From positions 1 through 46,742 of the forward strand of contig NZ_JAODIX010000029.1 of assembly GCF_026586675.1 (NCBI RefSeq): a stretch of DNA of 46,742 nt. Reading direction: 5' to 3'. Position 1 is the stretch's first letter, and every line of letters begins with the position of its first letter. The position numbers were made by a program, and so were the translations under genes. Under the pieces are notes generated by a model. That model was not told where the DNA came from and ran no database searches. It worked only from the letters and a program-made list of their open reading frames with translations. Source of the stretch: Halorubrum yunnanense (GTDB lineage: Archaea > Halobacteriota > Halobacteria > Halobacteriales > Haloferacaceae). Of this stretch, positions 1 through 46,742 are shown piece after piece.

Positions 1-46
1 GGGTTAATCTGGCGGAATATTGCGGTAAGAACGTCTGAAGTTGCCG

Positions 47-847
47 TCAGTCGGCGGCAAAACAAGGCAACTCCGCTTCGACCTCTACGTCAATGTACTC
101 CCGCGAGAGATCACCGACCACGTCGTGGATCTTCTCCCCTTCTAAGGGAATGGCGCGCCCGCGCCATTCGCGTAACTCTTCTGTTATCACCGGATTCGCG
201 TTCTGCTTCAACCGGCTCACAAAGTAGCCGTCGTTCTCGTCGATCAGCGCAAAGCGGCGGTACTTGAAGTACGCTAGGTCGAACAAAACTAGCCGTCCAT
301 GCAGCCACGATCCCGTCTTGAACAACGTGCTGTCGTGCGCTTTTTCATCGGTCACGTCAATCCGTTCAATCGTCTGATCGGTGGCATTGTGGAGCAGGTG
401 GAGCTTCGCTCCAGCCTGCTCCTCGTGGCAAGCTTGGAACTCGTCGGAAAGGAACTCGTGCAACCGCAACACCGTTCCATCAGCGATCATCACGTCCCTG
501 AATCGGTCGATATCAGCGTCAACAGCGTCGGGAACAGCGACCTCGTCGAGACCACGCTCGACGAGGTCGCGGAGATACTCTGCAAGTGACGGTGTCAACC
601 GGTGATAGAAGCCACCGGGAGAGATCGTCTCATCGGCTGTAGAGTTGTAGCTGCGTCTAAATCCAGCGAGTGTTCGGCTCTCGCCTGCGGCGAAGCCGAA
701 CACGAGCGCCCACACGAGGACGGGAATCTGAAGTTTGCCCTCACGCTCGACCACGCCGAGTTCCTCGGCGTGCTCTTCGAGGAACTCAGAGGGAAACAGT
801 GTAGTAAGCCGACGCATGATTCTCGATGAGGAGGCGTCTTGGTGCAC
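47..847 (-). pseudogene. Truncated IS4/ISH8-type DDE transposase
   Basis: The readable product is 266 residues. It matches the N-terminal part of haloarchaeal ISH8-type transposases: a start at MRRLTTLFPSEF (Met11), the first catalytic Asp in IADGT (Asp123), and the second in LVLFDLAYFKYRRF (Asp190). Family members are over 400 residues and carry the third catalytic residue (Glu of a YxxRWEVE segment) in the C-terminal half, which is absent. Homology appears to stop near residue 258 (about position 72), just before the stop at 47. Another minus-strand frame stays open from there to the window edge, so an internal deletion with a frame change is possible. The product should be inactive. Confidence 0.75.
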
Positions 848-919
848 ACTTGCCGCCTCCTCATTCCTCTCAAAAAGTAGCCTCGATAAGCCGCTGCTGT
901 CATGCGGTTCTTCGCTTAG
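47..919 (-). mobile_element. Remnant of an IS4-family (ISH8-like) insertion sequence
   Basis: The stretch holds the N-terminal part of a transposase (47-847) and about 70 bp of its upstream end. The right boundary is inferred: an open frame belonging to a different protein starts at about 920, directly after a stop codon at 917-919. The 3' part of the transposase is missing, and the sequence left of about position 75 does not continue the family. This is therefore a degenerate copy. No terminal inverted repeat pair can be checked because the left end lies at or beyond the window edge. Confidence 0.6.
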
Positions 920-1309
920 CTAAAGACGAATGGCCAGTCGATCAACCCCCTCGTCGGCGCGGACGACGCGGAGCTGATCCGCCGGCTGTTAGAGCGGGCC
1001 AACCAGCGCGGGATCGGCGGCGAGGGCACCGAGGTACAGGCCGACGACATCGAGGAGGCCGGGTCGGAAACGCGGACCATTCTCGGCCAGGAAATCGAGG
1101 TGTCGATCCTCGAGACCACGATCGACGCGGAGGTCGGCGGCGGCGACCAGAGCGAGAGCGTCGAGGACGTTCCCGTGTTCCTCTACGTGGCCACCGTCCA
1201 GCACGAGGAGGACGTGGTCGCGCTCGTCGGTATCCACCCGACCGCGGTCGACGCCCGCAACTCCGTCCTCTCGCTGATGGAACAGGTCGAACACCCGTCG
1301 TCGGCCTGA
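920..1309 (+). pseudogene. 5'-truncated haloarchaeal lipoprotein-like gene (DUF6517-like)
   Basis: An open frame without an early start codon runs from the IS boundary at about 920 to a stop at 1307-1309. It encodes about 129 residues beginning near NGQSINPL and ending in DVPVFLYVATVQHEEDVV...MEQVEHPSSA. The GQSINPL segment and the later block (xVFxxVA...H.DDxV...VHP...L...VEHP) recall the C-terminal domain of haloarchaeal DUF6517 proteins; this is from memory and low in certainty. The N-terminal signal/lipobox region is missing because the IS remnant abuts the reading frame. A GTG at 1100 could start a 69-residue product, but nothing suggests it is used. Confidence 0.5.
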
Positions 1310-1552
1310 GACGGCGAATCGGTTTTGAGCGCCTCTGAAGGCCGAGAAGCGACCGCTCAGATCGTCAGACTGAGTCCGGCTCGCCGGAGACATTTTCCCG
1401 ATTTGAAGCGTCTGTCTCCGTAACTGATTTAATTAGTAATCGACCGATTGAGCGTGTCCCACGACGCGAGACGGCGGCGGCGTAGCGAACTCGTCAGGCA
1501 TCGCGACGCGAGCGCTTCGTAGCTCCGGCTCTGTCGATCGTGGCCCTTCACG
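1310..1552. promoter_or_regulatory. Leader and probable promoter of the surface-protein gene
   Basis: This gene-free stretch separates the truncated lipoprotein-like gene from the surface-protein gene. An AT-rich TTTAATTAG at 1428-1436 is the best TATA candidate. It would place the transcription start near 1460 and leave a leader of roughly 90 nt. A short inverted repeat (AATCG/CGATT, 1438-1449) follows directly. No other gene is visible. Confidence 0.35.
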
Positions 1553-2986
1553 ATGGACCGAAGAAACTCAACTCGGCACGGACCGGTTATCGTCCTCGTC
1601 ATCTGTGTTGTTGTCGTTTTAGTTGCTACAATAGGAGTAGCTCACGTATCTGCCGAAACACATGAACGACAGCCGCTCAACATAACAAATTCAGGTGAGA
1701 CCAAGGATCTCTTCTCGTTTGAAAACAATCATACTATTTCTAATGTGGAAATTGCAGCGAGCGAGGAGAAGTCAGCTGACGAATATAAAACTCTATATAT
1801 AAATCTTGTAGAATTACAAAATGCGGATATCAATGTATCTGAGGTGACGGTTCGAAATTCAAAAATCACAAATGGACAGGTTATCACGACGAATAAGAGT
1901 AGGACTAATGGAGAAATCACGCTCAAAGTACAAATTAAACAATCTGATACCAGCAACCCCATTCAAATTGATTCAGTACAATTGGGTGGGTATAATTCGT
2001 CGGATGGCAAAATAACAAAGAATATTCAGTACAGAGTGGCTGCAGCAAACACCAATTCAACGAGTGATTACGAAAAGTTAGAGGCAGGTGGACACACGAA
2101 GAATTCCACAGAATTCGATTTTGTGGATGGCTCTATCAGGGTACGGGATCAAGCAACTACTTCAACTAATTTTAACAAGAGTAGTAGGACCTCATCTGGA
2201 GTAACAGTCAGTAAAGTTACTTCAAGTGTTAACTCAAAAATCATACTTATTAATGAAGAAAATGACAGGGTTGTTGGGTATAAGTCACAAAACACACGGG
2301 AAATCGCCGATAGAGATAGTGCATCACTTAATACCACAATTCTTGGTGGAGATATTAGTGCATATCTCATACCCAATAGCAAAATTGGTATAACAAAAGA
2401 ATACACTGGGAATAAGTCACCGGATGGGCTAAAGCAAACGGCAATTGCCAAAGACAGATTTCAGGTATACTTAGGAACAGTACAGTTCAACAGTCAGGAG
2501 TATGAGAGTGGAGGAATTACTAATGTCTCTGTAGCAACTACCGAGGTACGGGACACAGCCGGATTAAATACTCCCTATGTTGTTTCAGTTCATCCGATCA
2601 CTGCTGATGGAGAGGTTATGTACGAGAAATATATTGGGTACTCAGATGTACTTGTTGGTGTAAACGACGGTTTGAGCATCCCTATTAGAAATGCCAGAGG
2701 AAGTAGAAGTGAAATTTGGCATAGTAACAGATTTGTGGCAACTATTCGACTTGCACAAGGGCAAACGGCCGGAGAGCCGGCAGATTTGAACTCAACGAAT
2801 CTATTGCCAAATTCAGATATTGCAGAACAGTTTATTCATGGAGGTGTGTCAGATAGTACGCAGGTACACATTTCTAATGTTCGTCCAGGGCAGAACGACA
2901 GTAACAATGTGAGTCGTCTATTTAATGAGACAGGATATAATGGGAATCAGATATACTCGGGAGAGGTAGTCGGGATTCAAGAATAG
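1553..2986 (+). CDS. Secreted surface protein, N-terminal part (frameshifted gene)
   Basis: The 477-residue frame starts at ATG 1553 with a signal peptide: basic MDRRNSTRHG followed by a hydrophobic stretch to about residue 34. The rest is Ser/Thr/Asn-rich with many N-x-S/T sequons, typical of a glycosylated haloarchaeal cell-surface protein. The frame stops at 2984-2986 right after the beta-strand-like segment YSGEVVGIQE. The same domain appears to continue in the next frame (GGSAKLHRIIKDD... LETGTYFLSGGG), so one base too many near 2984 probably split a single gene ending at 4754. The segment is strikingly AT-rich and uses codons such as ATA and AAA that neighbours avoid, which suggests acquisition by transfer. 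No specific function can be assigned. Confidence 0.6.
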   Translation: MDRRNSTRHGPVIVLVICVVVVLVATIGVAHVSAETHERQPLNITNSGETKDLFSFENNHTISNVEIAASEEKSADEYKTLYINLVELQNADINVSEVTVRNSKITNGQVITTNKSRTNGEITLKVQIKQSDTSNPIQIDSVQLGGYNSSDGKITKNIQYRVAAANTNSTSDYEKLEAGGHTKNSTEFDFVDGSIRVRDQATTSTNFNKSSRTSSGVTVSKVTSSVNSKIILINEENDRVVGYKSQNTREIADRDSASLNTTILGGDISAYLIPNSKIGITKEYTGNKSPDGLKQTAIAKDRFQVYLGTVQFNSQEYESGGITNVSVATTEVRDTAGLNTPYVVSVHPITADGEVMYEKYIGYSDVLVGVNDGLSIPIRNARGSRSEIWHSNRFVATIRLAQGQTAGEPADLNSTNLLPNSDIAEQFIHGGVSDSTQVHISNVRPGQNDSNNVSRLFNETGYNGNQIYSGEVVGIQE

Positions 2987-3011
2987 AACAGCGCAAGGAG
3001 GTTCTGCCAAG

Positions 3012-4754
3012 TTGCATAGAATCATCAAAGATGACCGGTCAGTGATATCCGGTGTGGGAACTTATTCAAATACTACAGACAGAATGCTATTCAATACCAC
3101 TGGATTAGAGACAGGAACATATTTTCTCTCTGGTGGTGGGTTTGAAATGGAAAACCAGTTCAAGCTAATTGGTAAAGACGAGCAGAAGGTAGCTCTTACA
3201 AATGTCAGTGACAAGACGGAGGTGGGAGAAAATGTTACATATAGATTACGCCACAATACATCTAAAATAAGTATAGAAATTTCGGATTCAGATGCAAACA
3301 ATACACTTATCACAGCAAACCTCTCCACACCGACTCCGGGACGAACCTCAATCGGTCTCAACACCTATGCGTTCGGTAACGAGTCGCTGACGGACGCTCT
3401 CATCACGACGGGACCGAACGCGACCGTTGAGTCCGTCGACACATCGATGTCAAACGGGACGCTACCGCCCGGAAAGTACCGTATCGAGATCCGATCTGAG
3501 CGGGGACTCGCCACGACCGCCGATGAGGCAACCGTCATGGTCGGGAACCGGTCGACGGACGGAATGCGCGCCTACGCGACGACTGACCTCGATCGGGACG
3601 ATCTCGAGACCGCCGCCGCGGTACGGCGGGCGATCGCGAACGGGACGTTCTCGCCGACCTCGACCGTCGCCTCGAACGAGACCGTGGCGTACGCCGTCAA
3701 CGCTACGGGACTGACTGGGCTCCCGGCCGCGCGGAACGCGACGCTCGAGGCGGGGTCGGACCTCGCCCGACTCGACGGGCTCGCATTCGGCGTCCGGTCC
3801 AACACGTCGGCGCTGGCGAGCGACGGCGACGGGTCAGACCCGAGCGGGGCCGTTCCCGGGAACTCCTCGGTCCACCTCGGTGAGGACGGGCTCTACCTCG
3901 TCGCCGAGGGCGGCGACGCCCTCGCGACCGACGGGACGCCCGCGGACGGCGAGGCGTTCACCGCCGAGTTCCGCGTGGAAGACGAACGGCTGCGCGAGAC
4001 CGCGTCGGACCCGACGGGCGACCACGCCGCGTCGACGACGGTGACCTTCGAGGCGCCGCCGTCGAACGGGGGCGATACCGACCCGAGCGACGAGCTCCCC
4101 GAAGAGGACGGTAGCCAGCCCGGTGGTGGCGGGGCGGATGGTGGCGGTACAGGTGGCGGAGCAGGTAGCGGCGGAGCAGGTGGCGGGGCGGGTGGCGGGG
4201 CGGGTGGCGGCGGAGCAGGTGGCGGAGCAGGTGGCGGGGCGGGTGGCGGCGGGCCGGGAAGTGGCGGAGCGGGCGGCGGACCCAGCGGTAGCGGAGCGGC
4301 GGGTGACGGCGGGACAGCCGGTGAGACACCGGGGGCGGGCTCTCCGCCGAGTGGCTCGGAAGCCGACGAGCGGGGGAGCGACGGCGGTGACGAGACGCGG
4401 GTCGACTTCGTCGGAAGCGACGGCCGGTTTGAGGCCCAGCGGGTCGAAGGCTTCCGTGCGGCCGCGCGCGACGGACCGAGTAGATCGCCGGTGGCCGTCT
4501 CGCCCGTGGGCGCCAATCCCGGTGAGAGCGGCGCCGACGGGGACAGCGCGTCCGCAGCAGAGGAGGCCGGGTCGGGCGTGAGCGACGATCCGGCAACGGA
4601 CTCCGAGACGGGGTCCGCAAAGCGGGCGACCCCGGACTACGAGGACGCGCCGATCCGGGTGACCGCCGACGACGTACCGGGGTTCGGCCCGGTCGTCACG
4701 CTGGTCGCACTCCTCCTCGCCGGGAAGGCCGCCGAGCGCGAGCGGGCGTCGTGA
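3012..4754 (+). CDS. Surface protein, C-terminal part with Gly-rich stalk and PGF-CTERM-type anchor
   Basis: This frame follows the 1553-2986 frame after an apparent +1 shift. A TTG at 3012 is the first possible start, but no ribosome site precedes it, so it is better read as the distal half of the same gene. Residues 1-110 are AT-rich like the upstream part; from about 3340 composition turns GC-rich. A Gly-rich stalk (4123-4310) precedes an acidic Ser/Gly region. The C-terminus has VPGFGPVVTLVALLLAG followed by a basic tail. This resembles the PGF-CTERM signal, which archaeosortase A processes for membrane-lipid attachment. Without the frameshift the protein would have about 1,070 residues. 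Function beyond the cell surface is unknown. Confidence 0.6.
   Translation: MHRIIKDDRSVISGVGTYSNTTDRMLFNTTGLETGTYFLSGGGFEMENQFKLIGKDEQKVALTNVSDKTEVGENVTYRLRHNTSKISIEISDSDANNTLITANLSTPTPGRTSIGLNTYAFGNESLTDALITTGPNATVESVDTSMSNGTLPPGKYRIEIRSERGLATTADEATVMVGNRSTDGMRAYATTDLDRDDLETAAAVRRAIANGTFSPTSTVASNETVAYAVNATGLTGLPAARNATLEAGSDLARLDGLAFGVRSNTSALASDGDGSDPSGAVPGNSSVHLGEDGLYLVAEGGDALATDGTPADGEAFTAEFRVEDERLRETASDPTGDHAASTTVTFEAPPSNGGDTDPSDELPEEDGSQPGGGGADGGGTGGGAGSGGAGGGAGGGAGGGGAGGGAGGGAGGGGPGSGGAGGGPSGSGAAGDGGTAGETPGAGSPPSGSEADERGSDGGDETRVDFVGSDGRFEAQRVEGFRAAARDGPSRSPVAVSPVGANPGESGADGDSASAAEEAGSGVSDDPATDSETGSAKRATPDYEDAPIRVTADDVPGFGPVVTLVALLLAGKAAERERAS
4123..4310 (+). repeat. Gly-rich (GGGAGGG) coding repeat
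   Basis: Runs of ggtggcgg(a/g)gc units encode GGGAG/GGG blocks within the surface protein. It is a low-complexity, slippage-prone stalk region immediately upstream of the acidic juxta-membrane part. Confidence 0.85.
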
Positions 4755-4792
4755 AGCCGGGAGCGTCGTCCGCTCGCGGAGCCGGCGGTATC

Positions 4793-4798
4793 CTTTTG
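4793..4798 (+). promoter_or_regulatory. CTTTTG promoter box of the HEWD gene
   Basis: The first T of CTTTTG lies 29 nt before the ATG at 4823. The same hexamer stands at the same distance before purB, the MTH865-family gene and (28 nt) the zinc-ribbon gene at 27786, so it probably serves as the TATA-box equivalent of a leaderless promoter. Confidence 0.45.
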
Positions 4799-4822
4799 CT
4801 GGGCGACTCCCTCCTGCCGGGT

Positions 4823-4990
4823 ATGAGCGCGACCATCACTCCGCCACAGGAGCGCGAGTGCGAGCTGTGCGGCCGCCGGGAGCGGTGGGACGAGGACGCC
4901 ACCGGCTGGCGGATAGCCGACGAGCCGGGGGAAGTCTACTGCATCCACGAGTGGGACATCAACGGAACGTTCGTACCGCTGCGCAAGTGA
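4823..4990 (+). CDS. HEWD family small protein
   Basis: The 55-residue protein is recognisable by IHEWDING near its C-terminus, the hallmark of the haloarchaeal HEWD mini-protein family. It has a CELCGRRE motif near residue 13 and a further Cys (VYCIHEW), which together could bind a metal. ATG 4823 is preferred over the upstream GTG at 4751 because a CTTTTG box lies 29 nt before it and family members begin near here. It lies directly downstream of the surface-protein gene but has its own promoter box. The function of the family is unknown to me. Confidence 0.8.
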   Translation: MSATITPPQERECELCGRRERWDEDATGWRIADEPGEVYCIHEWDINGTFVPLRK

Positions 4991-5328
4991 TCGGCTCCGG
5001 ACCGGGGAGACCCGCGATTCCGGCTCCGCGCTCGATCCACGGAGGGTCCGAAAGCGTCCGAGCGCTGACCCGGCGCCGGTCGACTGACCGCCCGGCTCGG
5101 GAATGACGATAACAAGATAATCCGTCGAATATATACCTGTCTCGGCGAGTCGTTTGGATTTTAATCGGTTTTACTGCAGCAGAATCCGATTGTAGTTGAT
5201 CGAACGGAGAGTGTGGCACTCGGTATCAGCCCCTGATGAATAATTACCTTATATTCCCTAATGTGTGTACGAGGGATCCTACCCGTATCAGGGTCATACC
5301 TTTAAGCGATCATCCGCGAGTGGGAGAT
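4991..5328. promoter_or_regulatory. Upstream regulatory region of gltB
   Basis: No gene is visible in this 338-bp stretch. A TTTAAG box at 5301-5306 lies 28 nt before ATG 5329 and fits a leaderless promoter. A second AT-rich candidate (ACCTTATATTCC, 5246-5257) lies further upstream. An inverted repeat ATCAG-CCC-CTGAT (5225-5237) and a second GTATCAG (5285-5291) are possible operator half-sites, which would suit nitrogen control of glutamate synthase. The regulatory role is inference. Confidence 0.45.
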
Positions 5329-8300
5329 ATGACCGAGCCACGTAATGACACCCGAGGGAGTTCGGAGTCCTCGGGCCGCGATGGGGGGCTTGCCACAGTA
5401 TCGGACGAGCGGTCGAACTGCGGGATCGGCGGGATCGTCGACCTCGACGGGGACCCGAACCACGAGACGGTGACCGACGCCGTCCGGCTGCTCGAGAACC
5501 TCGAACACCGCGGGACCACGGGCGCCGAGGAGAACACCGGCGACGGGGCCGGGATCATGGTCGGGCGCCCGGACGACTTCTTCCGCGACGTCGTGGACGC
5601 CGACCTGCCAGAGGAGTACGCGGTCGGCTCTGTCTTCATGCCGACCGAGGGGAGCGTTCAGGCGGAGATCCACGACGTCATCGCGGAGGTGTTCTCCGTC
5701 TACGGGCTGGAGGTGCTCGCGTGGCGCTCCGTGCCCACGGACAACGCCGACCTCGGTGCGACCGCGCTCGACTCCGAGCCGGAGGTCGCCCAGCTGTTCG
5801 CCGCGCCTGTCGAGGGCGCCGGCCTCGCCGAGCGGTTTACCAGCGAGGAGACGCGGCCGGACGACGCTGACCCCGAGCTGCTCGGCTTCGACCGCGCGCT
5901 GTACGCCGCCCGACGCGAGATCGAGAACGCGGTCAGCGACGTCGACGGCGCCGGTCGGTTCTACGTCTGCTCGCTCGACCGCCAGCGCGTCGTGTACAAG
6001 GGCCTGCTGAAGGGCTCGCAGCTCGGCGACTACTACCCGGACCTGACCGACGAGCGCTTCGCGAGCCACGTCGCCCTGGTCCACGCGCGCTTCTCGACGA
6101 ACACGCTCGGCGCGTGGCACCTCGCGCACCCGTATCGCAACATCGTCCACAACGGCGAGTTCAACACGATCCGCGGGAATGTCAACTGGATGCGCGCCCG
6201 CGAGAACGACCTCGACCACCCGGCGTTCGGCGCGGAGCTCGACACCATCAAGCCGGTGATCGACGACCCGAACCAGTCGGACACCGCGAGCGTCGACAAC
6301 GCGGTCGAACTCCTCCTGCAGGCCGGCCGCGACCTCCCGCACACGCTCCGGATGCTGATCCCGGAGGCGTTCCGCGAGGACGACCTGATGGACGCGGCCC
6401 GCACCGACTTCTACGACTACCACGCCTCGCTCGTCGAGCCGTGGGACGGCCCCGCCCTGGTCATCGGCTTCGACGGCGACCGGGTCGCCGGCGTCCTCGA
6501 CCGCAACGGGCTCCGCCCGTGCCGGTACGAGGTGACCGACGAGAACCGGCTCGTCGTCGGCAGCGAGGTCGGCGCGCTCCCGACCGACCCCGCCGACGTG
6601 CGGCGTCGCGGGCGGCTCCAGCCCGGCGAGATCTTCGTCGCCGACCCCGAGGAGGGACGCATCGTCCCAGACGACGAGGTGTTCGCCGACCTCACCGACG
6701 AGCGGTACGGCGAGTGGGTCGACGAGGGCCAGGTCGACCTCGACGAGGTGGTGAGCGGTGTCGGCGGCGACGCGGAGACGGTGCCGCGCCTCGGCGAGCG
6801 GGAGGACGTCGAGGGGACTGAGGACGTCGACAGGAGTGAGGACGTCGACGAGACTGAGGGCGACGAGGACCTAACCGTCCGCGCCCACCAGGCCGCGTTC
6901 GGCTACACCACCGACTCGCTGAACCACCTCGTCGAGCCGATGGCGGAAGACGGGAAGGACCCGGTCGGCTCGATGGGCGACGACACCCCGCTCTCGGTGC
7001 TCACCGACGTCGACCGCCCCCTGTTCACCTACTTCAAGCAGCTGTTCGCGCAGGTGTCGAACCCGCCGATAGACTACATCCGTGAGGAGCTCGTCACCTC
7101 GCTGGAGACCCGGATGGGGAACCAGCGGAACCTCCTCGACGAGACCCCCGAGCACGCCGAGCAGATCGTCTCTGACTCGCCGATACTTACCGACGCCGAG
7201 ACGGCCGCGCTGAAGGGACTGAGCGCCGAGCCCGTCGACGGCGACGGGCCCTCGTTCGCCTCGGCAACGGTCGATATCACGTACGACCGCGAGGCGTCGC
7301 TCGTCGACGCCGTCACCCGGATCCGAAACGAGTCCGCGGCCGCGATCGAGGACGGCGCGGACGTCGTCGTCCTCTCCGACCGCGCGGTCGGTCCGGACCG
7401 GATCGCGGTCCCGAGCCTGCTCGCGACCGGCGCGGTCCACCACCACCTCGTCCGGAACGGGCTTCGGAACCGCGCCGGGGTCGTCGTCGAGTCGGGCGAG
7501 CCGCACGAGGTCCACCACATCGCGACACTCGTCGGCTACGGCGCCGACGCGATCGACCCGTACCTCGCGTACGACTCCATCGCGGACGTCGTCGCGGGGC
7601 CGGACGGCGCCGACGAGGAGGAGGCGCTCGCCGCGTACCGCGGCGCCCTGGAGGACGGCCTCCTCAAGACGATGGCGAAGATGGGAATCTCGACGATGGA
7701 GTCGTACCAGGGCGCGCAGATCTTCGAGGCGGTCGGGCTCGCCTCCGAGTTCGTCGCCGAGTACTTCGAGGGCACCGAGATCCGCACCGAGGGGATCGGG
7801 GCCGAGGAGATCGAAGACGACCTTCGGACGCGGCACGCGATGGCGTTCGGCGCCGACCCCGAACTGGAGACCACGGGCGAGTACGAGCACCGCTCGTCGG
7901 GTATCAAACACGGCTGGAACCCCCAGACGGTCGGGACGCTCCAGCAGGCGGTCCGGGGCGGCGACTACGAGCAGTACCGGGAGTTCGCGGAGCTGGTGAA
8001 CGACCAGTCCGAGGAGCTCCAGACGCTCCGTGGACTCTTAGAGTTCGAGTCGGACCGCGATCCGGTACCGGTCGAGGAGGTCGAGCCGGTCGAGTCGGTC
8101 GTCGAGCGCTTCTCGACGGCCGCGATGAGCCTCGGGAGCATCTCGCCGGAGGCCCACGAGAACAACGCGATCGCCATGAACCGGATCGGCGCGAAGTCGA
8201 ACACCGGCGAGGGCGGCGAACCGCCGGAGCGATTCGGCACCGAGAAGGCGTGCTCGGTCAAACAGGTCGCCTCCGGCCGGTTCGGCGTCACCGCCGACTA

Positions 8301-10038
8301 CCTCGCGAGCGCCGACGAGCTGCAGATCAAGATGGCGCAGGGGTCGAAGCCCGGCGAGGGCGGTCACCTCCCCGGTGAGAAGGTCAACGAGATGATCGCG
8401 CACGTCCGGTGTTCGACGCCGGGCGTCGGGCTCATCTCGCCGCCGCCGCAACACGACATCTACTCGATCGAGGACCTCAAGCAGCTCATCTTCGATTTAA
8501 AGGCCGCGAGCCCCGACGCCGACGTCAACGTGAAGCTGGTGTCGGAGGCCGGCATCGGCACCATCGCGGCCGGCGTCGCGAAGGCGAACGCGGACGTCGT
8601 CCACGTCTCCGGCCACGACGGCGGGACGGGCGCGTCCCCGAAGACGTCGATCAAGAACGCGGGGCTCCCGTGGGAGCTGGGGCTCGCCGAGGCGAACCAG
8701 ATGCTCCGCGCGACCGGCCTCCGCGACCGCATCCGCGTCACCGCGGACGGCGGGCTCAAGACCGGCCGCGACGTCGCGGTCGCCGCCGCGCTGGGCGCGG
8801 AGGAGTACGTGTTCGGCACCGCGTCGCTCGTCACCTCCGGCTGCGTGATGGCCCGGCAGTGCCACGAGAACACCTGTCCGGTCGGCGTCGCGACCCAGCG
8901 TGAGGACCTCCGCGAGCGCTTCCCCGGCCAGCCGGACCACGTCATCAACTACATGACGTTCATCGCCCAGGAACTCCGCGAGCTCATGGCCGAGCTGGGC
9001 TACACCGAGGTCGAGGAGTTCATCGGCCGCCCCGAGCTCCTCTCCCAGCGCGAGACGGACCACGAGAAGGCGAAGCACCTCGACCTCTCGGCGGTCATCG
9101 CCGAGCCCGCCGGCGACGCCCGGACGAAGACCCGCGAGCAGGAGGACGCCGACATCGAGGAGCTGCTCGACTGGGACCTCATCGACGAGGCGGCCCCGGC
9201 CATCGAGGACGGCGCGCCCGTCGCGCTCACCCGCGACGTGGAGAACGTCGACCGCGCGGTCGGCGCGACCCTCTCGAACCGCGTCGTCTCCGAGCACGGC
9301 GGCGAGGGCCTTCCCGACGACACCGTCAGCTGCCGGTTCGACGGCTACGCCGGCCAGAGCTTCGGCGCGTTCCTCGCGCCGGGCGTCACCTTGGAGCTCA
9401 CCGGCGCCGCCAACGACTACCTCGGGAAGGGGCTCTCTGGCGGCCGGATCGTCGTCAACACCCCCGAGGAGGCCGGTTACGACCCCGCCGAGAACGTCGT
9501 CGCGGGTAACGTCGGGCTGTACGGCGCCACCGCCGGCGAGACCTACGTCAACGGCGTCGCCGGCGAGCGGTTCGGTGTCCGCAACTCCGGCGTGAAGGCG
9601 GTCGTCGAGGGCGTGGGCGACCACGGCTGCGAGTACATGACCGGCGGGGTCGTCGCCGTCCTCGGCGACACCGGTCGGAACTTCGCCGCCGGGATGTCCG
9701 GCGGCGTCGCCTACGTGTACGACCCCGACGACCGGTTCGCCGAGCGTGTGAACCGCGGGATGGTCTCCGTCTCCGAGACGCTCGACGACTCCGACGAGCG
9801 CATGCTCCGCCGGCTCGTGGAGAACCACCGCGCGTACACCGGCAGCGATCGCGCGGCCGAGCTGCTGGACGACTGGACGGCAGCGCTGGGCGACTTCGTG
9901 CGCGTCTTCCCCGACGCGTACGCGGACGTCATCGCCGAGGGCAAGGGCGCCGACGTGCGCGACGAGCCGCCGGCGCCGGCCGAGGCCGTCCCGGGCGCGG
10001 CGAGCGACCCGACCGAGCAGGCGTCGAGCGACGACTGA
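5329..10038 (+). CDS. gltB: Glutamate synthase, large subunit (probably ferredoxin-dependent)
   Basis: It makes two glutamates from glutamine and 2-oxoglutarate. The 1,569-residue protein has the complete large-subunit order. First comes a class II glutaminase domain whose nucleophile would be Cys31 of NCGIGGIVDLDG, exposed after removal of a 30-residue propeptide. A central domain with an acidic repeated linker (EDVxxTE) follows, then the FMN domain (GAKSNTGEGGEPPERF; GSKPGEGGHLPGEK near 1005; SPPPQHDIYS). The 3Fe-4S cysteines are Cys1172, Cys1178 and Cys1183 (CVMARQC/HENTC). A C-terminal GxGxG structural domain ends the protein. ATG 5329 is chosen over the upstream in-frame ATG 5236 because of the TTTAAG box 28 nt before it. 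No small subunit lies nearby, which argues for ferredoxin as donor. Confidence 0.96.
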   Translation: MTEPRNDTRGSSESSGRDGGLATVSDERSNCGIGGIVDLDGDPNHETVTDAVRLLENLEHRGTTGAEENTGDGAGIMVGRPDDFFRDVVDADLPEEYAVGSVFMPTEGSVQAEIHDVIAEVFSVYGLEVLAWRSVPTDNADLGATALDSEPEVAQLFAAPVEGAGLAERFTSEETRPDDADPELLGFDRALYAARREIENAVSDVDGAGRFYVCSLDRQRVVYKGLLKGSQLGDYYPDLTDERFASHVALVHARFSTNTLGAWHLAHPYRNIVHNGEFNTIRGNVNWMRARENDLDHPAFGAELDTIKPVIDDPNQSDTASVDNAVELLLQAGRDLPHTLRMLIPEAFREDDLMDAARTDFYDYHASLVEPWDGPALVIGFDGDRVAGVLDRNGLRPCRYEVTDENRLVVGSEVGALPTDPADVRRRGRLQPGEIFVADPEEGRIVPDDEVFADLTDERYGEWVDEGQVDLDEVVSGVGGDAETVPRLGEREDVEGTEDVDRSEDVDETEGDEDLTVRAHQAAFGYTTDSLNHLVEPMAEDGKDPVGSMGDDTPLSVLTDVDRPLFTYFKQLFAQVSNPPIDYIREELVTSLETRMGNQRNLLDETPEHAEQIVSDSPILTDAETAALKGLSAEPVDGDGPSFASATVDITYDREASLVDAVTRIRNESAAAIEDGADVVVLSDRAVGPDRIAVPSLLATGAVHHHLVRNGLRNRAGVVVESGEPHEVHHIATLVGYGADAIDPYLAYDSIADVVAGPDGADEEEALAAYRGALEDGLLKTMAKMGISTMESYQGAQIFEAVGLASEFVAEYFEGTEIRTEGIGAEEIEDDLRTRHAMAFGADPELETTGEYEHRSSGIKHGWNPQTVGTLQQAVRGGDYEQYREFAELVNDQSEELQTLRGLLEFESDRDPVPVEEVEPVESVVERFSTAAMSLGSISPEAHENNAIAMNRIGAKSNTGEGGEPPERFGTEKACSVKQVASGRFGVTADYLASADELQIKMAQGSKPGEGGHLPGEKVNEMIAHVRCSTPGVGLISPPPQHDIYSIEDLKQLIFDLKAASPDADVNVKLVSEAGIGTIAAGVAKANADVVHVSGHDGGTGASPKTSIKNAGLPWELGLAEANQMLRATGLRDRIRVTADGGLKTGRDVAVAAALGAEEYVFGTASLVTSGCVMARQCHENTCPVGVATQREDLRERFPGQPDHVINYMTFIAQELRELMAELGYTEVEEFIGRPELLSQRETDHEKAKHLDLSAVIAEPAGDARTKTREQEDADIEELLDWDLIDEAAPAIEDGAPVALTRDVENVDRAVGATLSNRVVSEHGGEGLPDDTVSCRFDGYAGQSFGAFLAPGVTLELTGAANDYLGKGLSGGRIVVNTPEEAGYDPAENVVAGNVGLYGATAGETYVNGVAGERFGVRNSGVKAVVEGVGDHGCEYMTGGVVAVLGDTGRNFAAGMSGGVAYVYDPDDRFAERVNRGMVSVSETLDDSDERMLRRLVENHRAYTGSDRAAELLDDWTAALGDFVRVFPDAYADVIAEGKGADVRDEPPAPAEAVPGAASDPTEQASSDD

Positions 10039-10131
10039 GACAGGATCCTCCCGTGTTGACGGGCTCGCCAGGACCCCCGTTCGGTCGGAAGCGGCGAGAT
10101 TCGGCGACCGAGCAGGCCGACCTGAGCAGGG

Positions 10132-10165
10132 CTTAATACCGTTCCACGCCTAGTATCTGAGGAGA
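10132..10165 (+). promoter_or_regulatory. Promoter and ribosome site of dacZ
   Basis: CTTAATACC (10132-10140) is a TATA candidate and GAGGAGA (10159-10165) a Shine-Dalgarno-like site four bases before ATG 10169. The combination suggests a short leader rather than a leaderless transcript. Confidence 0.45.
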
Positions 10166-10168
10166 CGG

Positions 10169-10726
10169 ATGGAAGAACTCGATCAGGTCCTGAAGAAGTA
10201 CGCCACCAGTCAGGACCTCATGGACCAGATCCGATACGTCGCCGAGGCGTTGAGCATGGAGTTCGACAAGTGGGACGACAAGTACGTGAGTGGTCCCAGC
10301 CTGTACTTCCTGGTCGTCGCCGAGACGGATTTCGAGGAGTACACCGACCCGCTCGGAGAGAACGTCTGGCCGACCGATCGCTGCAAGATCGTGCTCGACT
10401 CGCCAGAGGCGTTTCGGCGGGTCGCCGAAGACGTCGCGTTCAGCCGAGACGGCGCCATCATCGTGACCGGGGACGGGACGGTCCAGCGGCAGATGGCCCG
10501 AGTCCGGAGCCCCAACCGCGCGGAGGTGCCGGCGGTCGAGGAGCTCGAGTACCCCGACTGGATGGGGACCAAACACATGAGCGCCCTGGAGACGTCGCTC
10601 CGGGAGAACGTGTTATGGGCGATCACGCTCAGCGAGGAAAACGGTCGCGTCACCACGTATCTCGACGGGACGTATCAGGACTACCCCCGCGAGGAGATCG
10701 GCGGCCGGTGGCGACCGAACTCGTGA
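10169..10726 (+). CDS. dacZ: Diadenylate cyclase (archaeal DacZ type)
   Basis: It should condense two ATP into cyclic di-AMP, a second messenger tied to osmotic and potassium balance. The 185-residue protein is one DAC (DisA_N) domain without extra modules. The DGA motif is present at 94-96 (SRDGAIIV). The second nucleotide-binding motif lies at 133-139 as GTKHMSA, where bacterial enzymes have a GxRHRAA-like sequence. ITLSEENGRVT near 152-162 matches the conserved C-terminal part of the fold. Length and single-domain form fit haloarchaeal DacZ. It follows gltB by 130 bp with its own promoter and ribosome site, so it is probably a separate unit. Confidence 0.85.
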   Translation: MEELDQVLKKYATSQDLMDQIRYVAEALSMEFDKWDDKYVSGPSLYFLVVAETDFEEYTDPLGENVWPTDRCKIVLDSPEAFRRVAEDVAFSRDGAIIVTGDGTVQRQMARVRSPNRAEVPAVEELEYPDWMGTKHMSALETSLRENVLWAITLSEENGRVTTYLDGTYQDYPREEIGGRWRPNS

Positions 10727-10899
10727 CGCCCGCCCTCGTCGGCGTGCCGCCGTTCCGAAACGGCCCCCTCCCGGCGGCGAACCCGCGCCTACGCGTGTCC
10801 GCGCAGGATCGGGCGGCTTCGTGGAACTCCTCGCCGGTCGGCACCGTCCGGTTTAACCCGGAGGGAGACCGAACCACGACATCGGAGCGGTGATCGACG

Positions 10900-12060
10900 A
10901 TGAGTGAAGGCATCTCAGAGGGCGACGCTCTCCGCCGAATGTACCGAGTCACCGCCGATCAGGAGCGACCGCTCGAGGAGAAGCTCCCGGAGTTGTTGGA
11001 CCTGGGCCGCGCGTATCTCGACGTGGAGGCCGGCTTCCTCACCGAGATCGACGACGGGAGGCAGGTGATCGTGGACGCGCGCGGCGACCACGAGCTGCTG
11101 CAGGCCGGCAGGAGCTGCCCGCTGTCGAAGGCGTACTGCAAGCGGACCGTCGACCTCGACGGCGCGCTGACGGTCCAACACGCCCGGGTCGAGGGGTGGG
11201 AAGACGACGCCGCCTACGAGGAGTTCGGGCTGGAGGCGTACATCGGCGCGAAGGTCGTGGTCAACCGCGAGGTGTACGGGACCTTCTGTTTCGCCGACAC
11301 CGAAGCGCGAGACCGCCCCTTCTCGGAGGGCGAGGAGACGTTCGTGGAGCTGCTGGCGCAGTGGGTCGGCTACGAGCTGTTCCGGAAGCAGGCGACCGAG
11401 CGGATGCAGCGGCAGCGTGACCAGCTGGAGGAGTTCACGCGCGTCGTCTCCCACGACATCCGGAACCCGCTCGGGATCGTCGACGGCTACCTCGACATGG
11501 CGGAGCGGACCGGCGACCCGGAGCACTTCCAGCGGTGCCGCGACGCGGTCGACCGAATGGAGTCGCTGCTCGCCGACCTCCTCTTCCTCACCCGCGAGGG
11601 GCAGACGCTCGGGGGGCGCGAGGAGGTCGACCTCGCGGCGCTCGCCCGCGAATCGTGGTCGTTCGTGAGCGGCGAGGCGGCGGGGCTCGCGGTCGACACC
11701 GACCGCGTCGTGATGGGCGACTGGAGCCGCCTCCAGCAGGTGTTCGAGAACCTGTTCCGGAACAGCGTGGAACACGGCGGCGACGACGTGACGGTTCGGG
11801 TCGGCGATCTGGCGGACGGCTCGGGGATCTACGTCGAGGACGACGGGGCTGGGATCCCCGAGGAGGAGCGCGACGAGGTGTTTGTCGACGGCTACACCAC
11901 CGACGTGTCCGGGACGGGGCTGGGGCTGACGATCATCCAGCAGGTCGTCTCGGCGCACGGCTGGGAGATCGCCCTGACCGAGAGCGACGCAGGCGGGGCG
12001 CGGTTCGAGATCAGCGGAATGGAGTTCGTCGAGTCGGAGACCGACGGCGACGGCGAGTAG
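10900..12060 (+). CDS. GAF-domain sensor histidine kinase
   Basis: The 386-residue protein has an N-terminal GAF domain (about 20-160) rich in conserved Cys and His (RSCPLSKAYCKR, VYGTFCFAD). A short coiled coil follows, then HisKA with the phospho-acceptor His185 in SHDIRNPLG. The HATPase part has the N box (FENLFRNSVEH), G1 (DDGAGIP) and G2 (GTGLGLTI). No transmembrane segment is visible, so it is probably a soluble sensor of a small ligand or redox state. No response regulator lies in the window. Its likely TATA (TTTAAC, 10852) is 48 nt upstream, so the transcript would have a short leader. Confidence 0.93.
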   Translation: MSEGISEGDALRRMYRVTADQERPLEEKLPELLDLGRAYLDVEAGFLTEIDDGRQVIVDARGDHELLQAGRSCPLSKAYCKRTVDLDGALTVQHARVEGWEDDAAYEEFGLEAYIGAKVVVNREVYGTFCFADTEARDRPFSEGEETFVELLAQWVGYELFRKQATERMQRQRDQLEEFTRVVSHDIRNPLGIVDGYLDMAERTGDPEHFQRCRDAVDRMESLLADLLFLTREGQTLGGREEVDLAALARESWSFVSGEAAGLAVDTDRVVMGDWSRLQQVFENLFRNSVEHGGDDVTVRVGDLADGSGIYVEDDGAGIPEEERDEVFVDGYTTDVSGTGLGLTIIQQVVSAHGWEIALTESDAGGARFEISGMEFVESETDGDGE

Positions 12061-12204
12061 CGGAGAGGCTTCGTGGCGATCCGCCTCGTGACGTCCCGTC
12101 CCGGTTGCGGTTGAGACGGACACACCGGTGATCGATTTCGGGAGTGGGTGTTGCAGATCGTTGGTGATGATATGCTATTTAAAAGGCACGAGCGACAGCG
12201 ACGA

Positions 12205-12430
12205 TTATTTATAAGTAGCCGGGCCGGTGACGCGCCCCGGTGAGCGGCCCGGAGGGCCGCGAACCGCCGGTGCGAGGGAGTCGGGCGGCCGGAGCAAAGC
12301 GGAGGCCGCCCGACGAGGCTGGGGAGGCGTGAGGTGGTGTGCGGTTGGGGCTGGGGCTTTGGAAGTGTCCACCGCAGAGCCGCCTACCACTTATAAACAG
12401 CCGACAACAACACCACTCGATCACTGATAA
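12205..12430 (-). repeat. Structured intergenic repeat, copy 1 (reverse, lacks stem I)
   Basis: Read on the minus strand, the copy starts with a TATA-bearing unit (TTATAA near 12391) that ends in TTCCAAAGCCCCAG. It then passes directly into the conserved linker ending CCTCCCCAGCCTCG. Two hairpins follow: stem II with 11-bp arms (12280-12290 / 12304-12314) and stem III GCGGCCC/GGGCCGC (12244-12260). The long stem I found in copies 2 and 4 and the GCCCCTTTGAGTCC block are missing, so this looks like a deletion derivative. It lies between a histidine kinase gene and the 3' end of purNH. Confidence 0.7.
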
Positions 12431-12556
12431 CGAACCACTCACCCGACCCGATATACCCACTCCCGCGATCGACCGGGGACTGATCATCAGCGACCGCCCT
12501 CTCTGGCGAATCTGCCTGAATGAGAGGCGGTCACCGTGTCGCCGCAACGGTCGGCG

Positions 12557-14176
12557 TCAGTCGTGGCGGAAGCAGCGCGAGCCGGTGAACGCCATCGCCA
12601 TCTCGTGCTCGTCGGCGGCGGCGATCACGTCCTCGTCGTTGACGGAGCCGCCCGGCTGGATCACGGCCTCGATCCCGGCCTCGGCGGCCTCCTCGATCGC
12701 GTCCGGGAAGGGGAAGAACGCGTCGGAGGCCATCACGGCGCCCTCGGCGGACTTGCCCTCGGCGTCCTTCTCGGCTTTCATCGCCGCGAGCGTCACGGCG
12801 TCGACGCGGGACACCTGCCCCATCCCGACGCCGACCGTCTCGGTGCCGGTCGCGAACAGGATCCCGTTCGACTTGACGTGTTTGAGCGTCTTCCACGCGA
12901 ACGTCATCGTCTCCAGCTGCTCGTCGGTGGGCTCGCGGTCGGTGACGACCTCCAGATCGTCGGCGGTCGGCGACTGGAGGTCCCGGTCCTGCACGAGCCG
13001 CCCGCCGACGATCGGCTTCTCGGTGGACCGCTCGGCGAAGCGGTCGTCCCCCTCGCCGAGCGGGCCGACGTCGAGCACGCGGAGGTTCTGCTTCTCCGTG
13101 AGCACGTCGAGCGCGCTGTCGGTGTAGCCGGGCGCGACGACGACCTCCTTGAACGAGTCGGCGACCGCGGTCGCGGTGTCGGCGTCGCACTCGCGGTTCA
13201 GGGCCACGATACCGCCGAACGCCGACTTCGCGTCGGTGCTGAGCGCGCGGTCGTACGCGTCCGCGAGCGTGTCGCTTGTCGCGCAGCCCGCGGGATTCGT
13301 GTGCTTGATCACGCCGGCCGCCGGCTCGTCGAACTCCTTGACGAGGTTCAGGGCCGCGTCGGCGTCGTTGTAGTTGTTGTACCCCATCCCCTTCGCGCCG
13401 GGGTTCAGCTGGTCGGCGCCGACGACGCCCGCCTCCTCGCGGCCGTCGTCCGCGTAGAGGGCGGCGTCCTGGTGCGGGTTCTCGCCGTAGCGCAGCGTCT
13501 CGGCGCGCTCCTCGGAGACGAACCGCCGCTCCGGGAAGTCGCCGCCGGCGTCGCCCTCGACGGTGACGTCGATCGGGTCGCCGTTCGCGCCGGCCTCGTC
13601 ACCCCCCCGCTCGACCGTCACGCGGTCCTCGGCGAACCACCGGACCGCCCGCGGGTACGCCGTGAACTCCGCGTCGTGGAGCACCCGGTCTTTCAGCGAG
13701 TCGGCGTCGTCGTCGGCGTAGACGGGGACCGGCTCCTGGGTGACGATCGGGCCGTCGTCGACGACCTCGGTGACGACGTGGACGGTACAGCCCGTCGTTC
13801 GGACGCCCGCGTCGAGCACCTGCTCGTGGGCGTCCATCCCCGAGAACGAGGGGAGGAGCGAGGGGTGGACGTTCAGCGTCGTCGGCGCCGCGTCGAGGAA
13901 CTCGTCGGTGAGCACGCGCATGTACCCGTCGAGGCAGACCAAGTCGAAGTCGTAGTCGGCGAGCCGGTCGAGGATTCGTCGCTCGTGGGAGGCCCGCGAC
14001 TCGTCCGCCTCGCGCTCGACGACCTCGGTCGGGATCCGACGTTCCGTCGCGGCCTCCAGCACGGGCGCCTGCTCCCGGTTGGTCAGGACGACGGACAGCT
14101 CCGCGCCGCCCGGCGCGACGTCGGCGATGTGTCTGAGGTTCCGCCCCCGGTTGCTCGCGAGTCCGGCGATCTTCAT
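12557..14176 (-). CDS. purH: Fused GAR transformylase / AICAR transformylase (PurN-PurH)
   Basis: The 539-residue protein joins two formyl-transfer steps of purine synthesis. Residues 1 to about 190 are glycinamide ribonucleotide transformylase, with the catalytic Asn-His-Asp set in NVHPSLLPSF and VVDDGPIV. The remainder is the AICAR transformylase half of PurH, with YNNYNDADAA, KHTNPAGCA and KSAFGG. The IMP cyclohydrolase (MGS-like) domain of bacterial PurH is absent; archaea use the unrelated PurO for that step. ATG 14176 is chosen because PurN families start at MKIAGLASNRG and a TATA-like GATATACG lies about 30 nt upstream; the frame is open 60 nt further. It is divergent from purB, suggesting shared control of the pathway. 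Confidence 0.93.
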   Translation of the reverse strand: MKIAGLASNRGRNLRHIADVAPGGAELSVVLTNREQAPVLEAATERRIPTEVVEREADESRASHERRILDRLADYDFDLVCLDGYMRVLTDEFLDAAPTTLNVHPSLLPSFSGMDAHEQVLDAGVRTTGCTVHVVTEVVDDGPIVTQEPVPVYADDDADSLKDRVLHDAEFTAYPRAVRWFAEDRVTVERGGDEAGANGDPIDVTVEGDAGGDFPERRFVSEERAETLRYGENPHQDAALYADDGREEAGVVGADQLNPGAKGMGYNNYNDADAALNLVKEFDEPAAGVIKHTNPAGCATSDTLADAYDRALSTDAKSAFGGIVALNRECDADTATAVADSFKEVVVAPGYTDSALDVLTEKQNLRVLDVGPLGEGDDRFAERSTEKPIVGGRLVQDRDLQSPTADDLEVVTDREPTDEQLETMTFAWKTLKHVKSNGILFATGTETVGVGMGQVSRVDAVTLAAMKAEKDAEGKSAEGAVMASDAFFPFPDAIEEAAEAGIEAVIQPGGSVNDEDVIAAADEHEMAMAFTGSRCFRHD

Positions 14177-14314
14177 ACGCGAGTGGTCCGACCGATCGCG
14201 TATATCGATTGCGGTCCGGGGCGCCCGAGGATCCACGTTTGCGGATAGGATCGGCGAGCCGCGCCCATAAAAGGGATGAACCTATCCACGTCCGTGCGTC
14301 ACGCCATCGACACG

Positions 14315-14320
14315 CTTTTG
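14315..14320 (+). promoter_or_regulatory. CTTTTG promoter box of purB
   Basis: The first T lies 29 nt before ATG 14345, the same spacing as in the HEWD and MTH865-family genes. It supports 14345 rather than the upstream in-frame ATG 14276 as the start. Confidence 0.45.
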
Positions 14321-14344
14321 CTGGCGCCGGGGGCAGTCGCGGAC

Positions 14345-15784
14345 ATGACGGACCACGCCATCTCGGGCCTGTCGCGGTCGGACCCACTCGCGGCCGTCTC
14401 CCCGCTTGACGGGCGATACGCCTCCCGCACCGCGCCGCTGTCGCCGTACGCGAGCGAGGCCGCGCTCATGCGCGCGCGGAGCCGCGTCGAGGTCGAGTAC
14501 CTGATCGAACTGGCGGCGCTCGACGCGACGCCGATCGCACTCGGCGAGGCGGCCGAGGCGGCCCTCCGCGCGGTCTACGAGGAGTTCTCGGCCGAGGACG
14601 CTCGACTTATAAAGGCGCTCGAGGTCGAGGGCGCCGAGGGGTACGCCGCGACCAACCACGACGTGAAGGCGGTCGAGTACTTCCTCCGGGTGCGGCTGGA
14701 CGGGTTAGAAGAGTCCGGAGCAGTCGCCGACGCGGAGACGCTGTCCCCGTGGATCCACTTCGGGCTCACCAGCGAGGACGTCAACAACCTCGCGCACCGG
14801 CTCCTGTTGGAGCCCGCGGTGAGCGAGGTCCTCGTGCCCGCGGTCCGCGAGGTCCGGGACGCCCTGGTCGACCTCGCGCAGGAACACCGAGAGACGCCGA
14901 TGCTCGCCCGCACTCACGGCCAGCCCGCGACGCCGACGACGTTCGGCAAGGAGATGGCGGTGTACGCCTCGCGGCTCGGCCGCGCGCTCGGCCGCGTCGT
15001 CGTCGCGAACGGCGACCTCTCCGGGAAGCTGGCGGGGGCCTCGGGGACGTACGCGGCCCACGACGCCGCCTACCCGGACGTCGACTGGCGGTCGTTCTCC
15101 CGGTCGTTCGTGCACGGGCTTGAGTTGGAGTACACCCCGCTCGCGACGCAGGTGAACCCCTGCGACGACCTCGCGGCGCTGTTCGACGCGCTTCGGGGGG
15201 TGAACAACGTCCTCCTCGACTTGGACCTGGACGCGTGGCTCTACGTCTCCGACCGGTACCTCGGCCAGCGGGCGGTCGAGGGCGAGACCGGCTCCTCGAC
15301 GATGCCCCACAAGGTGAACCCGATCGACTTCGAGAACAGCGAGGGGAACCTCTCGAAGGCGAACGCCGATCTCACCTTCCTCGCCGACTACGTGACGAGC
15401 TCGCGGCTCCAGCGGGATCTCTCGGACTCCACCGTCAAGCGCAACGTCGGCGCCGCCTTGGCGCACTGTCTCATCGGCTACGGGAAAGCCGAGAGTGGGC
15501 TCGCGAAGGTCGTCCCGAACGAGGCGGTGATGCGCGAGGAGCTGGCGGCGACGCCCGAGGTGATTGGGGAGGCCGTCCAGACGATTCTTCGGCGCGAGGG
15601 CGACACGGACGCCTACGAGCGCGTGAAGGAGCTGACGCGGGGGCGGTCGGTCACGCTTGAGGACTTCCGCGAGCTGTTCGGCGACCTCGACGTCGACGAG
15701 GACGTGCGCGAGGAGCTGCGGGCGCTGACGCCGGCGGGGTACGTCGGCGTCGCCGACGACCTCGTCGACGAGGTCGACGAGTAG
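14345..15784 (+). CDS. purB: Adenylosuccinate lyase
   Basis: It removes fumarate from SAICAR, giving AICAR, and from adenylosuccinate, giving AMP. The 479-residue protein begins near the family's usual SPLDGRY motif. It has the substrate segment ARTHGQPATPTTFGKE and the superfamily signature GSSTMPHKVNP with the mobile catalytic Ser. It is divergent from purNH (168 bp between starts), and its product AICAR is a substrate of the PurH half of that protein. The frame is open upstream to ATG 14276, but the promoter box argues for 14345. Confidence 0.95.
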   Translation: MTDHAISGLSRSDPLAAVSPLDGRYASRTAPLSPYASEAALMRARSRVEVEYLIELAALDATPIALGEAAEAALRAVYEEFSAEDARLIKALEVEGAEGYAATNHDVKAVEYFLRVRLDGLEESGAVADAETLSPWIHFGLTSEDVNNLAHRLLLEPAVSEVLVPAVREVRDALVDLAQEHRETPMLARTHGQPATPTTFGKEMAVYASRLGRALGRVVVANGDLSGKLAGASGTYAAHDAAYPDVDWRSFSRSFVHGLELEYTPLATQVNPCDDLAALFDALRGVNNVLLDLDLDAWLYVSDRYLGQRAVEGETGSSTMPHKVNPIDFENSEGNLSKANADLTFLADYVTSSRLQRDLSDSTVKRNVGAALAHCLIGYGKAESGLAKVVPNEAVMREELAATPEVIGEAVQTILRREGDTDAYERVKELTRGRSVTLEDFRELFGDLDVDEDVREELRALTPAGYVGVADDLVDEVDE

Positions 15785-15815
15785 CTGGGGAATCGGCGAG
15801 AAGGCCCCAAGGGGT

Positions 15816-15941
15816 TTCTCGATCGCGACGAGCGGGACCGGCCTCACGAAGCTGTTCGACGTGCAGAACCGCTCGTTCGTCGTGGTCTCCTGCACGAACT
15901 ACGGCTACTCGGAGATTTATAAGAGCCAGTCGAAGGGGGAA
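15816..15941 (+). pseudogene. Remnant of a zinc-ribbon protein gene (PF09855/DUF2082-like)
   Basis: An uninterrupted frame between purB and the next gene reads TSGTGLTKLFDVQNRSF and then VVVSCTNYGYSEIYKSQSKG. This is the C-terminal half of the short zinc-ribbon family whose usual text is ...GTGxxKLFDVQNxxFxVVxCTNCGYxExY. The N-terminal CPxCG half is missing, no start codon is suitable, and the second Cys of the CTNCGY knuckle has become Tyr (codon at 15900). The reading frame runs on into unrelated sequence. This is a decayed, 5'-truncated copy. Confidence 0.65.
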
Positions 15942-16044
15942 CGCCATCGACTTCTTCGTCGGCTGAGCGCGACGAGACGGTCTCGGGCGGCGAGGCCGTT
16001 CCGGGCGGCTCCCGAGCCCGCCCTGCGGTGCCGAGAACGAGCGA

Positions 16045-16050
16045 TTTATG
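16045..16050 (+). promoter_or_regulatory. TATA-like box before the sensor-domain gene
   Basis: TTTATG lies 34 nt before ATG 16079, within the range seen for other starts in the window, and supports 16079 over the upstream GTG 16028. Confidence 0.4.
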
Positions 16051-16078
16051 TCGGCAGAGGAACCCGTTTCGACCGCGC

Positions 16079-16879
16079 ATGGTCTCCCTCCGAAGCCTCT
16101 CCGCCCTCCCGGTCGTCGGCGTCGTCGTCGACGGCCAGACGTACAGGCACCTGTTGTACCTCCTGCTCGCGGTCCCGCTCGGGGTCGTCTACTCCACGGC
16201 GTTCGCCTTCGGGGTCATGTTCGGGCTGGTCCTCTCGGTCGCGCTCGTCGGGTTCGTGATCCTGCTCGCGACCCTGATCGGCGCCCGACTCGCCGCGGGC
16301 TTCGAGCGGCGGCTCGCGAACGCGCTGCTCGGAACCCGCCTGGCGCGGCCGGACGACCTCACCGACGCCGACGGCGCGCTCGCGGGCGTCCGGACGTACG
16401 TCGACGCCCGGTCGACGTGGACGGGAGTCGGGTTCGTCTCGCTGAAGTTCTGGGTGAGTCTCTTCGCGTTCGTCCCCGTCTTCCTGCTGGCGAACGCGCT
16501 CCCGCTGATCGCCGCGCCGCTTCGATACCCCTACGCGGCCGACTTCGGCGAGGTCAACGGCGAGCCCGTGACGTGGGCGATCGACACGCTCCCGGAGGCG
16601 CTGGTCGCGCTCCCGCTCGGGGTCGCCGGCGTCCTCGTCGCGCTTCACGTCACGAACCTCGTCGCCTACGCGGCCCGGCAGATGGCCGTCGCGCTGCTCG
16701 GCCGCCCGGACGCGGCCGGATCGCAGCGGGTGACCTCGGGGGCGAGCAGCGACCCTCCGACCGGCGGCGACCCCGACGGTGACGGAGGCCCGACTGTCGA
16801 CGTCGACGCCGCCGATTCCGATGGCGCCGACGTCCCCGGTCCCGACCCTGCCGACGCCGGCGACGACGACTCCCGCTGA
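16079..16879 (+). CDS. Membrane 'sensor' domain protein (PF13796-like)
   Basis: The 266-residue protein has four likely membrane segments: a close pair within about residues 20-75 (LLYLLLAVPLGVVYSTAFAF, then a Gly/Val/Leu-rich segment) and a second pair near 120-150 and 180-205. It begins with the Tyr-Arg-His-Leu-Leu-Tyr-Leu-Leu pattern of the putative sensor domain, which in actinobacteria and haloarchaea often precedes a kinase. Here there is no kinase; a Pro/Asp-rich, highly acidic tail of about 45 residues ends the protein. What it senses, if anything, cannot be told. It stands upstream of the two YdjM-like genes, which have their own promoter. Confidence 0.65.
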   Translation: MVSLRSLSALPVVGVVVDGQTYRHLLYLLLAVPLGVVYSTAFAFGVMFGLVLSVALVGFVILLATLIGARLAAGFERRLANALLGTRLARPDDLTDADGALAGVRTYVDARSTWTGVGFVSLKFWVSLFAFVPVFLLANALPLIAAPLRYPYAADFGEVNGEPVTWAIDTLPEALVALPLGVAGVLVALHVTNLVAYAARQMAVALLGRPDAAGSQRVTSGASSDPPTGGDPDGDGGPTVDVDAADSDGADVPGPDPADAGDDDSR

Positions 16880-16930
16880 CCGGGTGGAGGTCCCCGAGCG
16901 ACTTATTCGCGTGCGGGCGTCAGGACCGGT

Positions 16931-17617
16931 ATGGCACCGACGCTGGTCAACGCCGCGTTCGGCGCGCTGCTCGCGGCCGCCCTGCTGGGGGTCGCGTTCG
17001 ACCGGCGCGCGGTCGGAGTCGTCGTCGGGGCCGCGGTCCTCCCCGACCTCGACGCGGTCGCGAGCCTCTTCGTCCCCGGCGCGACGAACGCCCTCCTCCA
17101 CGCCGTGTGGCTCCCGCTTGCGGCGGGAGCGGTCCTCTATTTGGACACCGAGACCGGCGACGCCTCTCGGCTCCGGGAGCGGGCCGGGCGGCGCGGGGTC
17201 CGCGTGGCGTGGGTCGCGCTCGCGGCGTTCCTCGTCGCCGGCGTCGGCCCGGACCTGTTCGGCCGCGAGGGCGTGAACCTGCTGTACCCGCTCGGCGACG
17301 CCTACTACCTCGTCAGCGGGGGGTTCCTCTACTCGACGCAGGACGGGATCGTCCAGACGTTCGTCGCGTTCGGCGCGGAGGGGCCGGGGGTCCTCCCCCT
17401 CGAGAGTCTCGGAACGACGGAGTCGTACGCGGTTTCGACGTTTATAAACCCCGACGGCCGACCGGGCCTCTCGCTCGGCGCCGAGCGCGAGCTCGACCTC
17501 GTCCGGACGGGGTGGCAGCTGGTCGTCGTCGCGAGCGCGGCCGCGCTGCTGGCGGTGCGGTTCCGACGGGAGGACCGGGCGGAGTCGGTCGACGGCGCCG
17601 CGGGGGTGAGCAGGTAG
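16931..17617 (+). CDS. YdjM-like membrane-bound hydrolase homologue, degenerate motif
   Basis: The 228-residue protein has several membrane segments and the family start (LVNAAFGALLAAALLG...VLPDLDAVASLF). The P-D-x-D motif is present as PDLD. The following His-Arg...His-Ser pair of the family is reduced to ATNALLHAV, so metal binding may be impaired. The ATG has a TTATT box 28 nt upstream. Its stop TAG is directly followed by the ATG of the next gene, a paralogue, so the two are almost certainly co-transcribed and arose by tandem duplication. Confidence 0.7.
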   Translation: MAPTLVNAAFGALLAAALLGVAFDRRAVGVVVGAAVLPDLDAVASLFVPGATNALLHAVWLPLAAGAVLYLDTETGDASRLRERAGRRGVRVAWVALAAFLVAGVGPDLFGREGVNLLYPLGDAYYLVSGGFLYSTQDGIVQTFVAFGAEGPGVLPLESLGTTESYAVSTFINPDGRPGLSLGAERELDLVRTGWQLVVVASAAALLAVRFRREDRAESVDGAAGVSR

Positions 17618-18298
17618 ATGGTCTCCTCGGTCGTCCACGCCGGCTTCGCGCTGCTACTCGCGGCCGGCCTGCTCGGCGACTACTACGACCGGCGAGCGCT
17701 CGGGGTCGTGCTCGCGATCGTCGTCGTCCCCGAGGCGGACAGCTTCCTGGGATTCGTCATGCCCGGGGCCCACCGGACGGTCGGTCACAACCTCGTGTTG
17801 CCCGTGGCGGCGGCGGCGCTGCTCTACTACGACACCCGCCTCCGGGACCGGTCCGCGCTCCGCGAGCGCCTCGCGGACCGGTGGATCGCGGTCGCGTGGA
17901 TCGGGCTGTTCGTGCACGCCTTCGCGCACGTCTCGCTCGACTGGGTTCATCTCGAGGGCGTGAACGTCTTCTGGCCGCTTCGGGACCGCTTCTACGCCCT
18001 CGACGGGGAGGTGACGCTGTCGACCGCAGAGGGGTTCGTCCAGACGTTCGTCGACCTGCGGATCGACCCGGAGACCGGGAACCGGGTCGTCGATGCCGGC
18101 GGGGGCGGGACCACCGAAACGGTCCACGTGAACAACCCCGTCGAGCCGCGCGACCCGGACCGGGCGACCGAGGAGCCGGTCGAGCGGACCTTTCCGATCG
18201 CGAACGCCGGCTGGCGGCTGTACCTGGTCGGGACCGGCCTCTTCGCGCTGGCCGCGCGGAAACTGCAAGACCGGGCGCCGGGAGAGGAAGGAGCCTGA
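17618..18298 (+). CDS. YdjM-like membrane-bound metal-dependent hydrolase homologue
   Basis: The 226-residue paralogue of the preceding protein shares the start (VVHAGFALLLAAGLLGDYYDRRALGVV) and the segment GFVQTFV. It keeps more of the family motif: VPEAD and AHRTVGHNLVLP, which retains the His-Arg and second His lost upstream. Five or so membrane segments are visible. The start abuts the previous stop with no spacer, so translation is probably coupled. The biochemical role of this family is not established; E. coli YdjM is a LexA-regulated membrane protein. Confidence 0.7.
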   Translation: MVSSVVHAGFALLLAAGLLGDYYDRRALGVVLAIVVVPEADSFLGFVMPGAHRTVGHNLVLPVAAAALLYYDTRLRDRSALRERLADRWIAVAWIGLFVHAFAHVSLDWVHLEGVNVFWPLRDRFYALDGEVTLSTAEGFVQTFVDLRIDPETGNRVVDAGGGGTTETVHVNNPVEPRDPDRATEEPVERTFPIANAGWRLYLVGTGLFALAARKLQDRAPGEEGA

Positions 18299-18337
18299 GG
18301 TCGATCGGACGGGACTTGAGGTCGATCGGACGGGACT
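18296..18337 (+). repeat. 21-bp tandem duplication
   Basis: The unit TGAGGTCGATCGGACGGGAC plus T occurs twice in a row, starting at the stop codon of the preceding gene. The first copy provides that TGA. Confidence 0.85.
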
Positions 18338-18359
18338 CCAAGCCGGCGACCGCGGTCGT

Positions 18360-18374
18360 GGTGAACTACCCCAC
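18360..18374 (-). other. Orphan IS1341-type right-end motif
   Basis: GGTGAACTACCCCAC here is identical over 15 bases to the right end of the TnpB element (20760-20774) in the same orientation. No TnpB or left end accompanies it, so it may be a scar of a decayed element in the promoter region of crtI. Confidence 0.4.
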
Positions 18375-18421
18375 ATAGTATGGCGGGTGAGTGAACCCCG
18401 TCGGGGCCCTACGCACTCGTG

Positions 18422-20005
18422 ATGGACTCTCGCTCACGCGACGATGAGCGCCTCGCCGGTGAGGAGATCGCGGTCGTCGGCGCCGGGTTCGGCGGCCTCT
18501 CCGCGGCCGCGTACCTCGCCGACGCCGGGGCGGACGTGACGCTGTTCGAGCGCAACGAGCATCCGGGGGGGTACGCCGGCCGGATCGAGCGCGACGGCTT
18601 CCGGATCGACACCGGCCCCTCCTGGTACCTCATGCCGGAGGTGTTCGACCGCTTCTTCGACTACTTCGGTCGGTCGACCGACGAGTTCTACGAGCTGACC
18701 GAGCTGGACCCGCTCTACGAGGTCGTCTGGAAGGACGGCGACCGCGCGACGATGCCCGCGGACCGGGCGGGACAGAAGGCGCTGTTCGAGTCGTACGAGG
18801 CGGGCGCCGGCGACCGCCTGGACGCGTACCTCGACGACGCCGCGGAGGCGTACGAGCTCGGGATGGACCGCTTCGTCTACCCGAGCCGCTCCCGGCTCCG
18901 CGACATGGTCGACCTCGACGTGTTGCGGTCGGGGCGCGCCCTGCCGAAGCTCCGGACGATGGACGACTACGTCGGCGACTACTTCGACCACGAGAAGCTC
19001 CGGCAGATCGCGGAGTACAAGCTCGTCTTCCTCGGCGGCTCGCCGTACAACACCCCGGCGATCTACACGCTGATGAGCCACGTCGACATGAACCTCGGCG
19101 TCTACCACCCGATCGGCGGCATCGCGAGCGTCGTCGACGGGATGGCCGCGCTCGCGACCGACCTCGGCGTCGAGATCCGCACGGAGACCCCGGTGACCGC
19201 CATCGAGCCCTCGATCGCGGCGGTGGGACCGAAGTTCGAGGTGGCGTTCGGGGCGTCCGGGGGCGAAGCCGGGACCGGAGCCGCGGCGTCGACCGGCCGG
19301 TTCGACCGAGTGGTCGCGAACGCGGCGCCGCCCCACGTCGAGCGCGACCTCCTCCCCGACGAGTTCGCGCGCCGCGAGGCGTACTGGGAGTCGCGGACGT
19401 ACGCCCCCTCGGCGTTTCTCATGTACTTCGGCGTCGAGGGCGACGTCGACCTGGACCACCACGCGCTCGTGTTGCCGACCGACTGGCGGCCGCACTTCGA
19501 GACGATCTTCGACGACCCGGCGTGGCCCGACGACCCCGCGTACTACGTCCACGTCCCCTCGAAGACGGACCCGGAAGCGGCCCCCGAGGGCCACGAGGCG
19601 GTGTTCGTCCTCGTTCCGCTCGCGCCCGGGCTCGACGACGACGCCGAGACCCGCGAGCGCTTCCGCGAGCTGGTACTCGACGACCTCGCGGAGCACGCCG
19701 ACGTCGACTTCCGCGACCGGATCGCCTTCGAGGAGACCGCGTGCGTCTCCGACTTCCGTGAGCGGTTCAACGCGCCGCGGGGCACCGCGCTCGCGCTCTC
19801 GCACACGCTCGGGCAGACCGGACCGCTCCGCCCGGCGCACCGGGCCCCCGGCGTCGACGGGCTCTACTACGTCGGCGCGTACACCAACCCCGGGATCGGG
19901 ATGCCGATGTGCCTGCTCAGCGGCGAGCACGTGGCCGACGCCGTGGTCGAGGACGCGACGGGCGGGGTGCTCCCGTCTGTGGTGCCGACCTCGACGCTGC
20001 GGTAG
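18422..20005 (+). CDS. crtI: Phytoene desaturase-type carotenoid oxidoreductase
   Basis: It is an FAD-dependent desaturase expected to act on C40 carotenoid precursors on the way to lycopene and bacterioruberin. The 527-residue protein has the N-terminal dinucleotide motif VVGAGFGGLSAAAYLADAG with the acidic FERNEHPGGYAGR segment. The CrtI pattern DTGPSWYLMPEVF and the C-terminal FAD motif YVGAYTNPGIGMPMCLLSGE follow. An alternative GTG start lies three bases upstream (18419). A hydrophilic insertion near residue 285 (GASGGEAGTGAAASTG) is atypical. The gene is convergent with a PAS-domain gene, and no phytoene synthase is nearby. A related desaturase of the same superfamily could have another carotenoid substrate. 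Confidence 0.9.
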   Translation: MDSRSRDDERLAGEEIAVVGAGFGGLSAAAYLADAGADVTLFERNEHPGGYAGRIERDGFRIDTGPSWYLMPEVFDRFFDYFGRSTDEFYELTELDPLYEVVWKDGDRATMPADRAGQKALFESYEAGAGDRLDAYLDDAAEAYELGMDRFVYPSRSRLRDMVDLDVLRSGRALPKLRTMDDYVGDYFDHEKLRQIAEYKLVFLGGSPYNTPAIYTLMSHVDMNLGVYHPIGGIASVVDGMAALATDLGVEIRTETPVTAIEPSIAAVGPKFEVAFGASGGEAGTGAAASTGRFDRVVANAAPPHVERDLLPDEFARREAYWESRTYAPSAFLMYFGVEGDVDLDHHALVLPTDWRPHFETIFDDPAWPDDPAYYVHVPSKTDPEAAPEGHEAVFVLVPLAPGLDDDAETRERFRELVLDDLAEHADVDFRDRIAFEETACVSDFRERFNAPRGTALALSHTLGQTGPLRPAHRAPGVDGLYYVGAYTNPGIGMPMCLLSGEHVADAVVEDATGGVLPSVVPTSTLR

Positions 20006-20027
20006 GCCCGATTAGAGGACTTCGACT

Positions 20028-20600
20028 TCAGTCCGGTCCGTCGACCGCTTCCTGCACGGCGGCCCAGTGCGTGATCGTCCCGTCGTCGCCGGGGAGCGGC
20101 CGGAGCGACACGCGATTGAAAAAGGCGGTCCCGTCGCGCCGGTGGTTCCAGACTTCGACGGTCACCGACTCCCAGATGGACACCGCCTCGCGGAGGTCTT
20201 CCACCGGGGCGGTACCCGTTTCCGGGCCCTGGAGGAGCCGCGGGTTGCGGCCGCGGAGCGCCGCCAGCGAGTAGCCGGTGAGCTCGCGGAACGTCCGGTT
20301 CGCGTAGCGGATCGGGGTGTCGCGGTACGCCGGGCCGCAGAGCGTGACGCCGACCGGCGCGTCGTCAAGGAGCCTGACGCGCTCGATCAGCCGTCGGTCG
20401 CGCTCCGTGAGACCGTCGACGTCGGCGATCGTCGGGGGCGGGGCGACCGCCGAGCGGGTCCGCGGGAGTCCGTGCGGATCGATCCCGCGAGCGTGGTCGT
20501 CGCTGTCGCCAACCGCGTCGCTGAGGAGGTCGCGAAACGCGCTCCGGGCGGTCGCCTCGTCGCACGCGAGGAAGTCGAGGACGTCCGATCTGAGGGACAT
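20028..20600 (-). CDS. PAS (LOV-like) domain protein without the flavin cysteine
   Basis: The 190-residue protein has an N-terminal helical part (1-75) and one PAS domain (about 80-185). The PAS closely follows the LOV pattern: ANRTFRELTGYS, then GRNPRLLQGPETG at 117-129, WNHRRDGTAFFNRVSLRPL, and ITHWAAVQEAV. In photoactive LOV domains the third motif is GRNCRFLQ; here the adduct-forming Cys is Pro120. It may still bind flavin, or act as an ordinary PAS. No output domain is attached. It is convergent with crtI (22 bp apart), which invites but does not prove a link to pigment control. Confidence 0.8.
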   Translation of the reverse strand: MSLRSDVLDFLACDEATARSAFRDLLSDAVGDSDDHARGIDPHGLPRTRSAVAPPPTIADVDGLTERDRRLIERVRLLDDAPVGVTLCGPAYRDTPIRYANRTFRELTGYSLAALRGRNPRLLQGPETGTAPVEDLREAVSIWESVTVEVWNHRRDGTAFFNRVSLRPLPGDDGTITHWAAVQEAVDGPD

Positions 20601-20740
20601 CGCGCAGTCAGCGGGCCCGTCCGGTCGCGTACAACAGACCGTCCGTGCGCTCCACCGTGACCTCGTGTGTCGACATACCGATCTGTTTGAGGGCGGTCCA
20701 CATCAATCCGCGGTCCCATCGATTTCGGCCCGGAGTGTGG

Positions 20741-20900
20741 AGGAGCCGGATCGGCGGAGGGTGAACTACCCCACCCTACTCAGCCGCTGGTGCGGCTTCG
20801 TTGAGGGTGGGGCTTCCTGTTTCTATGACGCGCTTTGCAGACACCGAATGGGTGTCCGTAGGGAGCGCAGTCTCCACAGGCGTGTCTTCGGGCCATCCCA
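20741..20900 (-). ncRNA. Putative omega-RNA of the TnpB element
   Basis: In IS200/IS605-type elements the TnpB guide RNA overlaps the tnpB 3' end and the right end, and its guide is the flanking sequence. Here the right end shows a hairpin (CCACCCTAC opposite GAGGGTGGGG) and the end motif GTGGGGTAGTTCAC on the minus strand. The guide would then begin CCTCCGCCGATCCGGCTCCT (20760 down to 20741). The 5' limit given is arbitrary. Confidence 0.35.
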
Positions 20901-22149
20901 GCCCTAGTTCAGCAAAGCCGCGCTGTAAGATGTTCATCGCTGCGTTCGCGTCCCGGTCACACTCGAACCCACACGACGGACAAGAGTGTTCTCGAACCCA
21001 GATGGGTTTCGGCGTCTCCACATCACACTTCGCGCACTCTTTCGTTGTTCCTGCTGCTTCCACCTGAACGACGCGACAGCCGTACAAGTCTGCCTTGTAT
21101 TCGAGGAGCGTGATGAACTGTCGCCACGCCGCGTCCTGCTTGTTGCGAGCGTTGTGCGACTGTTCCAACATCCCCTTCACGTCCAAGTCCTCGACGAACA
21201 CAGCATCGTACTCGCGGACGAGCCACGTCGTGATTTTGTGCTGGTAGTCCAACACCTTCCGACGGATGTGTCGCTTGACCTTCGCCACTTTTTCGCGTTG
21301 CTCCTCGTAGTTGTTCGACCCTTGCTCTTTCCGCGAGAGTTTGCGTTGCTCGTGGCGGAGTCGGTCGTACTCGTCTTCGAGGTGGAGCCAATCTACAGTC
21401 GTCCCATCTGTGGTGTGAATGTAGTTGAGGATCCCAAGGTCAAGACCCACGCTATTGCTCGTATTGAGCGAGTTCACATCGGGTTTCTCGGGCAGGTTGG
21501 CGTCGTCGGTTTCCAGCCCGAAAGAGACGAACCAGTCGCCAGTTGTCTCTTTCTTGATAGTGACTTCTTTGATGTCGGCTTCATCGGGGATTTCGCGGTG
21601 GTAGCGGATCGGAATGTTTCCGATTTTAGAGAGCCAGAGCGTCGCGCGTCGGCCACTCGTGTTTTTGAGTTCGAAGCCAGACTGCGAATACGTTATACTC
21701 TGGAACTCTCTCGGAGACTTCCACGTGAGCTTCCCGACCTTGCGTCCGTTTTGCTTCTGCTCGGAAAGTCCGGTGAGGTTCTGGTAGAACCGAGTGACGG
21801 TTCGCTGTAGTGCTTTGGAGTTAACTTCCGAGAAAACGGGGAACTCGTCTTTCCAGTCGGGGAGTCGGGAGTGGTGTTTGTACGCGGAACCGATGTCGTC
21901 AGCGTCCACGTTCTCGTACTCGTACAGGGTGTAGTTGTACGCTTGGCGATGAATGTCGACATGAGAGTCCAGTACAGTCGCTACCTGTTGTGTCGGGTAT
22001 GCGGGATAACGGTGACTGTACTCCATCGCTATCCCTTGATTAGGGATGTGTTTTCTTAATGGCTTGTACTACCGTGCGGCGATTCATCCCCTCCCTACTC
22101 GCTCGCAATACTTGCTCCTTGAGGAAGGGGCATTCTCGCCTCAATTCTG
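20761..22149 (-). mobile_element. IS1341-type (IS200/IS605 family) element with tnpB only
   Basis: The element holds tnpB and no tnpA. The right end is set at GTGAACTACCCCAC (20761) beyond a GC hairpin. The left end is set at about 22149, where the minus strand reads CGTTTTAC followed by CAGAATTGAGGCG. TTTAC would be the target/TAM sequence, as TTAC-type targets are in this family. Left-end hairpin sequence (CCTTCCTCAAGGAG) lies at about 22107-22131. The element sits in the divergent region between a PAS gene and a hydrolase gene. Boundaries are inferred from one copy. Confidence 0.65.
20776..22026 (-). CDS. tnpB: TnpB RNA-guided nuclease (OrfB of IS200/IS605 family)
   Basis: The 416-residue protein has the N-terminal wedge/helical region and a complete RuvC fold. 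Its catalytic acids are Asp196 (GLDLGI), Glu279 (VFVEDLDV) and Asp359 (DRDANAAMN). A four-Cys zinc finger (Cys331, Cys334, Cys349, Cys352) lies between the second and third acids. It should cut DNA guided by an RNA from the element's right end, helping retain the element after transposition. No TnpA accompanies it, so mobility would depend on a transposase elsewhere. The gene is less GC-rich than its neighbours, as usual for an element. Confidence 0.93.
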   Translation of the reverse strand: MEYSHRYPAYPTQQVATVLDSHVDIHRQAYNYTLYEYENVDADDIGSAYKHHSRLPDWKDEFPVFSEVNSKALQRTVTRFYQNLTGLSEQKQNGRKVGKLTWKSPREFQSITYSQSGFELKNTSGRRATLWLSKIGNIPIRYHREIPDEADIKEVTIKKETTGDWFVSFGLETDDANLPEKPDVNSLNTSNSVGLDLGILNYIHTTDGTTVDWLHLEDEYDRLRHEQRKLSRKEQGSNNYEEQREKVAKVKRHIRRKVLDYQHKITTWLVREYDAVFVEDLDVKGMLEQSHNARNKQDAAWRQFITLLEYKADLYGCRVVQVEAAGTTKECAKCDVETPKPIWVREHSCPSCGFECDRDANAAMNILQRGFAELGLGWPEDTPVETALPTDTHSVSAKRVIETGSPTLNEAAPAAE

Positions 22150-22181
22150 GTAAAACGCCGGTTTGAGACTCCCGGGCCGTT

Positions 22182-23045
22182 ATGCCGAGCGGGGCGGAAC
22201 GCCGAGGCATGCAACGGGAATCTCGACGAGAGGACCGCGGTGTCGCGCCCGCGGCTGAGACGTGCGCGCTCGGGGACGGTCGAACGCTCGCCTACGCCGT
22301 CGGCGGGGACGAGAGCGGGACGCCGGTCGTCGCGCACCACGGAACCCCGGGGTCGCGGCTGTTCGCGTCGCTCCTCGACGACGCCGCGGCGGAAGCGGGC
22401 GTCCGACTCCTCGTTCCGGATCGACCCGGCTACGGGCGCTCGTCGCCGCCGCCGGACGACTGGGGGTGGCGGGAGTGGCGGAGGGACCTCGCGGCCCTCC
22501 TCGACGCGGAGTCGGTCGAACGGTGCGGAGTCGTTGGCTTCTCGGGCGGAGGCCCGTTCGCGCTCGCGGCCGGGGGGAGCGATCGCGTGTCCCGGGTCGG
22601 GCTGGTCAGCAGCGTCGTCCCGCCGGCGGAAGTCGCCCTCGTGCGGCTGTCGCGGGTCCCGTTCGCCGTTCGCGCCCTCTTCCGGCTGTCGGGCGCGTTC
22701 GCATCAGTGGCGGGTCCGGACACGGTCGTCGGACAGTACACCGACCGGTCCGTACCGGAGGCCGTTTCGCGGGCGGTCGCCGACGACTTCCACGAGGCTC
22801 TGCGGCAGGGGGCGACGGCGGTCGCTCGGGAGAACCGGTCGTTCGGGAGCGAGTGGGCAGGGATCGACCGAACTCCGGTCCCCGTCCGCGCTTGGCACGG
22901 GACCCGCGACGGGAACGCGCCGCTGTCGGCCGTGGAGGCGCTCGCGGGCGAGCGCGAAGCGACGCTCACGACTGCCGAGACCGATCACCTCGGAACGCTG
23001 CTCGATTATCGGTGTGAGGTGTTGCAGTGGGTCGGCGACGCGTAG
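22182..23045 (+). CDS. Alpha/beta hydrolase
   Basis: The 287-residue protein shows the alpha/beta hydrolase order. The oxyanion HG motif is in HHGTPGSRLF and PDRPGYGRSSPPP follows it. The nucleophile elbow is GFSGGGPFALA (Ser near 121), an acid is likely in WHGTRDGNAP, and the catalytic His is in AETDHLGTL. The substrate cannot be told; such proteins include esterases and epoxide or haloalkane-type hydrolases. The start is uncertain: ATG 22182 or ATG 22209, both close to the left end of the TnpB element, which has probably replaced the original upstream region. Confidence 0.8.
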   Translation: MPSGAERRGMQRESRREDRGVAPAAETCALGDGRTLAYAVGGDESGTPVVAHHGTPGSRLFASLLDDAAAEAGVRLLVPDRPGYGRSSPPPDDWGWREWRRDLAALLDAESVERCGVVGFSGGGPFALAAGGSDRVSRVGLVSSVVPPAEVALVRLSRVPFAVRALFRLSGAFASVAGPDTVVGQYTDRSVPEAVSRAVADDFHEALRQGATAVARENRSFGSEWAGIDRTPVPVRAWHGTRDGNAPLSAVEALAGEREATLTTAETDHLGTLLDYRCEVLQWVGDA

Positions 23046-23405
23046 CGGACGGGGATCGGGAAGTCACCCGAGCGGCGGCAGTCGTCTCACGGTGAGCAAC
23101 GAGAGGGGAGCCGATGAGAGGGTACGGGAAGGGAGTCGAGTGGACCTGCCGGGACCGTGAACCAGAGCCAGGCGTGCTCGCTCACTGCTCGTGGCGGTGC
23201 CGGTCGCTTATCGAGGTGCTCGCTTCGCTCGCATCTCGCACCGTTCGCTGCGCGCGACTGGCAGGGTTCAAATCCCGCTCGTTGCAGGATTGCGCCGCTC
23301 GCGATATTGCTCGCGGCACAAAATTATGGACTCGCGGGGTCCCCACGAGCGGAGCGAGCGGGGGCAGGCGAGGAAGCGACTGAGCAAACGAAGTGAGCGA
23401 AGGAG
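23046..23405. other. Gene-free stretch with tRNA-like debris
   Basis: No protein gene is supported here. GGGTTCAAATCCC followed by GCTCGTTGCA (23264-23286) resembles the T-arm and 3' acceptor strand of a tRNA, but no matching body is found. TGGACTCGCGGGG at 23327-23339 exactly repeats the 3' end of the tRNA-Ala gene at 23406-23418. Several GCTCGCTTCGCTCGC-type palindromes fill the rest. The pattern suggests past insertion or duplication at the tRNA. Confidence 0.45.
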
Positions 23406-23477
23406 TGGACTCGCGGGGATTTGAACCCCGGGCCTTCCCCGTGCCAGGGGGATGATCTACCACTGATCTACGAGCCC
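23406..23477 (-). tRNA. tRNA-Ala (anticodon GGC)
   Basis: The 72-nt minus-strand sequence folds into a full cloverleaf: acceptor GGGCTCG/CGAGTCC with one G-U pair, D stem GATC/GATC, and anticodon stem TCCCC/GGGGA with loop CTGGCAC (anticodon GGC). The variable loop is AGGCC and the T stem CGGGG/CCCCG with loop TTCAAAT, then discriminator A. No intron and no encoded CCA. A TTAATGTA box about 35 nt upstream (near 23510) is a likely promoter. Confidence 0.95.
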
Positions 23478-23566
23478 TCGCTGCGTTCCACCGTTCTCCG
23501 CTGGATACATTAAGGCCTTCGACTCGACGACGGCGGGAAGACCGGCTCCGCGCGTGCCTTCAGCCC

Positions 23567-24172
23567 TCAGATCCGCTCGGAATCGACGTACACGTCGAGG
23601 TCGACGCCGCGGCTCGAGTCCTCCAGATCGCGGACCGCGCGCTGGATGACCCGCTCGGCCTCGGTCCGAATGAGCGGGACCGCCTTCTTCACCACCCAGT
23701 CGAAGGAGACGAGCCGCGGGAGGTCGAGCGCGTCCGGGCTGGCCGATCCCGGGTCGAACTCGACTTCGAGCGCGACCTCGCAGACCGGGGCGTTGGCGTC
23801 AGCGTCGACGTCGGTGCCGGCGTCCGCGTCGCTGTCGGCGTCGGCATCGACGTCACCGTCGCTACCGGCGTCACCGTCCGCACCCGTCACCGGCGTCACG
23901 CGCCAGCGGCCGCCGGCGTCGATGTCCTTCGTGATCTCCCAGTCGATCCGCTCGGGCGGCTCGACGCCGGTCACCCGCGAGTGGGCCGTGTAGGATACCT
24001 TCCACCACGCGAACCGGAGCGCGTAGCGGGTGCCGGGACCGCCGTCGCCCTCGATCGTCCGCACGCCGTCGAGGTACTTCGAGTAGCGCGCGTAGCCCGG
24101 GAAGTCGAGCAGGAACTCGTACACCTCCTCCGGGTCGGCGTACACCTCGGTGCTCACGACGAGTTCGTCCAC
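23567..24172 (-). CDS. SRPBCC (START-like) family protein
   Basis: The 201-residue protein has the START/polyketide-cyclase fold pattern: VVSTEVYADPEEVYEFLLDF at the N-terminus, then YLDGVRTIEGDGGPGTRY, a central beta-sheet, and a long C-terminal helix (WVVKKAVPLIRTEAERVIQR). Such proteins bind a hydrophobic ligand in the cavity; the ligand is unknown. An Asp/Ala-rich low-complexity insertion (DADADSDADAGTDVDADAN, about 107-129) interrupts the domain and may be a repeat expansion. It starts at GTG 24172 with a TTATTA box about 30 nt upstream. Confidence 0.8.
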   Translation of the reverse strand: MDELVVSTEVYADPEEVYEFLLDFPGYARYSKYLDGVRTIEGDGGPGTRYALRFAWWKVSYTAHSRVTGVEPPERIDWEITKDIDAGGRWRVTPVTGADGDAGSDGDVDADADSDADAGTDVDADANAPVCEVALEVEFDPGSASPDALDLPRLVSFDWVVKKAVPLIRTEAERVIQRAVRDLEDSSRGVDLDVYVDSERI

Positions 24173-24280
24173 GCACGGTGGTTCGGGCGGGGCGTAATAA
24201 GCGGTCCGGCGATACTACGTGCGGGACAGCCGGGTCGTTGGTCGCAAGGCGGTCGGCGGAACAGCGAGTGGAGAGAGATT

Positions 24281-24690
24281 CCCAGCCGTTTATTTATAAA
24301 TGGACGCTCCGATGAACAACTCCAAAGCCCTCAGCTGCTCACTTATAAATGGTTGAACACGGATCGGCGGTGAACACCTCCAAAGCCCCAGCCGCGAGGA
24401 CGGCGCACGCTCGCTGCGCGCTTCAGTCGCTCGCGTTGCTCGCTCTTTCCAGTGCTTGCATCGCCTGCGCCGTCCTCGCGGCTGCCCCTTTGAGTCCCAC
24501 CCCGCACCGCACAGCACCTCACGCCTCCCCAGCCTCGTCGCCGGCGGCGAAGCCGCCGGCTGCAAGCGAGAGCTTCGCTCTCGCCCTGTCGGTCGCCCTT
24601 CGCTTCGCTCCGGGCGACCGACTCCCTCGCGCACTCTGCTCGCGCCCGCTGGGCGCTCGCAGGTGCGCGCCTCCGCGTTGCTATTTATGA
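24281..24690 (+). repeat. Structured intergenic repeat, copy 2 (forward, most complete)
   Basis: Two leader units begin at 24284 and 24333; each carries a TTTATAA or CTTATAA box and ends with CTCCAAAGCCC. Stem I follows: AGCCGCGAGGACGGCGCA (24390-24407) perfectly complementary to TGCGCCGTCCTCGCGGCT (24466-24483) around a 58-nt loop. The linker GCCCCTTTGAGTCCCACCCC...CCTCCCCAGCCTCG comes next. Stem II is GCCGGCGGC/GCCGCCGGC (24540-24560). Extra hairpins, the shared ACTCCCTCGCGCAC block, and stem III GCGCCC/GGGCGC (24642-24656) complete it. The copy abuts the 3' end of the M42 peptidase gene. Confidence 0.8.
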
Positions 24691-24695
24691 TATGC

Positions 24696-25748
24696 TTATA
24701 AACTGTAGTCGTGCTTGCCGGTCTCGGAATCGAGGAACGCGGTGAGGAGGTCGATCGTCGCCGCGACGTCGCCGCCGTCGGCGGTCTCGGTGACGGTGTG
24801 AAGGTACCGCGTCGGGATCGAGATGGCGCCGACGGGCTTCGCGCCCGCCGTGTTCTGGAACCCAGCGGTGTCGGTGCCGCCCGCGGGCAACACCTCGTGT
24901 TGGTGATCGATGTCTTCGGTTTCGGCCACGTCGGTCAGCCGACCGTGGACCTTCGGGCTGGTGATCACGGAGGAGTCCTTGAGCTTGATCGCGGTCCCCT
25001 CGCCGAGCTCGGTCACGGCGTCGGCCGGTTCGCCGATCTGCGGGACGTCGTTGGCGACGGTGACGTCGAGCGCGACGGCGAGGTCCGGGTCGATGTCGAC
25101 GCCGAGCGCGGTCGCGCCCCGGATTCCGACCTCCTCCTGGACCGTCGCGGCGAAGTGGACCGTCACGTCGGGGTCGTCGATCCGGCGGGCGGCCTCCAGC
25201 ATCGCGAACAGACAGACCCGGTCGTCGAGCGCCTTCCCCGTGATCCGGTCGCCCATGCGCGTCGTCGTCTGGTCGAGCGTGACGAGGTCGCCGACGCCGA
25301 CGAGCGCCTCGACCGCCTCGGCGTCGCGCCCGAGGTCGATGAACACGTCGGAGACCTCGTCGCTCCGCTCCGTCTGTTCCTCCGTGAGCGTGTGCGGGGG
25401 CACGGAGCCGATGACGCCGGTGCAGTCCTCCTCGCCGTGGACCGTGACGCGCTGGGCGCGGAGCACGCGGGCGTCGAAGCCGCCGAGCGGGTCCACCTGG
25501 ACGAACCCCTCGTCGGTGACGTGTCGGACCATGAACCCGATCTCGTCCATGTGGGCCGCGACCGCGACCGAGTAGTCGCCGTCGCCCTCGATCGTCCCGA
25601 CCACGTTCCCCATCGCGTCGGACCGGACCCGGTCGGCGGTCTCGGCGAACTCGCGGCGCACAATCTCGCGGACGTCGTCCTCGTAGCCCGGGACGCCGCG
25701 GGCCTCGGTCAGCTCTCGCAGCAGGTCGAAATCGAAGTCCAACGACAT
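24696..25748 (-). CDS. M42 family aminopeptidase
   Basis: The 350-residue protein is a co-catalytic metallo-aminopeptidase of the M42 (CelM/deblocking aminopeptidase/TET) family. Such enzymes usually form dodecameric shells that trim peptides in the cytosol. Metal and catalytic residues are visible: His66 and Asp68 in AAHMDEIGF, Asp in GKALDDRVC, Glu-Glu in VQEEVGIRGA, Asp in VALDVTV, and His in IPTRYLHT. ATG 25748 fits the family start; an ACAAAG (CTTTGT on the minus strand) box lies 27 nt upstream. The frame is open further upstream, but that part is not family-like. Its stop codon touches structured repeat copy 2. Confidence 0.92.
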   Translation of the reverse strand: MSLDFDFDLLRELTEARGVPGYEDDVREIVRREFAETADRVRSDAMGNVVGTIEGDGDYSVAVAAHMDEIGFMVRHVTDEGFVQVDPLGGFDARVLRAQRVTVHGEEDCTGVIGSVPPHTLTEEQTERSDEVSDVFIDLGRDAEAVEALVGVGDLVTLDQTTTRMGDRITGKALDDRVCLFAMLEAARRIDDPDVTVHFAATVQEEVGIRGATALGVDIDPDLAVALDVTVANDVPQIGEPADAVTELGEGTAIKLKDSSVITSPKVHGRLTDVAETEDIDHQHEVLPAGGTDTAGFQNTAGAKPVGAISIPTRYLHTVTETADGGDVAATIDLLTAFLDSETGKHDYSL

Positions 25749-25870
25749 GGACGAGGGTTGTGGCCCAGCGACAAAGGGAGTGAGGTTCCGGCACGAGCGT
25801 CGGGTTTGGGCGGTCCGTCCGGCTCTCGTCGTTCGAGAACTACAAATTTGTTTGCCGTTGTTCCGCAACG

Positions 25871-25876
25871 CTTTTG
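25871..25876 (+). promoter_or_regulatory. CTTTTG promoter box of the MTH865-family gene
   Basis: The first T lies 29 nt before ATG 25901, the same distance as in purB and the HEWD gene. Confidence 0.45.
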
Positions 25877-25900
25877 CGGCGGCTCGCGGGATAGGGCTGT

Positions 25901-26158
25901 ATGACTGACGTCAGAGCGGAACTCCGCGAACAGTTCCTCGACGCGTTCGGCGGCGCCGACTTCCCCGTCGAGAACCAGATGGACCTCGTCCCGGCGCTCC
26001 CGGACGGCCCGGCCACGAAGTTCGAGGCCGGCGACGTGAGCCTCACGGCGATGGAGCTGGCCGCGAAGCTCGGCAGCGAACAGGAGTTCCCCTACGACAC
26101 CCCCGAGGCGCTCGTCGACGACATCCTCGACGGCCTCGAGTCGAAGGGGATGATCTGA
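25901..26158 (+). CDS. MTH865-like family protein
   Basis: The 85-residue acidic, helical protein matches the archaeal MTH865 family: RAELREQFLDAFGGADFPV near the start, MDLVPALPDGPATKFEAGD, then AMELAAKL and a final DILDGLESKGMI. The family has a known fold but no assigned function. A CTTTTG box 29 nt upstream and a T6 run 15 nt after the stop suggest a monocistronic unit. Confidence 0.85.
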   Translation: MTDVRAELREQFLDAFGGADFPVENQMDLVPALPDGPATKFEAGDVSLTAMELAAKLGSEQEFPYDTPEALVDDILDGLESKGMI

Positions 26159-26172
26159 CGTCGGCGCCCCGC

Positions 26173-26178
26173 TTTTTT
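26173..26178 (+). terminator. Poly-T terminator
   Basis: A T6 run after a GC-rich stretch (GGCGCCCCGC), just downstream of the MTH865-family stop codon, is the kind of U-rich signal at which archaeal transcripts end. Such runs are rare in this GC-rich window. Confidence 0.55.
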
Positions 26179-26267
26179 AACTACGCCTCTCCCCGCCGGA
26201 GCGCGTCGCTCGCCGAGCCGCCGTCGCCCGGCGAGAGGTTGATAGGCGCCGAGCCGTTACGGAGGTC

Positions 26268-26981
26268 GTGGTCGTCGAGCTCATCGGCGCGGTGCCGCCG
26301 TGGATCCTGATCGGAGTCGCGGTCGGCGGCGTCGCCTCCGCGCTCGCGGCGGTCGTCTTCTACCTCGGGAACCGGTTCGTCGCTCCGAGCGTCGCCGCGG
26401 CCGGGGAAGACCAGACCAGCGCGGGCGACGAGCGACGCCGCCGAGAGATCCGCGAGTACCTGTCGGCGATCGACGAGCGGTTCCGCGAGGACCACGCGCT
26501 CGGGGAGGTAGCCGTCCCCTTCTACCTCCCCCGGCGCGAGGTCGCCATCACGTTCGACGCGCACGACTACTTCCGGTTGGAGGGCGAGGGCGTCTACACC
26601 GTCCTCTGCGAACACGAGATGCCGGGTCGGGGGCTCGGCCGCCGCCTCCCGTTCGACGTGATCGAGCCCGATTGGGGGCCGGATCCCGCCGTCGACCCCG
26701 GCGGTCCCGACCCGGTCGCCGCGGCGTTCGCGGAGCTCGACGTCGACCGCGACGCCGACGCCGACGAGGTGAAACGCGCCTACCGCGAGCGCGTCAAGGA
26801 GACCCACCCGGACCAGGGCGGCGACGAGGAGTCGTTCCGGCGCGTCCGCGAGGCGTACGCGACCGCCCGCAACCACGCCGGCGGCGCCAGTGAGGAGACC
26901 GATCGGGGGCGCCCCGCCGCCCGGAGCGGCCGGACCGACCGCACTGACCGCACCGACCCCCCAACGGGCTTCGGCCGGTGA
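26268..26981 (+). CDS. J-domain (DnaJ-like) membrane-anchored protein
   Basis: The 237-residue protein starts with a hydrophobic segment (about 5-32, ending in VVFYLGNRFV) that should anchor it in the membrane. A middle region follows, then a C-terminal J domain (about 147-200) with DADADEVKRAYRERVKETHPDQGG and FRRVREAYATARN. The His-Pro-Asp tripeptide needed to stimulate DnaK is intact. Gly/Phe and zinc-finger regions of true DnaJ are absent, so it is a specialised co-chaperone. A Thr/Arg/Asp tail (RTDRTDRTD) is low complexity. The GTG start at 26268 is the first available; a GGAGG lies just before it. Confidence 0.8.
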   Translation: MVVELIGAVPPWILIGVAVGGVASALAAVVFYLGNRFVAPSVAAAGEDQTSAGDERRRREIREYLSAIDERFREDHALGEVAVPFYLPRREVAITFDAHDYFRLEGEGVYTVLCEHEMPGRGLGRRLPFDVIEPDWGPDPAVDPGGPDPVAAAFAELDVDRDADADEVKRAYRERVKETHPDQGGDEESFRRVREAYATARNHAGGASEETDRGRPAARSGRTDRTDRTDPPTGFGR

Positions 26982-27027
26982 CGGGGGCGGCCGATGATAG
27001 GGTGCGGCCGGTGACGGGGGGCGGTCG

Positions 27028-27753
27028 ATGACGGGAGTCGCCTTCGGCGAGCGCGCGGCGTACCTCGGCCGCCACGACGCGCTCGTCGTCGCCGACCTCC
27101 ACGTCGGCCGCGGGGAGGCCTCCACGGTCTCGCTCCCGGTCGGCGAGCGCGAGGACCTCGCCGACCGGCTCGCCGGACTGGTGAGACGGTTCGACCCCGA
27201 GACCGCCGTCGTCGCCGGCGACGTCGTCCACACGTTCGACCGCGTCACCGATCGGAGCCTGGGGACCCTGGCGGCGCTCCGTGACGTCTGCGAGGCGAAC
27301 GGGACCGCCCTCGAGCTCGTCGCGGGCAACCACGACACCGCTCTCGCGAGCGCGTGGGACGGTCCGGTTCGCGAGGAGTACGTCCTCGGTCCCGCCGACG
27401 GCGACCCGACAGCGCCCCGCACCGTCGTCTGTCACGGCCACGAGGCGCCGTCGGCGGCGGGGGACCGGTACGTGACCGGCCACGTCCACCCAACGATCGA
27501 GATCGAGGGCGACCGGCGCCCCTGCTTCCTCCGGGGCGAAGCGGTTCACCGCGGTGCCGACCTCCTCATGCTGCCCGCGTTCACCCGGCTCGCCCCGGGC
27601 GTGGCGGTCAACGACATGCGGACCGGCGCGTTCGACTCCCCGCTCGTCGCCGACGCGGACCGGCTGGCACCGGTCGTCGTGGACCCCGACACGGGCGATG
27701 CCGGAGAGCCGCTCCGGTTCCCGCCGCTGGGGGAGTTCCGCGAGCTGTTGTGA
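27028..27753 (+). CDS. Calcineurin-like metallophosphoesterase
   Basis: The 241-residue protein has the full metallophosphoesterase set in order: DLHVG (near 23), GDVVHTFD, GNHD, CHGHE and GHVHP. The pattern and length fit the archaeal family related to SbcD/YkuE, often found next to large helicases. Its substrate (nucleotide, DNA end or phosphodiester) is unknown. It starts about 46 nt after the J-domain gene, so the two may share a transcript. The next gene has its own promoter box overlapping this gene's end. Confidence 0.88.
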   Translation: MTGVAFGERAAYLGRHDALVVADLHVGRGEASTVSLPVGEREDLADRLAGLVRRFDPETAVVAGDVVHTFDRVTDRSLGTLAALRDVCEANGTALELVAGNHDTALASAWDGPVREEYVLGPADGDPTAPRTVVCHGHEAPSAAGDRYVTGHVHPTIEIEGDRRPCFLRGEAVHRGADLLMLPAFTRLAPGVAVNDMRTGAFDSPLVADADRLAPVVVDPDTGDAGEPLRFPPLGEFRELL

Positions 27754-27756
27754 ACG

Positions 27757-27762
27757 CTTTTG
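27757..27762 (+). promoter_or_regulatory. CTTTTG promoter box of the small zinc-ribbon gene
   Basis: The first T lies 28 nt before ATG 27786, just after the phosphoesterase stop codon. Confidence 0.4.
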
Positions 27763-27785
27763 TTCCGTCGTGCGTATCGTGACCC

Positions 27786-27983
27786 ATGAACACGGAGAAC
27801 GCCTGTCTTGGGTGTGGCGAGCCGTTCGACTGGGGCGAGGGCGAGTGCCCGGAGTGCGGCTGGGACCGTGACGAGTGGGCCACGAGCGGTCGACACGGAC
27901 TGGAGAAAGAGGGACACGGCGAGCCCGAGGAGGACGGCGGGTCCGGAGGCGGCGGACTCGGGGGTCTCGGCCCGATCCGCTGA
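27786..27983 (+). CDS. Small zinc-ribbon protein
   Basis: The 65-residue protein has two Cys pairs (CLGCGEPF and CPECGW) spaced as in a zinc ribbon in its first 27 residues. An acidic stretch and a Gly-rich tail (SGGGGLGGLG) follow. Many such haloarchaeal micro-proteins bind zinc; the partner is unknown. A promoter box 28 nt before the ATG supports real expression. Confidence 0.75.
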   Translation: MNTENACLGCGEPFDWGEGECPECGWDRDEWATSGRHGLEKEGHGEPEEDGGSGGGGLGGLGPIR

Positions 27984-28062
27984 GGACGAGAAACCGCGAT
28001 GGCGGGGCGGTCGACAGGCGGGGAGACCGCGACGGCGGGACAATCGGCCGGCGAGGCGCGAC

Positions 28063-28971
28063 TCAGTCGTCAGAGCTGAGCGTCCACGTCGACGTGAACT
28101 CGTCAACGTCGCCGTCGTACGCCGACTGATCGGACGTCGACCGGTCGACGTACGACGCCCCGGACCCGTCCGGGCCGTCGGGTCCGTGGCGGGCGCGGTG
28201 AAGCGCGTCGCAGACGGCGCCCTGCCCGCCCATGTTCACGGACGCGAGCCGAGAGCGCTTCTGCACCACGTCCAGTCGGTCGGCCGGGATCGGGTCGGCC
28301 TCCGGCGTCAGGAACACCGTGTCGTCGCCGCTCGTCACGTGGCCGCTCGTCTCGACGCGGTCGAGGTAGTCGGCGATCGGCGCGGCGTCGACGACGACCG
28401 AGAGCCCGCCGAGGTCGACGTGCGCCTCGTCGCCGGCGACGTCGACGTCCGAGCGTTCGAGAGCGACGATCTGCTCCGGGTCGACGCCGGCCTCAAGGAG
28501 CGCGTCGATCGCGTCGCGCTGCGTCGAGACGCGGGCCTTGTCGGCGATGGCCGCCCGGACCTCCGCTACCCCGCCGTCCGCGTCGGGGAACGTCTCGCCG
28601 AAGGTGTCGCGTGCGTTAACGCCGGTCGTGATTTCCTCGCCGTGCATGTGGTCGCACAGCTCGATCCGCGCCTCGCGTACCCAGTCGAGCGCCTCGACTT
28701 CGTCGCGGGCGTCGGTCGCCATCATCCACGCGAAGGCGGGCGAGCACCACGCCGTCGGGAGGGTGAACCGGACCTCGACGCGGTCCCCGTCGATATCGAT
28801 CGCGTCGATGTAGTCAAGCTCGACGATGGAGCGGGCGAGCTCCGGATCCTCGACGCGGTCCAGTCGCTCCCTGACGGCCGCCGTCCCCTGTGGGCCGCCA
28901 GTCGGGTCGGCGGGTTCGCTCCGCCGACCGTCGCCGGCGTCGCTCGTCGGGTCCGCGCTGCTCCCCGACAT
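28063..28971 (-). CDS. DUF59/MIP18-type Fe-S assembly protein
   Basis: The 302-residue protein has an N-terminal DUF59 (MIP18) domain. It reads VEDPELARSIVELDYIDAID, followed by the hallmark RFTLPTAWCSPAFAWMMA with its Cys in the metal-loading position and a DHMHGEEI segment. The C-terminal half has no family I recognise. Its ATG overlaps the TGA of the amidohydrolase gene (TGATG), so translation is coupled. Similar large DUF59 proteins paired with an amidohydrolase occur in bacterial propane/alkane diiron-monooxygenase clusters, where they are thought to help mature the enzyme; here this role is inference. The frame upstream of 28971 is an unrelated open frame. Confidence 0.75.
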   Translation of the reverse strand: MSGSSADPTSDAGDGRRSEPADPTGGPQGTAAVRERLDRVEDPELARSIVELDYIDAIDIDGDRVEVRFTLPTAWCSPAFAWMMATDARDEVEALDWVREARIELCDHMHGEEITTGVNARDTFGETFPDADGGVAEVRAAIADKARVSTQRDAIDALLEAGVDPEQIVALERSDVDVAGDEAHVDLGGLSVVVDAAPIADYLDRVETSGHVTSGDDTVFLTPEADPIPADRLDVVQKRSRLASVNMGGQGAVCDALHRARHGPDGPDGSGASYVDRSTSDQSAYDGDVDEFTSTWTLSSDD

Positions 28972-30044
28972 CAGTCCGCCGCGGCCCCCGCGTCGCCGCC
29001 GTAGTGGTCGGCCAGGTCGAACCGCTCGCTGATGTCGTCGTCGCGGAACTGGCGCTTCTTCTCCTCGATGTCGATGTCGTACAGCTCCGCGACGTTCTCG
29101 CCCATGATCTTCTTCATGACGTCGACGTCGAGCTCGACGCCGTACTCGTCTTTCTGCTCGTCGGTGAGCTCCGCGTTCATTACCTGGTCGACGAGCCAGT
29201 CCGGGTTCCACAGCGCGTAGTCGGAGCCGAACAGGATCCGGTCCTCGCCGAGCCAGAAGAGGAGCTCGCCCATGATCTCGCCGAACTTCCGCTCGCGGTG
29301 GGTCGACATCGCGGAGGCGACCGCGAGCCCGCCGTAGACGTTCGGCTCCTGGGCGGCGATCCAGCAGAAGTCGTCGAGCCGCGGGAGCCCGACGTGGTTG
29401 ACGATGAAGTTGAGCTCCGGGAACGACGACGCGGCGTCGTCGATGTCCTCCACGTCGAAGGCGTCGCGGTTGAGCGGGCGGATCGTCGGCCCCTTGTGGG
29501 CGTTGATGTTCTCGATGCCGAGCTCCGAGCACTTCTCTAAGAACTCGAAGGCGTCGTCGCTGTCGAGCCGCCACCCCTTCGAGTCGTCGCGCCACTCGGC
29601 GGTGTACAGCTTCACGCCCGGGATGTCGTACTCCTCTTTGAGGTGTTCGAGGTAGCGCAGCCCCTCCTCGCCGTCGCGAGGGTCGAAGCTCCCGTTGAGC
29701 ACGAACCGCTCGGGGTACTCCTCGGCGAGCTCCGCGTTCTGTTCGGTCGTGTTGAACCCCTCGTCGTAGAAGTCGTCGAGGTACGTGGGCTGGAAGACCG
29801 CCATGTCGGCGGCCGCATTCCCGAACAGGTCCTCGGTCATCTTGTCGGCGCCGTAGTGCCGGTACGTGTCGATGTCCCACTGCTCCTCTTCCGGCGTGAA
29901 CCCGGTGTGGTAATCGTAGAAACACTGGAGGAACTGCTCGCCCCCCTCGTGGATGATGTTCTCCTCCCGGGCGTCCCACATGTGCACGTGGCCGTCGATC
30001 ACGAAGACCTCCTCGCCGTCCATCTCGTACATACGAGTTGTCAT
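28971..30044 (-). CDS. Amidohydrolase family (amidohydrolase_2) protein
   Basis: The 357-residue protein is a TIM-barrel amidohydrolase. It has metal-binding HVH at 19-21 (FVIDGHVHMWD), NAHKGP, a His in FIVNHVGLPRLDDF, and the late Asp in LFGSDYALWN. The usual members are decarboxylases or hydrolases, but close relatives accompany soluble diiron monooxygenases in actinobacterial propane clusters. It is co-transcribed with the DUF59 gene (overlapping stop/start) and divergent from a zinc alcohol dehydrogenase with a compact shared promoter region. The substrate is not known. Confidence 0.82.
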   Translation of the reverse strand: MTTRMYEMDGEEVFVIDGHVHMWDAREENIIHEGGEQFLQCFYDYHTGFTPEEEQWDIDTYRHYGADKMTEDLFGNAAADMAVFQPTYLDDFYDEGFNTTEQNAELAEEYPERFVLNGSFDPRDGEEGLRYLEHLKEEYDIPGVKLYTAEWRDDSKGWRLDSDDAFEFLEKCSELGIENINAHKGPTIRPLNRDAFDVEDIDDAASSFPELNFIVNHVGLPRLDDFCWIAAQEPNVYGGLAVASAMSTHRERKFGEIMGELLFWLGEDRILFGSDYALWNPDWLVDQVMNAELTDEQKDEYGVELDVDVMKKIMGENVAELYDIDIEEKKRQFRDDDISERFDLADHYGGDAGAAAD

Positions 30045-30188
30045 GAGGTGGGATCACACATAACTATAAGGATCGTTCAAGATTTTTACCATTGGTAGTT
30101 TGAGAACTCAAAACGCGTACATAGTTTAGATATTCACCCCAATCTCGTAACGAATGTTTATGTGGGAGTGTGTGAGATACTCAGTCAC
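30045..30188. promoter_or_regulatory. Divergent promoter with two palindromes
   Basis: TAACTATAAG (30061-30070; CTTATAGTTA on the minus strand) is the likely TATA for the amidohydrolase gene. TTTATG at 30157 lies 32 nt before the dehydrogenase ATG. Between them lie the near-palindrome TACCATTGGTA (30087-30097) and the inverted repeat TTTGAG-AA-CTCAAA (30099-30112). These are good operator candidates for a regulator controlling both sides. The region is clearly AT-rich compared with its surroundings. Confidence 0.6.
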
Positions 30189-31229
30189 ATGCAAGCTGCC
30201 AGACTCCACGAGTACACCGACGACATGAGCGAAGGGCTAGCGATCGACGACGTCGACCGACCGGACGTGACGGGCGCGAGCGACGTGATCGTCGAGGTCG
30301 AGGGGGCGGGCTGGTGTCAGACTGACAATCACATCATCGAGGGGATGTGGGAGGAGTACGTCCCGCAGGACCTCCCGATGACGCTCGGTCACGAGAACGC
30401 GGGCACGGTCGTCGAGACGGGCGAGGACGTCGGCCTCGTCTCCGAGGGCGACCCGGTGATCTGTCACCCGGTCCAGACCTGCGGCACCTGCCGTCCCTGT
30501 CGGCTCGGCGAGACGATGTACTGCGAGAACGACTCGTTCAACGGGCTCACCGTCGACGGCGGCTTCGCCGAGTACCTCCACACCAGCGAGCGCTCGGTGA
30601 TCCCCCTGCCGAGCGGCGTCGAGCCGATCGACATCGCGCCGCACGCCGACGCCGGGATCACGGCGTACCACGCCGTCAAGAAGGCGGTCGGCGAACTCAG
30701 TCCGGGCGACCACGCGGTCGTCATCGGCGTCGGCGGGCTGGGCCACATCGGGCTACAGTGCCTAAACGCGATGAGCGCGGCCCGGATCACCGCGGTCGAC
30801 CTGAAGGAGTCCGCGCTCGACCTCGCGGACGGGTACGGCGCGGACCACCTCGTCAACCCGGGCGAGGCGGACGTCCGCGAGGAGATCGAAGCGATCACCG
30901 ACGAGACGGGCGCCGAACAGGTGCTCGACTTCGTCGGGGCCGACGTGACCACCGGGTACGCGCCCGACATCACCGCCGCCGGCGGCGACCACCACATCAT
31001 CGGCTACGGCGGGCACGTCCACGAGCCGGCGCAGGCGCTGGTGAACGGGGAGTTCTCCTTCGTCGGCAACATCGTCGGGCGGTACGCGGAGCTCCAGGAG
31101 CTGGTCGCGCTCGTCGAGCAGGGAGACGTCGACCTCCACACCAGCCGGTACGACCTCGGCGACATCAACACGGTCGCGGAGAAGCTCGAACACGGCGAGA
31201 TCGACGGGCGCGCCGTGATCACGCCCTGA
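30189..31229 (+). CDS. Zinc-dependent alcohol dehydrogenase
   Basis: The 346-residue medium-chain dehydrogenase has the catalytic zinc ligands Cys (GWCQTDNH) and His with Glu (GHENAG). A second four-Cys structural zinc site lies in CGTCRPCRLGETMYC. The Rossmann motif is GVGGLGHIGLQ followed by the acidic ITAVDLKES, which suggests NAD rather than NADP. ATG 30189 is chosen over GTG 30162 because a TTTATG box lies 32 nt before it. It is divergent from the amidohydrolase/DUF59 pair. In bacterial propane clusters such an enzyme oxidises the secondary alcohol; the substrate here is unproven. Confidence 0.92.
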   Translation: MQAARLHEYTDDMSEGLAIDDVDRPDVTGASDVIVEVEGAGWCQTDNHIIEGMWEEYVPQDLPMTLGHENAGTVVETGEDVGLVSEGDPVICHPVQTCGTCRPCRLGETMYCENDSFNGLTVDGGFAEYLHTSERSVIPLPSGVEPIDIAPHADAGITAYHAVKKAVGELSPGDHAVVIGVGGLGHIGLQCLNAMSAARITAVDLKESALDLADGYGADHLVNPGEADVREEIEAITDETGAEQVLDFVGADVTTGYAPDITAAGGDHHIIGYGGHVHEPAQALVNGEFSFVGNIVGRYAELQELVALVEQGDVDLHTSRYDLGDINTVAEKLEHGEIDGRAVITP

Positions 31230-31304
31230 GCCGGGCGTCGAACGAGGTCGGCGTCTCAACCCCGACCGCTAACTCCTTGTGACCGGAGCGCACACCGATT
31301 GCCC

Positions 31305-32510
31305 ATGGACGAGAACGGCGACGACGCCGCCGGTTCCCCCGACGCCGCGACCGACCCGCTCGCCGACGCGGACGTCTACCGCGTGCTCGGACCGGACGGC
31401 AGCCCGCTGCCGGACGCGACGGTCCCGGACCTGTCGGACGAGCAGTTCCGCGCGATCTACCGCGACTTGGTCGTCACCCGGCGGTTCGACGAGCGCGCGG
31501 TGAGCCTCCAGCGACAGGGGCGTATCGGGACGTACGCGCCCTGCGCGGGCCAGGAGGGCTCCGCAGTCGGGTCGACGCACGCGCTCGCGGACCGGGACCT
31601 GATCAGCTACCAGTACCGCGAGCACGGCGCGGTCGTCGTCCGCGACCTCCTGTCGGAGTACCTTCCCTACTGGATGGGCCACGAGTCCGGGACCGAGGCG
31701 ATCGCCGACGGCAACGTCTTCCCGCTGAACATCGGGATCGCGGCGCACCTCCCGCACGCGGTCGGCGCCGCGTGGGCGTTCGACTACCGGGGCGAGGACC
31801 GGCTCGTCGCCGCGCACTTCGGCGGGGGCGCGACCAGCGAGGGCGACTTCCACGAGGCGATGAACTTCGCGGGCGTCTTCGACACGCCGACGCTCTTCTG
31901 CTGTCACAACAACGGCTGGGCGATCTCGATCCCGGAGTCGCGACAGACCGCGAGCGACACCTTCGCCGAGAAGGCGGCCGCCTACGGCTTCGAGGGCGTC
32001 CGCGTCGACGGGATGGATCCCCTCGCGAGCTACGCGGTCACGCGGGAGGCGGCGGAGCGGGCGCGGGGCGACGGAGGAGACTCGGGAGACAGAGATGAGT
32101 CGGACGGGGACTCGGCGGACGGAGAGGAGTTCGACGGCGGCGAGCCCCGCCCCGCCCTCATCGAGTTCGTCGAGTACCGGTTCGGGGCGCACACGACCGC
32201 CGACGACCCGACCGCCTACCGCGACCCCGACGACGTGGAGCCGTGGCGCGCGCTCGACCCGCTCGACCGCATGGAGGCGTTCCTCCGGGAGACCGACCGG
32301 ATCGACGACGAGGGCGTCGAGGCGATTCACGAGGAGGCCGACGAGGTCGTCGCCGACGCGATCGACGTCGCGGAGTCGATCGAGGTCGACCCGAGCGACA
32401 TGTTCGATCACGCCTACGCCGAGCTCCCGCCCGAGATCCGTCGCCAGCGAGAGGAGTTGCTCGCGGCGGTCGACGAACACGGCGAGGCGTCGTTCCGCCG
32501 GGGAGAGTAA
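31305..32510 (+). CDS. 2-oxoacid dehydrogenase E1-alpha-like protein with altered ThDP motif
   Basis: The 401-residue protein follows the E1-alpha family: YRDLVVTRRFDERAVSLQRQGRIGTY, GQEGSAVG, QYREHGAVV and ATSEGDFHEAMNFAGVF. The thiamine-diphosphate magnesium motif normally reads GDG...NN; here it is GGG at 173-175 (Gly174 for the Mg-binding Asp), while HNNGWAIS keeps the Asn pair. An acidic insertion (about 248-283) is rich in Asp, Gly and Ser. No E1-beta, E2 or E3 gene lies nearby, so it is an orphan subunit. It may be inactive, regulatory, or work with a beta subunit elsewhere. Confidence 0.85.
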   Translation: MDENGDDAAGSPDAATDPLADADVYRVLGPDGSPLPDATVPDLSDEQFRAIYRDLVVTRRFDERAVSLQRQGRIGTYAPCAGQEGSAVGSTHALADRDLISYQYREHGAVVVRDLLSEYLPYWMGHESGTEAIADGNVFPLNIGIAAHLPHAVGAAWAFDYRGEDRLVAAHFGGGATSEGDFHEAMNFAGVFDTPTLFCCHNNGWAISIPESRQTASDTFAEKAAAYGFEGVRVDGMDPLASYAVTREAAERARGDGGDSGDRDESDGDSADGEEFDGGEPRPALIEFVEYRFGAHTTADDPTAYRDPDDVEPWRALDPLDRMEAFLRETDRIDDEGVEAIHEEADEVVADAIDVAESIEVDPSDMFDHAYAELPPEIRRQREELLAAVDEHGEASFRRGE

Positions 32511-32514
32511 GACG

Positions 32515-32526
32515 AATATTTATAAG
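32515..32526 (+). promoter_or_regulatory. Strong TATA element of vapBC
   Basis: AATATTTATAAG is one of the clearest TATA sequences in the window. It lies about 33 nt before ATG 32552, and TAAGG directly before the ATG could be a weak ribosome site. Confidence 0.6.
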
Positions 32527-32551
32527 TAAGAATTGGGAATGTAATGTAAGG

Positions 32552-32821
32552 ATGAGTGTTTCAGAGGAAGCGACTGTGACGAGTAAGGGGCAAGTGACGA
32601 TTCCGAAGCGAATCCGAGACGCGCTCGATATCGACGCGGGCACGGAAGTCGAGTTCGTACTCGAAGACGACGGGACGATCAGCGTTCGCCCGAAGCGGCC
32701 GCCGATGGACCGACTGCGTGAGGTAAAAGAACGGCTCGCAGGGCGTGATATCGACGTCGATCGGATGCGCCGCGAGTCGAAAGACGCCTGGGAGTCCGCG
32801 TACGGCGGAGACGAAGAGTGA
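32552..32821 (+). CDS. vapB: AbrB/SpoVT-type antitoxin (VapB)
   Basis: The 89-residue protein has an N-terminal swapped-hairpin AbrB DNA-binding domain (EATVTSKGQVTIPKRIRDAL, then GTEVEFVLEDDGTISVRP). A C-terminal tail rich in charged residues should wrap the toxin. Its stop overlaps the GTG start of the PIN-domain gene by four bases (GTGA), the classic order antitoxin-toxin. The antitoxin should neutralise VapC and, with it, repress the strong TATA promoter upstream. Confidence 0.9.
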   Translation: MSVSEEATVTSKGQVTIPKRIRDALDIDAGTEVEFVLEDDGTISVRPKRPPMDRLREVKERLAGRDIDVDRMRRESKDAWESAYGGDEE

Positions 32822-33234
32822 TTTTTCTCGATTCTTGGATCTGGCTTGAGTACGTCTTCAGCGGTGACAAAGACGAGCAGGCGGAGGCCGCAATCGAGCG
32901 CGCCAATTCGCCTGACTGCGGAGGTATCGTCGCACCGACGGTCCTGGCGGAGGTGTCGTATCGACTCCACGTCGTCGAAGACGAGGAGGGCGCGGGAGAG
33001 ACCGTACGCGCGATCCGCGACTACGAACACATCGAAAGCGTTCCACCGGTCGACGAAATCGCCGAGTACGCCGCAGAGCTTCGGTTTAAATACTACGAGC
33101 GGGGAGAGCGGGAACTCTCTTACGCCGACGCGATCCACCTCGCGAGCGCCGTCGCCCACGACGACTGTGACACGCTCTACTCGGGCGATCCCGACTTCGA
33201 GGGCCTCGACGAGATCGAGACTGTCATTTTATAA
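32818..33234 (+). CDS. vapC: PIN-domain ribonuclease toxin (VapC)
   Basis: The 138-residue protein is a PIN domain with the expected acids: Asp5 (IFLDSWIW), Glu in TVLAEVSY, Asp in LSYADAIHLASA and Asp in LYSGDPDF. VapC toxins cut tRNA or rRNA when freed from VapB. It starts at GTG within the vapB stop. Its TAA lies within the TTATAA shared with the stop of the convergent FAD oxidoreductase gene, so the two genes overlap by six bases at their 3' ends. Confidence 0.9.
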   Translation: MIFLDSWIWLEYVFSGDKDEQAEAAIERANSPDCGGIVAPTVLAEVSYRLHVVEDEEGAGETVRAIRDYEHIESVPPVDEIAEYAAELRFKYYERGERELSYADAIHLASAVAHDDCDTLYSGDPDFEGLDEIETVIL

Positions 33235-34542
33235 GTACCCGCCGGCCGCGTCGGCCGCTTTCCGCCCGCTCTCTAGCGCGCCCTGGATCGACGACCACTC
33301 CGTGTAGTCGCCGGCGAGGACGACCGGTCCCTCCGGGTCGTCCGGGTCGGGGAGGTCGGCGTGGACGCCCAGCGGCTGCGCGAACTGCGCGAACCGGATC
33401 CGGTGGACGTCGACGGTCTCCAGGCCCCCGAAGTCGCGCTCGGGGTACCACGCCTCGAGCGCGTCCCGGACGTCGTCGCGGAGCGCGTCCGCGGGCCGGT
33501 CCAAGGAGTCGTCGCCGAGGAACGTCGCCGCGAGCAGCGCGCGGTCGTCCGGGGCGTACTCGGGTGCGACTTCCGACATCGGAATCACGGCGTTCGGGGA
33601 TTCCTCGGCCGCGTTCAGCAGGATCCGTCGTCCGGTCTCGAACGACTCGCCGGCGGGGAGCGCGTACCAGCCGGTGACGTTCGGCACGCCCTCGGTGGGG
33701 ATCGAGTCGACGCCCGTGAGCTTCCGGGCCTCGGGCGGGGTCGTCGCGACCACGACCGCGTCCGTCTCGCGCGTCGAGCCGTCGGCGAGCTCGACGGTGG
33801 CGCCCGCGCCGTCGCCCGTGCCAGTCCGGAACGGGATCCGGCTCTGTCCCGCGGTCCGGACCGACTCCACGTCCGCGCCCGTCTCGATCGTCACGCCGGC
33901 CTCCCGAGCGCGGGCCGCGAGCGCCTCGGGGATCGCTTCCATTCCCTCGGCCGGGACGCCGATGGCCCCGCGGCCCATCGCGCGGAACGTGTACTCGAAC
34001 ACCTGCTTGGAGGTCGAGAGGGTCCGGTCGAGGGTGATCCCGCCGTAGAAGGGCTCGACGAAGTGCTCCACGTAGTCGTCGGCGAACCCCCATTTATAAA
34101 GGTACTCGCGGATGGAGTCGTCGGGTCCGGCGAAGAAGTCGTCCTCGTCGCGCTTCGAGAGGTCGTACCGAAGCGCGAGCGTCCGGAGCTTGTCGGAGAA
34201 GGAGACCTCGTCGTTCAGGAGGGAGGGGATCGCCCCGCGGAGGTCGCGGAGGGGGTCCGAGAGGGTCGAGCGCGACCCGGGGCGACAGATCGTCGCGCCG
34301 GGGGCGAAGCGCCGGACGTCGAGGGCGTCGGCGTCGAGCTCGCTCGCGACCGCCGGGTAGCTCGTGAACAGGACCTGAAACCCGCGGTCGAGGGTGAAGC
34401 CGTCGACAGTCTCGGTCCGCACGCGCCCGCCGACGTCGGGCCGTCGCTCGTACAGGGTCACGTCCGCGCCCGCCTCGGCGAGCCGGGTCGCCGCGACGAG
34501 CCCAGCGAGCCCGCCGCCGATAACGGTGACGTCTCCGTTCAT
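33229..34542 (-). CDS. FAD-dependent amine oxidase/desaturase-like oxidoreductase
   Basis: The 437-residue protein starts with the dinucleotide-binding motif VTVIGGGLAGLVAATRLAEAG followed by YERRPDVGGRVRTE. Other motifs are GFQVLFTSYPAV, FVEPFYGGITLDRTLSTS, and a C-terminal VVLAGDYTEWSSIQGALESGR that closes the FAD site. This architecture is that of the NAD(P)/FAD oxidoreductases related to protoporphyrinogen oxidase, amine oxidase and carotene desaturase. The substrate is unknown. ATG 34542 is the family start; the frame is open far upstream only because the 57-bp repeats of structured repeat copy 3 lack stops. A TTTATAA lies about 22 nt upstream. Confidence 0.87.
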   Translation of the reverse strand: MNGDVTVIGGGLAGLVAATRLAEAGADVTLYERRPDVGGRVRTETVDGFTLDRGFQVLFTSYPAVASELDADALDVRRFAPGATICRPGSRSTLSDPLRDLRGAIPSLLNDEVSFSDKLRTLALRYDLSKRDEDDFFAGPDDSIREYLYKWGFADDYVEHFVEPFYGGITLDRTLSTSKQVFEYTFRAMGRGAIGVPAEGMEAIPEALAARAREAGVTIETGADVESVRTAGQSRIPFRTGTGDGAGATVELADGSTRETDAVVVATTPPEARKLTGVDSIPTEGVPNVTGWYALPAGESFETGRRILLNAAEESPNAVIPMSEVAPEYAPDDRALLAATFLGDDSLDRPADALRDDVRDALEAWYPERDFGGLETVDVHRIRFAQFAQPLGVHADLPDPDDPEGPVVLAGDYTEWSSIQGALESGRKAADAAGGYL

Positions 34543-34610
34543 ACGTGAGGTATCGAGTCGCGAATTTATAAACGGTCGATGATGGAGAGACGGCGAGGGA
34601 GTTCCGATCC

Positions 34611-35092
34611 CCAGCCGGTCATTTATAAATGGTTGATAGTGGAGCGGCGGTGAACACCTCCAAAGCCCCAGCCGCTCAGCTACACGTCGTTGCAGTCGCT
34701 GTGGCCGAGAACACCTCCAAAGCCCCAGCCGCTCGGCTACACGTCGCTGCAGTCGCTGTGGCCGAGAACATCTCCAAAGCCCCAACCGCTCGGCTACACG
34801 TCGCTGCAGTCGCTGTGGCCGAGAACATCTCCAAAGCCCCAACCGCTCGGCTACACGTCGCTGCAGTCGCTGTGGCCGAGAACATCTCCAAAGCCCCAGC
34901 CGCGAGGGCTCGCGCGCCTTGCTGCGCTCCTCGCTCGCTATCGCTCGCTGCGGTGCTTGCTACGGCGTGCTTCGCCCTCGCGGCTGCCCCTTTGAGTCCC
35001 ACCCCGCACCGCACGGCACCGCACCTCACACCTCCCCAGCCTCGTCGGGCGGCCTCCGCTGCGGCCGCTCGGAGGCGCGCGCCACCGCACAA
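34611..35092 (+). repeat. Structured intergenic repeat, copy 3 (forward)
   Basis: A TATA-bearing leader unit (34613-34669) is followed by four 57-bp units (34670-34897). Stem I comes next, AGCCGCGAGGGC (34898-34909) with GCCCTCGCGGCT (34974-34985). The conserved linker GCCCCTTTGAGTCCCACCCC...CCTCCCCAGCCTCG follows, then stem II GCCTCCG/CGGAGGC (35052-35058 / 35070-35076). The right flank GCGCGCGCCACCGCAC also recurs in copy 4. It lies between the FAD oxidoreductase and the threonine-synthase-like gene, which diverge from it. Confidence 0.8.
34670..34897 (+). repeat. 57-bp tandem repeat array (four units) in copy 3
   Basis: Units start at exactly 34670, 34727, 34784 and 34841. Each holds AGCCGCTCGGCTACACGTCG near its start, CTGCAGTCGCTGTGGCCGAG in the middle, and AACATCTCCAAAGCCCC at its end. 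Copies differ by only a few bases. Unlike the leader unit, they have CTACACGTCG where it has the TTTATAA box. There are no unique spacers, so this is not a CRISPR array. Confidence 0.9.
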
Positions 35093-35164
35093 CGAACGTA
35101 TCATTTCAATCGGGGTCCACCGCCGAGAGGGAAGCGATTAGTCGCCGCCGCCGCAAGGGTTCGT

Positions 35165-36391
35165 ATGGAGCTGACGGAGACGACGACGGCGTTCCGCGGG
35201 CTGGAGAGTCGCGCGTCGGGTCGCGTCCACGAGACGGCCGACCCGACGACGGTGTCGGCCGAGGAACAGGCGCGGGGACTCGACCCCGCCTACGACTACG
35301 AGGCGGTCGATCCCGAGACGCTGCTCGGGTCCCCGCGGGACGGCCCGGCCGGGACGGGCCGCGGACACTGGCGCTTCGACGCGCTCCTGCCGTTCCCGGC
35401 GGCGGAGGCGATCTCGGCGGGCGAGGGCGCCACGCCGCTCGTCCCGACGGACCGGCTCGCCGACGAGCTCGACGTCGACGCGGTCTACGTGAAAGACGAG
35501 GGCCGGAACCCCACCGGGACGGTGTTCGACCGCGGGCTCTCGGTCGCGCTCACCGCGGTCGCGGCGCGGGCGGCCGCGGGGGCCGACGTCGAGCCGCTCG
35601 CGTGCGCGAGCCCGGGCAACGCGGGCCAGTCGATGGCGGCGTACGCGGGCCGGGCGGACCTGCGTTCGTACTCGTTCGTCCCGTCCCGCTGCGCGTTCTC
35701 GAACAAGGCGATGACGAACGTCCACGGCGGGGATATGCGCGTGGTCGGCGGCCGGTTCCCGGACGCGGCGGCGGCCGTCGACGAGCAGCTGGAGACCGAC
35801 TACACCGACCTCGGCGAGTTCGCGACGCCGTTCCGCCACGACGGCGTGAAGACGCTCGCCTTCGAGCTGGTCGCCGATCTCGAAGCGGCGCCCGACGTCG
35901 TCGTCGTCCCGACCGGCTCCGGGGAGGTCGTCGGGGGAGTTTATAAAGGATTCAGGGAGCTGGAGCGCGTCGGCGCGATCGACGCGGTCCCGAGGGTCGT
36001 CGCCGCGCAGGCCGCCGGCTGCGCGCCCGTCGCGGCGGCGGTCGAGCGCGGGCTCGACGAGCCGGAGCCGTGGGAGACGCCCGACACCATCTGCGGCGAG
36101 CTGGAGATCGCGGACCCCGCGGGCGGCGCGGCCGCGGTCGAGGCGGTGCGGGAGAGCGGCGGGACCGCGGTCGGCGTCGAGGACGAGGACGTCCTCGCGA
36201 GCGCGGTCGCCGTCGCCCAGAACGAGGTGATGGAGATGGGCGCCACCGGCGGCGCCGCGCCCGCCGGCGCGTGGGCGCTCAAGGAGGACGGCTTCTTCGA
36301 CGGCGACGAGACGGTCGTCCTGGTCAACAGCGACGCCGGACTCAAGACGCCGGACGTGCTGCGCAGTCACCTGATGGGACAGGGTATTTAG
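35165..36391 (+). CDS. Threonine-synthase-like (PLP fold II) protein lacking the PLP lysine
   Basis: The 408-residue protein follows haloarchaeal threonine-synthase-like enzymes: YVKDEGRNPTG, ACASPGNAGQSMAAYAGRA, SNKAMTNVHGGDM and PTGSGEVVGGVYKGFREL. The key motif is changed: families have PTGSFKDRG, with Lys forming the PLP Schiff base, whereas this protein has PTGTVFDRG with Phe121 at that place. The N-terminal zinc-ribbon of the usual enzymes is also gone: the corresponding region (GLESRASG...ARGLDP) has no Cys. The frame is intact and the codon use normal, so it may be a pseudoenzyme with a retained role rather than a dead gene. True threonine synthase must be encoded elsewhere. Confidence 0.8.
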   Translation: MELTETTTAFRGLESRASGRVHETADPTTVSAEEQARGLDPAYDYEAVDPETLLGSPRDGPAGTGRGHWRFDALLPFPAAEAISAGEGATPLVPTDRLADELDVDAVYVKDEGRNPTGTVFDRGLSVALTAVAARAAAGADVEPLACASPGNAGQSMAAYAGRADLRSYSFVPSRCAFSNKAMTNVHGGDMRVVGGRFPDAAAAVDEQLETDYTDLGEFATPFRHDGVKTLAFELVADLEAAPDVVVVPTGSGEVVGGVYKGFRELERVGAIDAVPRVVAAQAAGCAPVAAAVERGLDEPEPWETPDTICGELEIADPAGGAAAVEAVRESGGTAVGVEDEDVLASAVAVAQNEVMEMGATGGAAPAGAWALKEDGFFDGDETVVLVNSDAGLKTPDVLRSHLMGQGI

Positions 36392-36451
36392 CGATTTCAG
36401 CGCGACGGTCCGCGGGGAACCGTTTTTACGTCGGCCCGTATAGGTTCGGAC

Positions 36452-37042
36452 ATGTACGTCCGCGACGCCAAAAACCGTGACGAGGCGTGGTTGCTGGACG
36501 CGATCGAGCAGCTGGGACTCGACGACGTCGCCTTCCGGTCACGGGACTACGTGATCGCGGTCGACCAAGAGTCGGGCGACCGGGCCGGGTTCGGCCGGCT
36601 GCGCCTGCACCGCGGCGACGAGAGCGAGGAGAACCGGATCGAGCTCACCGGGATCGGCGTGCTCCCGGAGTGGCGCGACCGCGGCGTCGGCGCGCACGTG
36701 GTCGAGCGCCTGGTCGACACCGCGGCCGCGGAGGGCTTCGAGACGGTGTACGTCCTCACCGACCAGCCCGACTACCTGACCCAGTTCGGCTTCGCCGAGG
36801 TCGACACCGACGACCTCCCGCCGGCGCTCTCCGACCGGCTCGACGAGAAGCGCGAGTTCCTCGGCGGCGACGTCGGCGGCCTGCGGCTCCCGACCGACGA
36901 GTTCGAGATGTCGGACCGCTTCCGCGAGGCGTTCAAGGAGGCCGAGCCGGCGGACGCCGCCGCCGACGACCCGAAGGAGTCGCCGGAGGACTTCGGGATC
37001 GACCCCGACTCGGCCACGTACAAGTACGACACCGGGCGGTGA
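36452..37042 (+). CDS. GNAT family N-acetyltransferase
   Basis: The 196-residue protein has a GNAT domain in its first 125 residues. The acetyl-CoA motif is ELTGIGVLPEWRDRGVGAHV, followed by AAAEGFETVYVLTDQPDYLTQFGF. This resembles ArgA/ArgH-type and archaeal amino-acid acetyltransferases, but the substrate is unproven. The tail is acidic and ends in YKYDTGR. TTTTTACG lies 29 nt before the ATG. It is followed by a transporter gene 88 bp downstream. Confidence 0.85.
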   Translation: MYVRDAKNRDEAWLLDAIEQLGLDDVAFRSRDYVIAVDQESGDRAGFGRLRLHRGDESEENRIELTGIGVLPEWRDRGVGAHVVERLVDTAAAEGFETVYVLTDQPDYLTQFGFAEVDTDDLPPALSDRLDEKREFLGGDVGGLRLPTDEFEMSDRFREAFKEAEPADAAADDPKESPEDFGIDPDSATYKYDTGR

Positions 37043-37130
37043 GGAAGGCCTCTCGCGCCCGCGCTTGGGCCCTCCGGGGTCGTCCGAGGCCCCGCTATCG
37101 CACCAACGGACTGAAACCCGTATCCGTTCC

Positions 37131-38177
37131 ATGTCCCGTATGTCAGACAGACCCGACCCCAAGGCGTGGCTCGTCGGGCACCCGGGACTGACCGCGCTCG
37201 CCCTGCTGAGCAGCCTCCTCGTGCTGTTCGTCCTCCTGCCGTACCTCCAGTTCGCCCTGTTGGGCGTGGTTCTCGCGTACGTCCTGTCTCCCGTCCAGGA
37301 ACGAGCGGAGGAGTACCTCAGACCCACGTTCGCGGCGATCGCCGTCGTCGCGGCCGCGCTGTTCTTCGTCCTGATTCCGGCTATCTATCTCCTCACGATC
37401 GCCATTCAACAGTCGCTCAGGGTCGTGAGCGCCGTCAGGAACGGGCAGATCGATATCGGGTCGATCGAAGAACTCCTCGCGAGGACCGGGTATCAGTTCG
37501 ACCTCGTCGTCCTGTACGAAGCGAATCAGGAGCGGATCGCGACGGGCCTCCAACAGGTCACGTCGGGGGCGATCGATCTCGTCGGTAGTCTGCCCGGCCT
37601 GTTCATCGGACTGACGATCACGCTGTTCGTCCTGTTCGCCCTGTTGCGCGACGGGGAAGCGTTCGTGGCGTGGATCCAGTGGGTGCTGCCGATCGACGAG
37701 GCGGTCTCGGACGAGCTCCGCGAGGGACTGGACCAGCTCATGTGGGCCTCCGTCGTCGGGAACGTCGCCGTCGCGGCCATTCAGGCTGCGCTGCTCGGCG
37801 TCGGGCTCGCGATCGCCGGCCTCCCCGCCGTGGTCTTCCTCACGGTCGCCACGTTCGTGCTGACGCTGCTCCCGCTCGTCGGCTCGTTCGGCGTCTGGGT
37901 CCCGGCCGCGACGTATCTCGTCGGGGTCGGCCGACCGACCGCCGCCGTGGCGATAGCCGTCTACGGCCTGATCGTCACCTTCTCCGACACGTACTTCCGG
38001 CCCGCGCTGATCGGTCGGACCGGCGCGTTCAACGCCACGACCATCGTCATCGGTATCTTCGGCGGCCTCGCCGTGTTCGGCGCCGTCGGGCTGTTCATCG
38101 GCCCGGTCGTCCTCGGCGGCGCGAAGCTCGTCCTCGACGCCTTCGCTCGGGGACACACCGGACAGCAGAGCGCTTGA
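37131..38177 (+). CDS. AI-2E family transporter (PerM/TqsA-like)
   Basis: The 348-residue membrane protein has about eight hydrophobic segments. The family layout is clear: two N-terminal helices, a third at about 57-80 (AAIAVVAAALFFVLIPAIYL), a soluble stretch near 85-145, then a cluster of helices. Typical motifs are LFALLRDGEAFVAWIQWVLP, LVGSFGVWVPAATYL and GLFIGPVVLGGAKLV. Family members have been linked to export of autoinducer-2 or Na+/H+ exchange; in archaea the role is open. A second ATG (37140) is possible. Confidence 0.88.
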   Translation: MSRMSDRPDPKAWLVGHPGLTALALLSSLLVLFVLLPYLQFALLGVVLAYVLSPVQERAEEYLRPTFAAIAVVAAALFFVLIPAIYLLTIAIQQSLRVVSAVRNGQIDIGSIEELLARTGYQFDLVVLYEANQERIATGLQQVTSGAIDLVGSLPGLFIGLTITLFVLFALLRDGEAFVAWIQWVLPIDEAVSDELREGLDQLMWASVVGNVAVAAIQAALLGVGLAIAGLPAVVFLTVATFVLTLLPLVGSFGVWVPAATYLVGVGRPTAAVAIAVYGLIVTFSDTYFRPALIGRTGAFNATTIVIGIFGGLAVFGAVGLFIGPVVLGGAKLVLDAFARGHTGQQSA

Positions 38178-38229
38178 GCCCCCGAGAGCTCGGACCGCCG
38201 ACCGCTCGCGGTCGGTCGCGAACCGGCCA

Positions 38230-38235
38230 TTTATT
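38230..38235 (+). promoter_or_regulatory. TATA-like box of cdd
   Basis: TTTATT lies 29 nt before ATG 38259, consistent with a leaderless transcript. Confidence 0.45.
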
Positions 38236-38258
38236 CGGGGCCCGGTCGACGCCCCCGT

Positions 38259-38660
38259 ATGGACCTGATCGAGGCCGCGCGCGACGCGCTCGACGCCGCC
38301 CACGTCCCCTACTCCGAGTACCGCGTCGGCGCCGCGCTCCAGACCGCCGACGGCACGGTCTACGTCGGCTGTAACATCGAGAACGCGAACTACTCCAACA
38401 GCCTCCACGCCGAGGAGGTCGCGGTGGCGGAGGCGGTGAAGAACGGTCACCGCGAGTTCGACCGCATCGCGGTCACCTCGGGCGTCCGCGACGGCGTCAC
38501 CCCCTGCGGGATGTGCCGGCAGACCCTCACGGAGTTCGCGGCCGACGACCTCGTCGTCGTCTGCGACGAGGGCGACGGCGAGACGAGCGAGTACACGCTC
38601 GGCGAGCTGCTCCCGAACACCATCTCGGAGGGGACGCTCGACGACGCGAAAGAGGTCTGA
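38259..38660 (+). CDS. cdd: Cytidine deaminase
   Basis: It converts cytidine and deoxycytidine to the uridine forms. The 133-residue homotetramer-type enzyme has VPYSEYRVGAAL, the catalytic SLHAEEVAV (His zinc ligand, Glu proton shuttle) and the zinc-binding PCGMCRQTL. The next gene is a uridine phosphorylase homologue with its own promoter box, so the two form a pyrimidine salvage pair: cytidine to uridine to uracil plus ribose-1-phosphate. Confidence 0.96.
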   Translation: MDLIEAARDALDAAHVPYSEYRVGAALQTADGTVYVGCNIENANYSNSLHAEEVAVAEAVKNGHREFDRIAVTSGVRDGVTPCGMCRQTLTEFAADDLVVVCDEGDGETSEYTLGELLPNTISEGTLDDAKEV

Positions 38661-38715
38661 GTCGCGTCGTCGAGCGTCCCCGGGGCCCGAGTGACGGACC
38701 GCGAGACGGAACTAC

Positions 38716-38722
38716 TTTTAAA
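38716..38722 (+). promoter_or_regulatory. TATA box of the nucleoside phosphorylase gene
   Basis: TTTTAAA lies 29 nt before ATG 38745 and supports that start over GTG 38691. Confidence 0.5.
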
Positions 38723-38744
38723 CGGCTCGCCGAAGGGCGGGGAC

Positions 38745-39617
38745 ATGAGCGACGAGAGCGAGACCTCCACCGACCACACCGCCGACGGCGACGGCGCCGC
38801 GGGCGGCGACAGCGAGGACCCCAGCGACGAGGCGGGCTACCACGTCGAAGTCGGGCCCGACGACGTCGCCGACGCCGTGCTCCTCCCCGGTGACCCCGAG
38901 CGCGTCGACAAGGTCACGGCGCTGTGGGACGAGTACGACGAGGTCGCGCACCACCGCGAGTACCGCACCGCGACCGGCAGCTACGACGGCGCGCCGATCT
39001 CGGTGACGTCGACCGGGATCGGCTCTCCGTCGGCCGCCATCGCCGTCGAGGAGCTCGCCAGAGTGGGCGTCGACACGTTCGTCCGAGTCGGCTCCTGCGG
39101 CGCGATCCAGCCCGGGATGGAGGTCGGCGACCTGGTGATCACGACCGGCGCGGTCCGCCAGGAGGGGACGAGCGACGAGTACGTCCGCGAGGAGTATCCG
39201 GCCGCCGCCGACGGCGAGGTCGTCTCGGCGCTCGTCGCCGCCGCCGAGCGGCTCGGGTACGACTACCACACGGGCGTGACGATGAGCGCCGACTCCTTCT
39301 ACGCCGGGCAGGGCCGCGCCGGCTTCGAGGGGTTCGAGGCCGCGGGCTCGGACGAGCTGGTCGCGGAGCTGCGGGACGCCAACGTGAGGAACATCGAGAT
39401 GGAGGCGTCGGCGATCCTCACGATCGCGAGCGTGTACGGGCTCCGCGCCGGCGCGGTCTGCTCCGTGTACGCGAACCGGATCACGGGCGAGTTCCGGACC
39501 GAGGGCGAGTCGCGGGCGGCGGAGACCGCGAGCCTCGCAGTGAAGCTCCTCGCGCGCATGGACGGGGTCAAGCGGGAAGCGGGCGCAGACCGCTGGCACG
39601 CGGGGCTCTCGCTGTAG
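38745..39617 (+). CDS. udp: Nucleoside phosphorylase (uridine phosphorylase-like)
   Basis: It should cleave uridine with phosphate to uracil and ribose-1-phosphate. After an acidic, disordered N-terminal extension of about 35 residues, the 290-residue protein has the PNP/UDP family motifs. These are LLPGDPERVDKV (phosphate site), STGIGSPSAAIAVEEL, RVGSCGAIQPG and IEMEASAIL (ribose-binding Met-Glu), then VYANRITGEF. The position after cdd supports uridine as substrate. Purine specificity is less likely but cannot be excluded from sequence alone. Confidence 0.9.
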   Translation: MSDESETSTDHTADGDGAAGGDSEDPSDEAGYHVEVGPDDVADAVLLPGDPERVDKVTALWDEYDEVAHHREYRTATGSYDGAPISVTSTGIGSPSAAIAVEELARVGVDTFVRVGSCGAIQPGMEVGDLVITTGAVRQEGTSDEYVREEYPAAADGEVVSALVAAAERLGYDYHTGVTMSADSFYAGQGRAGFEGFEAAGSDELVAELRDANVRNIEMEASAILTIASVYGLRAGAVCSVYANRITGEFRTEGESRAAETASLAVKLLARMDGVKREAGADRWHAGLSL

Positions 39618-39698
39618 GGCGGACCGCGAGTCGCCGGACCGCGAGGGCGTTGCGAGCGTTCCAAAGCGACTTTACCCGCGCACCGCGGATTGACAGGC

Positions 39699-40880
39699 AT
39701 GACTACACAGGTCGTCGTCGTCGGCTCCGGCTACGCCGGGGCGGGTGCGGTGAAGGCGTTCGAAGACGAGGTCGGCGAGGGCGAGGCGGAGCTCACGTGG
39801 ATCTCGGAGCACGACTACCACCTCGTTCTCCACGAGGTCCACCGCGCGATCCGCAACCCCGCGGTCGCCGAGAAGATCACCATCCCCGTCGACGAGATCA
39901 AGTCGCCCGAGTCGGAGTTCGTCCAGGGCCGCGTCGTCGACGTCGACACCGAGGAGCGGGTCGTCGAGACCGGGGACGGGACGACCGTCGACTACGACTA
40001 CCTCCTGCTCGGCGTCGGCTCCACGACCGCCTTCTTCGGCATCGAGGGGCTCGAGGAGAACGCCCACCAGCTCAAGAGCCTCGACGACGCGAAGGCGATC
40101 CACGAGGACGTGCGGTCGGCCGCGGCCGAGGCGACCCGGTCCGACCCCGTCGAGGTCATCGTCGGCGGCGCCGGGCTCTCCGGCATCCAGACCGCGGGCG
40201 AGATCGCGGAGTACCGGGACAAACACCGCGCCCCGATAGAGATCACGCTCGTCGAGGGGCTCGACGAGGTCTTCCCCGGCAACGACCCGCAGCTCCAGGG
40301 CGCGCTCCGCCAGCGGCTGGAGGACGCCGACGTGGAGATACTCACGGGCGACTTCATCTCGGAGGCCGACGAGGACGCGGTCTACCTCGGCGGCGGCGAG
40401 GACGAGGAGCCGGAGGAGCTCGCGCACGACGTGCTGGTCTGGACCGGCGGCATCACGGGGCAGCCGGAGATCGAGGGCGTCGAAGTCGAGAAGGACGAGC
40501 GCTCGAGCCGCGTCCACGCCGCCTCCGACTTCGTCACCAGCGACGACCGCGTGTTCGCCATCGGCGACAGCGCCCTCGTCGAGCAGGGCGACGACGACGT
40601 CGCGCCGCCGACCGCGCAGGCCGCCTGGCAGGCCGCCGAGGTCGCGGGCGAGAACCTCGCGCGGGCCGCCCGCGGCGCGCCCCTCCAGTCGTGGGAGCAC
40701 AAGGACAAGGGGACCGTCATCTCGGTCGGCGAGGAGGCGGTCGCCCACGACGTGATAGGGATGCCGATCAAGACGTTCGGCGGCGCCCCGGCGAAGCTCC
40801 TGAAGAAGTCCATCGCGGTGCGGTGGATCGCGAAGGTGTCCTCGACCGGACGCGGCGTGAGCGCGTTCGGCGACATGTAA
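39699..40880 (+). CDS. NDH-2-like NAD(P)/FAD oxidoreductase
   Basis: The 393-residue flavoprotein has two dinucleotide folds: VVVVGSGYAGAGAVKAFE at the N-terminus for FAD and VIVGGAGLSGIQTAGEIAEY for NADH. LVWTGGI and VFAIGDSA motifs complete the FAD site. The C-terminal region (GMPIKTFGGAPAKLLKKSIAVRWIAKVSS) is amphipathic and could dock on the membrane as in type II NADH dehydrogenases, which pass electrons to menaquinone without pumping protons. TTTACC lies 28 nt before ATG 39699. Sulfide:quinone oxidoreductase is a related alternative, but its conserved cysteines are not seen. Confidence 0.87.
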   Translation: MTTQVVVVGSGYAGAGAVKAFEDEVGEGEAELTWISEHDYHLVLHEVHRAIRNPAVAEKITIPVDEIKSPESEFVQGRVVDVDTEERVVETGDGTTVDYDYLLLGVGSTTAFFGIEGLEENAHQLKSLDDAKAIHEDVRSAAAEATRSDPVEVIVGGAGLSGIQTAGEIAEYRDKHRAPIEITLVEGLDEVFPGNDPQLQGALRQRLEDADVEILTGDFISEADEDAVYLGGGEDEEPEELAHDVLVWTGGITGQPEIEGVEVEKDERSSRVHAASDFVTSDDRVFAIGDSALVEQGDDDVAPPTAQAAWQAAEVAGENLARAARGAPLQSWEHKDKGTVISVGEEAVAHDVIGMPIKTFGGAPAKLLKKSIAVRWIAKVSSTGRGVSAFGDM

Positions 40881-41055
40881 GCTCGGGGGGACCGAACCCG
40901 TCGTAACGGCGTTTTATCGGAGGTCGGGTGTCCCGGGCCGAGAGCGGTGAGTCCGCCGATAGCGGCGGGATCAGCGACCGAGGTCGAGCGGCCGCGCTCG
41001 GGTCGTGGAGGCGGTCGGGAGGAGAGAGAACGGAGCGGGACTCTCGGCGAGACGC

Positions 41056-41589
41056 TCAGTGTTCGGCGGGCTCGTCGGGGGCGCGCATGTCGTCGATCCG
41101 CAGGATGAGGATGTTCGCGGTGTCGTCTTTCCCGTCGACGGTCCCGTCGATGACGAGCTTCGAGAGCGGCGTCGGGCCGACGGTGACGGAGTCGCCCTCG
41201 TGGAAGTTCCGGACGGAGCCCTGGACGTGGATCTCGGCGCGGCAGAGCTCGGGGTGGTGGACGCTGGAGAGGTCGATCCCGTCGACGTTGACGCCCGTGA
41301 CCTCCTCGCTCTCGTGGAAGATGGGGACGTCGGCGGGCTCGTCCATGCGCTGGATGTCGAGCGCCTCGTAGGCGTTCGAGGTGGGCTTGTAGCCGCCCTT
41401 CGGGCCGGGGACGCCCTCGACCAGCTGGAGGGCCTTCAGGCTCTGCATCTGGTTGCGGATGGTGCCGGGGTTGCGGTCGACCTCATCGGCGATCGCCTCC
41501 CCTTTCACGGCGTCTTCCTGCTCCCCGTACAGGTTGATGAGGGCTGTGAGGATGCTTTTCTGACTCGATGTGAGCTCGATCGATGACAT
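41056..41589 (-). CDS. Winged-helix transcriptional regulator (Rrf2-like)
   Basis: The 177-residue protein starts with a winged helix-turn-helix (about 5-70: LTSSQKSILTALINLY, then GEAIADEVDRNPGTIRNQMQ and GVPGPKGGYKPT). The Rrf2-type wing is recognisable. The C-terminal domain (about 95-170) has conserved VNVDGIDLSSVHHPELCRAE and VTVGPTPLSKLVIDGTVDG and ends in NILILRID. A Cys lies in the latter domain, but no iron-sulfur triad is seen. Targets and ligand are unknown. A TTTAAG box lies about 25 nt upstream of the ATG (41612-41617). Confidence 0.75.
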   Translation of the reverse strand: MSSIELTSSQKSILTALINLYGEQEDAVKGEAIADEVDRNPGTIRNQMQSLKALQLVEGVPGPKGGYKPTSNAYEALDIQRMDEPADVPIFHESEEVTGVNVDGIDLSSVHHPELCRAEIHVQGSVRNFHEGDSVTVGPTPLSKLVIDGTVDGKDDTANILILRIDDMRAPDEPAEH

Positions 41590-41721
41590 GGAGACGGATA
41601 GATGGCCGCACCGCTTAAATGCGATGGAAGCCCCTTATAAACGATTATGTAGGATCTGACGACCCGCCCCCCGGCGAGCGCGGTCCGCGTCGGCGGGGGG
41701 TACGGTCCGTACCGGCGGCAG

Positions 41722-42117
41722 CTACGATCCGTATCGGCGACGGATCCGGACGTACGCGAGCGGGCTGGAGAGCGCGACGACGACGCCGACCCCGATCAGG
41801 GCCAGTCCGAGGTCGGTCACGAACAGCGCGACGCCGGCGCCGACGAGGCCGACTACCGCCCCGGTGAAGGCCACGGCGATCATGGCGCCGACCGGTTCGA
41901 TGTCGCTCCCGCTGACGTCAGCGGGGTCGAACTCGGGCGGCGCGTCGTCGCTGTCGACCTCGCCGGCGTCGTCGCTGTCGACCTCGCCGGCGTCGTCACT
42001 GTCGACCTCGCCGGCGTCGTCGCTGTCGACCTCGCCGGCGTCGTCACTGTCGACCTCGCCGGCGTCGTCGCTGTCGGCGTCCTCCCCGGAACGAGAGCCG
42101 TTTTCAGAGCCGCCCAT
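41722..42117 (-). CDS. Small membrane protein with DAGEVDSD repeats
   Basis: The 131-residue protein has an acidic N-terminal half built of five tandem 8-residue repeats (DAGEVDSD). A linker follows, then two hydrophobic segments (about 80-100 and 103-122) forming a hairpin in the membrane, and a basic end (RIRRRYGS). The repeats would form an extended, strongly negative domain on one side of the membrane. I recognise no family. The ATG at 42117 is the best start; an upstream in-frame start would add an unlikely leader. It is divergent from arginase. Confidence 0.6.
   Translation of the reverse strand: MGGSENGSRSGEDADSDDAGEVDSDDAGEVDSDDAGEVDSDDAGEVDSDDAGEVDSDDAPPEFDPADVSGSDIEPVGAMIAVAFTGAVVGLVGAGVALFVTDLGLALIGVGVVVALSSPLAYVRIRRRYGS
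41942..42061 (-). repeat. 24-bp coding minisatellite, five units
   Basis: Five full 24-bp units (plus-strand text GCGTCGTCGCTGTCGACCTC then GCCG) and a partial sixth encode DAGEVDSD repeats. One synonymous position alternates (TCGCTG in units 1, 2, 4 and TCACTG in units 3, 5), pointing to duplication of a two-unit block. Confidence 0.9.
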
Positions 42118-42221
42118 ACCGACCGATCGGGGCGGGGCGACAAAACCGTGTGCGATCGCGTCCGTCCGGTCGCCGCCGCGCGACCCCACCATTCAAGCGC
42201 CGGGACGCCGCGCTCTCTGAT

Positions 42222-43127
42222 ATGACCACCGTCAGGATCATCGGCGCGCCGACCGACTACGGGGCGAACCGACGCGGCGTGGACATGGGGCCGTCAGCTA
42301 TCCGGTACGGCGGGCTCGCCGACCAGCTCGGGAGCGCGGGCGTCGACGTCGTCGACGCGGGCGACCTGGCGGTCCCGCGCGCGGAGGAGCGCGACCCGGA
42401 CGCGGACGCGCCGAGCGCGGGGAACGCGAAGTTCCTCCGGGAGACCGCCGACGTCTGCCGGCGCCTCGCGGACGAGGTGGGCGGGACGCTCACCGACGGG
42501 GCGGTACCGCTCGGGCTCGGCGGCGACCACTCCATCGCGATCGGCTCGCTCGTCGGCTCGGCGCGCGACGCTGATGTCGGCGCGGTGTGGTTCGACGCCC
42601 ACGCCGACCTCAACACGCCCTCGACGACGCCGTCCGGGAACGTTCACGGGATGCCGCTGGCGGCCGCGCTCGGCCTCGACGAGTTCGCGGGGTCGGAGTG
42701 GGCGACGGCGCCCGGCCTCTCCCCTGAGAACGTCGCGCTCGTCGGGCTCCGCTCCGTCGACGAGGCGGAGGTGGAAGTGATCCGGGACAGGGGGTTCGCG
42801 GCGTACACGATGTCCGACATCGACGAGCGCGGGATCACCGACGTCACCGAGGAGGCGATGGCGACCGCGGGCGCCGGCGTCGACGGGGTCCACGTCAGCC
42901 TCGACCTCGACTGGCTCGACCCGAAGGAGGCGCCCGGCGTCGGGACCCCGGTCCGCGGGGGCGTCACCTACCGGGAGGCCCACAGGGCGATGGAGATCGT
43001 CGACGAGGCCGACTCGCTCCGGTCGATGGAGCTCGTCGAGGTGAACCCGACGCTCGACCAGCACAACGAGACGGCCGAGCTCGCGACGGAGCTGGCGGCG
43101 AGCGCGTTCGGGAAGCGGGTGCTGTAG
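42222..43127 (+). CDS. rocF: Arginase (ureohydrolase family)
   Basis: It should split arginine into ornithine and urea. The 301-residue protein has the binuclear manganese motifs of ureohydrolases: GLGGDHSIAIG, WFDAHADLNTP and SLDLDWLDPKEAPGVGTP. The arginase-type substrate loop TPSTTPSGNVHGMPL and the C-terminal MELVEVNP favour arginase over agmatinase. Length is typical. An ATTCAAG box lies 30 nt before ATG 42222. It is divergent from the small repeat membrane protein, so no obvious operon partner is present. Confidence 0.92.
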   Translation: MTTVRIIGAPTDYGANRRGVDMGPSAIRYGGLADQLGSAGVDVVDAGDLAVPRAEERDPDADAPSAGNAKFLRETADVCRRLADEVGGTLTDGAVPLGLGGDHSIAIGSLVGSARDADVGAVWFDAHADLNTPSTTPSGNVHGMPLAAALGLDEFAGSEWATAPGLSPENVALVGLRSVDEAEVEVIRDRGFAAYTMSDIDERGITDVTEEAMATAGAGVDGVHVSLDLDWLDPKEAPGVGTPVRGGVTYREAHRAMEIVDEADSLRSMELVEVNPTLDQHNETAELATELAASAFGKRVL

Positions 43128-43161
43128 GCGGGCGGGAGAACAGGGACGTCCGACTCCCCGG

Positions 43162-43458
43162 TCAGACGCCGCGGTCCAACTCGTCGACGACGCGCTGGAG
43201 GTCGGCCTCCCGTTCGATCTCGCGTTTGATCTCCTCGCGGCGGCGGACCGCCGCGGAGTCGGCGTCGTACGCGCGCACGAACTCGGCCCGAGTGTGCTCG
43301 TCGAACGCGTGCCGGATCGCAAAGTAGCCGTCCGGGACGATCGTGCCGCACACCTTGCACTCGTGGCGCTGGTGGCCGTCGGTCTGGTGGACGATGGCCG
43401 ACTCAGCGTCGTCGAAGGCGGCGTCGCAGCCGTCGATTCCGCACGTCCAGCGGGGCAT
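43162..43458 (-). CDS. Small zinc-finger protein (DUF7565-like)
   Basis: The 98-residue protein has two Cys/His clusters: WTCGIDGCDAAFDDAESAIVH with a later His (GHQRH), and ECKVCGTIVPDGYFAIRHAFDEH. These resemble C2H2-type fingers and match a conserved haloarchaeal family I recall as DUF7565. A charged helical tail with REEIKREIEREADL could form a coiled coil. TTAA in a GGTTAATCC context lies about 27 nt upstream of the ATG. Nucleic-acid or protein binding is plausible but unproven. Confidence 0.75.
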   Translation of the reverse strand: MPRWTCGIDGCDAAFDDAESAIVHQTDGHQRHECKVCGTIVPDGYFAIRHAFDEHTRAEFVRAYDADSAAVRRREEIKREIEREADLQRVVDELDRGV

Positions 43459-43597
43459 ATTCCCCGTCTCGCCCGCGGGGGATTAACCGTTTCCCCCCGC
43501 GGCCTCGTTCACCCCGGCCGCGCTCCCGCCGTCGGAACCGGATCCGCTCGCGGGCAAACGATACGCCTTTGCTCGGCGACATACACCGTCCGGTAAC

Positions 43598-44389
43598 GTG
43601 ACCCGATCGAGAACGCGCGTCGACGCCCACGTGAAGGTGCTCGACGACGACGTCGTGGCCCTCGCGAAGGAGCGAGGGATCGACGCGCTCGTGTACGCGC
43701 CGCACTTCACCCGGCTGACGACGGTCCGGGAGCGCGCGGCCCGGTACGCCGACGACGACCTGACGATCGTCCCCGGCCGGGAGGTGTTTACCGGCGACTG
43801 GGGGAACCGCCGGCACCTGCTCGTGGTCGGCTTGGACGAGCCCGTCCCCGACTACATCACCTTCGAGGCGGCGATGGCGGAGTTCGACCGGCAGGAGGCC
43901 GCCGTGCTCGTCCCGCACCCCGGCTTCGCCACCATCTCGCTCACGCGCCCGGAGATCGCGGCCCACGCCGAGCGGCTCGCCGCGGTGGAGACGTACAACA
44001 CCAAGCTGTTGCCCCACCAGAACGCCCGGACCCGGCGGATCGCCGAGGTGACCGACCAGCCCGGCTTCGGCTCCTCGTACGCGCACCTGCCCGGCACCGT
44101 CGGGGAGGCGTGGACCGAGTTCGACGGCGACCTCGACGACGCCGACGCGGTCGTCGACGCCTTCCGCGAGGAGCGCCCCCGGACCGTGGTCCACCGCGGC
44201 GGAGTGGGCCACCAGCTCCGCGGGCTCGTCGAGTTCGCTCACTTGGGCTACGAGAACACCTGGGAGAAGCTCGACCGGCTGTTCCTCTCCGGCGACGAGC
44301 CGACTCTCCCGACCAACGTCGTCTACGAGGGGCGGTTCAACGACGTGAGCGTCTACTCCGGGACGCTGTCGGACTACCGGCCGAAGTGA
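43598..44389 (+). CDS. PHP-domain metal-dependent phosphoesterase
   Basis: The 263-residue protein has the PHP pattern: VDAHVKVLDDDVV at the N-terminus (first metal His), GIDALVYAPHFTR, VPGREVFTGDW, and LVPHPGFATIS, with ETYNTK near the centre. It resembles the archaeal PHP-associated family related to histidinol-phosphatase and TrpH. The substrate is unknown. It starts at GTG 43598, supported by a CCTTTG box about 30 nt upstream. Gene order shows no clear partner. Confidence 0.85.
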   Translation: MTRSRTRVDAHVKVLDDDVVALAKERGIDALVYAPHFTRLTTVRERAARYADDDLTIVPGREVFTGDWGNRRHLLVVGLDEPVPDYITFEAAMAEFDRQEAAVLVPHPGFATISLTRPEIAAHAERLAAVETYNTKLLPHQNARTRRIAEVTDQPGFGSSYAHLPGTVGEAWTEFDGDLDDADAVVDAFREERPRTVVHRGGVGHQLRGLVEFAHLGYENTWEKLDRLFLSGDEPTLPTNVVYEGRFNDVSVYSGTLSDYRPK

Positions 44390-44447
44390 GAGAGCCGCCG
44401 GGGTCGCGAACTATCGAGTCGAACCGGACCGAACCGGCCGGACCCCG

Positions 44448-44960
44448 TCAGAGCCCGAGGCCCGCCGCCGCCTCGCTCGCGGCTCGAGCCGCGGCCGAGA
44501 CGTCCAGATCGAGCGTCACGACGTAGGTGTGGAGCGCCCAGAACGCCGCCAGCTCCAGGGCCGTGACGATCACCGTGACGAGGTCGGCGTACTTGCTGCT
44601 CGTCGTCACGCCGGTCGGGAGACCGTACTCCGCGTCCGACAGCGGGTGGAACAGCGCGATGCCGCGCCGGCTCCCAACGACGTCGAGGAGGTAGTGAGTG
44701 AACACGCCGATCCAGACGTACTGGAGGTTACCGAAGACGATCGGATACGCGAGGAAGACGGCGAGCACCGGAAGGCTGTGGAGCGTCTTCCGGTGGCGCC
44801 CGAAGGCGGTGTCGACGTCGGGGAATAGCGCCCCCAACACGATCGGCACGGTGATCTGAGCGGTGGTCCGCGCCGTCGCCACGTCGAGCCCGGGCTCGAT
44901 GACGAAGCCGAGCCCGAGCGCGAGCAGAAGGGCGTTGAGAACGTGGCCGCGTTTGTTCAT
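44448..44960 (-). CDS. YdjM-like membrane-bound metal-dependent hydrolase
   Basis: The 170-residue protein has about four membrane segments and the intact family motif: GALFPDVDTAFGRHRKTLHSLPVL (here Pro-Asp-x-Asp, His-Arg and His-Ser all present), followed by THYLLDVVGSRRGIALFHPL. It is the best-preserved of three YdjM-like proteins in the window; the others are at 16931 and 17618. The enzymatic role of the family remains uncertain. It is divergent from the aminotransferase gene. Confidence 0.82.
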   Translation of the reverse strand: MNKRGHVLNALLLALGLGFVIEPGLDVATARTTAQITVPIVLGALFPDVDTAFGRHRKTLHSLPVLAVFLAYPIVFGNLQYVWIGVFTHYLLDVVGSRRGIALFHPLSDAEYGLPTGVTTSSKYADLVTVIVTALELAAFWALHTYVVTLDLDVSAAARAASEAAAGLGL

Positions 44961-45106
44961 ACCTCCGGGTGGCCGGGGCCGTAAGTGAAACCACCGGATC
45001 CCGCCGACGGCGGGGACGGTCGCCTTACCGGCCGTCGACCCGGAGGGCGTCGACCCGCGGATCCGCCGGTCGAAAGAGCCACGGGGGGCGGCGCCCAGCG
45101 GTGGGT

Positions 45107-46210
45107 ATGGAGTACGAGGAGCCGAAGTTCTTCCACGTGATGCAGTACGCGGCCGCGGCCGACGGCGACGTCATCGACATGGTGAGCGGTAACCCCGACT
45201 GGGAGCCGCCGGCCGCGCTGCGGGAGGCGCTTCGCGAGTACGCCGACCTCCCGCCGGACGCGTTCCAGTACCCGCCGAGCGAGGGGCTCCTGGAGCTCCG
45301 GGAGGCGATCGCCGAGCGCCGGAACGTCGACGTCGACCGCGTCGTCGTCACGAACGGGACGGGGGAGGCGAACTACCTCGCGATGGCGCGCGCGTTCGAG
45401 CGCGACGCGGGCGACGAGGCGGTGCTCACCGACCCCGTCTACCCGTACTACCCCGGGAAGGTGGACATGCTCGGCGGCGAGTCGACGTTCGCCCCGACGG
45501 AGCGCGACGGCGGCCTCGACGTCGCGGCGATCCGCGAGGCCGCGAGCGAGGACACCGCGCTGATCGTCTTGAACACGCCGAACAATCCGACGGGCGCCGT
45601 CTACGACCTCGACGCGGTCCGCGAGGTCGTCGGGGTCGCCGAGGCGGTCGACGCCCTCGTCCTCGTCGACGAGGTGTACGACCACTTCGACCTGACCGGT
45701 TCGTTCGAGTCCGCCCTGACGCTGGAGTCGGACCGCGTGCTCGTCACCGGCGGCTTCTCGAAGTCGATGGCGATTACGGGGTTCCGGGTCGGGTACGGGC
45801 TCTTCCCCGAGGCCCACGTCGGCGACGCGAAGACGCGGCACATGCTCGTGAACGTTGCCGGGGCGCGACCCTCGCAGTACGCGGTCCACCACGCGCTCGC
45901 GGAGACCCCGCCGGAGTACTACGACGAGGCCCGCGAGCTGCTCGCCGAGCGCGCTGACGCGTTCACTGACGCGCTCGACGCGGCCGGCGCCGAGTACAGC
46001 CGCCCCGAGGGAGCCTTCTACGTGCTCGCGCGCTTCGACGGATTTCCCGGGACGATGGCGAACGTGAAGCGGCTGGTCGACGAGGCCGGCGTCGCGGGGA
46101 TGCCCGGCGAGGCGTTCGGCACCGCGCGCGACGAGTGGGTCCGGTTCGCCCTCGTCACCCCGCGCGCCGTCGAGGCCGCGGAGCGCCTCGCGGACTACTT
46201 CGGAGAGTGA
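45107..46210 (+). CDS. PLP-dependent aminotransferase, class I/II
   Basis: The 367-residue protein is a fold-type I aminotransferase. Motifs in order are MVSGNPDWEPP, YPPSEGLLELREAIAERR, TNGTGEANYLA, LIVLNTPNNPTGAVY, VLVDEVYDHFD, and GGFSKSMAITGFRVGYG, whose Lys should hold PLP. The Arg in VRFALVTP near the C-terminus is the substrate-carboxylate ligand. The start matches where the fold begins; the frame is open 138 nt upstream. Aspartate, alanine or aromatic aminotransferase activity cannot be distinguished. Confidence 0.9.
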   Translation: MEYEEPKFFHVMQYAAAADGDVIDMVSGNPDWEPPAALREALREYADLPPDAFQYPPSEGLLELREAIAERRNVDVDRVVVTNGTGEANYLAMARAFERDAGDEAVLTDPVYPYYPGKVDMLGGESTFAPTERDGGLDVAAIREAASEDTALIVLNTPNNPTGAVYDLDAVREVVGVAEAVDALVLVDEVYDHFDLTGSFESALTLESDRVLVTGGFSKSMAITGFRVGYGLFPEAHVGDAKTRHMLVNVAGARPSQYAVHHALAETPPEYYDEARELLAERADAFTDALDAAGAEYSRPEGAFYVLARFDGFPGTMANVKRLVDEAGVAGMPGEAFGTARDEWVRFALVTPRAVEAAERLADYFGE

Positions 46211-46223
46211 TCCGGAACAGATA

Positions 46224-46742
46224 GCGGTGGCGCGTGCCGACGAGCGGCCGGTAGGCCGCGAGTCGCACGCGCGAGGGAGCCCGCGACGGCGTTTATAAAC
46301 GCCGTCGCGGCGAGGCTGGGGAGGCGTGAGGTTGCGGTGCGGTTGGGCGGGATTCAAAGGGGCAGTCGCGAGAAGGCCGCAGGCGACGCAAGCACCGCAA
46401 GGACGAAGTGAAACGAGCGACTGAGGAGCGCAGCGAGCGTGCGGCCTTCTCGCGGCTGGGGCTTTGGCGGTGTTCTTCGCCGATCTGTAGTCGAGTATTT
46501 ATAACCGAGCGACTGGGGCTTTGGCGGTGTTCTTCGCCGATCTGTAGTTGAGTATTTATAACCGAGCGACTGGGGCTTTGGCGGTGTTCTTCGCCGATCT
46601 GTAGTCGAGTATTTATAGCCGAGCGGCTGGGGCGTTGGCGGTGTTCTCTGCCGAGCCAGCATCAACCATGTTAGAGCCTGTCATAGAAAGCGTCACGTGC
46701 GAAGCAGCAGGGTTTGGAGACTGTGTCTACAAACTCCAAAGC
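46224..46742 (-). repeat. Structured intergenic repeat, copy 4 (reverse, runs to the window end)
   Basis: Read on the minus strand it has four 57-bp leader units (46456-46683) and stem I. Its arms are AGTCGCGAGAAGGCCGCA (46364-46381) and TGCGGCCTTCTCGCGGCT (46440-46457), given as plus-strand text. The conserved linker ending CCTCCCCAGCCTCG follows, then stem II as a perfect 30-bp palindrome (46281-46310) centred on TTTATAAA. Stem III is GCGGCC/GGCCGC (46244-46259). The window's last bases (AACTCCAAAGC) resemble a leader unit in the opposite orientation. Confidence 0.8.
46456..46683 (-). repeat. 57-bp tandem repeat array (four units) in copy 4
   Basis: CTGGGGCTTTGG-type starts occur at exactly 46456, 46513, 46570 and 46627. 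The first three units are nearly identical and each contains a TATTTATAA box; the fourth drifts after about 45 bp. The period equals that of the array in copy 3, although the unit centres differ in sequence. Confidence 0.9.

Follow-up and report, generated by a model that had tools for sequence, protein, structure and literature searches.

Within the window, by which we mean the whole analyzed stretch of 46,742 nucleotides from Halorubrum yunnanense (contig NZ_JAODIX010000029.1), the 94-nt segment at positions 24390–24483 can pair its two arms into a long stem, and related copies pair as well although their arms differ in sequence. The locus thus raises the question of whether the arms change together under selection for base pairing, as a first-pass annotation of the DNA had proposed. 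The segment is the main hairpin, hereafter P3, of a composite chromosomal interspersed repeat of haloarchaea. The covariation between its arms was confirmed and exceeds what had been claimed for it. Beyond that proposal, the analysis identifies the structured strand, an architecture of helices separated by G.A mismatches, a spread across the order, and a replacement of hairpins as cassettes that complicates any naive reading as compensatory change.

Read on the minus strand of the window, the element opens with an AT-rich TTTATAAA-like box followed by hairpins P1 and P2, the linker GAGGCTGGGGAGGYGTGAGG and a variable spacer, and continues with GGGGTGGGACT-CAAAG-GGG-C, P3, G-GGG-CTTTG and one to several 57-bp tandem units, in which the 3' foot of P3 recurs together with TTATAAAT. 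The AT-rich box upstream of P1 is sharp and TTTATAAAT-like, lying at about -18 to -6 in an alignment of 117 copies, and a second TATTTAAATA often occurs ~30 bp further upstream. The window holds three copies of the element and one P3-less remnant near 12.3 kb (Table 1). This remnant and a second one (L123) appear to have arisen by deletion between two CCCCAGCC direct repeats. A second type of small repeat, ~50 bp long and made of two adjoining perfect hairpins, sits in or beside the hairpins of the element, and such twin-hairpin inserts were also seen elsewhere in the element at L041, L098, L104, L107, L109 and L118. The 57-bp units, being 19 codons long, were considered as a coding repeat, an idea abandoned on finding an in-frame TAA in most units. 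A tRNA gene (Rfam RF00005) at 23406–23477 on the minus strand lies ~0.8 kb from the element, with no sign of a link. Assemblies tend to break at the hairpins and repeats of the element: runs of N and homopolymer-like artefacts were found inside P1 or P2 (L009, L014, L029, L032, L033, L035), and several contig ends of genome G000 fall within element copies.

Table 1. Coordinates in the window of the three element copies, the remnant and the parts of the copy containing 24390–24483
Feature	Positions	Strand	Description
P3 stem I and inner hairpin	24390..24483	-	18-bp stem I, 2-bp helices between tandem G.A mismatches, apical triloop
Outer stem, 3' arm of folded strand	24381..24385	-	CTTTG; pairs with 24488–24492
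Outer stem, 5' arm of folded strand	24488..24492	-	CAAAG; pairs with 24381–24385
G-tract 4	24386..24388	-	GGG; one side of conserved GGG/GGG internal loop
G-tracts 1–3	24485..24503	-	GGGGTGGGACTCAAAGGG on folded strand
P2–P3 linker, conserved	24517..24536	-	GAGGCTGGGGAGGCGTGAGG
Twin-hairpin insertion	24538..24587		GCCGGCGGCGAAGCCGCCGGC-TGCAA-GCGAGAGCTTCGCTCTCGC; between P2 and linker; second small repeat type
Hairpin P2	24588..24622	-	GTCGGTCGCCCGGAGCGAAGCGAAGGGCGACCGAC on folded strand
Hairpin P1	24629..24671	-	GGCGCGCACC-TGC-GA-GC..GC-GA-GCA..GTGCGC
Tandem units	24283..24388		One partial (49 bp) and one full (57 bp); carry TTATAAATGG, end in CTCCAAAGCCC
Second copy	34612..35000	-	57-bp units 34612–34897; P3 34898–34985
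Third copy, element reversed	46349..46640	+	Folded strand plus; P3 46357–46457 and 57-bp units
P3-less remnant	12244..12364	-	CCAAAGCCCCAGCC joined straight to P2–P3 linker region

The pairing described for the individual copies was largely borne out. Stem I comprises 18 bp in the copy at 24390–24483 (AGCCGCGAGGACGGCGCA with TGCGCCGTCCTCGCGGCT) and 12 bp in the copy at 34898–34985 (AGCCGCGAGGGC/GCCCTCGCGGCT), as had been reported. For the copy at 46357–46457, the 18 positions with one non-Watson-Crick pair were recovered, but the supposed wobble is a C.A pair as it was read and becomes G.T only on the opposite strand; on the folded strand a T.G at this pair is recurrent, being found in 12 of 43 copies. 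When these 43 copies were aligned, 96.0% of cells were paired and both sides had changed in 26 of the 37 pairs. The number of doubly changed cells was 171, compared to 46 after shuffling and 5–16 after sliding the arms, and the covariation score was 0.331, compared to 0.130 and 0.03–0.06, respectively. Because the copies share kinship, we also applied an R-scape-like test with a phylogeny-aware null. The tree was built with FastTree, changes were reconstructed by the Fitch method, and in each of 200 simulated alignments the substitutions per branch were kept while their columns were random. Among 126 copies, 7 of 6441 column pairs were significant (E < 0.05) and all 7 lie inside the fold; when testing was restricted to the 37 fold pairs as a predefined set, 12 reached significance. 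Since the method presupposes a tree and recombination breaks that assumption, we take the result as supportive rather than exact.

The pairing reaches beyond the stem originally described. An outer stem, CAAAG/CTTTG, forms across the GGG/GGG internal loop and shows two compensatory changes among the 43 copies, while above stem I, as far as the apical loop, the hairpin consists of 2-bp helices with tandem G.A mismatches between them. The inner 3-bp helix of P1 is complementary in 87% of cases, compared to 51% after shuffling. In 30 P3 copies from distant genera, 91.7% of cells were paired, with 293 doubly changed cells (90 shuffled, 41–59 slid) and a covariation score of 0.684 (0.187 shuffled); this alignment was fitted to the model and therefore leans towards structure, though the slid controls are nonetheless far lower. 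Stem I, though hypervariable among these sequences, still pairs. The core GACGACGTAAGCACC..GAGGAGCGCAGCGAGTC and the G-tracts are retained, as is the outer stem, which carries an A-U/G-C change in 6 of 30. G-tract 4 has at least three G in 97/102, 47/48 and 29/30 copies of the three sets, and all four tracts are intact in 77/102, 31/48 and 21/30.

Several lines of evidence identify which strand folds. On the minus strand, the non-Watson-Crick cells at well-aligned pairs were G.T in 149 cases and A.C in 43 (p 7e-15 by cells, 0.002 by columns). Between the 2-bp steps, GA stands opposite GA in 90–93 of 103 copies from this genome and 40–41 of 48 from a second species, positions at which the opposite strand would carry tandem C.T. 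The minus strand was also lower in folding energy than its complement in 131 of 139 copies with RNA parameters and in 117 of 139 with DNA parameters. From the G.T excess, the tandem GA/GA and the folding energies together, we conclude that a single strand is structured and that it is the window's minus strand, opposite to the one on which the annotation had read the fold.

Whether this strand acts as DNA or RNA is a separate matter, since RNA also tolerates tandem G.A and G.U; the case for DNA comes through the loop spectrum. Tetraloops of the d(cGNNAg) type, closed by C-G, are a classic class of very stable DNA loops, while structured RNAs favor GNRA and UNCG. The triloops of P3 were GNA in 70 of 99 copies and TNC in none. 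Tetraloops were GNNA in 23 of 26 cases in P3, of which just 6 were GNRA, and in 22 of 24 in P1, 2 of them GNRA, giving 37 GNYA against 8 GNRA in the pooled set; UNCG loops were rare in P1 and P3. For DNA minihairpins, extraordinary stability has been described for GNA loops (Yoshizawa 1997, as cited in PMC7432603). The spectrum of loops favors DNA over RNA, and P3 probably owes its shape to selection acting on single-stranded DNA and not on RNA, a reading against which it counts that the gap in folding energy between strands is wider with RNA than with DNA parameters. We further conjecture that the four G-tracts, which flank the P3 duplex and interrupt it, could form with it a quadruplex-duplex junction (GGGTGGGACTCAAAGGGGC-P3-GGGGCTTTG) favored by the molar potassium of the cytoplasm.

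Comparison between species showed that the sites of the element persist while their hairpins are replaced. In the second species (G004), 30 of 48 copies occupy a site also occupied in this genome and in the same orientation. At L197 of G004 the flanking genes match those of a G000 orthologue while the element is in opposite orientation. Between G000 and G004 the orthology signal of the linker is saturated and is kept by the 5' flank only, and P3 of the positional orthologues is no more alike than in random pairs, at 76.9% compared to 75.9% identity. The window's own site was informative in a more closely related pair of species, G013 and G018 (L114/L120). There, 100% identity was found over the 56-nt linker and over 60 bp of upstream sequence, and 97.6% over the neighboring gene, whereas the hairpins match at the level of unrelated copies, P1 at 61%, P2 at 77% and P3 at 66%. 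Elsewhere, P3 alone had changed (L377/L398), P2 alone had changed (L446/L413), or no hairpin had changed (L395/L410). The P1 now present at the window's site in G018 (L431) is identical to the P1 at another G018 site (L398), suggesting, though from few cases, that the donors are copies elsewhere in the same genome. Among the automatically paired sites we relied on these cases (L377/L398, L446/L413, L395/L410 and L431), as automated pairings were partly wrong owing to missed ends and nested inserts. Each hairpin thus behaves as a cassette, exchanged independently with both of its arms and leaving the linkers untouched, so that at least part of the "compensation" between copies is hairpin replacement. 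The proposal that the arms record selection for base pairing therefore stands insofar as pairing exceeds both phylogeny and shuffled controls; its implication of stepwise compensatory mutation in place is not supported.

The element is abundant and its distribution is chromosomal. In this genome, 71 matches were found by DNA search with the element and 114 by a covariance model built from 43 copies. It was found in 38 of 39 genomes of the genus, with up to at least 94 copies each; the remaining genome, G034, was placed in the same genus and has no copy. One complete genome has at least 150 copies. Across the order, 201 of the 293 genomes gave a match to P3, as did 68 of the 87 genera, and the exact linker occurs in named records of Halorubrum, Haloparvum, Halorussus, Halobellus and Halosimplex; most of the 30 copies from other genera carry P3 alone. 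P3 also occurs as inverted pairs a few hundred bases apart or less, in G063 (L085, L360) and at L359 and L365. Searches returned no match to the linker among 2.9 million viral contigs and none to the element among 50,697 phage records; of 72,556 plasmid records, 3 matched.

Gene context was assessed with a home-made gene finder, on which the following counts rest: all 151 copies fall outside predicted genes, and 53 of 135 (39%) lie between convergent genes and 18 of 135 between divergent ones, against a background of ~20% each. In distant genera the orientation to neighboring genes is mixed. There, the 3' end of P3 lies ~100 nt (mostly 92–119) before start codons on the same strand and ~65 nt (48–106) from stop codons on the opposite strand, a fairly constant spacing. 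The orientation bias that a lagging-strand process would be expected to leave was not clear. Around the presumed oriC1, orientation was concordant in 27/35, 12/19 and 18/25 copies, though copies shared between species make these counts non-independent. Genome-wide, we found no replication-strand bias and no run structure, and a strand pattern seen by eye in G037 was lost on testing.

Three other explanations were weighed against selection on single-stranded DNA. In one, the minus strand is transcribed and P3 is a structured RNA, as a 3' UTR or noncoding RNA, for example an element at transcript 3' ends between convergent genes. The single folded strand, its covariation with G.U-type pairs, the excess of convergent neighbors, the larger strand difference with RNA energies and a TATA-like AT-rich box before P1 in most Halorubrum copies would all fit, but the loops are GNA or GNYA, rarely GNRA and rarely UNCG, orientation to genes is mixed in distant genera and no Rfam family covers the element; at the gathering score the Rfam search returned the neighboring tRNA only, and a relaxed threshold added chance matches. 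Nor does the box fit the promoter of a minus-strand noncoding RNA. The usual distance from TATA box to start site is -26/-27, and this box is centered ~17–18 nt before P1, too near for a start 5' of P1, and was rejected as a promoter on that ground. We consider a structured RNA unlikely. Still less likely is that nothing selects the fold and that arms are kept alike by templating (quasipalindrome correction) and ectopic gene conversion in a GC-rich genome. Ectopic replacement of blocks is real, and at L121 the GGGG/GGGG loop has become a perfect palindrome; we nevertheless regard this account as improbable, because templating is symmetric, whereas the wobbles and loops are strand-asymmetric and the G.A mismatches are kept. 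The annotation had itself named inverted duplication of the arms as what would undo its claim, and arm-to-arm copying is argued against because it would erase the tandem G.A/A.G steps that stay mismatched between covarying pairs in ~90% of copies. Moreover, the inner core and G-tracts are conserved order-wide while stem I is hypervariable. Copying of identical arms cannot be the whole story and is at most part of it.

A mobile origin, in which P3 is a non-autonomous transposon of the IS200/IS605 (PATE) or REP/RAYT type whose single-stranded DNA is moved through its hairpins by a Y1 HUH transposase, would account for many intergenic copies, hairpins on one strand and the presence or absence of elements between species, which we did observe. 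Haloquadratum PATEs likewise have near-terminal palindromes and are themselves targets of small repeats (PMC3119063), as here. We judge this origin quite unlikely. Y1_Tnp (IS200) was rejected as the partner, PF01797 being absent in 7 of 38 genomes, all 7 of which bear the element: G002, G004, G005, G015, G017, G018 and G027 have no match and yet 13 to at least 94 copies, whereas G034 has one match and zero copies. Sites are mostly old and shared, copies are rare on plasmids and absent from the viruses searched, and comparison of empty sites recovered no clean junction, target site or target duplication. 

No description of this family was found in the open-access texts that we searched, and each known system resembles it in part. 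The nearest haloarchaeal relatives found are the PATEs and SMR-A of Haloquadratum, which are also transposase-free, numerous and strongly palindromic (PMC3119063). PATEs are tied to IS605-type ends, whereas several element-bearing genomes here have no Y1_Tnp, and dependence on TnpA (Y1), which marks PATEs and the IS200/IS605 family, was not found. SMR-A elements span ~110 bp, end in long inverted repeats and do not duplicate their target; by published description their copies are usually >95% identical, which sets them apart from P3 copies at ~76%. The twin-hairpin inserts inside our element behave like SMR-A, and small repeats insert into PATE palindromes in Haloquadratum (PMC3119063). As in REPs, BIMEs and REPINs, the palindromes are extragenic, number ~100 or more and are often composite, with P3 often in inverted pairs in G063. 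REPs, however, measure 20–40 bp, bear GTAG/CGTC tags and have RAYT transposases (PMC3733652, PMC2817692). The present element folds over 117 nt, contains G.A helices and does not depend on Y1; its 117-nt consensus shows no conserved tag by inspection, and 7 of 38 genomes have no match to Y1_Tnp (RAYT). Miniature inverted-repeat transposable elements (MITEs) are recognized by a target duplication and by terminal inverted repeats that match a known transposase; here, AT-rich TTTATAAA boxes lie at both ends, and comparison of empty sites yielded no clean junction.

Two further bacterial systems offer parallels. The attC sites of integrons are hairpins of variable sequence and conserved structure, recognized as one folded DNA strand. 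P3 shares the conserved shape, the variable sequence and the single-strand hairpin, but its consensus has no conserved RYYYAAC/GTTRRRY core and no cassettes accompany it. BOX elements of Streptococcus, which Croucher and colleagues are said to have described, are reportedly modular, with structured ends and a variable number of tandem internal units; the element resembles them in modularity and tandem units and differs in its unrelated sequence and organism. We know of no G.A-helix hairpin or hairpin replacement in BOX.

The element has a conserved fold on one strand, pairing kept across the order, long-lived sites and hairpins exchanged as cassettes. The explanation that we prefer, and to which we give about even weight, is that P3 is a repeat under single-stranded-DNA selection combined with re-copying of cassettes. 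Most likely, selection or the specificity of an enzyme would act on single-stranded DNA of the folded strand, which, once exposed, would form the hairpin. A repair system, or one that processes hairpins, may then cut this hairpin or bypass it, after which it would be copied anew from one of the ~100 copies elsewhere, the short homology presumably being supplied by the conserved linkers GAGGCTGGGGAGG, GGGTGGGACTCAAAGGGG and GGGGCTTTGG. Pairing would survive such a transfer because both arms travel together, and only correctly folded copies would stay in use, their shape kept by a putative fold-reading protein. We found no processing enzyme. A broader version is a tentative possibility: that the 2-bp/G.A-step hairpin with its GNA loops and four-G-tract module constitutes an order-wide, haloarchaea-specific single-stranded-DNA signal, read by its shape by a putative chromosomal protein and maintained at ~100 sites per chromosome through cassette exchange.

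As this family cautions, stepwise compensation is not the only source of covariation among repeat copies, which can also result when blocks are transferred. The loop spectrum and strand asymmetry suggest that the shape is read in DNA. The replacement of hairpin after hairpin at fixed sites is a recombination behavior open to direct testing in Halorubrum and Haloferax, which can be grown in culture. If the explanation holds, haloarchaeal chromosomes would each carry more than 100 sites at which a fold has been conserved across an order while its sequence turned over, and selection on the shape of a nucleic acid would be recorded there in nature with unusual clarity.
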